Assembly (NCBI RefSeq): GCF_001402875.1
Contig: NZ_CP012946.1
Span: forward strand, 1,466,001-1,530,000
DNA length: 64,000 bases
Direction: 5' to 3'
DNA from: Blastochloris viridis
Lineage (GTDB): Bacteria > Pseudomonadota > Alphaproteobacteria > Rhizobiales > Xanthobacteraceae
Both the position numbers and the translations under genes were made by a program. Positions 1 to 64,000 of this stretch are shown here, in pieces. Every line of letters begins with the position of its first letter. Positions within the stretch are counted from its first letter, which is position 1. A model generated the notes under the pieces. It worked only from the letters and a program-made list of their open reading frames with translations. It made no database searches and was not told where the DNA came from.

Positions 1-1
1 C

Positions 2-709
2 ATGCCGCGGCTGAAGTCCTACCGCGTCGCCGCGATCTTCGAAGTCGGCATGTCGGAATACGACCAGATCTTCATCTTCATGCCGCTGGCGGAGGCGCAG
101 AGCTACTTCAACCGCAAGAGCGACGTGAATTTCATCGAGGTCTACACCGACAACGCCGACCGCATGCCGCACTTCCGTGCCGTCATCGATGCGGCAGCCG
201 AGCGGCCGATCTTCATGGTCGACTGGCGCCAGCGCAATGCCACCTTCTTCGGCGCGCTGCAGGTCGAGCGCAACGTGATGTTTCTGATCCTGACGCTGAT
301 CGTGCTGGTGGCGGCGCTCAACATCATCTCGGGCCTGATCATGCTGGTGAAGGACAAGAGCCACGACATCGCCATCCTGCGCACCATGGGGGCGACGCAA
401 GGCGCGGTGATGCGGGTGTTCCTGATCACCGGCTCGACCATCGGCATCGTCGGCACGCTGACCGGGCTTCTGGTCGGTCTGCTGGTCAGCCTCAACATCG
501 AGGAGATCCGCCGCTTCATTTCCTGGCTCACCGACACCCAGCTGTTTGCGCCGGAACTCTATTTCCTGTCGCGGCTGCCGGCGGAGCTCGACGTCCGCGA
601 GACCGCCGTGGTGGTGGTGATGTCGCTGACGCTGTCGGTGCTGGCCACGCTCTATCCATCCTGGCGCGCCGCCCGGCTCGATCCGGTCGAAGCGCTGCGC
701 TACGAGTGA
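2..709 (+). CDS. LolC/LolE-family lipoprotein-releasing ABC permease, C-terminal part
   Basis: This is the inner-membrane permease of the LolCDE system, which extracts lipoproteins from the inner membrane and passes them to LolA. Only the last 235 residues are in the window; the frame is open to the left edge, so the gene is truncated by the window and the ATG at 2 is not the real start. The visible part has the end of the periplasmic domain, then a FtsX-type membrane domain with three hydrophobic segments at about residues 90-115, 135-165 and 200-220. It contains the LRTMGAT coupling-helix motif and ends in the typical [11 protein letters not shown]. lolD starts 2 bases after the stop. Whether it is LolC, LolE or a merged form cannot be told from this part. 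Confidence 0.9.
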
Positions 710-710
710 G

Positions 711-1403
711 ATGATGCGCGAAACCGCTCCGGTTCTTCTGTTGTCCGGTGTCGAGCGTCGCTACCGGCAAGGCGAAGCCACGCTCAACATCCTCTCCGGC
801 GCCGATATCGCGCTCGCCGCCGGCGAGACGGTGGCACTGGTGGCGCCGTCCGGCGCCGGCAAGTCGACGCTGTTGCACATCGCTGGCCTGCTGGAGCATG
901 CCGACGGCGGCGAGATCGACATCGGCGGCAGGCCGACCTCGCGTCTCAGCGACAGCGAGCGCACCATGCTGCGCCGCACCCGCATCGGCTTCGTCTACCA
1001 GTTCCACCACCTGCTGCCGGAGTTCTCGGCGATCGAGAACGTGATGCTGCCGCAGATGGTGCTCGGCCTGTCCAAGGCCGAGGCGCGGCGGCGTGCCGCC
1101 GAGCTGTTGTCCTATCTCGGGCTGGAAAAGCGGCTGACCCATCGGCCGGCGGAGCTGTCGGGCGGCGAGCAGCAGCGTGTCGCCATCGCCCGCGCGGTGG
1201 CCAACGCGCCGCGGCTGCTGCTGGCGGACGAGCCGACCGGCAACCTCGACCCGCGCACTGCCGACCACGTCTTCAACGCACTGCTGCAGCTGGTGCGCGC
1301 CTCCGGGCTCGCGGCGCTGATCGCCACCCACAATCTCGACCTTGCCGCCCGCATGGACCGCCAGGTCACGCTGCGCGATGGCCGCATCGAGCCGTTGGGG
1401 TAG
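711..1403 (+). CDS. lolD: Lipoprotein-releasing ABC transporter ATPase LolD
   Basis: Cytoplasmic ATPase that powers LolC/E. At 230 residues it has the usual length. The Walker A loop APSGAGKST is at residues 45-53 (Ala where many LolD have Gly), the Q-loop is in [20 protein letters not shown], the signature LSGGEQQR is near residue 147 and Walker [13 protein letters not shown] near residue 165. The H-loop ATHN is near residue 205. It starts one base after the stop of the permease gene, which fits a lolCDE operon. The second ATG at 714 is an alternative start. Confidence 0.95.
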
Positions 1404-1425
1404 AGTGGGGCACGAGCCGCGCCCT

Positions 1426-1474
1426 GTCGTCCCCGGCGACCGCGTAGCGGTCGGGAAGGGGACCCAGGGACCAC
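1426..1474 (+). repeat. Dispersed palindromic repeat, family A
   Basis: A GC-rich imperfect palindrome running from GTCGTCCCCGGCGACCGC to GGGAAGGGGACCCAGGGACC. The same unit recurs in inverted orientation at 1534-1587 and as another inverted pair at 18443-18497 and 18542-18592. Such REP-like elements are common between genes in Bradyrhizobium and Rhodopseudomonas relatives. Confidence 0.8.
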
Positions 1475-1533
1475 GCCAGTGCCGATTTGCCGCGGGTTGG
1501 GATCGCGCGCGGGCTCTTTCCTCAATCATCGCG

Positions 1534-1587
1534 TTCCCTGGACCCTCTTCCCTCGCATGGCTTCGCCATGCTCGCCGAGGGCGACGG
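1534..1587 (-). repeat. Dispersed palindromic repeat, family A (inverted copy)
   Basis: Reverse-complement copy of the repeat at 1426-1474, starting TTCCCTGGACCC and carrying the internal hairpin CATGGCTTCGCCATG. Together with 1426-1474 it forms an inverted pair that could fold into a long hairpin. Confidence 0.75.
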
Positions 1588-1633
1588 GCTGAGGCTCATC
1601 TGCCACATCGTCCTCGCTAGGGAGTGTGCGGTT

Positions 1634-1678
1634 CCCTCATGCTGAGGAGGCGCGAAGCGCCGTCTCGAAGCATGAGGG
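1634..1678 (+). repeat. Dispersed palindromic repeat, family B
   Basis: Palindrome with arms CCTCATGCTGAGG and CTCGAAGCATGAGG around a GGCGCGAAGCGCC core. An inverted copy follows at 1705-1749 and two more are at 55903-56010. It resembles the Bradyrhizobium-type intergenic palindrome; this match is from memory of the family, not from a search. Confidence 0.8.
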
Positions 1679-1704
1679 CGGCGCACACCCTCACGTCCTC
1701 TCTG

Positions 1705-1749
1705 CCTCATCCTTCGAGACGCGGCCTCTCGGCCGCTCCTCAGGATGAA
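1705..1749 (-). repeat. Dispersed palindromic repeat, family B (inverted copy)
   Basis: Copy of the family B palindrome in the opposite orientation (CCTCATCCTTCGAGACGC to GCTCCTCAGGATGAAG), ending 14 bases before the stop of the photolyase gene on the minus strand. Confidence 0.8.
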
Positions 1750-1763
1750 GCTCGCACTGATCG

Positions 1764-3221
1764 CTACGCCGCCTTGGCCTTGATGGTCTGGAACGCCGCC
1801 AACGCGCGGGCGCGGGCGTGAGCGTGGTCGACCAGCGGGGCGGGGTAGCTCTCGCCGAGCGTGACGCCGGCGGCTGAAAGCACGCCTGGCGGCGCGGTCC
1901 ACGGCCTGTGCAGCACGGCGTTGGGCAGGTCGGTCAGCTCCGGCACCCAGCGCCGGACATAATCGCCATGGGGGTCGAACTTCTCGCCCTGCAGCACCGG
2001 GTTGAAGATGCGGAAATAGGGCGCGGCGTCGGCGCCGCAGCCGGCGACCCACTGCCAGCTTGCCGGGTTCGAGGCCGGATCGGCATCGACCAGCGTGTCC
2101 CAGAACCAGGCTTCGCCCGCCCTCCAGTCCTGCAAGAGATGCTTGACCAGGAAGGAGGCGACGACCATCCGCACCCGATTGTGCATCCAGCCGGTCTGCC
2201 AGAGCTGACGCATGCCGGCGTCGACGATGGGATAGCCGGTCAGCCCGCGCTGCCAGGCCGCCAGCGACGCCTCGTCCTGCCGCCACGGGAAGGCGTCGAA
2301 GCGTGGCTGGATGTTGGCTTCGGCGAGGAGCGGGCGTTGATTGAGCAGGTTGTAGGAGAATTCGCGCCAGCCGAGCTCGGTCAGGAACTTCTCGACATCG
2401 AGGGAGGTGGCCCGGCCGCTCGCCATCGCCGCCCGCGCCGCGTGCCAGAGCTGGGCCGGGGTGATCTCGCCAAACCGCAGATGCGGCGACAGCCGCGAAA
2501 CGTGGTCGAGGTCGGGGCGGTCGCGCAGGGTGGCATAACCGGTCAGTCCTCCGTCCAGGAAGTCGGCGAGCCGCTTGGCGGCGCCGGCCTCGCCCGGGGC
2601 CCAGGACTCGTCCAGGCCGCCGGCCCAATCCGGCGCGGTCGGCTCGAGCTCCCAGTCGTTGAGGGCGTCGCTACGCACCGCCGCCGCGCCAGCGAGACGG
2701 TCGGGCGCCGGCAGCGGCGGCGGCGGTACGAACGCGGCGCGGATGTGTTTCCAGAACGGGGTGAAAACGCGCCCGCCGACGCTGGCGGGGTCGTGGATCA
2801 GGGCCGAGCGCCGGACGCCATGGCTCACCGCGACATGCGGCAGCGATTTTGCGACCGCAGCGGTGACGGCGCCCTCGGCAGCACGGTCGATCGGGGTCTC
2901 GCCGGGATTGAAGGCGAGCAGTCCGGCGCCGGTCTCGCGCAACACCGCCGGCACGGCCTCAGCCGCCGCGCCGCGACGCAGGATCAGCGGGACGCCCTGC
3001 GCGGCGAGTGCGGCGGCGAGCGCCCGCAGCGAACGGGCCAGCCACCACCGCGCCGCTCCGCCCAGCGGGCGGGCGCCGTTCGCGCCGTCGTCGAGCACGT
3101 AAAGCGCGACCAGCGGCCGTTCAGCGGCAACCGCCAACGCCGGATTGTCGGCGAGGCGGAGGTCGGTGCGGAACCACATGACGGAGGGGCCGTCCGGCTG
3201 GGCCGGTGGGTCGTGGGGCAT
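1764..3221 (-). CDS. phrB: Deoxyribodipyrimidine photolyase (class I CPD photolyase / cryptochrome family)
   Basis: Light-driven flavoprotein that repairs cyclobutane pyrimidine dimers. From the ATG at 3221 it has 485 residues, typical for the family. The N-terminal antenna domain opens with VMWFRTDLRLADNPAL. The C-terminal FAD domain has TGYATLRDRPD, SRLSPHLRFGEI, ELGWREFSYNLL, TGYPIVDAGMRQLWQTGWMHNR and DADPASNPASWQWVAGCGAD, which are the FAD and dimer-binding motifs. The frame stays open upstream to 3377, but that part does not look like photolyase and the ATG at 3221 directly precedes the conserved start of the fold. It diverges from the Lrp/AsnC gene. A 6-4 photolyase or cryptochrome role is less likely but not excluded. 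Confidence 0.93.
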   Translation of the reverse strand: MPHDPPAQPDGPSVMWFRTDLRLADNPALAVAAERPLVALYVLDDGANGARPLGGAARWWLARSLRALAAALAAQGVPLILRRGAAAEAVPAVLRETGAGLLAFNPGETPIDRAAEGAVTAAVAKSLPHVAVSHGVRRSALIHDPASVGGRVFTPFWKHIRAAFVPPPPLPAPDRLAGAAAVRSDALNDWELEPTAPDWAGGLDESWAPGEAGAAKRLADFLDGGLTGYATLRDRPDLDHVSRLSPHLRFGEITPAQLWHAARAAMASGRATSLDVEKFLTELGWREFSYNLLNQRPLLAEANIQPRFDAFPWRQDEASLAAWQRGLTGYPIVDAGMRQLWQTGWMHNRVRMVVASFLVKHLLQDWRAGEAWFWDTLVDADPASNPASWQWVAGCGADAAPYFRIFNPVLQGEKFDPHGDYVRRWVPELTDLPNAVLHRPWTAPPGVLSAAGVTLGESYPAPLVDHAHARARALAAFQTIKAKAA

Positions 3222-3514
3222 CGGACGCTCGCGGTCGGAAGGACGACTTCGTTCGTCTACGGCTGGAGCGGAGCCACGGATCATCGAAAACACGGCCTGT
3301 GCCGCGGCGCGGGGGAGACGAGGGCGCCCGCACATCATCGCGCTTTGTCGCAATTTACCGCAACATGCAAACCACAACCACGTTTATGCCTAGGATTTCA
3401 GCTTGCGGAATCGTGGGGGTTCTTTTCTAATTTTGACCATACCCCCGCCTTTCGTTGGAACGTTCTTCTTGGGGAGTGGGTGTTCACGGCAGAATTTCCT
3501 TGGGTGCGTTGAGC
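3222..3514. other. Divergent promoter gap between photolyase and Lrp-type regulator
   Basis: About 290 bases separate the two divergent starts. The part from 3340 to 3440 is AT-richer than its surroundings and probably holds both promoters. No clear operator palindrome was found. Confidence 0.4.
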
Positions 3515-3988
3515 ATGGACGCCACTGATCGCAAGATTCTCGGCTTGCTGCAGGCTGACGCGAGTCAGTCAATTGCTGAAATTGCTGAGCGGGTGCACCT
3601 GTCGCAGACCCCATGCTGGAAGCGCATTCAGAAGCTTGAAGCGCTCGGAATCATTGTCGGCCGCGTCGCCCTGGTGTCGCCGGAGAAGATCGGCCTCGGC
3701 CTCACCGTGTTCGTGTCGATCGAAACCGGCGACCATTCCAAAGACTGGCTCGAACGTTTTGCCACCTCGATCGCGGCGCTGCCCGAGGTGATGGACTTCT
3801 ACCGCATGGCCGGCGACGTCGATTACATGCTGCGCGTGGTGGTGGCGGACATGGCGGCCTATGATGACTTCTACAAGCGCCTGATCGGCACGGTGCCGCT
3901 GAAGAACGTCACCTCGCGCTTCGCCATGGAGCGCATCAAGGCCACCACCGCCTTCCCGGTGCCCGCGCCGAAGGACGGGCGCGAGTAG
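3515..3988 (+). CDS. Lrp/AsnC family transcriptional regulator
   Basis: DNA-binding regulator of the feast/famine family, which usually responds to an amino acid. From the ATG at 3515 it has 157 residues. An N-terminal helix-turn-helix is seen at residues 3-50 (MDATDRKILGLLQ, then IAEIAERVHLSQTPCWKRIQKLEALGII). A C-terminal RAM ligand-binding domain follows from about residue 65 and contains the GDVDYMLRVVV strand. The open frame extends 60 bases upstream, but the family normally starts at this MDxTDRKIL. It stands alone, divergent from phrB, so its target is not given by context. Confidence 0.92.
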   Translation: MDATDRKILGLLQADASQSIAEIAERVHLSQTPCWKRIQKLEALGIIVGRVALVSPEKIGLGLTVFVSIETGDHSKDWLERFATSIAALPEVMDFYRMAGDVDYMLRVVVADMAAYDDFYKRLIGTVPLKNVTSRFAMERIKATTAFPVPAPKDGRE

Positions 3989-4102
3989 GGCACGCCGTAA
4001 CGGGGCGTAGCTGCCGGCCGGTCTTGGTCTTGCAAAAGAGAACGCGAAAACTCAAAGGGATCGATCGCCAGCTGCAATCAGATTGGCGGACGCTCTGGTC
4101 AG

Positions 4103-4446
4103 TGGTGCGGACGACGGGACTCGAACCCGTACTCTCATAGAGAAGCAGATTTTCATACCACTTCGGCTTTCGCCGCCGCCGACCGGCGTTCGTGGTCTGG
4201 ACTGTCCCTTCGCCCTGGCTGGATAGCTTTAGGCGCCGCCCGTCCAGTCTCTACACCTTCCTTCGAACCGGCCGGCGCCTGAGCGCGGACGTGTTCGCAG
4301 GCTTGGCTCGGGATTGGCTTCGGACCTGCCCTCACGACGAAGGCGACCCCTTAGCGTTCCCCGACTTTGAGCGGTTCTACCGCGCGGGTTTCCCCGCGGG
4401 CACTCCAATTAAAGTCTGCTGCGTCTACCGATTTCGCCACGTCCGC
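4103..4446 (-). tRNA. tRNA-Leu (anticodon UAA), interrupted by a group I intron
   Basis: Read on the minus strand, exon 1 is 4446-4412 (35 nt) and exon 2 is 4153-4103 (51 nt, with an encoded CCA). The spliced product has a 7-bp acceptor stem GCGGACG/CGTCCGC, discriminator A and a D-arm with GGTAGACGC. The anticodon stem is GCAGA/TCTGC with loop CTTAAAA (anticodon TAA), followed by a Leu-type long variable arm TTCTC-TAT-GAGAG and the T-arm ACGGG-TTCGAGT-CCCGT. All stems pair. The break lies between U34 and A35 of the anticodon, exactly the site used by the tRNA-Leu(UAA) intron of cyanobacteria and plastids. UUA/UUG-decoding tRNA-Leu is essential, so splicing must be efficient if this is the only copy. 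Confidence 0.95.
4154..4411 (-). ncRNA. Group I self-splicing intron in tRNA-Leu(UAA)
   Basis: The 258-nt intron follows U34 and ends in G, as group I introns do. The last exon bases ACUU can pair with GAGU just inside the intron to form P1, which places the required U.G wobble at the 5' splice site. Downstream there is a P2-like hairpin CGCGGG-GAAA-CCCGCG. Core strings AATCCCGAGCCAAGC and GGTGTAGAGACTGGACGG are close to the blocks that flank P6b in the plastid trnL intron. The string AAGGGACAGTCCAGACC is the likely P7 3' side, pairing with AGACTGGAC. No homing-endonuclease reading frame fits inside. By site and core it should be subgroup IC3, which is an inference. Confidence 0.92.
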
Positions 4447-5027
4447 ATCGCCCCGCTGGCTGGCGAGGCGCTATGCTATTGCATGACGGCGGCGCCGACA
4501 CGAATCCGCCGTTTCATCCTCCGCGCGCCGTACCTAGCCGGGGGGAGGTGACGGCTCAAGAGCGATGTGCATCGCCGCCGCCCGCGCGAAACCACGCGGC
4601 GCCCGACAAGGATGCAGAAACCGGCCGACCGCGAGCCGGTGGAGGATCACGCCGCCGCCAGAAATACGCCAACCAAAGCGATCGCCTCGAACGTGAGGCC
4701 GGCGGCGATCACCAGACGAAACAGGGCGGACATGGGGAATCCTCTATCGGTCGAGCGCCGTGATTGTCGCGCCCGGAAGCGGGGTTTGATCGGTTGGTCG
4801 CGGAACGTGGGCGGAAGGTTCAGGCGAAAAGGTGTCTAAATAGTTTACGACCACAATGAGGCGCGGTTATCGCAAATTATCGATGACCAAGCGGTGCGCG
4901 GCCATGGATGCAATCAAGCTCGCCGCGCCGTGGTGAAGGACCTCCGCATCACAGATTCTCAATCAGATACAATGGCATCGCGGGCGTTGCCGCGAAAATG
5001 AATCCGCATTGGCGCCGGCCGATCCGG
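4447..5027. other. Gap between tRNA-Leu and the monooxygenase gene
   Basis: Of these 580 bases only a possible 28-codon frame (4647-4733, listed) looks like a gene. The part from 4840 to 4900 is AT-richer. It should include the promoter of tRNA-Leu, read leftward. Nothing else was recognised. Confidence 0.4.
4647..4733 (-). CDS. Possible 28-residue single-span membrane peptide
   Basis: The frame runs from ATG at 4733 to TGA. It reads MSALFRLVIAAGLTFEAI followed by ALVGVFLAAA, that is, almost entirely one hydrophobic helix with an Arg near the N-terminus. A purine-rich AGAGGA lies about 6-7 bases upstream and could be a ribosome binding site. Such tiny membrane proteins are real in many bacteria, but a chance frame of this size is also possible. 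No function is assigned. Confidence 0.4.
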   Translation of the reverse strand: MSALFRLVIAAGLTFEAIALVGVFLAAA

Positions 5028-6251
5028 TCAATCCGGACGCCAGCCGTACAGCCAGCGATAGCGGCTGAGCAGCCCGGCCGGCCCGCGCGTCTGCAACACC
5101 ACGTCGCGCGCCAACGCCGCTGGCCCGGCCAGGTGGTACGCGAGGCTGTTGATGCGCGCCTCCTTTTGCACCCGCGCCGTGCGGGGCCGGCGGATGGCCT
5201 CGTAGGCCCGCAGCGCCGCCGGCAAGTTGCCGGGCTGTGCCGCCATGGCCTGGGTCAGCACCACGGCATCCTCGATCGCCATCGCCGCGCCCTGGGCGAG
5301 GAACGGCAGCATCGGGTGGGCGGCGTCGCCGAGCAGGGTCTGTGCGCCGCGGCCCCACGCCGTCAGCGGCGGACGGTCGGCCAGCCGCCAGGTCAGCCAG
5401 GTCGCGGGCTGCTCGATCAGGGCCCGCGCCGGGGCGGCCCAGCGCTCGAAGCGGCGGATCAGGACCTCGGGGTCGCCGACGCCGCTCCAGGACGAGCCGC
5501 CAGCCTCGCTCGGCTTGATGGTCACGGCAGTCTCGTCGCGAACGACCGCAACGATGTTGCAGGCGCTGCCGCGGCGGATGGGATAGTGCACGAGATGGGC
5601 GTCCGGGCCGAGCCACAGCCCGGAATCGAGCCCGGCAAGTTCGGGCGGAAGGCTCTCGGACGGAATGGTGGTGCGCCACGCCGTGCGTCCGCTGACGACC
5701 GGGGCCCGCGCGTCGCCGGCGCCGCGCCTGACCATCGACCAAAGGCCATCGGCGCCGATCAGGGCGGCGGCGGTCTCCTCGCGGCGCTCCCGGCCGGTCA
5801 CGAGCGAGACGGTAACGCCCTCAGGGTTCAGCGCGAACGCCTCCACCGTGGTGCCGAGCGTGATCTTGATGGCGGGCGTCGCAGCGACGGCCGCAGCGAG
5901 CGCGGCGATCAAATCGGCACGGTGGACCACCAGCCACGGGCGGCCGAACCGCCGCGCCACCGTCGAGCCCAGCGGCATACGAAGGATCTCGTGTCCCGAG
6001 CGGCCGTTGCGGATCACCATTGCGCGCGGCTCGACCGCGACCGCGGCGACGCGGTCGAGCAGGCCGAGGCGCGCCAGCGCCGCAGTCGCGTTGGGCGTGA
6101 GCTGGATGCCGGCGCCGATCTCGGTGACCTGCGGCGCGCGCTCGATCACCGAAACGGCAAAGCCGGCGTCGGCCAGTCCCACGGCGGCTGCCAGTCCGCC
6201 GACGCCGGCGCCGGCGATCATGACCCGGGGTCTATCGGTGAAAGGTGTCAC
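5028..6251 (-). CDS. FAD-dependent monooxygenase (salicylate hydroxylase-like, UbiH/PHBH fold)
   Basis: Class A flavoprotein hydroxylase acting on an aromatic or related substrate with NAD(P)H and O2. The FAD dinucleotide motif AGAGVGGLAAAVGLADAG is at the N-terminus and is followed by ERAPQVTEIGAGIQLTPNA. The DG motif is GADGLWSMVRRG near residue 190, and the GD motif is LLGDAAHPMLPFLAQGAAMAIEDA near residue 300. With the GTG at 6251 it has 407 residues. A GTG at 6287 would add 12 basic residues, and an ATG at 6221 would cut into the first beta strand; no strong ribosome site decides. The zf-CHCC gene lies just upstream on the same strand. The substrate is unknown. Confidence 0.85.
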   Translation of the reverse strand: MTPFTDRPRVMIAGAGVGGLAAAVGLADAGFAVSVIERAPQVTEIGAGIQLTPNATAALARLGLLDRVAAVAVEPRAMVIRNGRSGHEILRMPLGSTVARRFGRPWLVVHRADLIAALAAAVAATPAIKITLGTTVEAFALNPEGVTVSLVTGRERREETAAALIGADGLWSMVRRGAGDARAPVVSGRTAWRTTIPSESLPPELAGLDSGLWLGPDAHLVHYPIRRGSACNIVAVVRDETAVTIKPSEAGGSSWSGVGDPEVLIRRFERWAAPARALIEQPATWLTWRLADRPPLTAWGRGAQTLLGDAAHPMLPFLAQGAAMAIEDAVVLTQAMAAQPGNLPAALRAYEAIRRPRTARVQKEARINSLAYHLAGPAALARDVVLQTRGPAGLLSRYRWLYGWRPD

Positions 6252-6410
6252 GTTGTGTCTGCGTCGATTGCGGCGCGACAGCAGCACAGCTGCAGGCCCG
6301 AGGCGAGGGCCGGCGGCCGCAGGTGCTACCCGCTGTCGCGCGCGGGTGGGTAAAGGCAGGCAGGGAGGTGTCAGCAGATCAGAGTCGGGCGCGGCAGGCG
6401 AGCCCTGCGA

Positions 6411-6665
6411 TCACGCCGCATCGGCCGGGGCGTACTGCCAGACGCAGTCCGCCGGCCGCGCCTCGCCGCTGCGCAGCGCCGGATCGAACCGGTACAGCGT
6501 CGAGCAATAGGAGCAGATGATCTCGCTCTCGCCGCCCATGTCGAGGAAAACGTGGGGGTGATCGTTGGGCGGCGGCGCGCCGATGCACATGAATTCCTTG
6601 GCGCCGACCTCGATCACCGGCACGCCGGGACCGTTATGGAAATGGGGAACAATGTGGCCAGCCAT
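6411..6665 (-). CDS. zf-CHCC zinc-finger domain protein (NDUFS6-like)
   Basis: Small protein (84 residues from ATG 6665) of the zinc-finger CHCC family, related to the NDUFS6/13-kDa accessory subunit of respiratory complex I. The motif is visible as the conserved VIEVGAKEFMCIGAPPPNDHPHVFLDMG followed by EIICSYCSTLYRF, giving Cys-His-Cys-Cys ligands. The frame continues upstream to the insertion sequence, but MAGHIVPHFHN is the usual start. The ISAs1 element sits only 66 bp upstream of this start, so the native promoter region has been split. The match to the family motif is strong; its role in complex I is known for the mitochondrial relative and inferred here. Confidence 0.85.
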   Translation of the reverse strand: MAGHIVPHFHNGPGVPVIEVGAKEFMCIGAPPPNDHPHVFLDMGGESEIICSYCSTLYRFDPALRSGEARPADCVWQYAPADAA

Positions 6666-6730
6666 GCGCGACCCTTGCAGCTCGAAAATCCAACCATAGC
6701 GGCCGAATCGCCGCCACGCCAGCACCCGCG

Positions 6731-6740
6731 CCACCGGCAC
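6731..6740. repeat. Target-site duplication, left copy
   Basis: The 10-mer CCACCGGCAC directly abuts the left end of the insertion sequence and is repeated exactly at 7990-7999 beyond the right end. This length fits the ISAs1 family. Confidence 0.9.
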
Positions 6741-7989
6741 CAGGGCGATCGGGTGAAGAAAGGGGTGACAAAGGCCTGAAGTGCTGAATCTGTCGGTTCC
6801 TCCGATTCGGATGCGGAGGATGGGCGATGGAGCCAGCGGAACCGGACTTTGCCGCGCTTGGGGAAGCTCTTGTTTTCCTGGACTATTTCAAGGACATGCC
6901 CGACCCGCGCCAGCGCGGCAAGGTGATGTACTCGCTGGAGGAGGTGCTGCTGCTGTGCCTGCTGGCGGTGCTGGCCGGCGCCGAGACCTTCGTCGACATC
7001 GCAAGGTTCGGCGAGACGAAGCTCGACCTGCTGCGCCGGTTCCGCACGTTTCTCCATGGCACCCCCTCGCACGACCACCTCGGCGACATCCTCGCCACCC
7101 TCGATGCTGCGCAGTTCCAGCGTTGCTTCGTCGCCTGGGTGGCGGCGGTGACCGGGGCGCCCGCAGACGTGATCGCCATCGACGGCAAGACGCTGCGCCG
7201 CTCGGCTAAGAGGGACGCCAAGGCGGCGGTCCACATGGTGTCCGCCTTCGCGGCGCGCCAGCGCCTGGTGCTCGGCCAGGTCAAGGTGGCCGACAAGTCG
7301 AACGAGATCGTCGCCATCCCCCAACTGCTCTCCCTGCTGTCGATCGAGGGCGCCATCGTCACCATCGACGCCATGGGCTGCCAGCGCGCCATCGCCGCGC
7401 AAATCCTCGCCCAGAAGGCCGACTATGTGCTGGCCCTGAAAGGCAACCAGGGCAGCTTGCGAGAGGACGTCGAGCTGTTCGCCGCCGAGCAGAAAGCCAA
7501 TGGTTTCAAGGACACAGCGATCAGCCGCCATCACAGCGTCGATGGCGATCACGGCCGCATCGAGACCCGCACCACCACGGTGATGCACGACGTGGCTTGG
7601 CTCCGAGACCGTCACGATTGGCCCGGCCTGACCAGTGTCGTCATGGTCGAAAGCATGCGCGAGATCGGCGCCAAGTGCGAGCAGGAGACCCGCTTCTACA
7701 TCGCCTCGCTGGCGTCCCCGGCCGACCAGCTCGGACCCGTCATCCGCAGCCATTGGGCGGTGGAGAACAGCCTGCATTGGATCATGGACATGGTGTTCCG
7801 CGATGACGACTGCCGCGTCCGCACCGATCACGCCCCCGCCAATTTCACCACCCTCAAGCACATGGCCCTCAATCTCATCCGCAAGGCCCCGGGCAAGGAT
7901 TCTCTCCGCCTCAAGCGAAAAGTCGCCGCCTGGGACGACGACTTCCTCGCAAGTCTCCTGGCAGCGTGATTTTTCACCCGATTGCCCTG
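6741..7989 (+). mobile_element. Complete ISAs1-family insertion sequence (1249 bp)
   Basis: The left terminal repeat starts CAGGGCGATCGGGTGAAGAA at 6741. The right one, read inward on the minus strand from 7989, is CAGGGCAATCGGGTGAAAA. The two differ at only two positions over 19 bases. A perfect 10-bp direct repeat flanks the element. Inside is one intact 380-codon transposase gene. Perfect target duplications and an intact gene point to a recent insertion. Confidence 0.95.
6827..7969 (+). CDS. ISAs1 family transposase
   Basis: DDE transposase of the ISAs1 / H-repeat-associated type, 380 residues, full length. The N-terminal region has the family pattern FLDYFKDMPDPRQRGKVMYSL. The catalytic domain has the first Asp in AIDGKTLRRSA near residue 123, the second Asp in IVTIDAMGCQ near residue 185, LALKGNQG, and the Glu in HWAVENSLHWIMDMVFRDDDCRVR near residue 310. 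The stop lies just inside the right terminal repeat. No frameshift or internal stop is present, so it is probably active. Confidence 0.95.
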   Translation: MEPAEPDFAALGEALVFLDYFKDMPDPRQRGKVMYSLEEVLLLCLLAVLAGAETFVDIARFGETKLDLLRRFRTFLHGTPSHDHLGDILATLDAAQFQRCFVAWVAAVTGAPADVIAIDGKTLRRSAKRDAKAAVHMVSAFAARQRLVLGQVKVADKSNEIVAIPQLLSLLSIEGAIVTIDAMGCQRAIAAQILAQKADYVLALKGNQGSLREDVELFAAEQKANGFKDTAISRHHSVDGDHGRIETRTTTVMHDVAWLRDRHDWPGLTSVVMVESMREIGAKCEQETRFYIASLASPADQLGPVIRSHWAVENSLHWIMDMVFRDDDCRVRTDHAPANFTTLKHMALNLIRKAPGKDSLRLKRKVAAWDDDFLASLLAA

Positions 7990-7999
7990 CCACCGGCAC
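7990..7999. repeat. Target-site duplication, right copy
   Basis: Exact repeat of the CCACCGGCAC found at 6731-6740, directly beyond the right end of the ISAs1-family element. Confidence 0.9.
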
Positions 8000-8501
8000 G
8001 TGCGTGCGGGCGCGGGCCGCATTTGCGCGTGGTGTACCGCAGGTCGCGGAGTCCCTGGAGGCATGTGACGATCGGGTGCGCAAAAGCGGCTTTGCTTTGA
8101 TAGTTTTGGTTTGACAATAAAATGTCACATAACAGCAACCCTAACAGGTCTGCTTAGCTGAACCCGACAATCCTCCATTTCTGCATGGATCGACGCGGCT
8201 GCGGATGGCAGGCGAACCTATCGCTTATTTCGACGTGGACCCGTGGCGCGTCAGTTCGATTGTGTGTTGCATCAAAATAGAAGCGGCGCCAACTTATGTA
8301 TAAGAGCCCCACCTCTGGTTGATAATCTGCATCATCCAAGTGTTCGTGTGGTTGTTTGAAAAAAATTAAATGATTTAATTTATGACATCGTCCGCTGCGT
8401 AATGCTGGGGGCGGCGTCGGCAGCACAGGTGCAGTTGTTCTCAAGGTGGATGTTTGCCGTCCGCCGCCGACAATGCTCATTCTTGGATGGAGCCGGTATT
8501 T
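8000..8501. other. Gene-free, AT-rich stretch upstream of the first chemoreceptor
   Basis: No credible reading frame lies here on either strand. Bases from 8100 to 8400 are clearly AT-richer than the rest of the window. They include an inverted repeat TGACA-N6-TGTCA at 8112-8127 and a run of A/T at 8358-8385. This should contain the promoter of the chemoreceptor and, before the IS came in, the promoter of the zf-CHCC gene. Confidence 0.5.
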
Positions 8502-10514
8502 ATGCGCGTGAATCTCAAGATCGGCCAAAAGCTCGGCGTCAGTGCCGCCATCGGCATGGCGCTGGTGCTCACCCTCGTCGTGGTGTCTCGAATTTCGTTG
8601 GGAAAGGTCGACGACGCCACCAATTCGCTCGAACGCGCCGCCGGGCTGGTCGACAAGCTGTCCGACAGCAAGATCGACCTCCGCGATATGAGGGCGCTGT
8701 TCTATCAGGCCAATATCGCCACCAGTGTCGATGGCGTCGACGCTGCGGTCGGCGAGTTCGAGAAGCTCGCGCCGCTGCTGTCGGAGCGGGTTGCGATGAT
8801 CGCGGGCGCCTCCGCGCTGGACGCCAACCGCGACCGGCTGGCGCGGGCCAGCACCCAGGTGAACGCCTATCTGGTCGGATGGCGCGAGGCGGTCGCCTTG
8901 CAGCGGCAGGTCGTCCAAACCCAGCGGTCGTTCATCGACACCGTCGACACCTGGCTCAAGGACGTCGCCGCGCTGAAGGCGACCGCCTCTCGCATGGGTG
9001 CGGATGCGTCTGGCCTGGTCGAGGGCATCGACGGCCATGTGACGGAGGCGCGCTCGGGCATCTGGCGCTTCTTCGCCACCGGCGACGAACAGCTTAAGAC
9101 CCAGGTCCATGCCGGCGTCGACGCTGGGCTTCGCGAACTGCGCCAATTGCAGGCGAAGTACCCGTCGCCGCAGATCGAAGCGGCTGTCTCCACCTTGACC
9201 GGGCTCGCCGAGCGGCACCGCGCGGCGTTCGATGCGGTCAGCTCGGCGATCCGCCAGCGGACGGCGGAGGTCTCGAAAAGCGCCAAGCTTCGTGTCGAGG
9301 CGACGAAACTGGTCGACGAGGCGCTGGCGGCGGCCAGCTCGCACGCGGCTGCGCTCAATGGCGAGGTCGATGCGGCGGTCAGCAGCGCCGGCACGTCCGG
9401 CATCGTGCTCGGGGCGCTCACGGTGCTGGTGATGGCGGGCTCGGCGGTGTTCGGCTTCGTCGGCGTCGGCAGCCCGATCCGCCGCATCGCCGGCGTGCTC
9501 GAACAGCTCGCGGCAGGAAACAAGACCGTCGCCATCCCGTTCATCGCCCGCGGCGATGAGATCGGCGAGACCGCTCGCGCCGCCCAGGTGTTCAAGGACA
9601 ATCTGGTTCGCATGGACGAAATGGCAGCCGAGCGCGAGGAGGCGGAGGCCCGCGCCGACGCCGAGAAGAAGCGGGCGATGCACCAGCTGGCCGCCTCGTT
9701 CGAGGGCGCGGTCGGCGGCATCATCGGCGCAGTGTCGAGCGCGGCGACCCAGTTGCAGGGTGCGGCGCAGACCATGTCCGCCGCCGCCGAGCAGACCAAC
9801 CGCCAGTCGACGGCGGTGGCGAGCGCGTCGGAAGAAGCCTCGACCAACGTCCAGACCGTGGCGTCCGCAGCCGAGGAACTGTCGGCGTCGGTGTCGGAGA
9901 TTGGCCGGCGGGTCAGCGAATCCGCCCGTATCGCCGCCGAGGCCGCCAAGGATGCCGACGCCACTGCCGGCAAAGTCGCCCGGCTGTCGCAGGCGGCGCA
10001 GAAGATCGGCGACATCGTCGGGCTGATCTCGACCATCGCCGGCCAGACCAACCTTCTCGCCCTCAACGCCACCATCGAAGCGGCACGGGCGGGCGATGCC
10101 GGCCGCGGCTTTGCGGTGGTGGCCTCGGAGGTCAAGTCGCTGGCCGACCAGACCGCCAAGGCCACCGCGGAAATCTCGGCGCAGATCGAGGAGATTCAGT
10201 CGTCGACGGCGGAATCGGCCACCGCGATCGGCCAGATCACGGAAACCATCCGCCGGATGAACGAGATCGCCACCACCATCGCCTCGGCGGTGGAGCAGCA
10301 GGGTGCCGCCACCAGCGAGATTGCCCGCAACGTCCAGCAGGCGTCGAGCGGCACCGCCGAGGTGTCGAGCAACATCGTCGGGGTGACGCGGGCGGCGTCG
10401 GATTCCTCGGCGGCGTCGAGCCAGGTGCTGGCGGCGGCCGGCAGTCTGGCCAGCCAATCGAGCGTCCTGCAGACCGAGGTCGCCCAGTTCCTCCGCACGG
10501 TACGCCAAGCCTGA
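8502..10514 (+). CDS. Methyl-accepting chemotaxis protein 1
   Basis: Transmembrane chemoreceptor that signals through CheW/CheA. From ATG 8502 (GGAG 9 bases upstream) it has 670 residues. There is a cytoplasmic start, TM1 at about 11-34, a long helical periplasmic sensor of about 260 residues (perhaps a helical bimodular type), TM2 at about 297-320, then HAMP ([16 protein letters not shown]). The signalling domain has the conserved hairpin tip [28 protein letters not shown] with [18 protein letters not shown]. It lacks a C-terminal NWETF-type CheR/CheB tether. The second half is almost identical to that of the next gene. An ATG at 8454 is in frame but less likely. The ligand is unknown. Confidence 0.93.
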
Positions 10515-10900
10515 TCTGGAGCCCGGTCTGACCGGGCACGGATCCCACGGAGCATTGCTTTCGGCCGCGTGCGGGAACGCACGTGGCCGTTGGCGTTTTT
10601 TGCCGTCGTGCGCCCCGGATCATCCCCGCGCCAGGGGCGACCGCCGGCGCGGCGGTCGATGCGAGGAGAATGATCCGCACGCCCGCAGGCGGCGCGGACG
10701 ATCAGCGGCGACGACCGCGCGGCGGCGCAACAACCCGACGCTCGGCGATCGCGGCACAGTGACGAACGGTTAAGCCGATCCCGTTACCGTTTAACAATTG
10801 TCGATAACATCTTAGGGCTTTGTTTTGACGCCTTTGCCATCAGGAGAGCGGGCCGTCGGCGACGGACGGGATGCGGGCGCCGAATAGCGGGGAGATCGGT
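10515..10900. other. Gap between the two chemoreceptor genes
   Basis: It holds an intrinsic terminator (10562-10601, listed) and then about 300 bases without a convincing gene. The AT-rich part from 10745 to 10835 is the likely promoter area of the second chemoreceptor. Confidence 0.5.
10562..10601 (+). terminator. Rho-independent terminator after chemoreceptor 1
   Basis: A 12-bp stem CGGCCGCGTGCG / CGCACGTGGCCG with a GGAA loop is followed after six bases by six T. It separates the two chemoreceptor genes into their own transcripts. Confidence 0.75.
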
Positions 10901-12952
10901 ATGGCCGAGGTCATCGGGGCGGCGAAACCAACGTTGGCGAAGCTGGCGCTGACGATCGGTGCCAAGCTCGGCATCAGCGCGGCCGTCGGGGTGATCCTGG
11001 TCGTTGCCATGTCGTTGTCCGCGCGGTTCGCCACCGACGATATCGATGCGGCGTCCGGCGCGCTCGACAAGAGCAGCACCATCGTCGTCGGAATGCTGCA
11101 GTCGCAGACTGCGCTGGAACAGCTGCGGGTCATCGCCGCCGATGCCCGCACCGCCACCACCAAGGACGCGGTCGACGCCATCGCCGCCGCACTCGACGCG
11201 CTGGCGGCCTCGACGCGCGAGCGGATCGGCGTGCTCGCCCAGCACGCCGACAGCGCCGAAAACCGCGACCGGATCGCCCAGGCATTGCCGGCTGTCGACG
11301 GCTACGCCGGCAAGATCAAGGAGATCGTGGCGGCGCAGGGCGCGGTCATCGCGGCCGGCGCGTCGATCCATACCCTCGACCGCACCTGGATGCAGGCGCT
11401 GGCGAACACGCGCGACTCGTTCGAGATCGCGGATGCGCCCGACCTCGCCAGCGCGGTCGACCGTGTCGAAAGCGGCGTCAACGATGCACGCGCTGCGTTC
11501 TGGCGGTGGTATGCCACCGAGGATGCCACGCTGCGCGTGCGCATCGTCGGCATGTTCGACATGGCGACGGCGCGGGTGCGGATGTCGGAGAATGCCGGCA
11601 CCGACCCCAGCGTCCGCGAGGCGATGCAGACCTTGATCGCCACGGTTGCGCGGTACCGTCAGGCGCTCGATGCCGCGGTGACCGCGGTGGCGCAGCGCAA
11701 CGCGGCGGCGGCGGCGGCGCAGCCGCTGCGCGAGACTGCCGGCCGGCTGATCACCGAGACCGTGGCCGCGGTCGAGGCGGCCAACAGCGGCAACACCGCG
11801 AAGGTCACCGCATCCATCGGAGCGGCGCAGACGAGTGCACTGGCATTCGGCGCGCTGGCGGTGCTGGTGATGATCGGCTCGGCGGTGTTCGGCGTGTTCG
11901 CCATCGGGCGTCCGATCGGCAAGATTGCCGCCGTGCTCGAACGCCTGGCTGGCGGTGACCGTGGCGTCACCATCCCGTTCGTGGGGCGCGGCGACGAGGT
12001 CGGCGAAACCGCCCGTGCCGCACAGGTATTCAAGGACAATCTGGTTCGCATGGACGAGATGGCAGCCGAGCAGAAGGCCGCCGACCTCCGCCTTCAAGCC
12101 GAGAAGGCCGAGGCGACGCGGGCGCTGGCCGACACCTTCGAGCGTGCGGTCGGCGGCATCATCGGCGCGGTGTCGAGCGCGGCGACCCAGTTGCAGGGCG
12201 CAGCGCAGACCATGTCGGCGGCGGCCGACCAGACCAACCAGCGTTCGGTTGCCGTGGCGAGCGCCTCGGAGGAGGCGACGTCGAACGTCGAGACGGTGGC
12301 CTCGGCGGCGGAGGAGCTGGCGGCGTCGGTGTCGGAGATCGGCCGGCGGGTCAACGAATCCGCCCGCATCGCCGCCGAGGCCGCCAAGGACGCCGACGAA
12401 ACCGCGAGCAAGGTCGCCCGGCTGTCGCAGGCGGCGCAGAAGATCGGCGATATCGTCGGGCTGATCTCGACCATCGCCGGCCAGACCAACCTCTTGGCGC
12501 TCAACGCTACCATCGAGGCGGCCCGAGCGGGCGACGCCGGCCGCGGCTTCGCGGTGGTGGCCTCGGAGGTCAAGTCTCTGGCCGACCAGACCGCCAAGGC
12601 CACCGCGGAAATCTCGGCGCAGATCGAGGAGATCCAGTCCTCGACCGCGGAATCAGCCACCGCGATCGGCCAGATCACCGAGATCATTCGCCAGTTGAAC
12701 GAGATCGCCACCACCATCGCCTCGGCGGTGGAGGAGCAGGGTGCCGCGACGACCGAAATTGCCCGCAACGTCCAGCAGGCCTCGAGCGGCACGGCGGAGG
12801 TGTCGAGCAACATCGTCGGGGTGACCAAGGCGGCGGCCGACTCCTCGGTGGCCTCCGCTCAGGTGCTGGCGGCGGCCGGCAACCTCGCCCAGCAGTCCGG
12901 CGTGCTCAAGGCCGAGGTCGAGCGCTTCATTGCCACGGTGCGGGCGGCGTGA
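10901..12952 (+). CDS. Methyl-accepting chemotaxis protein 2
   Basis: Second chemoreceptor, 683 residues from ATG 10901, which has GGGGAG six bases upstream; an ATG at 10871 is possible. TM1 lies at about 25-48, the helical periplasmic sensor runs to about residue 305, TM2 is at about 310-335 ([21 protein letters not shown]), followed by HAMP ([16 protein letters not shown]) and the signalling domain with the same hairpin tip as receptor 1. The sensor half differs clearly from receptor 1, while the part from [16 protein letters not shown] onward is nearly the same. That indicates tandem duplication with divergence of ligand specificity or homogenisation of the signalling half. Confidence 0.93.
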
Positions 12953-13099
12953 GCGCCGCGTCCTTTGGTCAATTGATTGCGCGACGGGCGCATGCTGGTG
13001 AAGGGGGTGACGTGTTGGCCGCTGCGCCGGATTCCAATCCGGAACCCTTGGCCGAATTGCCCCGCCCGGCGTTACTGTCTCCCAAGCGTTTGATCATTG

Positions 13100-13852
13100 A
13101 TGCCTAACTTCCATCACGACGGCCTCGACATTGCCTATCTCGACCAGGGTGACGGCGAGCCGATCGTGCTCGTCCACGGCTTCGCTTCCACCAAGGAGGT
13201 GAACTGGGTCTATCCCGGCTGGGTGGCGACGCTGACCCAGGCCGGCCGCCGGGTTATCGCGCTCGACAATCGCGGCCACGGCCAGTCCGGCAAGCTCTAC
13301 CTGCCCGACCTCTACGGCACCCGGCTGATGGCGGACGACGTCGCGGCGCTGCTCGATCACCTCGACCTGCCCCGCGCCGACGTGATGGGCTATTCGATGG
13401 GTGCTCGCATCACCGCGTTCCTGGCGCTCAAGCGGCCGGAGCGGGTGCGCTCGGCCATCCTCGGCGGGCTCGGCATCCATCTGGTCGACGGTGTCGGCCT
13501 GCCGGCCTCGATCGCCGCGGCGCTGGAGGCCCCGACGCTGGCGGATGTCCGCGACCGCCAGGGCCGCACCTTCCGCGCCTTCGCCGAGCAGACCCGCAGC
13601 GATCTCAAGGCGCTCGCCGCCTGCATCCGCGGCTCGCGCCAGACCATGACCGAGGACGAGGCCCGCGCGCTGGCGGTGCCGGTGCTGGTGGCGGTGGGCT
13701 CGACCGACGAGGTGTCCGGTTCCGGTCCGGCGCTGGTGGCGCTGATCCCCGGCGCCGAGCATCTTTGCGTCCCCGGCCGCGACCACATGCACGCGGTAGG
13801 CGACAAGGCGTTCAAGGCCGGGGTGCTGGAGTTCCTGAAGCGGCGACCGTAA
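13100..13852 (+). CDS. Alpha/beta-fold hydrolase
   Basis: Hydrolase of 250 residues with the oxyanion motif VLVHGFAS, the strand IALDNRGHGQSG, the nucleophile elbow GYSMGAR (Ser near residue 98) and a C-terminal His in GRDHMHAVGDK. Together with an Asp in GSTDEVSG this gives a Ser-Asp-His triad. A TTG one codon upstream is also in frame. It is probably an esterase or a ring-cleavage-type hydrolase, but the substrate cannot be read from the sequence. It is convergent with the enoyl-CoA hydratase gene. Confidence 0.88.
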   Translation: MPNFHHDGLDIAYLDQGDGEPIVLVHGFASTKEVNWVYPGWVATLTQAGRRVIALDNRGHGQSGKLYLPDLYGTRLMADDVAALLDHLDLPRADVMGYSMGARITAFLALKRPERVRSAILGGLGIHLVDGVGLPASIAAALEAPTLADVRDRQGRTFRAFAEQTRSDLKALAACIRGSRQTMTEDEARALAVPVLVAVGSTDEVSGSGPALVALIPGAEHLCVPGRDHMHAVGDKAFKAGVLEFLKRRP

Positions 13853-14060
13853 CGCAGCGGGGTGACGTTCGAGTCATGTTGCTGGCACGGCGGTTGAGCT
13901 TGCCTCGAATCCAGAGTCGGATGAATCGGTTGCGAGCCGATGCTCAGATTGCCGTTTCAGCGGAGAATGGCGGGTTGACCGGTGGGGTACCCCCGCTCGC
14001 CCCATTCGGACCAGCGGGGAGCCCGGCGGAAAGGGATGTTCCGGTGACCGGAAGGAAACT

Positions 14061-14077
14061 CCGGCCTGAACGGCCGG
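14061..14077 (-). terminator. Possible terminator after the enoyl-CoA hydratase gene
   Basis: Read on the minus strand, CCGG-CC and GG-CCGG form a 6-bp stem with a 5-base loop, followed by AGTTTCC. The T tract is short, so activity is uncertain. It lies 9 bases past the stop. Confidence 0.4.
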
Positions 14078-14085
14078 GTTTCGGA

Positions 14086-14889
14086 TCACGCCCCCTTGAA
14101 CAGCGGCGGGCGCTTTTCCAGGAATGCGGTGCGGCCCTCGGCATAGTCGGCGCTGTCGAAGCAGGCGTCCGCCAGCGCACCAAGCGTCCCGGCGTCGGCG
14201 GTGCCGAGGCCGGCCGCGGCGTTGATGGCGGCCTTCGCGGCCTTCAGCGTCAGCGGTGCGTTGCCGGCGATCAGTTCCGCGGCCTGGGTGACGTCGGCTT
14301 CAAGCGTCGTGTCGTCGACCACCCGTGTCAGCAGCCCGAGCGCCAATGCTTCGTCGGCCTTGACCCGGCGGGCGGTGAAAAACAATTCCTTGGCGCGCAT
14401 CGGCCCCAGCGCGGCCACCACCTGCGCCATGGCGCCGGGGGGGTAGCCGACGCCGAGGCGGCCGGCGGGAATGCCGAATTCGGCGCTCGCCCCGGCGATG
14501 CGCAGGTCGGTGGCCAGCGCCAGCCCGAGACCGCCGCCGAGGCAGAAGCCGCGGATCATCGCGATGGTGGGCTTGGCGGCGTGGCACAGCGCGTCGAATG
14601 CCTCGCCATTGACGGCTTCGTAGGCGCGGGCGCCAGCGGCGGTGGCGCGGACGGTTTCGAACTCGGAGATGTCGGCGCCGGAGGCGAACGGGCCATCGCC
14701 CGCGCCGCGCACCACGATCACCCGCACGTCGCGGTGACGCTCAAGCGCCGCCACCAACTTCGGCACCGCCTGCCACATCGCGAGCGTCAGGGCGTTGCGG
14801 CGGGCGGGGTTGTCGAGGATGAGCCAGCCGATCTGGCCCTCGACGCGGGCCGTCAGCTTCTCGGTCGGCGAGGGCAGGCTCTCAGACAT
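14086..14889 (-). CDS. Enoyl-CoA hydratase/isomerase family protein
   Basis: Crotonase-fold enzyme of 267 residues that acts on acyl-CoA thioesters. The family signature is visible as ASGADISEF (oxyanion strand, near residue 70) and KPTIAMIRGFCLGGGLGLALATDLRIAG (near residue 107), then SAEFGIPAGRLGVGYPPG. In the place of the catalytic Glu pair of true hydratases it shows Phe-Gly and Gly-Val-Gly-Tyr, so the exact reaction (hydratase, isomerase or hydrolase) is not certain. The start is the ATG at 14889. Confidence 0.88.
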   Translation of the reverse strand: MSESLPSPTEKLTARVEGQIGWLILDNPARRNALTLAMWQAVPKLVAALERHRDVRVIVVRGAGDGPFASGADISEFETVRATAAGARAYEAVNGEAFDALCHAAKPTIAMIRGFCLGGGLGLALATDLRIAGASAEFGIPAGRLGVGYPPGAMAQVVAALGPMRAKELFFTARRVKADEALALGLLTRVVDDTTLEADVTQAAELIAGNAPLTLKAAKAAINAAAGLGTADAGTLGALADACFDSADYAEGRTAFLEKRPPLFKGA

Positions 14890-15086
14890 GGCGGCTCCCC
14901 ATCATGCTGGCTCGGCTGGTGCTGTTGCGATCGCGCCACCGGCCTCGCCGAAATTTCTCGCCGGAGCGCCCGTCCTTGTGCCGATCGAACGACGAAATTC
15001 AGGCGCCGCGGGCCGGTTTGGTACCACAGGCGGGCAGGGGCCCTATGGTAGACTATGGTTTGAATTGGTCCTTTGCGGAGGGTGTT

Positions 15087-15941
15087 ATGCCCCATCGCTC
15101 GTTTCGTCGCGCCGTTCCTCCTCTGCCCAATGCCGATCCGGTGTGGGACCGGCTGCGACGGGAAGCCGAAGCCGTGATCGATGCCGACCCGGTGCTGGCG
15201 GCGTTCGTGATGACGAGCGTCCTCAATCACGACACGCTGGAGGCGGCGGTGGCGCACCGGCTCGCGGCGCGGCTCGACCATGCCGATGTGTCGGACGAAC
15301 TGATCCGCCATGCCTATGCCGAGGCGCTCGACGCCGATCCGTCGATCGGCGCGGCATTCCGTTCCGACATCATGGCGGTGGCCGACCGCGACCCGGCGAC
15401 GACGCGGTTCATCGAGGCGGTGCTTTATTACAAGGGCTTCCACGCCATCCAGACCCACCGGCTGGCGCATTGGCTGTGGACGGTTGGCCGGCGCGATTTC
15501 GCGCTGTACCTGCAAAGCCGGTCGTCGTCGGTGTTCCAGTGCGACATCCACCCGGCGGCACAGATCGGCCGCGGCATCTTTCTCGACCACGCCACCGGCC
15601 TGGTGGTCGGCGCCACCGCAGTGATCGAGGACGACGTCTCCATGCTGCATTCGGTGACGCTGGGCGGCACCGGCAAGGAGCGCGGCGACCGTCATCCCAA
15701 GGTGCGCCGCGGCGTGATGATCGGCGCCGGCGCCAAGATCCTCGGCAATATCGAGATCGGCCACTGCGCCCGCATCGCCGCCGGATCGGTGGTGCTGAAG
15801 GACGTGCCGCACAACACCACCGTTGCCGGCGTGCCAGCGCGCGTGGTGGGCGACGCCGGCTGTTCCGAGCCGTCACGGCTGATGGACCAGATGCTGGACG
15901 CCCTGACCGCCAGGTCGGGCCGGCAGCGCGAAATCGGCTGA
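15087..15941 (+). CDS. cysE: Serine O-acetyltransferase
   Basis: First step of cysteine synthesis: acetyl-CoA plus L-serine to O-acetylserine. From ATG 15087 (strong GGAGG just upstream) it has 284 residues, the normal size. The helical N-terminal domain (LPNADPVWDRLRREAEAVIDADP) is followed by KGFHAIQTHRLAHWLW and the left-handed beta-helix hexapeptide repeats IHPAAQIGRGIFLDHATGLVVGAT. TLGGTGKERGDRHPKV and the C-terminal AGVPARVVG also match. An in-frame ATG at 15045 would add 14 residues. Confidence 0.95.
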   Translation: MPHRSFRRAVPPLPNADPVWDRLRREAEAVIDADPVLAAFVMTSVLNHDTLEAAVAHRLAARLDHADVSDELIRHAYAEALDADPSIGAAFRSDIMAVADRDPATTRFIEAVLYYKGFHAIQTHRLAHWLWTVGRRDFALYLQSRSSSVFQCDIHPAAQIGRGIFLDHATGLVVGATAVIEDDVSMLHSVTLGGTGKERGDRHPKVRRGVMIGAGAKILGNIEIGHCARIAAGSVVLKDVPHNTTVAGVPARVVGDAGCSEPSRLMDQMLDALTARSGRQREIG

Positions 15942-15978
15942 CCGAGCGGACCTGGGAGCGTGCAACGGCATGGCGCGA

Positions 15979-16722
15979 TCAAGGTGCCGCCGGCTGCACG
16001 GCAACAAGCAGATCGGCGATGTCCTCAAGGTGGATGAGCTCGCCGCGATCGCGCGGTGTGGCGGGTTCCGGCGTGTCGTCCAGCCAGCACCGCAGCCGCG
16101 GCGTTTGCCGCACCAGCGTGAAGAATCGCTCAGCCTCGATCAGGCCGACACGGAGCGGCGGTGAGGCCACGCCGTCGTGATAGTCGGCGGCGTTGGCGCG
16201 CGAGCAGAATGTGGCGAGGGCGCCGGGCGAGATCGGCGGCCCGGCGATCAGTGGCGACAGGCAGAGGCGGGCGGAGGTGCGCCCCGCCGTGCCGCTCATC
16301 AGGCTTACGCTCGATACGGTGTGGCCATGGGCGGCAGCTTCGGCGTAGGTGGTGGCGATCCGTGCCGGAAACGCCGGGTCGAAATAGTCGATCAGGAATT
16401 CGGCCAGGGCGTGGAAAAACCGTTTCATCCACGCCGCGTCGATTGGAGGCTGCGTTCCCGCAAAGGTTGTAACCGCCAGACCCGAGGCGTGGGCGTAGAG
16501 AAACAGTGCCAGAAGCCTGGCGGGGTCGAACGCGGTCTGCCGGGACACCGCGTCCGCATCGCCCGCCTCGCCGTCGACGGGAACCCGTCCGAGCCGGAAC
16601 GCGCGCTGGGCGGCCTCGAGATCCGCCAAAGACAGTCTCCCGCCGCTGCGGTGACAGCGGGCGCGCAGATGTTCGAATACGGCCGACGCGATCTCGGGCC
16701 AACGAGGAGAGGGAACCGTCAT
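15979..16722 (-). CDS. Protein of unknown function (247 residues)
   Basis: A sustained frame from ATG 16722, ending convergent with cysE. It has no signal peptide or membrane span. The start WPEIASAVFEHLRARCHRSGG and the end VGLIEAERFFTLVRQTPRLRCWL each look helical, and the C-terminal third is faintly like a winged-helix regulator. That likeness is too weak to name a family. It is upstream of nothing obviously linked. Confidence 0.6.
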   Translation of the reverse strand: MTVPSPRWPEIASAVFEHLRARCHRSGGRLSLADLEAAQRAFRLGRVPVDGEAGDADAVSRQTAFDPARLLALFLYAHASGLAVTTFAGTQPPIDAAWMKRFFHALAEFLIDYFDPAFPARIATTYAEAAAHGHTVSSVSLMSGTAGRTSARLCLSPLIAGPPISPGALATFCSRANAADYHDGVASPPLRVGLIEAERFFTLVRQTPRLRCWLDDTPEPATPRDRGELIHLEDIADLLVAVQPAAP

Positions 16723-16949
16723 CCGCACGCTCTGAAGTCAGCCGTATCTGAAACTTGCTGAAGCTACCTCAACTATAAAATGTGGCAACAGCCTCGCTCA
16801 ACGAATGCTCCAATAGATGCGGGTGCGACAGCTTGCCGCTGCGGTTCCGGGTTCCCGCCAATTTGCAGATATCAGCGGGCGCGCCGCGCAGAGAGGCGCG
16901 TTGCAGCAGCTTCTGGCGGATCAGCCGGAATTCGGCTGGACGGTGAAGC

Positions 16950-17666
16950 CTACCGCGCCAGCATCGCCGATCGCACCGCCGGTTGCTCGAACAACGCCGA
17001 GGCCTGGGCGTGGATCGCCGCCGGCTCGGCGATCGGCTGCGACGGGCGGTCGAACACCACCTGCGCCGGCCGCGGTGACAGCACCAAAATGCGGTCGGCC
17101 AACCGGACCGCCTCGGTGATGTCATGGGTGACGAACAGCACCGCGCTGCCGCGGCGGTCGACGGTCTCACGCACCAGGTCCTGCAGGTCGCGGCGAAGCC
17201 CGATGTCGAGCGCGGCGAACGGCTCGTCCATCAGCACCAGGTCGGGCTCGATGGCGAAGGCGCGGGCGATGGCGACGCGGCTCTGCATGCCGCCGGAGAG
17301 TTGCGCCGGTCGCTTGTCGAGGTCGGCTGCGGTGAAGCCGAACGCCGTCAGGAGCGCGTCGGCGCGGGCACGGCGCTCCCGGCGCGGCACGCCGCGCGCG
17401 GCGAGGCCGAACGCGGCGTTGTCGCGCGCGCTCGCCCACGGCAGCAGGCGCGGCTCCTGGAACACCATCGCGGTGCGGCGGAAGCGGATGTCCACCCGGC
17501 CGGCGTCGGGCCGGATCAGGCCGGCGGCGAGCCTGAGCGCGGTGGTTTTGCCGCAGCCCGAGCGGCCGAGCAGCGCAACCAATTTGCCCGGCGCGATGAC
17601 GAGGTCGAGCCGGTTGAACACCGGCCCGTCGCTGAAGCCGAGGCGGACATCGGCAAAGGTCAGCAT
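16950..17666 (-). CDS. NitT/TauT-type ABC transporter ATPase
   Basis: Cytoplasmic ATPase of an importer in the nitrate/sulfonate/taurine family. From ATG 17666 it has 238 residues. It shows Walker A GRSGCGKTT near residue 37, the Q-loop VFQEPRLLPWASARDN, the signature LSGGMQSRVAIARAF, Walker B LVLMDEPFAALD and the H-loop VTHD. The start overlaps the stop of the permease gene by ATGA, so the two are translationally coupled. An upstream in-frame GTG/ATG region within the permease gene is not needed. Confidence 0.9.
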   Translation of the reverse strand: MLTFADVRLGFSDGPVFNRLDLVIAPGKLVALLGRSGCGKTTALRLAAGLIRPDAGRVDIRFRRTAMVFQEPRLLPWASARDNAAFGLAARGVPRRERRARADALLTAFGFTAADLDKRPAQLSGGMQSRVAIARAFAIEPDLVLMDEPFAALDIGLRRDLQDLVRETVDRRGSAVLFVTHDITEAVRLADRILVLSPRPAQVVFDRPSQPIAEPAAIHAQASALFEQPAVRSAMLAR

Positions 17667-18409
17667 CACGCCCCCCGCGTCCGGCGCCGGATCGGCGCCA
17701 GCAAGGTGGCGTCGCACGCGAGCATCAGCATCACCGCCAACACCACCCAGGCCAAGGTCTCGGCGAGGTCGAGATGGGCGCGGGCGGTGGCGATTTCGCC
17801 GCCGATGCCGGTGCCGCCGCCCAGCACCTCCGCCATCACCGCCACCTTCCAGGCGAACGCGAGCGCGGTGGCGAGCGCCGGCAGCAGATGATCGAGCAAT
17901 TGCGGCACGATCAGCGCCCGGAGCTTAAGCAAAGGGGGTGCGCCGAAGGCGCGCGCCATCTCGCCGAGCGCGGGGCTGCGGGCCTGGATGCCCTGGAAGG
18001 CGCCGGCGAACACGATCGGCAGTACCGTGACCAAAACGGTGAAGCCGGCGCTGAGGCCGGTCGGCCCGAACCACAACAGCGCCAGCACCACCCAGGCGAT
18101 CGGCGGCACTCCCAGCACCACCGTGGTCACCGGCCGCAACGCGGCGCCGAGCGGCGGGACGAGGCCGCCGGCGACGCCGAGGCTGGCGCCGAGCAGCGCG
18201 CCGGCGAGCCAGCCGCCGAGCGCGTCGGCGGCGGTCACGCGCAGCGCCGGCCACGCAGCGCCGGACGCGATGAGCCGAAGCAGGGTGTCGAACGTTTCGG
18301 ACGGTGCCGGCAACACCAGCGGCCCCAGCGCGCGGTGGCCGGCATCCCACGCCAGCACCAGGGCGGCGAGCCCGGCGGCACCTGAGGCGAGGCGGAGGAG
18401 GGGGGTCAT
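17666..18409 (-). CDS. NitT/TauT-type ABC transporter permease
   Basis: Inner-membrane permease with about six hydrophobic segments, 247 residues. It has the family pattern LPAPSETFDTLLRL near the N-terminus and the coupling-loop region EMARAFGAPPLLKLRALIVPQLLDHLLPALATALAFAWKVAVMAEVLGG. It overlaps the ATPase gene by 4 bases. The binding-protein gene lies upstream on the same strand, separated by an inverted repeat pair. The substrate is unknown; the nearby molybdenum genes suggest a link. Confidence 0.9.
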   Translation of the reverse strand: MTPLLRLASGAAGLAALVLAWDAGHRALGPLVLPAPSETFDTLLRLIASGAAWPALRVTAADALGGWLAGALLGASLGVAGGLVPPLGAALRPVTTVVLGVPPIAWVVLALLWFGPTGLSAGFTVLVTVLPIVFAGAFQGIQARSPALGEMARAFGAPPLLKLRALIVPQLLDHLLPALATALAFAWKVAVMAEVLGGGTGIGGEIATARAHLDLAETLAWVVLAVMLMLACDATLLAPIRRRTRGA

Positions 18410-18442
18410 GCCGAAGTTCTCGCGGCAAGGCTTGCGGTGTCA

Positions 18443-18497
18443 TGGTCCCTGGGTCCCCTTCCCTCGCACGGCTTCGCCGCGCTCGCCGGGGACGACC
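18443..18497 (-). repeat. Dispersed palindromic repeat, family A (inverted copy)
   Basis: A copy of the repeat seen at 1534-1587 (TGGTCCCTGGGTCCCC to GCCGGGGACGACC), here between the permease and binding-protein genes of the importer. Confidence 0.8.
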
Positions 18498-18541
18498 GCG
18501 GTGCGGATGCGGCGCTCTCCGGCGCATCACGGCCTCGACGG

Positions 18542-18592
18542 GTCGTCCCCGGCGACCGCCGGAGGCGGTCGGGAAGGGGACCCAGGGACCAC
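18542..18592 (+). repeat. Dispersed palindromic repeat, family A
   Basis: A copy of the repeat at 1426-1474 (GTCGTCCCCGGCGACCGC to CCCAGGGACCAC). With 18443-18497 it forms a long inverted pair inside what would otherwise be a three-gene operon. Confidence 0.8.
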
Positions 18593-18653
18593 GACGCTCC
18601 AGGATGACGCGCAATGGCGCCGCGGCCCGAAGGAAGGTGCCTTGCCCGCTGCG

Positions 18654-19637
18654 TCACAGGTCGAGATAGAAGTCGTCGGGCGGCAGCTTGCCGCCGAGGG
18701 ACTCGGGCGAAAGGTCGAGAATGGCGCGGTAGAACGCCTCGAGTTCCGGCCGCAGCTCGGCGGCCGACACCACGTCGAGGTGGAAAAAGTCGAGCGAGCG
18801 CTCGAACACCGGGGCGCGGAAACTCATGGTACGTTCGGCGAGCTGCGCCGCCTCCGAGCGGTTGGCCAGCACCCAGTCCTTAGCGGGGGCGAGCCCGGCG
18901 CGCAACGCGGCGATGAGTTCGGGCGAATCCTCGATCAGGCTCTGGTGCAGCGCGACGCCGGCCATCGGAATGCGCGGCTTGGCGAAATGCTTGCCCCAAA
19001 CCTGCTGCAGGCTGATGGCGCGGTGCAGCGTGCGGCCCGCCCGCGCCGCCCTGGCGATCGAGCCGGTGGCCGGCGGCTCCGACAGGATGGCGGTTTCGGC
19101 CTGCCCGTCCGCCAGCAGGTGGGCCGCTTCCATCGGCGAGCCGACATAGGTCAGCTGGATGTCGCGATCGGGGTCGAGGCCTTCCTTGCGGGCGAGGATG
19201 CGGAAGACCAAGTCCGGCATGTCGTTCTTGAAGAAGCCGACAACCGGCTTGCCGGCAAGGTCGGCGAACGACCGGATCTGGTCGTTGGCGGTGACCACCG
19301 AAAGGTGGCCCATGCTGAGGATGGCGAGCAGCTTCATTGGCAGGCCGCGATTAGCGAGATTGGCCGGCACGTGGCTGGGGGTGGTGATCAGGCGCGAGCG
19401 GCCGGAGACGAGGCCGGCGCGCAGCTCGTCGGTGTCGCGCCACAGGCGGAAGGTGGCGCCGGGGGCTGCGGCGGCAAGGCCGCCCGACTCGATGAGCCGC
19501 ACCAGCACGACTGTCGCGCCGTTGGGTGCGCCCAGGACCTCCAGCCCGGCGGCCGGAGCGCCCCAGGCAGGCTGCCCGAAAGCGGTGGCGGTGGCAGTAC
19601 CGGCGAGTCCGGCGAGGAGGGCGCGTCTGTCGAGCAT
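18654..19637 (-). CDS. NitT/TauT-type ABC transporter substrate-binding protein
   Basis: Periplasmic solute-binding protein, 327 residues from ATG 19637. The start MLDRRALLAGLAGTATATAF is an export signal with twin Arg followed by a hydrophobic stretch and an Ala-rich cleavage region. The body has LVSGRSRLITTPSHVPANL, KLLAILSMGHLSVV and SFADLAGKPVVGFFKNDMPD, typical of type 2 binding proteins of this class. The ligand cannot be told. The gene lies downstream of a molbindin terminator and upstream of the permease/ATPase pair. Confidence 0.85.
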   Translation of the reverse strand: MLDRRALLAGLAGTATATAFGQPAWGAPAAGLEVLGAPNGATVVLVRLIESGGLAAAAPGATFRLWRDTDELRAGLVSGRSRLITTPSHVPANLANRGLPMKLLAILSMGHLSVVTANDQIRSFADLAGKPVVGFFKNDMPDLVFRILARKEGLDPDRDIQLTYVGSPMEAAHLLADGQAETAILSEPPATGSIARAARAGRTLHRAISLQQVWGKHFAKPRIPMAGVALHQSLIEDSPELIAALRAGLAPAKDWVLANRSEAAQLAERTMSFRAPVFERSLDFFHLDVVSAAELRPELEAFYRAILDLSPESLGGKLPPDDFYLDL

Positions 19638-19680
19638 GATCGAGGTCCGGCTATATCCAATTGAACATAACGACATTCCG

Positions 19681-19707
19681 AAAAACGGCGGCCGCTGGGG
19701 CCGCCGT
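19681..19707 (-). terminator. Rho-independent terminator of the molbindin gene
   Basis: On the minus strand a 9-bp stem ACGGCGGCC / GGCCGCCGT with a 5-base loop is followed directly by a run of T (plus-strand AAAAA at 19681-19685). It ends the molbindin transcript before the binding-protein gene. Confidence 0.85.
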
Positions 19708-19741
19708 GGTGGAGGCCGGACGAGCCGGTCTCCGACCTCGA

Positions 19742-19945
19742 TCAGACGCCGATCATCACGTCCGAGGACTTGATCACCGCGAAGGCATCCTTGCCGACGG
19801 CGAGGCCGAGTTCGTCGACCGACTCGTTGGTGATGGATGCGGTGACGGTGTTGCCGCCGACGTCGATCTTCACGTGGGCGGTGGTGGCGCCCTTGGTCAC
19901 CTCGACCACTTTGCCCTTGAGCACGTTGCGCGCGGAAATCTTCAT
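19742..19945 (-). CDS. mop: Molbindin (Mop/TOBE-domain molybdate-binding protein)
   Basis: A 67-residue protein that is a single Mop/TOBE domain and binds molybdate as an oligomer, storing or buffering it in the cytoplasm. The pattern MKISARNVLKGKVVEVTKG, then AHVKIDVGGNTVTASITNESVDELGL and GKDAFAVIKSSDVMIGV matches the family over its full length. A very strong AGGAGGA ribosome site lies just before the ATG at 19945. It is divergent from the ModD gene and has its own terminator. Confidence 0.93.
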   Translation of the reverse strand: MKISARNVLKGKVVEVTKGATTAHVKIDVGGNTVTASITNESVDELGLAVGKDAFAVIKSSDVMIGV

Positions 19946-20002
19946 GTCATCCTCCTGGATCGACTGGCGGGGTCGACGGCACGTGGTCAAACTCACCACC
20001 GC

Positions 20003-20023
20003 CGTATCTGCATATGCATAGCG
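20003..20023. promoter_or_regulatory. Candidate operator between divergent molbindin and ModD genes
   Basis: The palindrome TGCATATGCA (20009-20018) is embedded in a longer AT-rich imperfect palindrome CCGTATC...ATAGCG. It lies midway between the two start codons. The spacing and TAT half-sites loosely recall a ModE Mo-box, but it does not match the consensus well. This is an inference. Confidence 0.35.
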
Positions 20024-20076
20024 AAATGGCTGCGTCCGGTCGAGGTCGGGCCGGGATGATGCGAGGCTCGAGACGC

Positions 20077-20922
20077 ATGACGATTTCATTCGGTGACGGT
20101 GTCCTGGACGCGCTGATCGCCGACGATGTTCCGTATGGCGACCTCACCACCCGGTTGCTCGGCATCGGCGCACAGCCGGGCCGGATGACGTTTTCGGCGC
20201 GCGGGCCGATGGTGGCGGCGGCGGTCGAGGACGCGGCGCGGCTGCTCGAGCGCGCCGGCTGTGCGGTGGCGCGCACCGCAAGCTCCGGCGAGTCGCTCGC
20301 CGCCGGTGCGCCGATTCTGACCGCCGAGGCGCCGGCCGCCGCCCTGCACCGGGGCTGGAAGATGGCGCAGTTGATGGTCGAGGCCGCCTCCGGCATCGCC
20401 ACCGCGACGCGGGCCATCGTCGAGGCGGCGCGGGCTGCCGATCCGAATGCCGCGGTGGCCGGCACCCGCAAGGCGATGCCGGGCGCCAAGGCGCTGTCGA
20501 TGGCGGCCTTGGTCGCGGGCGGGGCGGTGCCGCACCGGCTGGGGCTGTCGGAGACGGTTTTGGTGTTCGCCGAGCACCGGGCGTTCCTCGGCGGCGAGCC
20601 GCCGGCCGAAACGGTGGCGCGGCTGAAGCGCGGCGCGCCGGAAAAGAAGATCGTGGTCGAGGTCGGCTCGGTGGCGGAGGGGGTCGATTGGGCGGCGGCC
20701 GGGGCCGACGTGATTCAAACCGAGAAGTTCGCGTTCGATGCGGTGGCCGACCTCGCCGCGCGTCTCAAGGCGGCGGAGTTGCCCGCCATCATCGCCGCTG
20801 CCGGCGGCATCGCCGCCGCCACCGCCGGCGCCTATGTTGCGGCCGGGGCGCGGGTCATCGTCACCTCGGCGCCGTATGCGGCAAAGCCGCTCGACGTCGC
20901 GGTGCGCATTGTGCCGGCGTGA
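20077..20922 (+). CDS. modD: ModD-like protein (quinolinate phosphoribosyltransferase family)
   Basis: Member of the NadC fold that is found in molybdenum loci and is called ModD, 281 residues from ATG 20077. It shows DDVPYGDLTTRLLGI, the substrate-binding AVAGTRKAMPGAKALSMAALVAGGAVPHRLGLSETVL, and IVVEVGSVAEGVDWAAAGADVIQTEKF. These are the NadC/ModD motifs, with the ModD-type GTRKAMPG. Upstream in-frame ATGs at 20056 and 20014 would reach into the operator region. A true nadC is not excluded, but the molbindin neighbour favours ModD. The biochemical role of ModD is not established. Confidence 0.85.
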   Translation: MTISFGDGVLDALIADDVPYGDLTTRLLGIGAQPGRMTFSARGPMVAAAVEDAARLLERAGCAVARTASSGESLAAGAPILTAEAPAAALHRGWKMAQLMVEAASGIATATRAIVEAARAADPNAAVAGTRKAMPGAKALSMAALVAGGAVPHRLGLSETVLVFAEHRAFLGGEPPAETVARLKRGAPEKKIVVEVGSVAEGVDWAAAGADVIQTEKFAFDAVADLAARLKAAELPAIIAAAGGIAAATAGAYVAAGARVIVTSAPYAAKPLDVAVRIVPA

Positions 20923-21065
20923 GGCCGCCCGCGAGATCTGTGAGATGAATGAGAGCGTTATCGCGCCCGGCCGACAATCCGAATCATGTGGGGCCGGCCC
21001 GATTGGCCGAGAACGTCTCAGCGATCGGTTGCCAAGGGTTTCGGGTCGATCGCTCAGAAACCGAA

Positions 21066-21917
21066 TCAAGACGCGGTCGCAGGCTGCAGCGTTTCAGGGC
21101 GGGGCAGGGCAGCCTCGGTACGCCGCCGCACCGCCTGCAGCGTGGCGAACGCGATGGCGCGCGGGCGCTCGTCGATGCCGGTCCAGCGCGCTTTGCGGCC
21201 GCGTGGGTCGACCTCCAGTAGCTTGGTGCGGGCAGGGACCAGCAGGCCGTCGCGCACCACGCCGCGCAGCATGCCGTCGAGCGGCGCCGCGACCGGCAAG
21301 CCGTCGAGGTGGCCGACGGTGAAGCCGCGGAACACCCGCGTGCCGATCTCGATGGCGGTTCGCCAGCGACCGGCGCGGTCGGAATAGACCAGCCGCTCGC
21401 GCCCGAACTCGCCGAGCAGGCTCGGGATGCCGTCGGCGGCGTCGGTGGTGCCGGCATCCACCACCTTGCCGTTGTTGGCAGGGCGGGTCTCGACGGCGAC
21501 GTCGCAGTTGAAGCCGACGCGAAAGCCGGGGCCAAGCCCAACGGTGACGCCCGCGAGGTGCCTGAGGTCGGGTGTGACGGCGTACTTCTGCATCCGCGCG
21601 TCGACCAGCACCGCGATCTGGCCGTGGACGATGAGGTCGGTCAGGCCGAGCCTGGTCACCGCCACCGCGTCGGGCGCCGAGAGGGCATAGACCAGCTCCG
21701 GCCAGGTTTCCGCCCGCTGGCCGACCACCCCCTCCAACTGGCACGGATCGTCATAGAGCACGTCGTGGAAGGCCATGCCGCGGCGGATCACCGGCGGGTT
21801 CGGGTCGTATGACAGCACGACCGAATAATGCTGGCGATGAAGAAAGACCGCGACCGCGGAGGCGATCTCGTTGGTGCCGAGGATCACGGCGAGCGGGCGG
21901 CGATGTCGCAAGGGCAT
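21066..21917 (-). CDS. YqeB/EF2563-family molybdenum hydroxylase maturation protein
   Basis: Member of the family often called selenium-dependent molybdenum hydroxylase system protein, which goes with xanthine dehydrogenase-like enzymes. From ATG 21917 (GGGAG 8 bases upstream) it has 283 residues. The N-terminal Rossmann-like start is AVILGTNEIASAVAVFLHRQHYSVVLSYDPNPPVIRRGMAFHD. Then come VLVDARMQKYAVTPDLRHLAGVTVGLGPGFRVGFNCDVAVETRP and, at the end, GLPVAAPLDGMLRGVVRDGLLVPARTKLLEVDPRG and ERPRAIAFATLQAV, all family patterns. The first strand keeps an unusual ILGTNE in place of the common GxGD. An ATG at 21941 is an alternative start. Confidence 0.82.
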   Translation of the reverse strand: MPLRHRRPLAVILGTNEIASAVAVFLHRQHYSVVLSYDPNPPVIRRGMAFHDVLYDDPCQLEGVVGQRAETWPELVYALSAPDAVAVTRLGLTDLIVHGQIAVLVDARMQKYAVTPDLRHLAGVTVGLGPGFRVGFNCDVAVETRPANNGKVVDAGTTDAADGIPSLLGEFGRERLVYSDRAGRWRTAIEIGTRVFRGFTVGHLDGLPVAAPLDGMLRGVVRDGLLVPARTKLLEVDPRGRKARWTGIDERPRAIAFATLQAVRRRTEAALPRPETLQPATAS

Positions 21918-22320
21918 GTCGGGGACTCCCGGGCTGTCCATCAACCCGAAGCAAAGATCACGCCAAGACGGTAAGGAAATTTCAGGTGATATTTCAGCGG
22001 GTTGCGGGATGCGCCGGGCGCGGAGCAACATGAAGGCGGGGCATTGCAGGAAATGCTTCGCGCCGGTGTCGTAAACCTTACAGCGTTATATAAATCAAAT
22101 TCCGAACGATGTCGCGCTGCGGTCCGATGTCGGCCCGAATGTCGGTTTTGTCGTAATAACGGTGTGATTCCTCATACTGGTCATCCGGCATACTGGTCAT
22201 CCGGCCGAATTGGCCGGCGACCGAATGTTGCTCGCAGAAAATCCCTTTGCGATCAGGGGTATCCGCTGAGGGTGTTCCCTTGGATCTCAATGCGACCCAA
22301 GGGAACAGAAGGCGATAACG
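21918..22320. other. Gap upstream of the YqeB-family gene
   Basis: About 400 bases without a convincing gene. It contains a tandem 16-bp repeat (22173-22204, listed) and an AT-rich block with CGTTATATA at 22084-22092 that resembles one half of a Mo-box. It should hold the promoter of the YqeB-family gene, which reads leftward. Confidence 0.45.
22173..22204. repeat. Tandem 16-bp direct repeat
   Basis: Two back-to-back exact copies of CATACTGGTCATCCGG, about 255 bases upstream of the YqeB-family start and 117 bases past the end of tspO. It could be a regulator site or a chance duplication. Confidence 0.8.
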
Positions 22321-22845
22321 TCAGTGGCGGGTCGGTGCGGTTTCCGGCAGGCGGTCGCGGTTCAGACGCAGCACCGACAGGTTCAGCAGGAACGCGAAGG
22401 TGACCCAGCCGAGGTAGATCACCAGCAGCCAGGTGGCGAGGGTGCTGACCTCGGCGAAGGCGAAGATGGTGGCCACCAGCGTCAGCCACATCGCGGCCGA
22501 GTCGATCAGGGCGTAATCGATTCGGTGCATGCCGAAGAACAGCGGCGACCACACCGCATTGGTAATGACGTGCAGGACGTAGAGCGCCAGTGGGACGAAC
22601 AGCGCCGCCGGCAGCGGGTTGGCCGCGGAGCCGCCGCCTTCACGCCACGCCACCCACCCGGCGACGGCGAGCAGGGTGTAGAACAGCATCCAGGCCGGGG
22701 CGAACGCCCAGTTCGGCGGAATCCACCACGGTTTGTCGATGCTGCGGTACCACTCGTCAGGGCCGTATTTGGCGCCGGTGGAGGCAGCGGTGAGGCAGAT
22801 CACGGCGAAGACGCCGAGGGCGATCAGCGATTCGTATTCCATCAT
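22321..22845 (-). CDS. tspO: TspO/MBR family protein (tryptophan-rich sensory protein)
   Basis: Five-helix membrane protein that binds tetrapyrroles. In Rhodobacter it represses photosynthesis and carotenoid genes under oxygen. From ATG 22845 it has 174 residues. The motifs WYRSIDKPWWIPPNWAFAPAWMLFYTLLAVAGWVAW and ITNAVWSPLFFGMHRIDYALIDS are the family core, with five hydrophobic segments. A second ATG follows directly at 22842. The upstream frame is soluble-looking and unlikely to be part of it. It suggests, but does not prove, a phototrophic relative. Confidence 0.92.
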   Translation of the reverse strand: MMEYESLIALGVFAVICLTAASTGAKYGPDEWYRSIDKPWWIPPNWAFAPAWMLFYTLLAVAGWVAWREGGGSAANPLPAALFVPLALYVLHVITNAVWSPLFFGMHRIDYALIDSAAMWLTLVATIFAFAEVSTLATWLLVIYLGWVTFAFLLNLSVLRLNRDRLPETAPTRH

Positions 22846-23249
22846 GACGTTGCGGATCCCGAGTCCTTTAGAGTTCACAAGGGGCTGTGAGGGGGCATGC
22901 GAGTGGTCCGACCCTGACATCTGCATTCGCGGCCGTCAGGAAAAGGGGCGCGACAAATTATTGGTCTGTGGATGAAATGTCTCTGACACTGGGGTACCGG
23001 CGGATCCGGGTGCCGCCAGCCACCTAAGGGCACGGCTGCCGTTCTACGGTCAGTGCGTTTACGAAGGGCGAACGTCGGCGGATCGCCGGGAAGATGTCGA
23101 AACGTCCGAGCTTGAGGTGTTTTTCCGGCGGTTTGCGGCGGCTTCGGGGGCTGGACAAGGGCAAAGACGTCGTATAGGTGATGCCTTATTCCGAGGAACG
23201 ACGGAGGATGCGTCATGGCCCAACGGTGGCCGCTCTTCCTGTCGCCCGG
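22846..23249. other. Gap between tspO and tRNA-Trp
   Basis: About 400 bases without a credible gene. The first 130 bases should contain the tspO promoter and include the inverted repeat TGTC-TCT-GACA near 22978-22988. The end leads into tRNA-Trp. Confidence 0.4.
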
Positions 23250-23326
23250 AGGAGTGTAGCTCAACTGGCTAGAGCACCGGTCTCCAAAACCGGGGGTTGG
23301 GGGTTCGAGTCCCTCCACTCCTGCCA
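23250..23326 (+). tRNA. tRNA-Trp (anticodon CCA)
   Basis: A 77-nt tRNA with encoded CCA. The acceptor stem is AGGAGTG/CACTCCT with discriminator G. The D-arm is GCTCAACTGGCTAGAGC. The anticodon arm CCGGT-CTCCAAA-ACCGG gives anticodon CCA, and the T-arm is GGGGGTTCGAGTCCCTC-like. It lies 234 bases upstream of secE, the usual place in Alphaproteobacteria. Confidence 0.97.
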
Positions 23327-23560
23327 GCCTCGGCCCGGATCGTTCGGGTCGGCGTGGCAGTTATCGAGACTCGCCGGCTCCCGGCATCGACCCGGCCCCG
23401 TGGCCGGCAATTCAGGTCGCGGCCGGCAGGCGCCGGTACGGCCGAAGACGAATCGGTCCCGGCCGAAGCCCTGGACGGCGCTGCACGAGACAACGCACAG
23501 AATACGGCCCAAGCCCGGCGAAACACCGAACGTCAAGCGGACATCGTTCAAGCGGACATC

Positions 23561-23758
23561 ATGGCGAAGACCAATCCCCTCGAATTCTTGCAGCAGGTCC
23601 GGTCGGAGGTTGGAAAGGTCACTTGGCCGACCCGCCGGGAGACCGGCATCACCACCGTGATGGTGTTGGTCATGGCCGTGGCGTCGGCCATCTTCTTCAT
23701 GCTGGTCGACTGGCTCATCCGCGTCGGCCTGTCGCTTCTGCTCTCACTGGGCTCCTGA
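23561..23758 (+). CDS. secE: Preprotein translocase subunit SecE
   Basis: Small membrane subunit that clamps SecY. At 65 residues it is the short alphaproteobacterial form with one membrane span (about 30-55) after the conserved amphipathic helix FLQQVRSEVGKVTWPTRRET. The frame is open much further upstream, but the homologous start is the ATG at 23561. nusG follows 8 bases later. Confidence 0.95.
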   Translation: MAKTNPLEFLQQVRSEVGKVTWPTRRETGITTVMVLVMAVASAIFFMLVDWLIRVGLSLLLSLGS

Positions 23759-23766
23759 GGTCAGGC

Positions 23767-24300
23767 ATGGCGACTCCCCGCTGGTACATCGTCCACGCCT
23801 ATTCGAACTTCGAAAAGAAGGTCGCCGAGTCGATTCGCGAGCAGGCTCATACCCGCGGTCTCGACGATCTGTTCGAGGAAATCCTGGTGCCGACCGAGAA
23901 GGTGGTCGAGATGCGCCGGGGCCGAAAGGTCGATTCGGAGCGCAAGTTCTTTCCCGGTTACGTGTTGGTGAAGTGCAGCCTCACCGACGAGGCGTATCAT
24001 CTGATCAAGAATACGCCGAAGGTGACCGGTTTCCTCGGGGCGGACAAAAAGCCGATCCCGATTTCCGATGCCGAGGCCGAGCGCATCCTGCATCAGATGC
24101 AGGAGGGCGTGGAGCGGCCGAAGGCGACGGTGAGTTTCGAGGTCGGCGAGCAGGTCCGCGTTGCGGACGGCCCGTTCGCCTCGTTCAATGGCTTCGTCGA
24201 AGAAGTCGACGATGCCAGGTCTCGGCTGAAGGTGGCGGTCTCGATCTTCGGGCGCCCCACCCCGGTCGAACTCGAGTTCGGGCAGGTCGAAAAGCTCTGA
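23767..24300 (+). CDS. nusG: Transcription elongation/termination factor NusG
   Basis: Binds RNA polymerase and couples it to Rho and to the ribosome. It has 177 residues with the NGN domain (RWYIVHAYSNFEKKVAESI, FFPGYVLVKCSLTDEAYHLIKNTPKVTGFLG) and a C-terminal KOW domain (VGEQVRVADGPFASFNGFVEEVD). It forms an operon with secE. About 180 bases without a gene follow before rplK. Confidence 0.97.
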   Translation: MATPRWYIVHAYSNFEKKVAESIREQAHTRGLDDLFEEILVPTEKVVEMRRGRKVDSERKFFPGYVLVKCSLTDEAYHLIKNTPKVTGFLGADKKPIPISDAEAERILHQMQEGVERPKATVSFEVGEQVRVADGPFASFNGFVEEVDDARSRLKVAVSIFGRPTPVELEFGQVEKL

Positions 24301-24480
24301 TCGCGTTTTCCGCGGCGGCAATTGGTCCGCGCCGGGAGATGCGATTACGGCGTTCCGAGACGGGGTTAAGCCTCGTCCGGGTCGGTCGGCTCGAAGTGGG
24401 AGGAGAGGGCGCTCGCCAGGTGTCCGAACCGAACCACGAAACCCTGACCAGGCCGGCGTCGCCGGCCACGGGAGTGGAAG

Positions 24481-24912
24481 ATGGCAAAAAAGATTGTCGG
24501 TTACATCAAGCTGCAGGTGGCGGCCGGGTCCGCGACCCCGCAGCCGCCGATCGGCCCCGCGCTTGGCCAGCGCGGTCTTAATATCATGGAGTTCTGCAAG
24601 GCGTTCAACGCCAAGACGGCGCAGATGACCAAGGGCACGCCCATTCCGGTCGTCATCACCGCCTACCAGGACCGCTCCTTCACCTTCGAGATGAAGCAGC
24701 CGCCGGTGTCCTACTTCCTGAAGCAGGCCGCCGGTCTTCAATCCGGCTCCAAGACGCCGGGACGTGGCGCCAAGGCCGGGCAGGTCACCGCCGAGCAGGT
24801 TCGCGAGATCGCCCAGAAGAAGATGGCCGACCTCAACTGCGACTCCGTCGAGTCGGCGGCGCGCATGATCGAAGGTTCCGCCCGCTCGATGGGCCTTGAG
24901 GTGGTGGGGTGA
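24481..24912 (+). CDS. rplK: 50S ribosomal protein L11
   Basis: L11 of the GTPase-associated centre, 143 residues. It shows the N-terminal [23 protein letters not shown] with the proline-rich thiostrepton-binding part and the C-terminal rRNA-binding domain. A GGGAGTGGAAG lies before the start. rplA follows 4 bases after the stop. Confidence 0.98.
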
Positions 24913-24916
24913 GGCC

Positions 24917-25627
24917 ATGAGCAACGTTGGCAAGCGTATCCGGGCCGCCCGCGAGGGCATCGACCCCACGAAGCTCTACCCGCTGGCGGAAGCGGTGGAC
25001 CTGATCAAGTCGCGGGCCAAGGCCAAGTTCGACGAGACGATCGAGATCGCGCTCAATCTGGGCGTCGATCCCCGTCACGCCGACCAGATGGTCCGCGGCG
25101 TCTGCAATCTGCCGAACGGTTCGGGCCGCACCGTGCGCGTCGCGGTGTTCGCGCGCGGCGCCAGGGCCGACGAGGCCAAAGCCGCTGGCGCTGACATCGT
25201 CGGCGCCGAGGACCTGCTGGAAATCGTGCAGGGCGGTACCATCGAGTTTGATCGCTGCATTGCGACGCCGGACCTGATGCCGCTGGTCGGACGCCTCGGC
25301 AAGGTGCTCGGGCCGCGCGGCCTGATGCCGAACCCGAAGGTCGGCACCGTGACGATGGACGTCGGCGGCGCGGTGAAGGCGGCCAAGGGCGGCGCGGTGG
25401 AGTTCCGCGTCGAGAAGGCCGGCATCATCCATGGCGGCATCGGCAAGGCGTCGTTCGCGACCGACAAGCTGGTCGAGAATATCCGCGCCTTCACCGACGC
25501 GGTGGTCAAGGCCAAGCCGACCGGCGCCAAGGGTACCTATCTTCAGCGTATCGCCATTTCCTCGACCATGGGGCCGGGGGTGAAGGTGGAGCCGTCCACA
25601 GTCATTGGCGTCGAAAAGGCAGTTTAG
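24917..25627 (+). CDS. rplA: 50S ribosomal protein L1
   Basis: L1-stalk protein and often the autogenous repressor of rplKA translation; 236 residues from ATG 24917. [43 protein letters not shown] and [14 protein letters not shown] are diagnostic. The repressor role is known in E. coli and inferred here. Confidence 0.98.
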
Positions 25628-25999
25628 GGGCTGACAAACTGCATCAAGAGCGCTTATGTGAGAGTTTGGCTCCGGCTTCGGCCGGAGTCATGTCAGATCC
25701 GCGACGGGGACCCCCCGGCGCGGTGGGGCCGGCGGGCTTGCCCGTCCGGCCTCGTCCTGTCCGAGACTGCGGGTGCCAGTAATGGCCTAATCCCGGCTTA
25801 GGGGCCTGCACAGACGGGGATCAACCGGTTCCGGGTCAGCCCGGGTATCGGTTCGAACCAGCACCTCGGCCCGCTCGCGCGGCGCCCGGGGGGACAGGGC
25901 AACCCGAGCGCCGTTCTTCAAGGGTGGGAATGTCCCGCCTTTGGGGCGGCAGGTGCAACCGGCGGACAATCCTGATTGTTCCGCCAACGGAGACGAAGC
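25628..25999 (+). promoter_or_regulatory. Untranslated leader upstream of rplJ (candidate L10 leader)
   Basis: A 372-base gap with no gene precedes rplJ. It starts with a stable hairpin GCTCCGGC-TTCG-GCCGGAGT (25669-25688), an end or processing site of the rplKA message, and continues with several GC-rich inverted segments. In most bacteria this leader binds the L10-L12 complex to repress rplJL. That is an inference by position; the fold was not computed. Confidence 0.5.
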
Positions 26000-26518
26000 G
26001 TGGATCGCGCGGAAAAGAAGGTCGTCGTCGAGTCGCTCAACGAGCTTTTCAAAGCTTCGAGCGTCGTCGTCGTCGCCCATTATTCCGGCCTCACGGTCGC
26101 CCAGCTTCAGACTCTGCGCAAGCAGATGAAGAAGGTCGGCGCCAGCGTGAAGGTCGCGAAAAACCGCCTCGCGAAGATCGCGCTCGACGGCACGGATGCT
26201 AGCGCCATCGCGCCCCTGCTCAAGGGGCCGACCCTGATCGCCTATTCGGACGATCCGGTGGCCGCACCCAAGGCCGCCATCGAGTTTGCCAAGGCCAACG
26301 ACAAGTTCGTGATCCTTGGCGGCGCGATGGGCAAGACGGCTCTCAGTGTCGACGGAGTGAAGGCGCTTGCCTCGCTGCCGTCGCTTGACGAACTGCGTGC
26401 GAGGCTGGTCGGCGTGCTCAGCGCGCCCGCCACCAAGTTCGCTCAGCTGTCGAAAGAGCCGTCGGCCAAGATGGCCCGCCTGCTCAAGGCCTATGCCGAA
26501 AAGCGCGAAGCCGCGTGA
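26000..26518 (+). CDS. rplJ: 50S ribosomal protein L10
   Basis: Base of the L7/L12 stalk, 172 residues. The start is a GTG at 26000 ([17 protein letters not shown]) with CGGAG 9 bases upstream. The upstream ATG-like frame at 25976 gives residues foreign to L10. [40 protein letters not shown] is the conserved rRNA-binding part; the C-terminal helix carries L12 dimers. Confidence 0.96.
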
Positions 26519-26560
26519 GGCTTCCAATACTCCGGTTCGAACTGATAAGGACCAATCTAA

Positions 26561-26935
26561 ATGGCTGATCTGCAGAAGATTTATGACGAGCTCTCCGGCC
26601 TGACCGTGCTGGAAATGGCCGAGCTGACCAAGCTGCTCGAAGAAGGCTGGGGCGTGTCCGCGGCGGCTGCGGTTGCGGTTGCGGCGCCGGCTGCCGGCCC
26701 CGCCGCGGCGCCGGTCGAGGAGAAGACCGAGTTCGACGTGATCCTTGCCGCCGCTGGCGACAAGAAGATCGAGGTCATCAAGGAAGTGCGCGCCATCACC
26801 GGTCTTGGCCTGAAGGAGGCCAAGGATCTGGTCGAGGGCGCGCCGAAGCCGGTCAAGGAAGGCGTGTCCAAGGACGAGGCCGAGAAGCTCAAGGCGCAGC
26901 TCGAGAAGGTTGGCGCCAAGGTCGAGCTTAAGTGA
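26561..26935 (+). CDS. rplL: 50S ribosomal protein L7/L12
   Basis: Stalk protein that recruits the translational GTPases; 124 residues. It has an N-terminal dimer domain, an Ala/Pro hinge ([12 protein letters not shown]) and a C-terminal domain [43 protein letters not shown] lies 9 bases before the ATG. Confidence 0.98.
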
Positions 26936-26948
26936 GTTCGCTCACCGT

Positions 26949-26975
26949 GCGGTCCGGGGTTTTACCCCGGGCCGC
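26949..26975 (+). terminator. Strong hairpin between rplL and rpoB (attenuator or processing site)
   Basis: A 12-bp stem GCGGTCCGGGGT / ACCCCGGGCCGC with a TTT loop starts 13 bases after rplL. There is no T tract, so it is more likely a partial attenuator or RNase III site, as known at the same place in E. coli, than a full terminator. Confidence 0.6.
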
Positions 26976-27212
26976 AACCTGTGGTTCGGATCTGCGTTCG
27001 TGATACGTTGAAACCCGGTCACGCGTTCGGGCCGGTCGAATTCTGGAGCCGGTGATGTGCCGGTTCTTCCCGTCAGGTCGGGTTCGACGGGTAAGTGCTT
27101 AAGGCCCCGACAAAACGGGGACGGCGGACCGAGGGTCGCCGCCGGCGACGTTCCCTCTCGACGGGAACATCGACCCTCCAGCCGGCGGCTGCCGGCGAGC
27201 AATGAGGACACG

Positions 27213-31343
<4,131 letters not shown>

Positions 31344-31454
31344 GGCGCGTGACGCGGGGCGGCTGGGCCGCCCCGTTCCGACCCGAATGAGTGGAATTCG
31401 GCCGACGGTCCAGGCAAAGGCGGTGCCTCGGATGACCGGCGCAAGGAGACGGTG

Positions 31455-35648
<4,194 letters not shown>

Positions 35649-35721
35649 GCCGGCTGGGGCGGATCGCGTCGCCGAGCCGCATAGGCCGCGGCCGTTCCGA
35701 CCGACAGCGCTGACAAGACTG

Positions 35722-35747
35722 GAACGGCCGCCCTCGGGCGGCCGTTC
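35722..35747 (+). terminator. Intrinsic terminator after rpoC
   Basis: An 11-bp stem GAACGGCCGCC / GGCGGCCGTTC with a CTCG loop is followed by GCGTTT. The T tract is short but the stem is very stable. Confidence 0.7.
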
Positions 35748-35929
35748 GCGTTTCGGACGCTGGCCGAGCCAAGGCGTGCCGGCGCCGCTACCGCCGACCG
35801 TCCCGGCCCCGCCAGGACCTGGCCGAGGTCGACTTGGCCGGGGCGACTTGGCCGCAGCCGCGAGAGTGCTTACGCTTCCGTCACGGCGAGACGCTGCGGG
35901 TTGGTGGGCACGCTGTGGAGGGCTGGGCG

Positions 35930-36340
35930 ATGGTGCGGCTGATGTTGGGGCTGGTCGTCACTGGGATGGTGGCGGCGCTGTCCGGGGCAGGGGCGATGGC
36001 CGCGGAGGGCGTCCGCAAGGCGTCGCTGCCGGGTACGGCGATGACTGCGACGGAAATCCAGACTTTTGCGGTCGGCGTCCGGCTGGAGTCGGTGGCGCCG
36101 GACGGCGCGCGCGCCATCGTCACCCACAGGGCGGACGGTACCAGCGTCTACGAGCTGGTTCGCGGCGATAAGAAGACGCGAATCAATGGAATCTGGACCG
36201 TTCGCGGAAATCAGTTCTGCCGTCGGTTCGATCGGCCGAAGGAGAACGAGATTTGCCTGGATTATCGCCGCGTCAACGACTCGACGGTCGCGGTCTATAA
36301 CGTCAGGAAGCTGATCGCCCGTCAGCACCGGCTGCAGTGA
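35930..36340 (+). CDS. Small secreted protein of unknown function
   Basis: 136 residues from ATG 35930, with GGAGGG about 9 bases upstream. The start MVRLMLGLVVTGMVAALSGAGAMAAEG is a Sec signal peptide with an AMA-type cleavage site. The mature part has IWTVRGNQFCRRFDRPKENEICLDYRRVNDSTVAVYNV, with two Cys that could form a disulfide. It resembles small periplasmic proteins of rhizobia, but no family is named. It interrupts the rpoC-rpsL neighbourhood that is contiguous in many relatives. Confidence 0.7.
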   Translation: MVRLMLGLVVTGMVAALSGAGAMAAEGVRKASLPGTAMTATEIQTFAVGVRLESVAPDGARAIVTHRADGTSVYELVRGDKKTRINGIWTVRGNQFCRRFDRPKENEICLDYRRVNDSTVAVYNVRKLIARQHRLQ

Positions 36341-37079
36341 AAGCACCTGCTTCGAATCGGAACGTTGCGTCTGCGCCGGGATTTTCTTCGAATCATCTGC
36401 GCATTTCGAATCATCCGGCACGAGGGTTAGCGGCGCCGATCAGCATTGGCGGGGGTCATTGTGACCGGCGAGGCCGCGATTCCCCCTCCGTGCGGGCTTT
36501 GGTCGCAACGGTGACGATTCCGTCTCAGGAAAGAATCGTTTCCAAATGCAGCGGTGAGTTGGCGCAAAATTAACCGTTTCGCGGGAAATTCCGGCCGGTT
36601 TGGCGCGGTGAAGGCACCCAAAGGCGGCTTAAGGCGAGGCGGGCATAGCTGCCGTGCACCTGGGGCGTGAGTAAATACCACCTGAAATGGCGGCGGAATG
36701 CATCGATCGTCCGACCGGGATGGTTTCCAAGCGTTTTCAGGCTTGACGCCTCGCAGCACAGCTTCTAGAAACGCCGGACTTTCGACAGGCGGTCGGTTCC
36801 GCCCGATCCGCGCGCCTAGCGTGGACGCAGGGATCCGAGACGCTGTCGCAGTAGCCGGCGAAAGCTGAAACCAGGCGCAAGCCCCAGGTTGCATGAACGC
36901 AGTGGAATTTCTGCTGCGGTCCTCTTTTGCAGCGAAACGCTCTCCGCCAAATGGCGGGCGGCGTTTACGGCGTTTGGGCTGTTCGAACATGGGCGGCCGT
37001 TTCGCGATTGCGGGTATGACACCCGCCGTCGCGGGTGAGTTCGGTCGAGAGACGAAACAAAAGGGTCCGAAGGCGAACC
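36341..37079. other. Long gap and leader upstream of rpsL
   Basis: 740 bases without a convincing gene on either strand. The last third holds a likely promoter (36743-36771, listed), giving a leader of about 300 bases for the rpsL-rpsG-fusA-tuf message. Bases 37009-37035 contain the inverted repeat ACACCCGCC-GTC-GCGGGTG, which could regulate it. Confidence 0.5.
36743..36771 (+). promoter_or_regulatory. Candidate housekeeping promoter of the rpsL operon
   Basis: TTGACG at 36743-36748 and TAGAAA at 36766-36771 are 17 bases apart, a good match to the -35 and a fair match to the -10 of the main sigma factor. It is the best promoter-like pair in the gap. Confidence 0.5.
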
Positions 37080-37933
<854 letters not shown>

Positions 37934-37966
37934 CGCTGGTCGCGCGCGCCCGTCGAGGACATTCTC

Positions 37967-40042
<2,076 letters not shown>

Positions 40043-40095
40043 GACCCAGCCGGATGGACCGTACGACAGGCTGACATCGACGGAGATTACGAGCG

Positions 40096-41286
<1,191 letters not shown>

Positions 41287-41361
41287 GTGTCACGCAGCGC
41301 GGCGCGTCACGCTTTGCGTGGCGCGCCGTCTGCACCGGTCTCGCGAACGAAAGCAAGAACG

Positions 41362-41670
41362 ATGAACGGTCAGAACATTCGGATCCGCCTGAAGGCGTTC
41401 GATCACCGAATTCTCGACGCCTCGACGCGCGAGATCGTCAACACGGCGAAGCGGACGGGCGCGCAGGTGCGGGGTCCGATCCCGCTGCCGACGCGGATCG
41501 AGAAGTTCACCGTGAACCGCTCGCCGCACATCGACAAGAAGAGCCGCGAGCAATTTGAGATCCGTACCCACAAGCGTGTCCTCGACATCGTCGATCCGAC
41601 ACCGCAGACGGTCGATGCGCTTATGAAGCTCGACCTTGCGGCCGGCGTCGATGTCGAGATCAAGCTCTGA
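41362..41670 (+). CDS. rpsJ: 30S ribosomal protein S10
   Basis: 102 residues from ATG 41362 ([19 protein letters not shown]). The in-frame upstream part is not S10-like. It is the first gene of the S10 operon and, as NusE, also a transcription antitermination partner of NusB. Confidence 0.97.
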
Positions 41671-41692
41671 GGCGACAGGAAGGAAGAGGGCT

Positions 41693-42406
41693 ATGCGCTC
41701 CGGAGTCATCGCCCAGAAGGTCGGCATGACCCGCGTCTTTACAGACGGCGGTGAGCATGTGCCGGTCACGGTGCTGCGAGTCGAAAATTGCCAGGTGGTT
41801 GCTCATCGCACCGCCGAACGGAACGGCTATGTCGCGCTGCAGCTTGGCGTCGGCAAGGCGAAGGTGAAGAACGTCAGCAAGGCTGAGCGTGGGCACTTCG
41901 CGGTTGCGAATGTCGAGCCCAAGCGCAAGCTTGCCGAATTCGCCGTTGAAGAGGACGGTCTGATCCCGGTTGGTGCCGAGATCACGGTCGACCATTTCGT
42001 GGTGGGCCAGTTTGTCGACGTGACCGGTACCTCGACGGGTAAAGGTTTCGCCGGCGGCATGAAGCGGCACAATTTCGGCGGCCTGCGTGCAACGCACGGC
42101 GTGTCGGTTTCGCACCGCTCGATCGGCTCGACCGGCGGTCGTCAGGACCCTGGCAAGACGTTCAAGAACAAGCGGATGCCCGGTCACATGGGCGCCACGA
42201 CGGTGACCACCCAGAACCTTCGGGTCGTGCAGACGGATGTCGCGCGCGGTCTGATCCTGGTCGAGGGTGCGGTTCCCGGCGTCGCCGGTGGCTGGATCAC
42301 GGTGCGCGATGCGGTGAAGCGTAAGCTGCCGCAGGATGCGCCTAAGCCCGGCAAGTTCCGTCTGCCGAGCAATGGCGGCGTTGCCGAGAGCGGGGAGAGC
42401 GCGTGA
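41693..42406 (+). CDS. rplC: 50S ribosomal protein L3
   Basis: 237 residues from ATG 41693 (GGAAGAGGG upstream). It shows [16 protein letters not shown] and the loop region [44 protein letters not shown], which reaches the peptidyl transferase centre. The stop shares one base with the rplD start. Confidence 0.97.
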
Positions 42407-43026
42407 TGGAAATCAAGGTCAAGACGCTCGACGGCGCCGAGGCCGGTTCGGTCACGCTGTCCGACGACATTTTCGGCCTGGAGCCGCGTGCGGACATCCT
42501 GCACCGCATGGTGACGTGGCAGCTTGCCAAGCGGCAGGCTGGCACGCACAAGGTGAAGAACCGGGCGGAAATCAACCGGACCACCAAGAAGATCTATAAG
42601 CAGAAGGGCACCGGCGGTGCTCGTCACGGCTCGGCCCGCGTGCCGCAGTTCCGTGGCGGCGGTCGCGCGTTCGGCCCGCTGGTGCGCTCGTACGCCATCG
42701 ATCTTCCGAAGAAGGTGCGCGTGCTGGGTCTCAAGCATGCGCTGTCGACCAAGGCGAAGAGCGAGGCGATCATCGTTCTCGACGCGCTGAGCCTGTCCGA
42801 GCCGAAGACCAAGGCGCTGAGCGAGCGTCTGTCGAAGCTCGGTCTGGCCAACGCGCTGGTGATCGACGGGGCCGAGGTGAACACGAATTTCGGCCTCGCC
42901 GCGCGCAACCTGCCGAACCTGGACGTGCTGCCGGTGCAGGGCATCAACGTCTACGACATTCTGCGGCGCGAAAAGCTGGTGCTGACCCGCGCTGCCGTTG
43001 AGGCGCTGGAGGCGCGATTCAAATGA
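42406..43026 (+). CDS. rplD: 50S ribosomal protein L4
   Basis: 206 residues. The exit-tunnel loop is at [27 protein letters not shown]4 is the autogenous repressor of the S10 operon in enterobacteria, though not shown for this group. Starts within TGATG, coupled to rplC. Confidence 0.97.
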
Positions 43027-43319
43027 GCATCGACCCGCGCCTCTATGATGTCATCGTCTCTCCGGTGATCACCGAAAAGGCGACGATGGCGTCCGAGAAC
43101 AATCAAGTGGTGTTCAAGGTCGCCCGGACCGCGACGAAGCCGCAGATCAAGGAAGCGGTGGAGAAGCTGTTCGAGGTCAAGGTCGAGGCCGTCAACACCT
43201 TGGTCCGCAAGGGCAAGGTCAAGCGGTTCCGTGGCCGGATCGGCGAACAGTCCGACGTCAAGCGGGCGATCGTGACCCTCGCCGAGGGCCACAAGATCGA
43301 CGTGACGACGGGCCTGTGA
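43023..43319 (+). CDS. rplW: 50S ribosomal protein L23
   Basis: 98 residues at the tunnel exit, the docking site of trigger factor and [16 protein letters not shown] and [25 protein letters not shown] are typical. It overlaps rplD by ATGA. Confidence 0.97.
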
Positions 43320-43338
43320 GGCGACGGGGAGACTGAAA

Positions 43339-44175
43339 ATGGCTTTGAAGACATTTAAGCCCGTCACGCCGTCGCAGCGCCAGTTGGTGCTGGTCGACCG
43401 GTCGACGCTGTGGAAGGGCAAGCCGGTCAAGGCGCTGACGGTCGGCAAGTCGTCCAGCGGCGGCCGCAACAATATGGGGCGGATCACGGTCCGTTTCCGC
43501 GGCGGCGGCCACAAGCAATCCTACCGCTTGGTCGACTTCAAGCGGTTGAAGCGCGATATGCCGGCGACGGTTGAGCGGCTCGAGTACGATCCCAACCGGT
43601 CGGCGTTCATCGCGCTGATCCGGTACGAGGACGGCACGCTCAGCTACATTCTGGCGCCGCAGCGGCTGTCGCCGGGCGACGCCGTGATCGCTGGCCGTCA
43701 GGTCGACGTGAAGCCGGGCAACGCCATGCCGCTCAGCTCGGCGCCGGTCGGCACGATCGTGCACAATGTCGAGATGAAGGCGGGCAAGGGCGGGCAGATT
43801 GCGCGCTCGGCCGGCACCTACGCGCAGATCGTCGGTCGCGACCAGGGTTACGTCATCCTGCGTCTCAACTCCGGTGAGCAGCGCTTGGTCTCGGGTGCCT
43901 GCTACGCGACGGTCGGTGCGGTGTCCAACGCCGATCACATGAACGTCTCGAGCGGCAAGGCCGGACGCTCGCGGTGGCTCGGGTTCCGCCCGCACAACCG
44001 CGGCGTGACGATGAACCCGATCGATCATCCGCACGGCGGTGGTGAAGGCCGTACCTCGGGTGGCCGTCATCCGGTGACGCCGTGGGGCTTCCCGACCAAG
44101 GGCAAAAAGACGCGCAGCAACAAGCGGACCGACAAGTTTATCGTGTCGAGCCGTCACGCTCGCAAGAAGAAGTGA
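43339..44175 (+). CDS. rplB: 50S ribosomal protein L2
   Basis: 278 residues; RNA-binding domain followed by the C-terminal [26 protein letters not shown], whose His is close to the peptidyl transferase centre. Confidence 0.98.
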
Positions 44176-44184
44176 GGATTGGCG

Positions 44185-44463
44185 ATGGCGCGTTCGGTCT
44201 GGAAGGGCCCGTTCGTCGACGGCTTTCTGCTCAAGAAGGCAGAAGCTGCGCGCGGCTCGGGCCGCGCCGAGGTGATCAAGATCTGGAGCCGCCGCTCCAC
44301 GATCCTGCCGCAGTTCGTCGGCCTCACCTTCGGCGTCTATAACGGCAACAAGCACGTTCCGGTGTACGTGAGCGAGGACATGGTCGGGCATAAGTTCGGC
44401 GAGTTCTCGCCGACCCGGACATTCCACGGCCACGCGGCCGACAAGAAAGCCAAGCGGAAGTGA
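44185..44463 (+). CDS. rpsS: 30S ribosomal protein S19
   Basis: 92 residues from ATG 44185 ([20 protein letters not shown]). A TTG two codons upstream is in frame but not needed. Diagnostic: [24 protein letters not shown] and [16 protein letters not shown]. Confidence 0.97.
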
Positions 44464-44475
44464 GGCGAGGTCGTC

Positions 44476-44862
44476 ATGGGTAAGCCGGCGCGCGAGCGCA
44501 CACTTAAAGATAGCGAGGCGATGGCCCAGGCGCGCAATCTGCGCGTCAGCCCGCAGAAGCTCAACCTGGTTGCGGGCCTGATCCGCGGCAAGAAGGTTGC
44601 GAGCGCGCTGGCCGACCTCGAATTTTCGAAGAAGCGCATCGCAAAAGACGTTCGCAAGTGCTTGGAATCGGCTATCGCCAATGCGGAGAACAATCACAAT
44701 CTGGACGTCGATGATCTGATCGTCGCCGACGCCCACGTCGGCAAGTCGATGGTCATCAAGCGGTTCGTTCCGCGTGGCCGTGGTCGTGTCGGACGGATTT
44801 TGCGGGCGTTTTCGAATATCACCATCGTCGTCCGCCAGGTCGAGGCGGCTGCCTCCGAGTGA
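44476..44862 (+). CDS. rplV: 50S ribosomal protein L22
   Basis: 128 residues. It contains [21 protein letters not shown] and the hairpin [17 protein letters not shown] that lines the exit tunnel and is a macrolide contact. Confidence 0.97.
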
Positions 44863-44878
44863 GAGGCCGGAGAGCAAC

Positions 44879-45586
44879 ATGGGTCAGAAGGTCAATCCGA
44901 TCGGGCTTCGGCTCGGCATCAACCGGACCTGGGACAGCCGCTGGTTCGCCACAAAGGGCGAGTACGGCAAGCTGCTCCATGAGGATATGGAAATCCGGCG
45001 TCAGCTCCAGAAGGAGCTGAAGCAGGCCGCGGTGTCGCGCATCATCATCGAGCGTCCGCACAAGAAGTGCCGCGTCACCATCCACTCGGCTCGTCCGGGC
45101 GTGGTGATCGGCAAGAAGGGCGCCGACATCGACAAGCTGCGTAAGCGCATCGGTGCGCTGACGAAATCGGAAGTGGTTCTGAATATCGTCGAGAACCGCA
45201 AGCCGGAGGTCGATGCCAAGCTGGTGGCCGAGTCGATCGCCCAGCAGCTGGAGCGCCGCGTGGCGTTCCGCCGGGCCATGAAGCGCGCCGTTCAGTCGGC
45301 GATGCGTCTGGGCGCCGAGGGCATTCGTATCAACTGCTCGGGGCGTCTTGGCGGTGCCGAGATCGCGCGCATGGAGTGGTATCGCGAAGGTCGCGTGCCG
45401 CTGCACACGCTGCGCGCGGATATCGACTACGGTCAGGCCACGGCGTTCACGACCTACGGCACCTGCGGCGTGAAGGTGTGGATCTTCAAGGGCGAGATCC
45501 TCGAGCACGACCCGATGGCGCAGGACAAGCGCCTGGCGGAAGCCGAGCCGTCCTCTGGTCGCTCGCGTCGCGACCAGGCGGTCTGA
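44879..45586 (+). CDS. rpsC: 30S ribosomal protein S3
   Basis: 235 residues from ATG 44879 ([22 protein letters not shown]). KH domain with [17 protein letters not shown]; mRNA entry helicase region. The frame is open upstream over rplV but the homologous start is clear. Confidence 0.98.
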
Positions 45587-45610
45587 AGATAGGGAAACGG
45601 ACGGCGAGCC

Positions 45611-46024
45611 ATGCTGCAGCCCAACCGAACGAAATTTCGCAAGGCCCACAAGGGCCGCATTCACGGTGTCGCCACCGCCGGGACCTCGCTCAATTTCGGC
45701 CAGTTCGGCCTGAAGGCGATGGAGCCGGAGCGTGTCACCGCGCGTCAGATCGAAGCGGCCCGCCGCGCGATGACGCGCCACATGAAGCGCGCCGGGCGCG
45801 TCTGGATCCGAGTGTTTCCGGACGTGCCGGTGTCGAAGAAGCCGGCCGAAGTCCGCATGGGCTCCGGCAAGGGCGCTCCCGAATTGTGGGTGGTTCGGGT
45901 GAAGCCCGGCCGCATCCTGTTCGAGATCGACGGCGTGTCGAACGAACTGGCGCGCGAAGCGCTGACCCTGGCGGCTGCGAAGCTGCCGATCAAGACGCGC
46001 TTCGTGGCGCGCATCGCCGAGTGA
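45611..46024 (+). CDS. rplP: 50S ribosomal protein L16
   Basis: 137 residues; [19 protein letters not shown] start, and [22 protein letters not shown]. It helps position tRNA at the A site. Confidence 0.98.
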
Positions 46025-46034
46025 GGAGGTTGCC

Positions 46035-46241
46035 GTGAAGGCGTCCGACGTGCGGGTGATGACGCCCGACCAGATCGCAGACGAGGTCCTGAAGCTCAAG
46101 AAGGAGCAGTTCAATCTGCGCTTTCAGCGGGCGACGGGACAGCTCGAAAATACCGCGCGCGTGCGCGCCGTGCGCCGCGATATCGCGCGGCTGAAGACCA
46201 TCGCCGCCGAAAAGCGCGCCGCTGCGCCGGCCAAGGGTTGA
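46035..46241 (+). CDS. rpmC: 50S ribosomal protein L29
   Basis: 68 residues with a GTG start at 46035 just after [22 protein letters not shown] helix (here [39 protein letters not shown]). Confidence 0.96.
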
Positions 46242-46251
46242 GGAGACGACT

Positions 46252-46491
46252 ATGCCGAAGCGCGTGCTGGAAGGCACCGTGGTGAGCGACAAGCAGGACA
46301 AGACCGTCGTGGTTCGTGTCGAGCGGCGCTTTACCCATCCGGTGCTGAAGAAGACCGTCCGGCGGTCGAAGAAGTTTCACGCCCACGACGAGGCGAACAA
46401 GTTCAAGGTCGGTGATACCGTCTCCATCCAGGAGCACTCCCCGATCTCGAAGCTGAAGCGCTGGATCGTGGTCGAAAACGAGAGCAAGTGA
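46252..46491 (+). CDS. rpsQ: 30S ribosomal protein S17
   Basis: 79 residues, OB fold with [43 protein letters not shown]. It closes the S10 operon proteins; 79 bases separate it from rplN. Confidence 0.97.
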
Positions 46492-46570
46492 CGGAATCGT
46501 CCGTCGAATAAATTTGAATCCCCGCGAGGCACCATGAGAGTGTCGCGCGACCGCGAGAGGACGGTGCGTC

Positions 46571-46939
46571 ATGATTCAGATGCAGACCAATCTCGACGTG
46601 GCGGACAATTCCGGCGCGCGCCGTGTCATGTGCATCAAGGTGCTGGGCGGCTCGAAGCGCAAGTACGCCCATGTCGGCGACATCATTGTGGTGTCGGTCA
46701 AGGAGGCGATCCCGCGCGGTCGCGTCAAGAAGGGCGACGTGATGAAGGCGGTCGTCGTCCGCACGGCGAAGGATATCCGTCGGCCTGACGGATCGGTGAT
46801 CCGGTTCGACCGCAATGCGGCCGTGCTGATCAACAACCAGAAAGAGCCGATCGGCACCCGTATCTTTGGACCGGTGCCGCGCGAGCTTCGGGCGAAGAAC
46901 CATATGAAGATCATCTCGCTCGCCCCGGAGGTGCTGTGA
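46571..46939 (+). CDS. rplN: 50S ribosomal protein L14
   Basis: 122 residues; [33 protein letters not shown] is diagnostic. First gene of the spc group; its stop overlaps the ATG of rplX by one base. Confidence 0.98.
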
Positions 46940-47256
46940 TGGCGGCGAAAATTCGCAAGGGCGACAAGGTTGTCGTGCTGACCGGCCGCGACAAGGGCCG
47001 CAGCGGCGAGGTGATCGAGGTTCGTCCCACCGAGGGACGGGCTTTGGTGCGCGGCGTCAACATCGTCAAGCGCCACCAGCGGCAGACCCAGACGCAGCAG
47101 GGCGGCATCATCTCCAAGGAGGCGCCGATCCAGCTGTCCAATCTCGCGGTCGCCGACCCTAAGGATGGCAAGCCGAGCCGCGTCGGTTTCCAGGTGCTCG
47201 ATGACGGTCGCAAGGTGCGGATCGCCAAGCGGTCGGGAGAACGGATCGATGGCTGA
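46939..47256 (+). CDS. rplX: 50S ribosomal protein L24
   Basis: 105 residues with an N-terminal KOW motif ([24 protein letters not shown]). The last 8 bases overlap the start of rplE. Confidence 0.97.
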
Positions 47257-47923
47257 TAAGAATCCGAAGACCGGTGCCGTGCAGGCGCCGAAGAAGGACA
47301 AGGCTGGCGCTGGCAAGGGCGCCAAGGAAGCCAAGGCTACGCCGAAGGCGAAGCCGGCTGGCGGCGTGGAGATCGCCGTGCCGCCGGCGCGCCTGCGGAT
47401 TTTCTTCGACGAGGTGGTTCGTCCGAAGCTGATCGAAGAGTTTGGGTACAAGAACCGGTTCGAAGTGCCGGTGATCGAAAAGATCGTGCTCAACATGGGC
47501 GTGGGCGAGGGCACTGCGGACCGCAAGAAGGTCGAGAACGCGGCGGCCGATCTCGCGCTGATCGCCGGTCAGAAGCCGGTCATCACCAATGCGCGCAAGT
47601 CGATCGCGACGTTCAAGCTGCGCGAGGGCCAGGCCATCGGTGCCAAGGTCACGCTGCGCAAGGCGCGCATGTACGAGTTTCTGGACCGGCTCGTGAACAT
47701 GGCGCTGCCCCGCGTGCGTGACTTCCGCGGCCTGTCGCCGAAGAGCTTTGATGGGCGCGGCAACTATGCGCTCGGTCTCAAGGAGCACATCGTGTTCCCG
47801 GAGATCAACTACGATAAGGTCGAGCAGATTTGGGGTCTCGACATTGTCGTCTGCACCACCGCGCGCACCGACGACGAGGCGCGCGCGCTGCTGCGCCACT
47901 TCAATTTCCCCTTCCGGCAGTGA
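47249..47923 (+). CDS. rplE: 50S ribosomal protein L5, with an N-terminal extension
   Basis: 224 residues from ATG 47249, about 40 more than usual. GGGAGA lies 8 bases upstream. Residues 1-40 are Lys/Ala/Gly-rich ([20 protein letters not shown] and so on) and look disordered. The conserved L5 body starts near [22 protein letters not shown] and includes [11 protein letters not shown] and [24 protein letters not shown] codons at residues 11, 40 and 45 are possible later starts but lack a good ribosome site. Confidence 0.95.
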
Positions 47924-47958
47924 GACGAGCGTCTCAGACGCGGAACACGGAGTGACAC

Positions 47959-48264
47959 ATGGCCAAGACCAGTGCCATCGAGAAGAACAAATTTCGCCGC
48001 AAGCTGGTTGAGCAGTATGCGGTTCGGCGCGCCAAGCTGAAGGCGACGGCCGACGACAAGTCGCTGCCGATCGAGGAGCGCTTTGCCGCCCGGCTGAAGC
48101 TGGCCGAGCTGCCGCGCAACTCGTCCAAGACCCGCATCCGGAACCGCTGCGAGGTTACCGGCCGCCCGCGCGCCAACTACCGCAAGCTCAAGATGAGCCG
48201 CGTGGCGCTGCGCGAGCTCGGTTCGCAGGGGCTGATCCCCGGCCTCGTCAAGTCGTCCTGGTGA
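47959..48264 (+). CDS. rpsN: 30S ribosomal protein S14 (zinc-free type)
   Basis: 101 residues; the long form without the CxxC pairs of the zinc-binding type. It ends [40 protein letters not shown]. Confidence 0.98.
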
Positions 48265-48278
48265 GGAGGGTCGCGTAA

Positions 48279-48674
48279 ATGCTCAACGATCCGATCGGGG
48301 ACATGATCACCCGCATCCGCAATGCCCAGCTTCGGCGGCGCAACTCGGTTTCCACGCCGGGTTCGAAATTGCGCGGCCGCGTGCTGGAAGTGTTGAAGTC
48401 GGAAGGCTTCATCCGCGGTTACACCACGACGGAGCACGCCTCCGGCCGCACCGAGTTCGAGGTCGAGCTGAAGTATTTCGACGGACTGCCGGTGATCAAG
48501 AGCATCGACCGTGTGTCGAAGCCGGGCCGGCGTGTCTATGCGTCTGTCGACAAGCTGCCGCACGTTATGAACGGGCTCGGCGTTGCGATCGTCTCAACGC
48601 CGAAGGGCGTGATGGCGGATCACGAGGCGCGCTCGCAGAACGTCGGCGGCGAAATCCTCTGCACCGTGTTCTAA
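48279..48674 (+). CDS. rpsH: 30S ribosomal protein S8
   Basis: 131 residues; [15 protein letters not shown] start and [30 protein letters not shown] end. In E. coli S8 represses the spc operon; inferred only. Confidence 0.98.
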
Positions 48675-48692
48675 GCGGGGGAGGGATTTAAC

Positions 48693-49226
48693 ATGTCTCG
48701 AATTGGTAAAAAGGCGGTCGTGGTGCCGAGCGGCGTGACCGCTTCGGTCAATGGCCAGACCGTCAAGGTGAAGGGCCCGAAGGGCGAGCTTTCGGTTGTG
48801 CTGGTCGGCGAGGTTGCGGTTGCACTCGACGGCGGCGAGATCAAGGTTACGCCCCGCGCCGAAACGCAGCGCCATCGCGCGATGTGGGGCCTGTCCCGCA
48901 CCCTGGTGAACAACCTGGTGGTTGGCGTCACCAAGGGCTACGAAGACAAGCTCGAGATCACCGGCGTCGGCTATCGCGCGGCGGTGCAGGGCAAGAATCT
49001 GCAGCTCGCGCTCGGCTATTCGCACGACGTGCTCTTTCCGATCCCGGACGGGATCCAGATCGCGACGCCGAAGCCGACCGAGATCGTGGTGTCCGGCATC
49101 GACAAGCAGAAGGTCGGGCAGGTTTCGGCCGAGATCCGCGAGTTCCGTCCGCCGGAGCCTTACAAGGGCAAGGGCGTTCGGTACGCTGGCGAGTTCATCT
49201 TCCGCAAGGAAGGCAAGAAGAAGTAA
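48693..49226 (+). CDS. rplF: 50S ribosomal protein L6
   Basis: 177 residues; [16 protein letters not shown] start, ending in the conserved [26 protein letters not shown], near the sarcin-ricin loop. Confidence 0.98.
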
Positions 49227-49238
49227 TGGGGCGCTGAG

Positions 49239-49601
49239 ATGGCCAAGAATTCTGTCGTTACGGCCCGGCGCGTCCACCGCGTGCGCCGCGCCCTCAAGGC
49301 AGCGGCGAACGGGCGTTTGCGGCTGTCCGTGCATCGCTCGGGTCTTCATATCTACGCCCAGGTCATTGATGACACCAAGGGCGTGACGGTCTGCTCGGCG
49401 TCCTCGCTGGAGAAGGACCTGCGCGGCACGTTGAAGACCGGCGCCAACGTTGAGGCGGCGAAGACCATCGGCAAGGTGTTGGCCGAGCGCGCCGTCGCAA
49501 AGGGCGTGAAGCAGGTCGTGTTCGACCGCGGCGGCTACCTCTATCATGGGCGCGTGAAGGCGCTCGCCGACGCGGCCCGCGAGGGTGGCCTGGAGTTCTG
49601 A
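49239..49601 (+). CDS. rplR: 50S ribosomal protein L18
   Basis: 120 residues, binds 5S rRNA. It contains [31 protein letters not shown] and [27 protein letters not shown]. Confidence 0.98.
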
Positions 49602-49641
49602 CGGATCTTAGCGGACGGGACGTCCCGAGGAGATAGAAGAA

Positions 49642-50205
49642 ATGGCGAGAGAGCGTCAGCGCGACCGGGACCGTGAGCGCGAAGATCGCGACAGCGGCTT
49701 CGTCGACAAGCTCGTCCACATCAATCGCGTCGCCAAGGTGGTGAAGGGCGGCCGTCGGTTCGGCTTCGCCGCGCTGGTGGTGGTTGGCGATCAGAAGGGC
49801 CGGGTCGGCTTCGGCCATGGCAAGGCGCGCGAAGTGCCGGAGGCGATCCGCAAGGCCACCGAGTCGGCCAAGCGGGGCATGATCCGGGTGCCGCTGCGCG
49901 AAGGCCGCACGCTGCATCACGACATTGCCGGCCATCACGGCGCCGGACGTGTGCTGCTGCGCGCTGCCCCGGCCGGTACCGGCATCATCGCCGGCGGCCC
50001 GATGCGCGCGGTGTTCGAGACCTTGGGCATGGCCGACGTTGTGGCCAAGTCGATGGGTTCGTCGAATCCCTACAACATGGTGCGGGCGACTTTCGACGCC
50101 CTGAAGCACCAGGACAATCCGCGCTCGGTGGCGGCGCGGCGCGGTCTCAAGGTGTCGGCGCTGCAAAGCCGTCGCCGTGACGTCGACGCCGAAGCGACCG
50201 ACTGA
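49642..50205 (+). CDS. rpsE: 30S ribosomal protein S5
   Basis: 187 residues. An acidic/basic repeat-like N-terminus ([16 protein letters not shown]) comes before the conserved [36 protein letters not shown]. The charged lead is slightly longer than in E. coli but common in this order. Confidence 0.98.
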
Positions 50206-50234
50206 GCGAAGAACAGGACGAACGGAGTCGCCCC

Positions 50235-50432
50235 ATGGCCAGTTCCGCGGAGAACACCGTAACGGTCGAGCAGACCGGCAGCCCGATCCGGCGCCGGCAG
50301 GATCAGCGCGCCACGCTGATCGGCCTCGGCCTCAACAAGATCGGGCGCCGCAGCACGTTGCCGGATACTCCGTCCGTGCGCGGTATGATCGACAAGGTCG
50401 CGCACCTCGTGCGTGTCGTTAACGGCGCTTGA
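50235..50432 (+). CDS. rpmD: 50S ribosomal protein L30
   Basis: 65 residues; [45 protein letters not shown] is diagnostic. Confidence 0.97.
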
Positions 50433-50455
50433 AGCGCGCGAGCGGAGATCAAGCG

Positions 50456-50941
50456 ATGAAGCTCAACGAAATCAAAGACAACGAAGGCTCGCGCAAGTCG
50501 CGGCTCCGTATCGGCCGCGGCATCGGCTCCGGCATGGGCAAGACCGGCGGTCGCGGCGGCAAGGGCCAGACCGCGCGTTCGGGCGTGCGCATCAAAGGCT
50601 TCGAGGGCGGCCAGATGCCGCTGCATCGGCGTCTGCCGAAGCGTGGCTTCAACAACATCTTCCGGCTCGACTTCAACGAGCTGACGCTCGAGCGGCTGCA
50701 GCGCGCGCTGACGGCCGGCAAGCTCGACGTCAGCCAGCCGGTGACGGTCGAGGCGCTGGTTTCGGCCGGGGTGTTGCGTCGCGTCAAGGACGGCGTCCGG
50801 CTGCTTGGCACCGGCGAGATCACCACCAAGGTCGATCTGGTCGTCGATCACGCCACGGCGTCGGCAAAGGCCGCGGTCGAGGCGCTCGGCGGCTCGGTCA
50901 CGGTGATCGAGAAGCCGTCAGCTGCCGCTGAGACGGCTTGA
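50456..50941 (+). CDS. rplO: 50S ribosomal protein L15
   Basis: 161 residues from ATG 50456 ([22 protein letters not shown]). Gly-rich N-terminal extension and KRGFNNIFR are typical. Confidence 0.97.
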
Positions 50942-50994
50942 ACTTCGAGCTTCCGCGCGTCAACTGAGACGAGCAGAGAGCAGGAGCACGGGTC

Positions 50995-52326
50995 ATGGTG
51001 TCGGCGGCGGAACAGCTCGCAGCGAACTTGAATTTCTCCGCTCTCGGCAAGGCCGAAGAGCTGAAGCGGCGTATCTGGTTCACGCTTGCCGCGCTGGTGG
51101 TCTATCGGCTCGGCACGCATATTCCGCTGCCGGGCATCGATCCGCAGGCGCTCGCTGACTTGTTCAAGCAGCAGCAGAGCGGAATCCTTGGCCTGTTCAA
51201 CATGTTTGCGGGCGGAGCGGTTGGCCGTATGGCCATCTTCGCCCTCAACATCATGCCGTACATCTCAGCGTCGATCATCATTCAGTTGATGACGTCGGTG
51301 TCGCCGACGCTGGAAGCGCTTAAGAAGGAAGGCGAGCAGGGCCGCAAGCAGCTCAACCAGTACACCCGGTATCTCACCGTGGTGCTGGCGTCGTTCCAGG
51401 CGTGGGGCATTGCGGTTGGATTGCAGGGCTCGGGCAACGTGGTGTCGGAGCCCGGCCTGTTCTTCCTGATCTCGACCACCATCACGCTGGTCGGTGCCAC
51501 CATGTTCCTGCTGTGGCTCGGTGAGCAGATCACCGCGCGCGGCGTCGGCAACGGTGTGTCGCTGATCATCTTTGCCGGCATCGTGGCGGAGTTGCCGTCG
51601 GGCATTGCCGGCACGCTCGAACTCGGCCGCCAAGGCGCGATTTCGACCGCGGTGATCCTGATCCTGCTGGTGATGGCGGCGGTGGTGGTCGGCTTCGTGG
51701 TGTTCATGGAGCGGGCGCAGCGCCGGCTGCTGATCCAGTACCCGAAGCGCCAGGTCGGCAACCGGATGTTCGAGGGGCAATCCTCGCACCTGCCGCTGAA
51801 GATCAATACCGCTGGCGTCATTCCGCCGATCTTTGCCTCCTCGCTGCTGCTGCTGCCGACCACGGCTGCCAATTTCAGCGCCGGGCAGGGCGGGGGCTGG
51901 CTGACCACGATCACGTCGCTGCTCGGCCATGGCCAGCCGCTGTTCATGGTGCTGTATGTGTCGATGATCGTGTTCTTCACGTTCTTCTACACGGCCATCG
52001 TGTTCAATCCGCAGGAGACTGCGGACAACCTGAAGAAGTACGGCGGCTTCATCCCCGGCATCCGGCCGGGTGAGCGGACGGCGGAATATATCGATTACGT
52101 CCTGACCCGCATCACGGTGCTCGGCGCGCTCTATATCTCGCTGGTGTGCGTCATCCCCGAGATCCTGATCTCGTACGCGGCGGTGCCATTCTATCTCGGC
52201 GGCACGTCGATCCTGATCGTGGTGACGGTGACGATGGATACGGTCTCCCAGGTCCAGGGACATCTCTATGCCCACCAGTACGGAGACCTGATTAAGAAGG
52301 CGAATCTGAAGGGGAGACGTCGATGA
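50995..52326 (+). CDS. secY: Preprotein translocase subunit SecY
   Basis: Protein-conducting channel, 443 residues with ten predicted membrane spans. [20 protein letters not shown] and [23 protein letters not shown] regions (here [20 protein letters not shown]) are conserved, and the C-terminal cytoplasmic part has [25 protein letters not shown]. It overlaps adk by ATGA. Confidence 0.98.
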
Positions 52327-52910
52327 GGCTGGTGCTGCTGGGGCCGCCGGGGGCGGGAAAGGGCACGCAAGCACAACGCCTGACGACACGGCACGGCATC
52401 GTTCAGTTGTCGACGGGGGATATGCTGCGGGCCGCGGTGGCAGCGGCCACGCCGGTCGGTCTGAAGGCCAAGGACATCATGGCCCGCGGCGAGCTGGTTC
52501 CGGACGAGGTGGTGGTGGCGATCGTCGCCGACCGTATCGACCAGCCGGACTGCGCCAAGGGGTTCGTGCTCGACGGCTTCCCGCGCACGCCGGGTCAGGC
52601 CGAGGCGCTGGGGGCGATGCTGACCGAGAAGGGGCTCAAGCTCGACGGCGTGGTCGAACTTGTGGTCGACCATTCGGCGCTGGTGAAGCGAATCGAGACC
52701 CGTGTTGCCGAAATGACGGCGCGCGGCGAGGCGGTTCGCGCCGACGACAATCCGGAGGCGCTGGCCAAGCGGCTCGACGCCTACAAGGCTCAGACCGCGC
52801 CGCTGTCGGAGCATTATCGCAAGACGGGCCTCCTCAAAGAGGTCGACGGCATGCAGACGATCGACCAGGTCACCGAATCGATCGACCGCGTGCTCGGCGT
52901 TGCCGCCTGA
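52323..52910 (+). CDS. adk: Adenylate kinase (short type)
   Basis: Interconverts 2 ADP with ATP and AMP. 195 residues. P-loop [11 protein letters not shown] at the N-terminus, the AMP-binding [10 protein letters not shown] and [14 protein letters not shown]. The LID is the short form without a zinc-binding insert, the usual alphaproteobacterial type. Coupled to secY by ATGA. Confidence 0.98.
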
Positions 52911-53167
52911 CGACCGTCCGGGATGGACGGCCGGCGGGCTGAGGCCACGCTCTGGGTGAATTTTCCCTACCGGCGCACGCCGATAGGGGCGGTTTGCCCG
53001 GTAAGAGGTTGACGGACCTCGCAACTGACAGTATGACCCGGCGAACAATCACGACGGCGCCGGGTCTTCCGAGGAGGGCCGGGTGCCGCGTACCCGTTTC
53101 GTCGGTCCGCTTCGGTCGCCTGAGACCCATGAGACCGGCCGCTAGGCCGCCGCAGGAGAGAACAACC

Positions 53168-53536
53168 GTGGCCCGCATCGCAGGCGTCAATATTCCGACC
53201 AACAAGCGCGTCATCATCGCGCTGCAGTACATCCACGGCATCGGGGCGAAGAAGGCCTCGGAAATCACCGAAAAGGTGGGCATTCCGGCCGAGCGGCGGG
53301 TCAACCAGCTCACCGATCAGGAAGTGCTCCAGATCCGCGAGACCATCGACCGTGACTACATGGTCGAGGGCGATCTGCGCCGTGACGTGCAGCTCAACAT
53401 CAAGCGTCTGATGGATCTCGGCTGCTATCGCGGCCTCCGTCACCGCCGCGGTCTGCCGGTGCGCGGTCAGCGCACCCACACCAATGCGCGCACCCGCAAG
53501 GGTCCCGCGAAGCCGATCGCCGGCAAGCGGAAGTGA
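53168..53536 (+). CDS. rpsM: 30S ribosomal protein S13
   Basis: 122 residues with a GTG start at 53168 ([25 protein letters not shown]), preceded by AGGAGAG. The upstream open frame, including ATG 52994, is not S13-like. [22 protein letters not shown] ends the protein. Confidence 0.97.
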
Positions 53537-53542
53537 TGTCGG

Positions 53543-53590
53543 GCGCGGCTGGGCCGCGCTCGGTACGGCCTGGGCGAGCGTCGCTCGCCC
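53543..53590 (+). promoter_or_regulatory. Two hairpins between rpsM and rpsK
   Basis: GCGCGGC-TGG-GCCGCGC (53543-53559) and GGGCGAGC-GTC-GCTCGCCC (53572-53590) are perfect inverted repeats in the 178-base gap. No T tract follows, so they may control expression or RNA processing within the alpha operon. Confidence 0.5.
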
Positions 53591-53714
53591 GGAACGTTCG
53601 TGCCGCGTCGGCACGTCGAATGGAACGAGGTGGCGGGGGACAGGCCCGGCCGCGACTCAACAACGATAGTCCCGAGCGCCTGGAACGACGGGCGCGCCTG
53701 AAGGATCAGAGCTA

Positions 53715-54107
53715 ATGGCTAAAGAAGCTACCGGTCGCGTCCGTCGCCGCGAACGCAAGAACATCGCCTCGGGCGTGGCGCACGTGAACGCCTCGTTCAA
53801 CAACACCATGATCACCATCACCGATGCCCAGGGCAACACCATTGCGTGGTCGTCGGCCGGTCAGATGGGGTTCAAGGGCTCCCGCAAGTCGACCCCTTAC
53901 GCGGCCCAGGTCGCCGCCGAGGATTGCGCCCGCAAGGCCGCCGAACACGGCATGCGCACGCTGGAGGTCGAGGTGGCGGGGCCGGGCTCCGGCCGCGAGT
54001 CGGCGCTGCGCGCGCTGCAGGCCGCGGGGTTCACCGTGACCTCGATCCGCGACGTGACGGCGATCCCGCACAATGGTTGCCGGCCGCGCAAGCGGCGCCG
54101 CGTCTGA
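53715..54107 (+). CDS. rpsK: 30S ribosomal protein S11
   Basis: 130 residues; [50 protein letters not shown] and the end [14 protein letters not shown] are diagnostic. Confidence 0.98.
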
Positions 54108-54199
54108 CCCTCGTGCGCGTTCTGCGCGTTGATTTGGCGCGTTCCCCCCAGCCCGAGGGCCGGTCGCCGGCCCGCCGCCCACCTGAAGGGTGAGACCCC

Positions 54200-55216
54200 G
54201 TGATCCATAAGAACTGGCAAGAGCTGATCAAGCCCGAGAAGCTGCAGGTGCAGCCGGGAACGGACCCGCGCCGTATCGCGACCGTGATTGCCGAGCCGCT
54301 GGAACGCGGTTTCGGCACCACGCTCGGCAATGCGCTGCGCCGGGTGCTGCTGTCGTCGCTGCAGGGTGCGGCGGTGACCAGCGTCCACATCGACGGCGTG
54401 CTGCACGAGTTCTCGTCGATCCCCGGTGTCCGCGAGGACGTCACCGACATCGTGCTCAACATCAAGGACGTCGCCATCAAGATGCAGGGCGACGGGCCGA
54501 AACGCATGGTGGTGCGCAAGTCGGGGCCGGGCGTGGTCACGGCGGGCGACATCCAGACGGTTGGCGACATCAATATCCTCAATCCGGATCTGGTGCTGTG
54601 CACGCTGGACGAGGGCGCCGAGATCCGCATGGAGTTCACGGTTGCCACCGGCAAGGGCTATGTTGCCGCCGATCGCAACCGGCCGGAGGATGCCCCGATC
54701 GGGCTCATTCCGGTCGACAGCCTCTATTCGCCGGTCAAGAAGGTGTCGTACCGCATCGAGAACACCCGCGAGGGCCAGATTCTCGACTACGACAAGCTGA
54801 CGATGACGGTCGAGACCAATGGCGCGCTGTCGCCTGACGATGCGCTGGCCTACGCCGCGCGCATCCTGCAGGACCAGCTCGACATCTTCGTGAATTTCGA
54901 GGAGCCCAAGCGGGCGGTCGAGACGCCGGCCATTCAGGAGCTGCCGTTCAATCCGGCTCTGCTCAAGAAGGTCGACGAACTCGAACTGTCGGTGCGGTCG
55001 GCGAACTGCCTGAAGAACGACAACATCGTCTATATCGGCGATTTGATCCAGAAGACCGAGGCGGAAATGCTCCGCACCCCGAACTTCGGACGCAAGTCGC
55101 TGAACGAAATCAAGGAAGTGCTGGCGGCGATGGGCCTGCACCTGGGCATGGAAGTGCCCGGCTGGCCGCCCGAGAACATCGACGATCTCGCCAAGCGTTT
55201 CGAAGATCATTATTGA
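54200..55216 (+). CDS. rpoA: DNA-directed RNA polymerase subunit alpha
   Basis: 338 residues with a GTG start at 54200. The N-terminal dimer domain has [34 protein letters not shown]; the C-terminal domain, which contacts UP elements and activators, has [31 protein letters not shown] then [22 protein letters not shown]. Confidence 0.98.
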
Positions 55217-55274
55217 GCCATAGGCCCCGGTTCGCCGGGCACGAGGGACGACCGCGGCGCCGGTCGAGAGCATC

Positions 55275-55682
55275 ATGAACCACGGCAAGGCCGGCCGGCG
55301 CTTCAGCCGGACAGTTGAGCACCGCAAGGCGATGTTCGCCAATATGGCGGCGGCCCTGATCAAGCACGAGCAGATCCTGACGACGCTGCCGAAGGCCAAA
55401 GACCTTCGTCCGGTGGTCGAAAAGCTGGTGACGCTCGGCAAGCGCGGCGATCTGCACGCCCGCCGTCAGGCCATCGCCCAGATCCGCGACGTCGCGATGG
55501 TGAAGAAGCTGTTCGACGTTCTCGGGCCGCGTTACGCGGGCCGCAACGGCGGTTATTGCCGTATCGTGAAGGCGGGCTATCGCTTCGGCGACTGCGCCCC
55601 GGTGGCGGTGATCGAGTTCGTCGACCGTGACGTCACCGCGAAGGGCAAGGACTCCGGTCCGGTCGAGGCCGCTGCGGCGTGA
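55275..55682 (+). CDS. rplQ: 50S ribosomal protein L17
   Basis: 135 residues; [55 protein letters not shown]. Last gene of the block, followed by an inverted repeat at 55694-55725 and a strong terminator. Confidence 0.98.
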
Positions 55683-55742
55683 CGTTTGCGGGCGGTTTCC
55701 CGATCACGACGTGATCGGTGAAACCTCACGTTACTCAATGAT

Positions 55743-55770
55743 GAGGCGGCTTCGGCTGCCTCTTTTCGTT
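55743..55770 (+). terminator. Rho-independent terminator of the ribosomal block
   Basis: Stem GAGGCGGC / GCTGCCTC with a TTCG tetraloop followed by TTTTCGTT. A second hairpin GGTTTC-CGATCAC / GTGATCG-GAAACC precedes it at 55694-55725. Confidence 0.85.
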
Positions 55771-55902
55771 TTGGGGCTGTTTGGCGCGACCTCGGTGCCC
55801 GCCACTGCGCGGCCGCTTGCCCGCGCCACGCGGGTGGCGGCAGCGAGCCGAATTCATGCCGGCGGCCGTTGAGCTTGGCCTTCCACCGACGCCAGATCGC
55901 CT

Positions 55903-55943
55903 CATCCTGAGGGCCCGCGACAGCGGGCGCCTCGAAGGATGAG
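55903..55943 (+). repeat. Dispersed palindromic repeat, family B
   Basis: Palindrome with arms CTCATCCTGAGG and CTCGAAGGATGAG around CCCGCGACAGCGGGC, the same family as 1634-1678. Confidence 0.8.
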
Positions 55944-55968
55944 TGGACTCAAGAGCCGAGGTCGGCCC

Positions 55969-56010
55969 CATGCTTCGGGTCGGCTGCGTCGCAGCCTCCT
56001 CACCATGAGG
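55969..56010 (-). repeat. Dispersed palindromic repeat, family B (inverted copy)
   Basis: Second copy in the opposite orientation (CCATGCTTCGGGTCGGC to GCCTCCTCACCATGAGG). The left arm is somewhat degenerate. Confidence 0.65.
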
Positions 56011-56105
56011 CCGAAAAAAGCTCAGCCTTCAGGGCCGCGGGTATATGTCTTTGAGATATCGCATTTTCTTTCGCACAACCGGAACCCACTTGTGCGGAAA
56101 ATGCT

Positions 56106-56576
56106 CTAGGGCGCCCGTTTGACCTCCGAGCAGCTGATGACGGTGGAGTTGGTCTTGCCGCCGGCGTGCGAATAGCAGAACGAGACGGTGTCGTTGTCGT
56201 CGAGTTGGCCGTTGAGGTAGCCGTCGGTGTCGGCAATCACCAGGGTCTTGTTGCCGCGGCCGGTGAGTTCACCGATGAAGGGCTCGTCGGTCTTCTCGTC
56301 GCGGTTCGAGATGGTCGTCACCCCCCAGAAGCGGCGGCCGTCCTGGCCGGTGACGTTGAACACCAAGTCTTTTTCGTGAAAGGCCGGCTTCTCGAAGGTC
56401 CCGCTGCTGGTCGGCCAATGTCCGCCGCTGCCGGCGACGATGGTATGGGTCTTTCCGACCCATTTGCCCTTGATGTCGGGAGTGGGATCGGCCGCGAGCG
56501 CCGAGGCTGACCACACCGCCAGCGCTGCAACCGCGAATATCGGGCTGGTCCGGAGGCTCGAAGATGTCTTGGTCAT
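56106..56576 (-). CDS. Secreted protein of unknown function
   Basis: 156 residues from ATG 56576, with AGGTGA about 6 bases upstream. The N-terminal [31 protein letters not shown] is a Sec signal peptide with an ALA cleavage site. The mature part has DIKGKWVGKTHTIVAGSGGHWP and a beta-rich body with GRRFWGVTTISNRDEKTDEPFIGELTGRGNKTLVIADTDGYLNG, and two Cys near the end (FCYSHAGGK, VISCSEV). It is probably a small periplasmic lipocalin-like or adhesin-like beta protein; no family is claimed. Confidence 0.75.
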   Translation of the reverse strand: MTKTSSSLRTSPIFAVAALAVWSASALAADPTPDIKGKWVGKTHTIVAGSGGHWPTSSGTFEKPAFHEKDLVFNVTGQDGRRFWGVTTISNRDEKTDEPFIGELTGRGNKTLVIADTDGYLNGQLDDNDTVSFCYSHAGGKTNSTVISCSEVKRAP

Positions 56577-57046
56577 ATCGTCACCTGGTCTGGTTCGAGT
56601 TGTCACAAGACGAAAATATGCCGTTCGTCACAAAAGTCGCCTGAGTAAGCGCGCGTCTAAAGCCAAGCTTGTGCGAGATGAAGTCGGCGTTCGATCTGGT
56701 TTGGTTCTGAGCTTGAGCGTGTTGGGTATCGACGGCACGGATGGCCAAATAGAGCCGAACTTTACGATGGGGAGGCTGGTTTCAGTGTCGGACGGCAGTC
56801 TAATTATGGTACATGGTTCCTGTCTCGGTTCAAGCGACGAGGTGCGAGGGCCGACCCTGACCGCGGGCCTGGCAATCGCCGCAACCCGTGCGAGAATGTC
56901 GGCGCGAGCCTGGCGCAACGCGGCGAGGTGATCTTGGCGGCCCGTGTGCCACGGTCCGCTCTTTTTTCGAATCTTGGGGGCGCCTATATCGACCGGGAAT
57001 GTCCGGCGGGCTCGCCGCCACACCGCCTTGAGGGTTAAGGCTCACC
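56577..57046. other. Gap between the secreted protein and the DegP-like gene
   Basis: 470 bases between divergent genes. No convincing reading frame. It should contain both promoters; no clear RpoE- or CpxR-type site was recognised. Confidence 0.4.
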
Positions 57047-58465
57047 ATGCAGCGCCATTCGCCCGTTTGCCTCGCCGCCGCGTTTGCCGCGGCCCTTGCT
57101 GCCGCGCCGGTCCAGGCCGAGGCTTTTCTGCGCGCGACGCCGGAGTCGCCGCAGCAGATTGCACTGTCGTTTGCGCCGGTCGCGGCGCGAACCGCCCCGG
57201 CGGTCGTCAACGTGTTTGCGCTGAAGACCAGCCCGCAGCCGAGCAACCATCCGTTTTTCGAAGATCCGTTCTTCCGCCGCTTCTTCGGCGACCGTGGCTT
57301 TGGCGTTCCGCGCGAGAAGGTGCAGCGCTCGCTCGGCTCCGGCGTCATCGTCGATTCCAGCGGTCTCGTCGTCACCAACCATCATGTCATCGAGGGCGCC
57401 GACCAAATCCGCGTGGTGCTGACCGATAAACGCGAGCTTGCGGCCGAGCTGGTGCTGCGCGATCCGCGTTCCGACCTTGCGGTGCTGCGCATGGTTGATC
57501 CCGGCAAGTTTCCCACCGTCGAGCTGGGCGATTCCGACGCGCTCCAGGTCGGCGATCTGGTGCTGGCGATCGGCAATCCGTTCGGTGTCGGCCAGACCGT
57601 GACGCAGGGCATCGTGTCGGCGCTGGCGCGCAGCCAGGTCGGCGTCACCGACTTTCAGTCGTTCATCCAGACCGACGCGGCCATCAACCCCGGCAATTCG
57701 GGCGGCGCGCTGGTCGACATGGCGGGCAAGCTGGTCGGCATCAACACCGCGATCTTCAGCCGGTCGGGCGGCAGCCACGGCATCGGCTTCGCCATTCCGT
57801 CAAACATGGTCCGGGTGGTGGTGGAGTCGGCACGTAGCGGCAGCAGCCGGGTGAAGCGGCCGTGGCTCGGCGCGCAGCTTCAGCCGGTCACCTTGGAGAT
57901 TGCCGAGGGCCTGGGACTGTCGCGCCCGGTCGGGGCGCTGGTGGCGGATGTTCCGGCGGGAACGCCGGCGGCAAAGGGCGGGCTCCAGCGCGGCGACGTC
58001 ATTATCGCCGTCGATGGCCAGCCGGTCGACGATCCGGCCGGCCTCGGCTTCAAGCTGGCGACGCGGCCGGTCGGCGGCAAGGCGGCCTTCACGGTCCACC
58101 GCGGCAATCGCGAGCAACAGCTGACCATCGCCCTCGAAGCGCCGCCGGAGTCGAGCGGGCGTGAGCAGCTCGTCATCAAGGCGCGCTCGCCGTTCGCGGG
58201 TGTCACGGTGGCGGCGCTCGACGCGGCGCTGGCCGACGAAATGCGCTTGCCGTTCAACGGCCAGAGCGTGGTGGTGGTGAAGGTCGAACGCGGCTCGCCG
58301 GCCGAACATGTCGGTTTCCAGGCCGGCGATCTCGTGCTCCAGGTCAATGGCGTGAACATCGGCACGCCGAGCGACCTCGACCGTGTCACCAAGGCCGGCG
58401 CGCGGCTGTGGCGGCTGGTGGTGCAGCGCGACGGCCAGACCGTCAGCATGGTGTTTGGCGGCTGA
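57047..58465 (+). CDS. DegP/DegQ-like periplasmic serine protease with two PDZ domains
   Basis: Do/HtrA family protease for periplasmic quality control, 472 residues. Residues 1-25 are a signal peptide ending VQAEA. The trypsin-like domain has the triad His113 (VTNHHVIEG), Asp143 (DPRSDLAVL) and Ser218 ([10 protein letters not shown]). Two PDZ domains follow from about residues 265 and 375. It lies in the place where Hyphomicrobiales usually carry a Do-like gene downstream of rplQ. It continues into rarA after 12 bases, so the two are probably cotranscribed. Confidence 0.95.
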
Positions 58466-58477
58466 CCCGGTTTTGAA

Positions 58478-59809
58478 ATGGCCCGACGGTCCGAACCGAC
58501 CCCTTCGCTGTTCGCCGCCGCCGGCCTCGAGACGGCGGCGCCGCGACCGCTGGCCGACCGCCTGCGGCCCAAGAAGCTGGCCGAGGTGGTGGGCCAGGAC
58601 CATCTGGTCGGGCCGGACGGCGCGCTGAGCCGGCTGCTGGCCGGCCGCTCGCTCGGCTCGCTGATCTTCTGGGGTCCGCCTGGCACCGGCAAGACCACGG
58701 TGGCACGGCTGCTGGCGCAGGAAACCGACCTTCACTTCGAGCAGATTTCGGCGATCTTCACCGGCGTCGCCGATCTGAAAAAGGTGTTCGAGGCCGCCCG
58801 TGCCCGCCGCGAGATCGGCCAGGGCACGCTGTTGTTCGTCGACGAGATCCATCGTTTCAACCGTGCCCAGCAGGACGCCTTCCTGCCGGTGGTCGAGGAC
58901 GGCACGGTGACGCTGGTCGGCGCCACCACCGAGAACCCGTCGTTCGAGCTCAACGCCGCGCTGTTGTCGCGGGCGCGGGTGCTGACGTTCCAGCCGCTCG
59001 ATGCGGCGGCGATTCAACATCTGCTCGCAAGGGCCGAACTGGTCGAGGGAAAACCGCTGCCGCTGACGGACGGCGCGCGCGAGGCCATGGTCGGCATGGC
59101 CGATGGCGACGGCCGCGCCGCGTTGACGCTGGCGGAGGAGGTGTGGCGCGCTGCCAAGCCCGGCGAGACCTTCGACGTCACCGGCCTCACGGTGGTGGTG
59201 CAGCGCCGTGCTCCGATCTATGACAAGGATCGAGAAGGCCACTACAACCTCATATCGGCGCTGCATAAATCGGTGCGTGGCTCCGACCCCGACGCCGCGC
59301 TCTATTACCTTGCGCGCATGCTGGATGCCGGCGAGGACCCGCTGTTCCTGGCGCGGCGCATCGTGCGGATGGCGGTGGAGGACATCGGCCTCGCCGACCC
59401 GCAGGCGCTGGTGGTCGCCAATTCTGCCAAGGATGCTTTCGATTTTCTCGGCTCGCCGGAGGGCGAACTGGCGATCGCGCAGGCGGTGATCTACCTCGCC
59501 ACCGCGCCGAAATCGAACGCGGCCTACAAGGCATTTGGTGCCGCCCGCCGCGCCGCCAAGGAGGGCGGCTCGCTGATGCCGCCCAAGCACATCCTCAACG
59601 CCCCGACCAAGCTGATGCAGTCGGAAGGCTACGGCGCCGGCTACGCCTACGACCACGACCTGCCGGAGGCGTTTTCGGGCCAGGACTATTTTCCGGAAGA
59701 ACTCGGCCGGCGGAGCTTCTACCACCCGGTCGAGCGCGGCTATGAGCGCGAGCTGATCAAGCGGCTGGAGTATTGGGCCAAGCTCAGGCGCGAGCGGGCC
59801 GGGGGGTAA
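58478..59809 (+). CDS. rarA: Replication-associated recombination protein A (RarA/MgsA)
   Basis: AAA+ ATPase of the RarA/WRNIP1 family that acts at stalled replication forks. 443 residues. It has [16 protein letters not shown], Walker [10 protein letters not shown] near residue 66, Walker [26 protein letters not shown], sensor 1 [10 protein letters not shown] and the C-terminal tetramer domain with [35 protein letters not shown]. The ATG is 12 bases after the protease gene. Confidence 0.96.
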
Positions 59810-59920
59810 TCCCGCTCCGAGCCCTTCGCTTCCGCTCCGCGACGACGGGAGCAGCGGCGTTCCCGCCGCCAACCGGGCGTGCTATGGCCCAGCGATGGGT
59901 TTCAAACGAAAGAACGTGTC

Positions 59921-61459
59921 ATGAGAAGCGGACGGCAGGGGCCGCGCCAGCCCGGCGGCGGCCGGCAGATCGCCGGGCCGCGCGACCGCAATGCGAAGCC
60001 GGGGCGGGCCTCGGGCAAGGGGCCGGCCAAAGGGCCCGCCAAGTTCGGTGACAAGCCTCGGTTCGGTGACAAGCCGCGGTTCGACGATCGGGCCGACGCC
60101 ACCGCGCCGAAGGGCCGGGCGTCGTTCAAGTCGGCCGAGGGGCGGATGCCAGGCCGGACTCCGGACCGGGGCTGGGAGCCGGACCGGGACTGGGAGTCGG
60201 ACGGCCGCCCAACCAAGCCGCGGTCCGGCGGGCGCCGGGTCGAACGGTCGCGGTCCGACGCCGAAGGCGTTACTGATGAGGCGCCGCGCAGCGGCCGGCC
60301 GGGCGGCAAGGCGGCGGGCGCGCGGCGCGCAGATGCCGGCTCCGGCAGCCGGTCCGCCGCCGGCCAGCTTGGCGCCGGCCGGCCGGGGCCGGGCCGGGCC
60401 AAGGCCGGGTTCGACAAGCCGGTGCGGGCGGCCATCAGGCCGGTGAAGAGCGCGCCCGCGCCCGAGCCCATCACCACCTCCGTCCAGGTGATCGGCGTCA
60501 AGCCGGATGAGGCCGGCATGCGGCTCGATCGCTTCATCGAGGCCAAGTTCCCCGGCCTGTCGTTCGCCCACATCCAGCGCATCGTGCGCAAGGGCGAGGT
60601 CAGGCTCGACGGCAAGCGCGCCGACGGCAAGGACCGCGTCAATGCCGGCCAGCAGGTTCGGCTGCCGCCGCTGTCGGTGGCGCCGCCGCCCCAGCGCGAC
60701 GACGAGGCCGCCACCAAGGCGCGCGCCACCCTGGCGCCGCTGGTGCTGTTCGAGGACGCCGACGTCATGGTGATCAACAAGCCGTTCGGCCTTGCGGTGC
60801 AGGGCGGCAGCGGCATGACCCGCCACGTCGACGGCCTGCTGATGGCGATGGCCGACGCCCGCGGCGAGCGGCCGCGCCTCGTCCACCGTCTCGACCGCGA
60901 CACCACCGGCTGCCTCGTCATCGCCAAGACCCGCAAGGCGGCGAGCGAGCTGACCAAGAGCTTCCGCGCGCGCGGGGCCCGCAAGGTCTATTGGGCGCTG
61001 GTCAAGGGCGTGCCCAAGCCCAAGCAGGGCCGGGTCTCGACCTTCATCGCCCGTGGCGAGGGCGAGGAGAGCGAGCGCATGCGGGTCGCCCGCCACGGCG
61101 AGGAGGGCGCCGCCCACGCCGTCAGCTACTACGCGGTGGTGGAGACCGCCGGCGCCAAGCTCAGCTGGCTGTCGATGAAGCCGGTGACCGGCCGAACCCA
61201 CCAGCTCCGCCTCCACGCCGCCACCATCGGCCACCCCATCGTCGGCGACCCGAAATATTTCGAGGTCGAGAACTGGGATTTGCCGGGCGGCATGCAGAAC
61301 CGGCTGCACCTCCACGCCCGCCGCATCGTGATCCCGCACCCGCGCGGCGGTACCATCGACGTGACGGCGCCATTGCCGGACCATATGGCGCAGTCTTGGA
61401 ACCTGCTTGGCTTCGACGCCAAGCGTTACGACCCGATCGAGGACGCGCCGGAGGAGTAG
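59921..61459 (+). CDS. RluC/RluD-family pseudouridine synthase with long disordered N-terminus
   Basis: Modifies uridine in 23S rRNA. From ATG 59921 it has 512 residues, about 180 more than E. coli RluC. The first ~175 residues are Arg/Gly/Pro/Lys-rich, with an internal repeat (FGDKPRFGDKPRFDD), and look like an unstructured RNA-binding tail. Then comes an S4 domain (MRLDRFIEAKFPGLSFAHIQRIVRKGEVRLDGKRAD) and the catalytic domain with HRLDRDTTGCLVIAKTRKAA, where the Asp is the nucleophile, and KPVTGRTHQLRLHAATIGHPIVGD. The catalytic Asp lies near residue 325. Assignment to RluC rather than RluD is uncertain. Confidence 0.93.
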   Translation: MRSGRQGPRQPGGGRQIAGPRDRNAKPGRASGKGPAKGPAKFGDKPRFGDKPRFDDRADATAPKGRASFKSAEGRMPGRTPDRGWEPDRDWESDGRPTKPRSGGRRVERSRSDAEGVTDEAPRSGRPGGKAAGARRADAGSGSRSAAGQLGAGRPGPGRAKAGFDKPVRAAIRPVKSAPAPEPITTSVQVIGVKPDEAGMRLDRFIEAKFPGLSFAHIQRIVRKGEVRLDGKRADGKDRVNAGQQVRLPPLSVAPPPQRDDEAATKARATLAPLVLFEDADVMVINKPFGLAVQGGSGMTRHVDGLLMAMADARGERPRLVHRLDRDTTGCLVIAKTRKAASELTKSFRARGARKVYWALVKGVPKPKQGRVSTFIARGEGEESERMRVARHGEEGAAHAVSYYAVVETAGAKLSWLSMKPVTGRTHQLRLHAATIGHPIVGDPKYFEVENWDLPGGMQNRLHLHARRIVIPHPRGGTIDVTAPLPDHMAQSWNLLGFDAKRYDPIEDAPEE

Positions 61460-61611
61460 ACGGCGCAGCGATCGATCGGCGGACCGCTTTCTGGCGCTCG
61501 CGCCGTCCCCGCCACAGCGGGGGGCGACGCGGGGTCGCGGCGGCGGCCGGCGGGTTGGCGCAAATCCGGTTTCCACTTTGCGGCAAAAGGCTCTAAGTCT
61601 CGGCGACTGTG

Positions 61612-61839
61612 ATGGATATGCCGATGCCGGACTCTGCCCTGACCATCATTGCGCTCGCCGTCGTGATGCTGCTGATCACCGGCATGGTCGTCGTCTTCGC
61701 CCGCCGCAGCCCGTGGGCCGCGCCGTTCCGCGATCCGCGGATCGGCGAGTTGGTTGCCGAGGTCAAGGCTCTGCGCTCGCGCATCAATGCGCTGGCCGAG
61801 GCCCAGGACCGGCTGATGCGGCGCCTGGAGGACGGGTGA
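61612..61839 (+). CDS. Small membrane protein of unknown function
   Basis: 75 residues from ATG 61612; a GTG directly before and an ATG four codons later are also possible. One N-terminal membrane span (about 9-30, ALTIIALAVVMLLITGMVVVFA) is followed by a basic patch and a helix IGELVAEVKALRSRINALAEAQDRLMRRLED that looks like a short coiled coil. No family is recognised. Confidence 0.65.
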   Translation: MDMPMPDSALTIIALAVVMLLITGMVVVFARRSPWAAPFRDPRIGELVAEVKALRSRINALAEAQDRLMRRLEDG

Positions 61840-61869
61840 CACGGCGTCCGAGGACCGGGTGACAAGACC

Positions 61870-62541
61870 TTGAAACTGATCCTGTTCGACGTCGACGGAA
61901 CGCTGATCGACAGCCAACACGTCATCGTCAGGGCGATGACCATGGCCTATGCCGCGCACGATCGGCCGGCGCCGCCGCGCGAGACCATCCTGTCGGTGGT
62001 CGGATTATCGCTGCCGCAGGCGTTTGCCGTTCTGTCCGGCGCGGACCCGGAATTTCCGGCGACGAGCTTCGCCGATGCCTATAAGCAAGCGTTCTTTCAG
62101 CTCAATTCCGACCCAGGGCAGGGGGCACCGCTGTTTCCCGGAGCGCGGGAGGTGATCGAGGCGCTGTCACAGCGGAGCGACGTCGTGCTCGGGCTTGCCA
62201 CCGGCAAGTCGCGGCGCGGCGTCGACCGCATGTTGGACCTGCATCGCCTCGAAGGCGTTTTCGCAACCGTGCAGACCGCCGACGATCATCCCTCCAAGCC
62301 GGCGCCGGACATGGTGTTCGCCGCCATGGCGGAGACTGGTGCGAGCGCAGCGGCCACGGTGCTGCTGGGCGACACCACCTTCGATATGGAAATGACACGG
62401 GCGGCCGGCGCGGTGCCGATCGGGGCAGGGTGGGGCTACCATCCGGCTGACGAGTTGAGCGCTGCCGGCGCTCATATCGTGCTCGACGAGTTCGCCGGCT
62501 TCCTTCCGGCGATCGAGCGACTGGGCGAGGCCACGACATGA
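61870..62541 (+). CDS. HAD-superfamily hydrolase (phosphoglycolate phosphatase-like)
   Basis: HAD phosphatase of 223 residues with motif I FDVDGTLIDSQ, motif II LATGKSRRG, motif III with Lys in HPSKPAPDM and motif IV GDTTFDMEM. The start is a TTG at 61870 (LKLILFDVDGTL), because no ATG or GTG fits in frame. This rare start suggests low translation. It overlaps the ATP12 gene by ATGA. The substrate is unknown; phosphoglycolate is only a family guess. Confidence 0.88.
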   Translation: MKLILFDVDGTLIDSQHVIVRAMTMAYAAHDRPAPPRETILSVVGLSLPQAFAVLSGADPEFPATSFADAYKQAFFQLNSDPGQGAPLFPGAREVIEALSQRSDVVLGLATGKSRRGVDRMLDLHRLEGVFATVQTADDHPSKPAPDMVFAAMAETGASAAATVLLGDTTFDMEMTRAAGAVPIGAGWGYHPADELSAAGAHIVLDEFAGFLPAIERLGEATT

Positions 62542-63329
62542 GCATTCGCGATCTTCTTGCCGATCTGGAGACGCCGGGGCCGGAGCATGACCCGATGCGC
62601 GCCGCCCAGCGCGCGATGCGGCCGCAGTTGCCCAAACGCTTCTACGCCGATGTCGCGGTGGCCGAAGACGAGGGCGGCTGGACCGTCACGCTCGATGGCC
62701 GCCGGCCCAAGACGCCGCGTGGCCGCGCCCTGACGGTGCCGACTCGGACGTTGGCGGAGGCGCTGGCGGCGGAGTGGGTGGCGCAGGCGGAGGTGATCGA
62801 CCCCGCCACCATGCCGTTGACCCGGCTCATCAACGTCACCATCGACGAGGTTACGGGTAATGGCAGGGTGCAGGCGACGATCGACGAGATCGTCAAATAC
62901 GCCGGCTCCGACCTTGTCTGTTACCGGGCGGGCGAGCCTGCCGGGCTGGTGACGCGGCAGGCCGAGGCGTGGGATCCGGTGCTCGCGTTCGCCCGCGAGC
63001 GACTCGGCGCACGCTTCATGCTGGCCGAGGGCGTGACCTTCGTCGACCAGACCGCGGCGGCAATCGACGCGGTGCGGCGGGCGGTCGAGGCAACCCCGCC
63101 ATTCGCGCTCGGCGGGCTCTACACCCTGACCGCGCTGGCCGGATCCGTCCTGATCCCGCTCGCAGTCGCCGGGGAGGGGCTGACGTCCGAGGCCGGCTGG
63201 GACGCCGCGCACGTCGACGAAGACTGGCAGATGGCATTCTGGGGTGGGGACGATGAGGCCGCCGCCCGCCGTGCCTTCCGCAAGGCCGAATGGGACGCCG
63301 CGGTTCGGGTGATCCGCGACGTTTGTTGA
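62538..63329 (+). CDS. ATP12 family F1-ATPase assembly chaperone
   Basis: Alphaproteobacterial/mitochondrial ATP12, which binds free F1 alpha subunit during assembly. 263 residues. RFYADVAVAEDEGGWTVTLDGRRPKTPRGRALTVPT and LAAEWVAQAEVIDPATMPLTRLINVTIDEV are conserved, as are DLVCYRAGEPAGLVTRQAEAWDPVLAFARERLGARF and the end with EAGWDAAHVDEDWQMAFWGGDDEA. It overlaps the HAD gene by ATGA, so the two are translated together. Confidence 0.95.
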   Translation: MSIRDLLADLETPGPEHDPMRAAQRAMRPQLPKRFYADVAVAEDEGGWTVTLDGRRPKTPRGRALTVPTRTLAEALAAEWVAQAEVIDPATMPLTRLINVTIDEVTGNGRVQATIDEIVKYAGSDLVCYRAGEPAGLVTRQAEAWDPVLAFARERLGARFMLAEGVTFVDQTAAAIDAVRRAVEATPPFALGGLYTLTALAGSVLIPLAVAGEGLTSEAGWDAAHVDEDWQMAFWGGDDEAAARRAFRKAEWDAAVRVIRDVC

Positions 63330-63384
63330 GGTCAGGCCGGCTCGATATTCACCCGCAAACCGGGTCGCGCCGGTCACTGCGAGG

Positions 63385-64000
63385 TCAAGCTGCGATCTCG
63401 GTGGTCGAGGTCTCGGTGCTTGAGCGCGCAACGTTCTCGAACGACTGCAGCAGGGCCTGGATCCGCTGGGTCAGTTCAGCAGTGCTGACGGTGCCGCTGT
63501 CGTCGGTATCGAGCGCTTCGAGAATGGACTCAGCCTCCTCCGAGCTTCCGCCGACGCTGGTGGCGAATGCCTCCAGTTCGCTCTTGGACAACGCGCCGTC
63601 GCCATCGCTATCGAGAGCCGAGACGATGCTGCCGGCGGCATCCTCCGCAAGCGGCGGCGGGGGCGGCGGCAGGGCGCTGGCCAGTTCCTCTTCGCTCACC
63701 GCGCCGTCGCCGTCGCTGTCGATCGATGAATAGAGCTCGCTGGCATCCTCGGCCGACCCGCCCAGCGACTGGACGAAGGTGGAGAACTCGTCGGCAGACA
63801 GGCTGCCGTCGCCGTCGGAATCAATCGAGCTGAACAGCTTCGAGATCGGCGTGTCTTCCTCGTTCGAGGCGGCGTCGGGTTGACCGATCTGCTGAAGGCT
63901 GAGCAGGAATGCCAGCACCTCGGCGCCGAACTGCGTCGTCGAGGTCGATGACGAGTCATCGGTTGAAGCCGACGTCGTCGAGGTGGTGGTGGTCGCGCTG
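63385..64000 (-). CDS. EF-hand calcium-binding protein, C-terminal part
   Basis: The frame is open to the right edge, so the N-terminus is outside the window; at least 205 residues are seen. The visible part begins with a Ser/Thr-rich stretch and then has four EF-hand loops: DSDGDGSLSADE, DSDGDGAVSEEE, DSDGDGALSKSE and DTDDSGTVSTAE. All have acidic residues at the metal positions. A proline run (LPPPPPPL) separates hands 2 and 3. The C-terminus is again Ser/Thr-rich. It probably binds Ca2+; secretion or a calmodulin-like role cannot be judged from this part. Confidence 0.85.
   Translation of the reverse strand, partial: SATTTTSTTSASTDDSSSTSTTQFGAEVLAFLLSLQQIGQPDAASNEEDTPISKLFSSIDSDGDGSLSADEFSTFVQSLGGSAEDASELYSSIDSDGDGAVSEEELASALPPPPPPLAEDAAGSIVSALDSDGDGALSKSELEAFATSVGGSSEEAESILEALDTDDSGTVSTAELTQRIQALLQSFENVARSSTETSTTEIAA

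Follow-up and report, generated by a model that had tools for sequence, protein, structure and literature searches.

The interrupted tRNA-Leu(UAA) gene

The window, that is, the whole 64-kb stretch of Blastochloris viridis DNA that was analysed, carries a tRNA-Leu(UAA) gene interrupted by a small intron in the anticodon loop (Table 1). Exon 1 (35 nt) ends with GACTT, and exon 2 begins with AAAATCTGC and ends with CCA. When the intron is removed, the joined exons are read by ARAGORN as tRNA-Leu(taa) of 86 nt, a class II cloverleaf with a UAA anticodon, in agreement with the first-pass annotation. A cut shifted by one base, leaving a 257-nt intron, also gives a cloverleaf, but one without any standard anticodon. 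The splice-site rule of group I introns is obeyed, in that the U at the exon end is paired with the G of the internal guide and the intron terminates with G. In the ARAGORN reading, the guide G lies 6 nt into the intron, with three more pairs beyond the U.G. The break after U34, the U.G in P1 and the terminal G, all of which had been proposed at first reading, are upheld by the sequence and by ARAGORN on the joined exons. The prediction that a standard tRNA scan could miss this gene was also borne out: a default ARAGORN scan passes over the locus, and ARAGORN with intron search calls it tRNA-Phe(gaa) with a 258-nt intron, the anticodon being wrong. A 119-codon frame on the plus strand (4192-4551) runs across the intron and was taken as chance.

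A small ORF and two neighbouring genes lie upstream of the tRNA (Table 1). The intergenic stretch downstream of it (4026-4100) recurs many times in the congeners G001 and G002. A transposase-like frame, named by eye, at 6827-7969 separates the zinc-finger gene from the next block that the window has in common with the congeners; no match to this frame was found in the congener stretches.

Table 1. Positions in the window of the interrupted tRNA gene, of elements within its intron and of neighbouring genes
Feature	Position	Strand	Basis
tRNA-Leu(UAA) 3′ exon, with A35A36, long variable arm and encoded CCA	4103..4153	-	sequence and ARAGORN
Group I intron, 258 nt, last base G	4154..4411	-	sequence, R1 match, ARAGORN
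Catalytic core P3-P8, full R1 positions 1-153	4186..4378	-	R1 match
Enlarged P6 arm, longer than in relatives G026, G059 and G021; site of the HNH frame of some relatives, none here	4261..4300	-	alignment
Enlarged P5 arm, longer than in relatives G026, G059 and G021	4316..4356	-	alignment
GAGU guide within the intron, base-paired in P1 to ACUU at the end of the exon, with the U.G marking the 5′ splice site	4402..4405	-	sequence reading; ARAGORN for the guide G
tRNA-Leu(UAA) 5′ exon, ending at U34	4412..4446	-	sequence reading and ARAGORN, joined exons
ORF of 28 codons, located upstream of the tRNA and likewise present in the congeners G001 and G002	4647..4733	-	by eye; DNA similarity
FAD-dependent monooxygenase-like gene (name by eye), common to tRNA-Leu(UAA) loci of other Hyphomicrobiales	5028..6287	-	ORF list, neighbourhood comparison
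Small zinc-finger-like gene (name by eye), conserved neighbour	6411..6740	-	ORF list, neighbourhood comparison

Identity of the group I intron

Relatives were sought with a pattern based on the sequence at the 3′ splice site in four homologues, which was run on contigs of one genome per species. At least 119 stretches were found, and among the matches listed 108 of 119 are tRNA-Leu(UAA) once the exons are joined. For the covariance model R1, 52 diverse cores were picked and the 40 shortest were used, the window's intron being excluded. In these 40 relatives, 98.9% of the cells of P3, P4, P5, P6, P6a, P7 and P8 are paired, and both-sided changes occur in 16 of the 32 pairs. None of 500 shuffles matches the real alignment on any of five measures. 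Controls with slid partners reach a pairing of only 31-47%, a comparison in which the structure is favoured because it was named from these same relatives. R1 has its sole match in the window at the intron (127.1 bits, E 1.3e-28), and the alignment of the window's intron to it marks no non-standard core pair. The folding energy is unremarkable (z -1.64), since 7 of 100 shuffles fold equally well.

The general Rfam model RF00028, which had been suggested as a check, gave a negative result both at the locus and genome-wide, though R1 matches. Nothing in Rfam reaches a gathering score at the locus, and RF00028 has no match there at E up to 1 and none in the whole genome at E up to 10. At 20 loci searched, RF00028 exceeds its gathering score in eight, corresponding to 8 of 19 relatives, with the window's own locus as the negative twentieth. 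In the relative L222, whose mature tRNA is equal to that of the window, it gives 36.7 bits (E 3.6e-6), below the gathering score. The likely reason for the miss is the length of the P5 and P6 arms (Table 1), and the absent RF00028 match looks like a limit of that model. The R1 score together with the covariation in the relatives confirms the initial observation: a group I intron resides in the tRNA-Leu(UAA) gene. Its host tRNA and core suggest that it belongs to subgroup IC3.

Among the proteobacteria, group I introns occur in tRNA-Arg(CCU) of Agrobacterium and tRNA-Ile(CAU) of Azoarcus. These have the same kind of core as the window's intron but reside in other tRNAs at another splice position; R1 also matches introns in genes with an Arg(CCU) reading within the order. 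Vepritskiy is said to have reported in 2002 a tRNA-Leu-TAA intron from a deep-subsurface Pseudomonas, which would share the tRNA with the window's intron, although Pseudomonas is a gammaproteobacterium. The available text of one paper names alpha- and beta-proteobacteria for tRNA introns (PMC4033280). That of another describes tRNA-Leu-TAA introns in the gammaproteobacteria Beggiatoa and Thiomargarita, the structure or type of which was not determined in that study as far as this text goes (PMC4853749); they share the tRNA and a proteobacterial host with the window's intron, but their hosts are gammaproteobacterial. A literature search for a group I intron in alphaproteobacterial tRNALeu returned fungal work only.

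Distribution among bacteria

Genomes drawn at the order, class and phylum levels, which partly overlap, were surveyed with R1 at E up to 0.01. Matches were found in 51 of 397 genomes (27 of 141 genera) in the order draw, in 43 of 337 in the class draw and in 41 of 398 in the phylum draw. The same interruption as in the window was sought in the order and was found: the host of the intron is tRNA-Leu(UAA) in 24 of the 51 order-level genomes with a match, Blastochloris viridis included. tRNA-Arg(CCU) is among the readings in 12 of the 51, and a tRNA-Thr(GGU) reading is obtained in eight, all of one genus; the remaining seven consist of one Leu(CAA)-like case and six without an assigned host tRNA. 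R1 was built from Leu introns, yet it detects other tRNA hosts. Loci of the tRNA-Thr(GGU) type are L241, L243-L245, L249 and L255-L257. The distribution is uneven within a genus of the window's family, in which four genomes have an R1 match and at least ten have none. The 119 stretches listed from the pattern scan include Bacteroidota, Acidobacteriota, Planctomycetota, one Chloroflexota and one Bdellovibrionales record, although many of these records are metagenome bins, for which mis-binning is possible. The window's intron belongs to a lineage much commoner than was thought in the first-pass annotation, where a rarely noted proteobacterial lineage had been considered: such introns are common in all three draws, and gammaproteobacterial cases are in print, as the available text shows (PMC4853749).

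Copies on plasmids and in phages

With the 344-nt unit of tRNA and intron as query, 1292 plasmid records are matched at E up to 1e-5, and in 1261 of them the match spans 80% of the query or more; the best 25 of the 1292 have 78.0% identity to the window's unit. The copy on pCTX-M3 (L461:6001-6299) is an unannotated intron-bearing tRNA-Leu(UAA) of 299 nt and of alphaproteobacterial type, which R1 scores at 144.8 bits. Its exon 1 is equal to the window's by eye and its exon 2 is 98% identical, and the whole unit has 95% identity to that of Enterovirga (L140) and 78% to that of the window. Next to it lie aac(3)-IId and a gene for an AAA ATPase. All five records inspected have an aac(3)-II gene beside the copy, in one of them as a shorter AAC(3)-IIc call. 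The pCTX-M3 copy as query finds 1280 plasmid records, 1273 of them at 99% or more. Among 5426 complete E. coli genomes it has a match in 635, and in 624 of these the match spans 80% of the copy or more. Plasmids carrying this type of copy are enterobacterial or from Acinetobacter. In a tree that includes phages, the pCTX-M3 copy and the window's intron each fall in a starred 24-row set without phage rows.

The same 3′ splice-site pattern finds at least 120 stretches in viral contigs (L341-L460). Among the 120 listed, 111 are tRNA-Leu(UAA) on joining, and 87 of these 111 sit with other tRNA genes; R1 matched 79 of 80 of the listed stretches on which it was run. Neighbouring proteins matched a PHROG in all ten cases tested, including a baseplate hub with tail lysozyme, RIIB and DNA ligase. 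Phage Atu_ph07 (L463) has a tRNA-Leu with a 278-nt intron and phage Daredevil (L462) a tRNA-Lys(ttt) with a 238-nt intron near an integrase, each with 117 bits by R1, and one uncultured phage gives 64 bits. In the available part of its description, Daredevil is said not to encode its own tRNA and to form clear plaques (PMC10865867), and these clear plaques speak against a working copy. A direct phage origin of the window's copy was considered and rejected, as the eight best-scoring phage introns are only 72-80% identical to it and most phage introns form clusters of their own (6 changes versus a shuffle mean of 73).

Probable exchange of the allele and vertical descent

Movement of the tRNA-plus-intron allele between bacteria is well supported. 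The introns from the window's family, six in all, are not monophyletic: in a tree of 104 rows, from which 40 long or distant rows had been left out and in which the bootstrap had not settled, a constraint that holds them together costs 186 log units (AU p 2.7e-10), the group having been fixed by taxonomy but tested after the first tree had been seen. The smallest well-supported set around the window's intron in this tree comprises 51 rows. In the first, wider tree, the intron falls in a set of 23 (SH-aLRT 95), partly grouped by order, with Caulobacteraceae, Paracoccaceae, Roseobacteraceae, Methylobacteriaceae, Chelatococcaceae, Nitrobacteraceae and one Sphingomonadaceae bin. The mature tRNA of the window is identical to that of G377 from another family, and that of G401 from a third family differs from it only by one missing base, whereas the best of 32 intronless loci has 86% identity to it. 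Exon identity tracks the intron clade more than the family. The congeners G001 and G002 have an unrelated, intronless tRNA-Leu(UAA) at the same locus, with 67-68% identity to the window's. The "horizontal acquisition" suggested at first reading holds in the form of movement among proteobacteria, for which the AU test and the identity of tRNAs across families argue.

Alternatively, the intron might have been inherited vertically from an ancestral alphaproteobacterium with many losses, the similarity across families reflecting slow evolution of one old allele. The order zinc finger-monooxygenase-tRNA is indeed kept in loci of Bradyrhizobium, Enterovirga, Camelimonas and Chelatococcus, the monooxygenase adjoins two intronless loci (G009 and G055), and clustering by order is partially seen within the clade. 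This order-level structure indicates that vertical descent explains part of the pattern. As a full account it is unlikely, however, given the scatter of the family's introns, the association of exon identity with the intron clade rather than the family, and the close cousin on plasmids, which shows that units of this kind can travel. Because the neighbourhood is common to loci with and without the intron, the place itself is inherited and any transfer has to be a replacement there, so that only the allele seems to have been exchanged. No monooxygenase match was found beside the tRNA-Leu(UAA) locus of G001 and G002, and the DNA adjoining the window's tRNA is not shared by its nearest intron relatives. 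The vehicle for exchange of the allele may have been a phage, a plasmid or an endonuclease acting in trans.

Direct acquisition from cyanobacteria or plastids is very unlikely: the insertion site, identical to that of the cyanobacterial trnL intron, would fit such a source, but the nearest relatives found are alphaproteobacterial. A pattern scan of viral contigs for a cyanobacterial-type intron gave no match. According to the available text on the cyanobacterial and plastid trnL intron (PMC4476775), it shares with the window's intron the tRNA and the small size, whereas the latter is alphaproteobacterial.

HNH frames and orphan tRNA halves

In six gammaproteobacterial introns of 688-698 nt, P6 houses an antisense reading frame of about 154 codons. 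Four of these frames were tested; each gave HNH matches at E up to 0.01, and two exceed the Pfam cut-off. Inspection by eye shows the same antisense frame in L182 as well as in G663, whose assembly carries 8% contamination. Loci with antisense HNH frames in P6 of tRNA introns are L107, L109, L118, L143, L154, L191, L182 and L330. Among the listed phage introns longer than 600 nt, lengths that rest on the joining script, an HNH-type motif is seen by eye in 13 of 17 (11 in the sense direction and two on the opposite strand). Since the R1 core is unsplit in several phage introns, the frame there may not be within P6, or the 5′ splice site may have been misplaced. The ORF list contains no homing endonuclease frame in the window's 258-nt intron.

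A 5′ half of tRNA-Leu is found 106-405 nt upstream of 9 of 147 intron-bearing loci and in 0 of 147 shuffled stretches, at a criterion of at least 24 matches in 35 and with one shuffle per locus. Most of these orphan halves end at GACTTAA. The loci are L140, L097, L228, L133, L113, L176, L141, L126 and L195, and a further orphan 5′ half lies at L320:6065-6099. Among 36 intronless loci, some of which come from the same genome, only that of G030 has an orphan half. In G030, a member of the window's family, a tRNA-Leu(UAA) like that of G001 and G002 follows by about 140 bases a 5′ half that stops near the anticodon; the missing 3′ half was not found in L320 and seven 20-kb stretches. In tRNA-dependent lysogeny, as presented in the available text of PMC10865867, a host tRNA gene is broken by integration and the phage supplies a complete one. 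By analogy, the orphan halves of some relatives suggest integration of this kind. In contrast, nothing of that sort is seen beside the window's tRNA, and its first 12 kb contain no orphan half.

A bolder and rather doubtful reading is that the tRNA-Leu(UAA) with its anticodon-loop intron constitutes a mobile replacement unit carried by phages, plasmids and other elements. Such elements would disrupt the host's own tRNA-Leu(UAA) in its anticodon loop and supply a complete intron-bearing copy, and the intron would then deprive the next integrase or anticodon nuclease of its target. The orphan halves, the plasmid copies and the phage copies might be three views of one traffic, with HNH genes within the intron as a second engine.

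Probable decoding of UUA by the spliced tRNA

In the 3.72-Mb genome, RF00005 has 43 matches, 41 of which are over the cut-off. The other Leu tRNA genes have the anticodons GAG, CAG, TAG and CAA, and RF00005 together with ARAGORN with introns found no second tRNA-Leu(UAA) in the genome. The first-pass annotation had set two observations jointly against its own reading; one, the lack of an RF00028 match, was made, and the other, a second uninterrupted tRNA-Leu(UAA), was not. TTA is rare yet used, with 6 of 17,855 codons in 58 script-predicted genes of the window. Since no further UAA gene came to light, UUA can be read only if the interrupted gene is functional. That it is a pseudogene which no longer yields tRNA is hardly credible, for the negative RF00028 search, which might point that way, is opposed by the failure to find any other tRNA-Leu(UAA) in the genome, by intact exons with an encoded CCA and by a core in which the R1 alignment marks no non-standard pair.

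The exons, fold, covariation, splice-site rules and sole copy are computational observations, and they make self-splicing in the cell a plausible outcome. The interrupted gene would be transcribed as a pre-tRNA, in which the intron would fold into a group I ribozyme with the U.G in P1 setting the 5′ splice site. By means of an external guanosine and two transesterifications, the intron would remove itself and U34 would be joined to A35. This would yield tRNA-Leu(UAA); no other tRNA that decodes UUA was found in the genome. The tRNA-plus-intron allele, in turn, has most likely passed from one bacterium to another and displaced the tRNA already present at a fixed locus, leading to a patchy distribution and to an intron tree out of step with the family. 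Taken as a whole, a self-splicing pre-tRNA-Leu(UAA) that serves as sole UUA decoder and whose allele moved between bacteria by replacement is a highly probable reading of the locus.

Implications

An essential-looking tRNA gene would depend on a ribozyme that is missed by the general Rfam model, and the tRNA inventories of many proteobacteria may consequently lack a UUA decoder. The intron-bearing tRNA genes of phages contrast with a 2014 review, the available text of which states that all phage introns seen until then were in protein-coding genes (PMC3984707). The plasmid cousin beside aac(3)-II is a possible marker for tracing the origin of this aminoglycoside-resistance gene. The larger interest lies in the mobility of the tRNA-plus-intron unit, through which the spread of small introns without an endonuclease gene of their own becomes testable.
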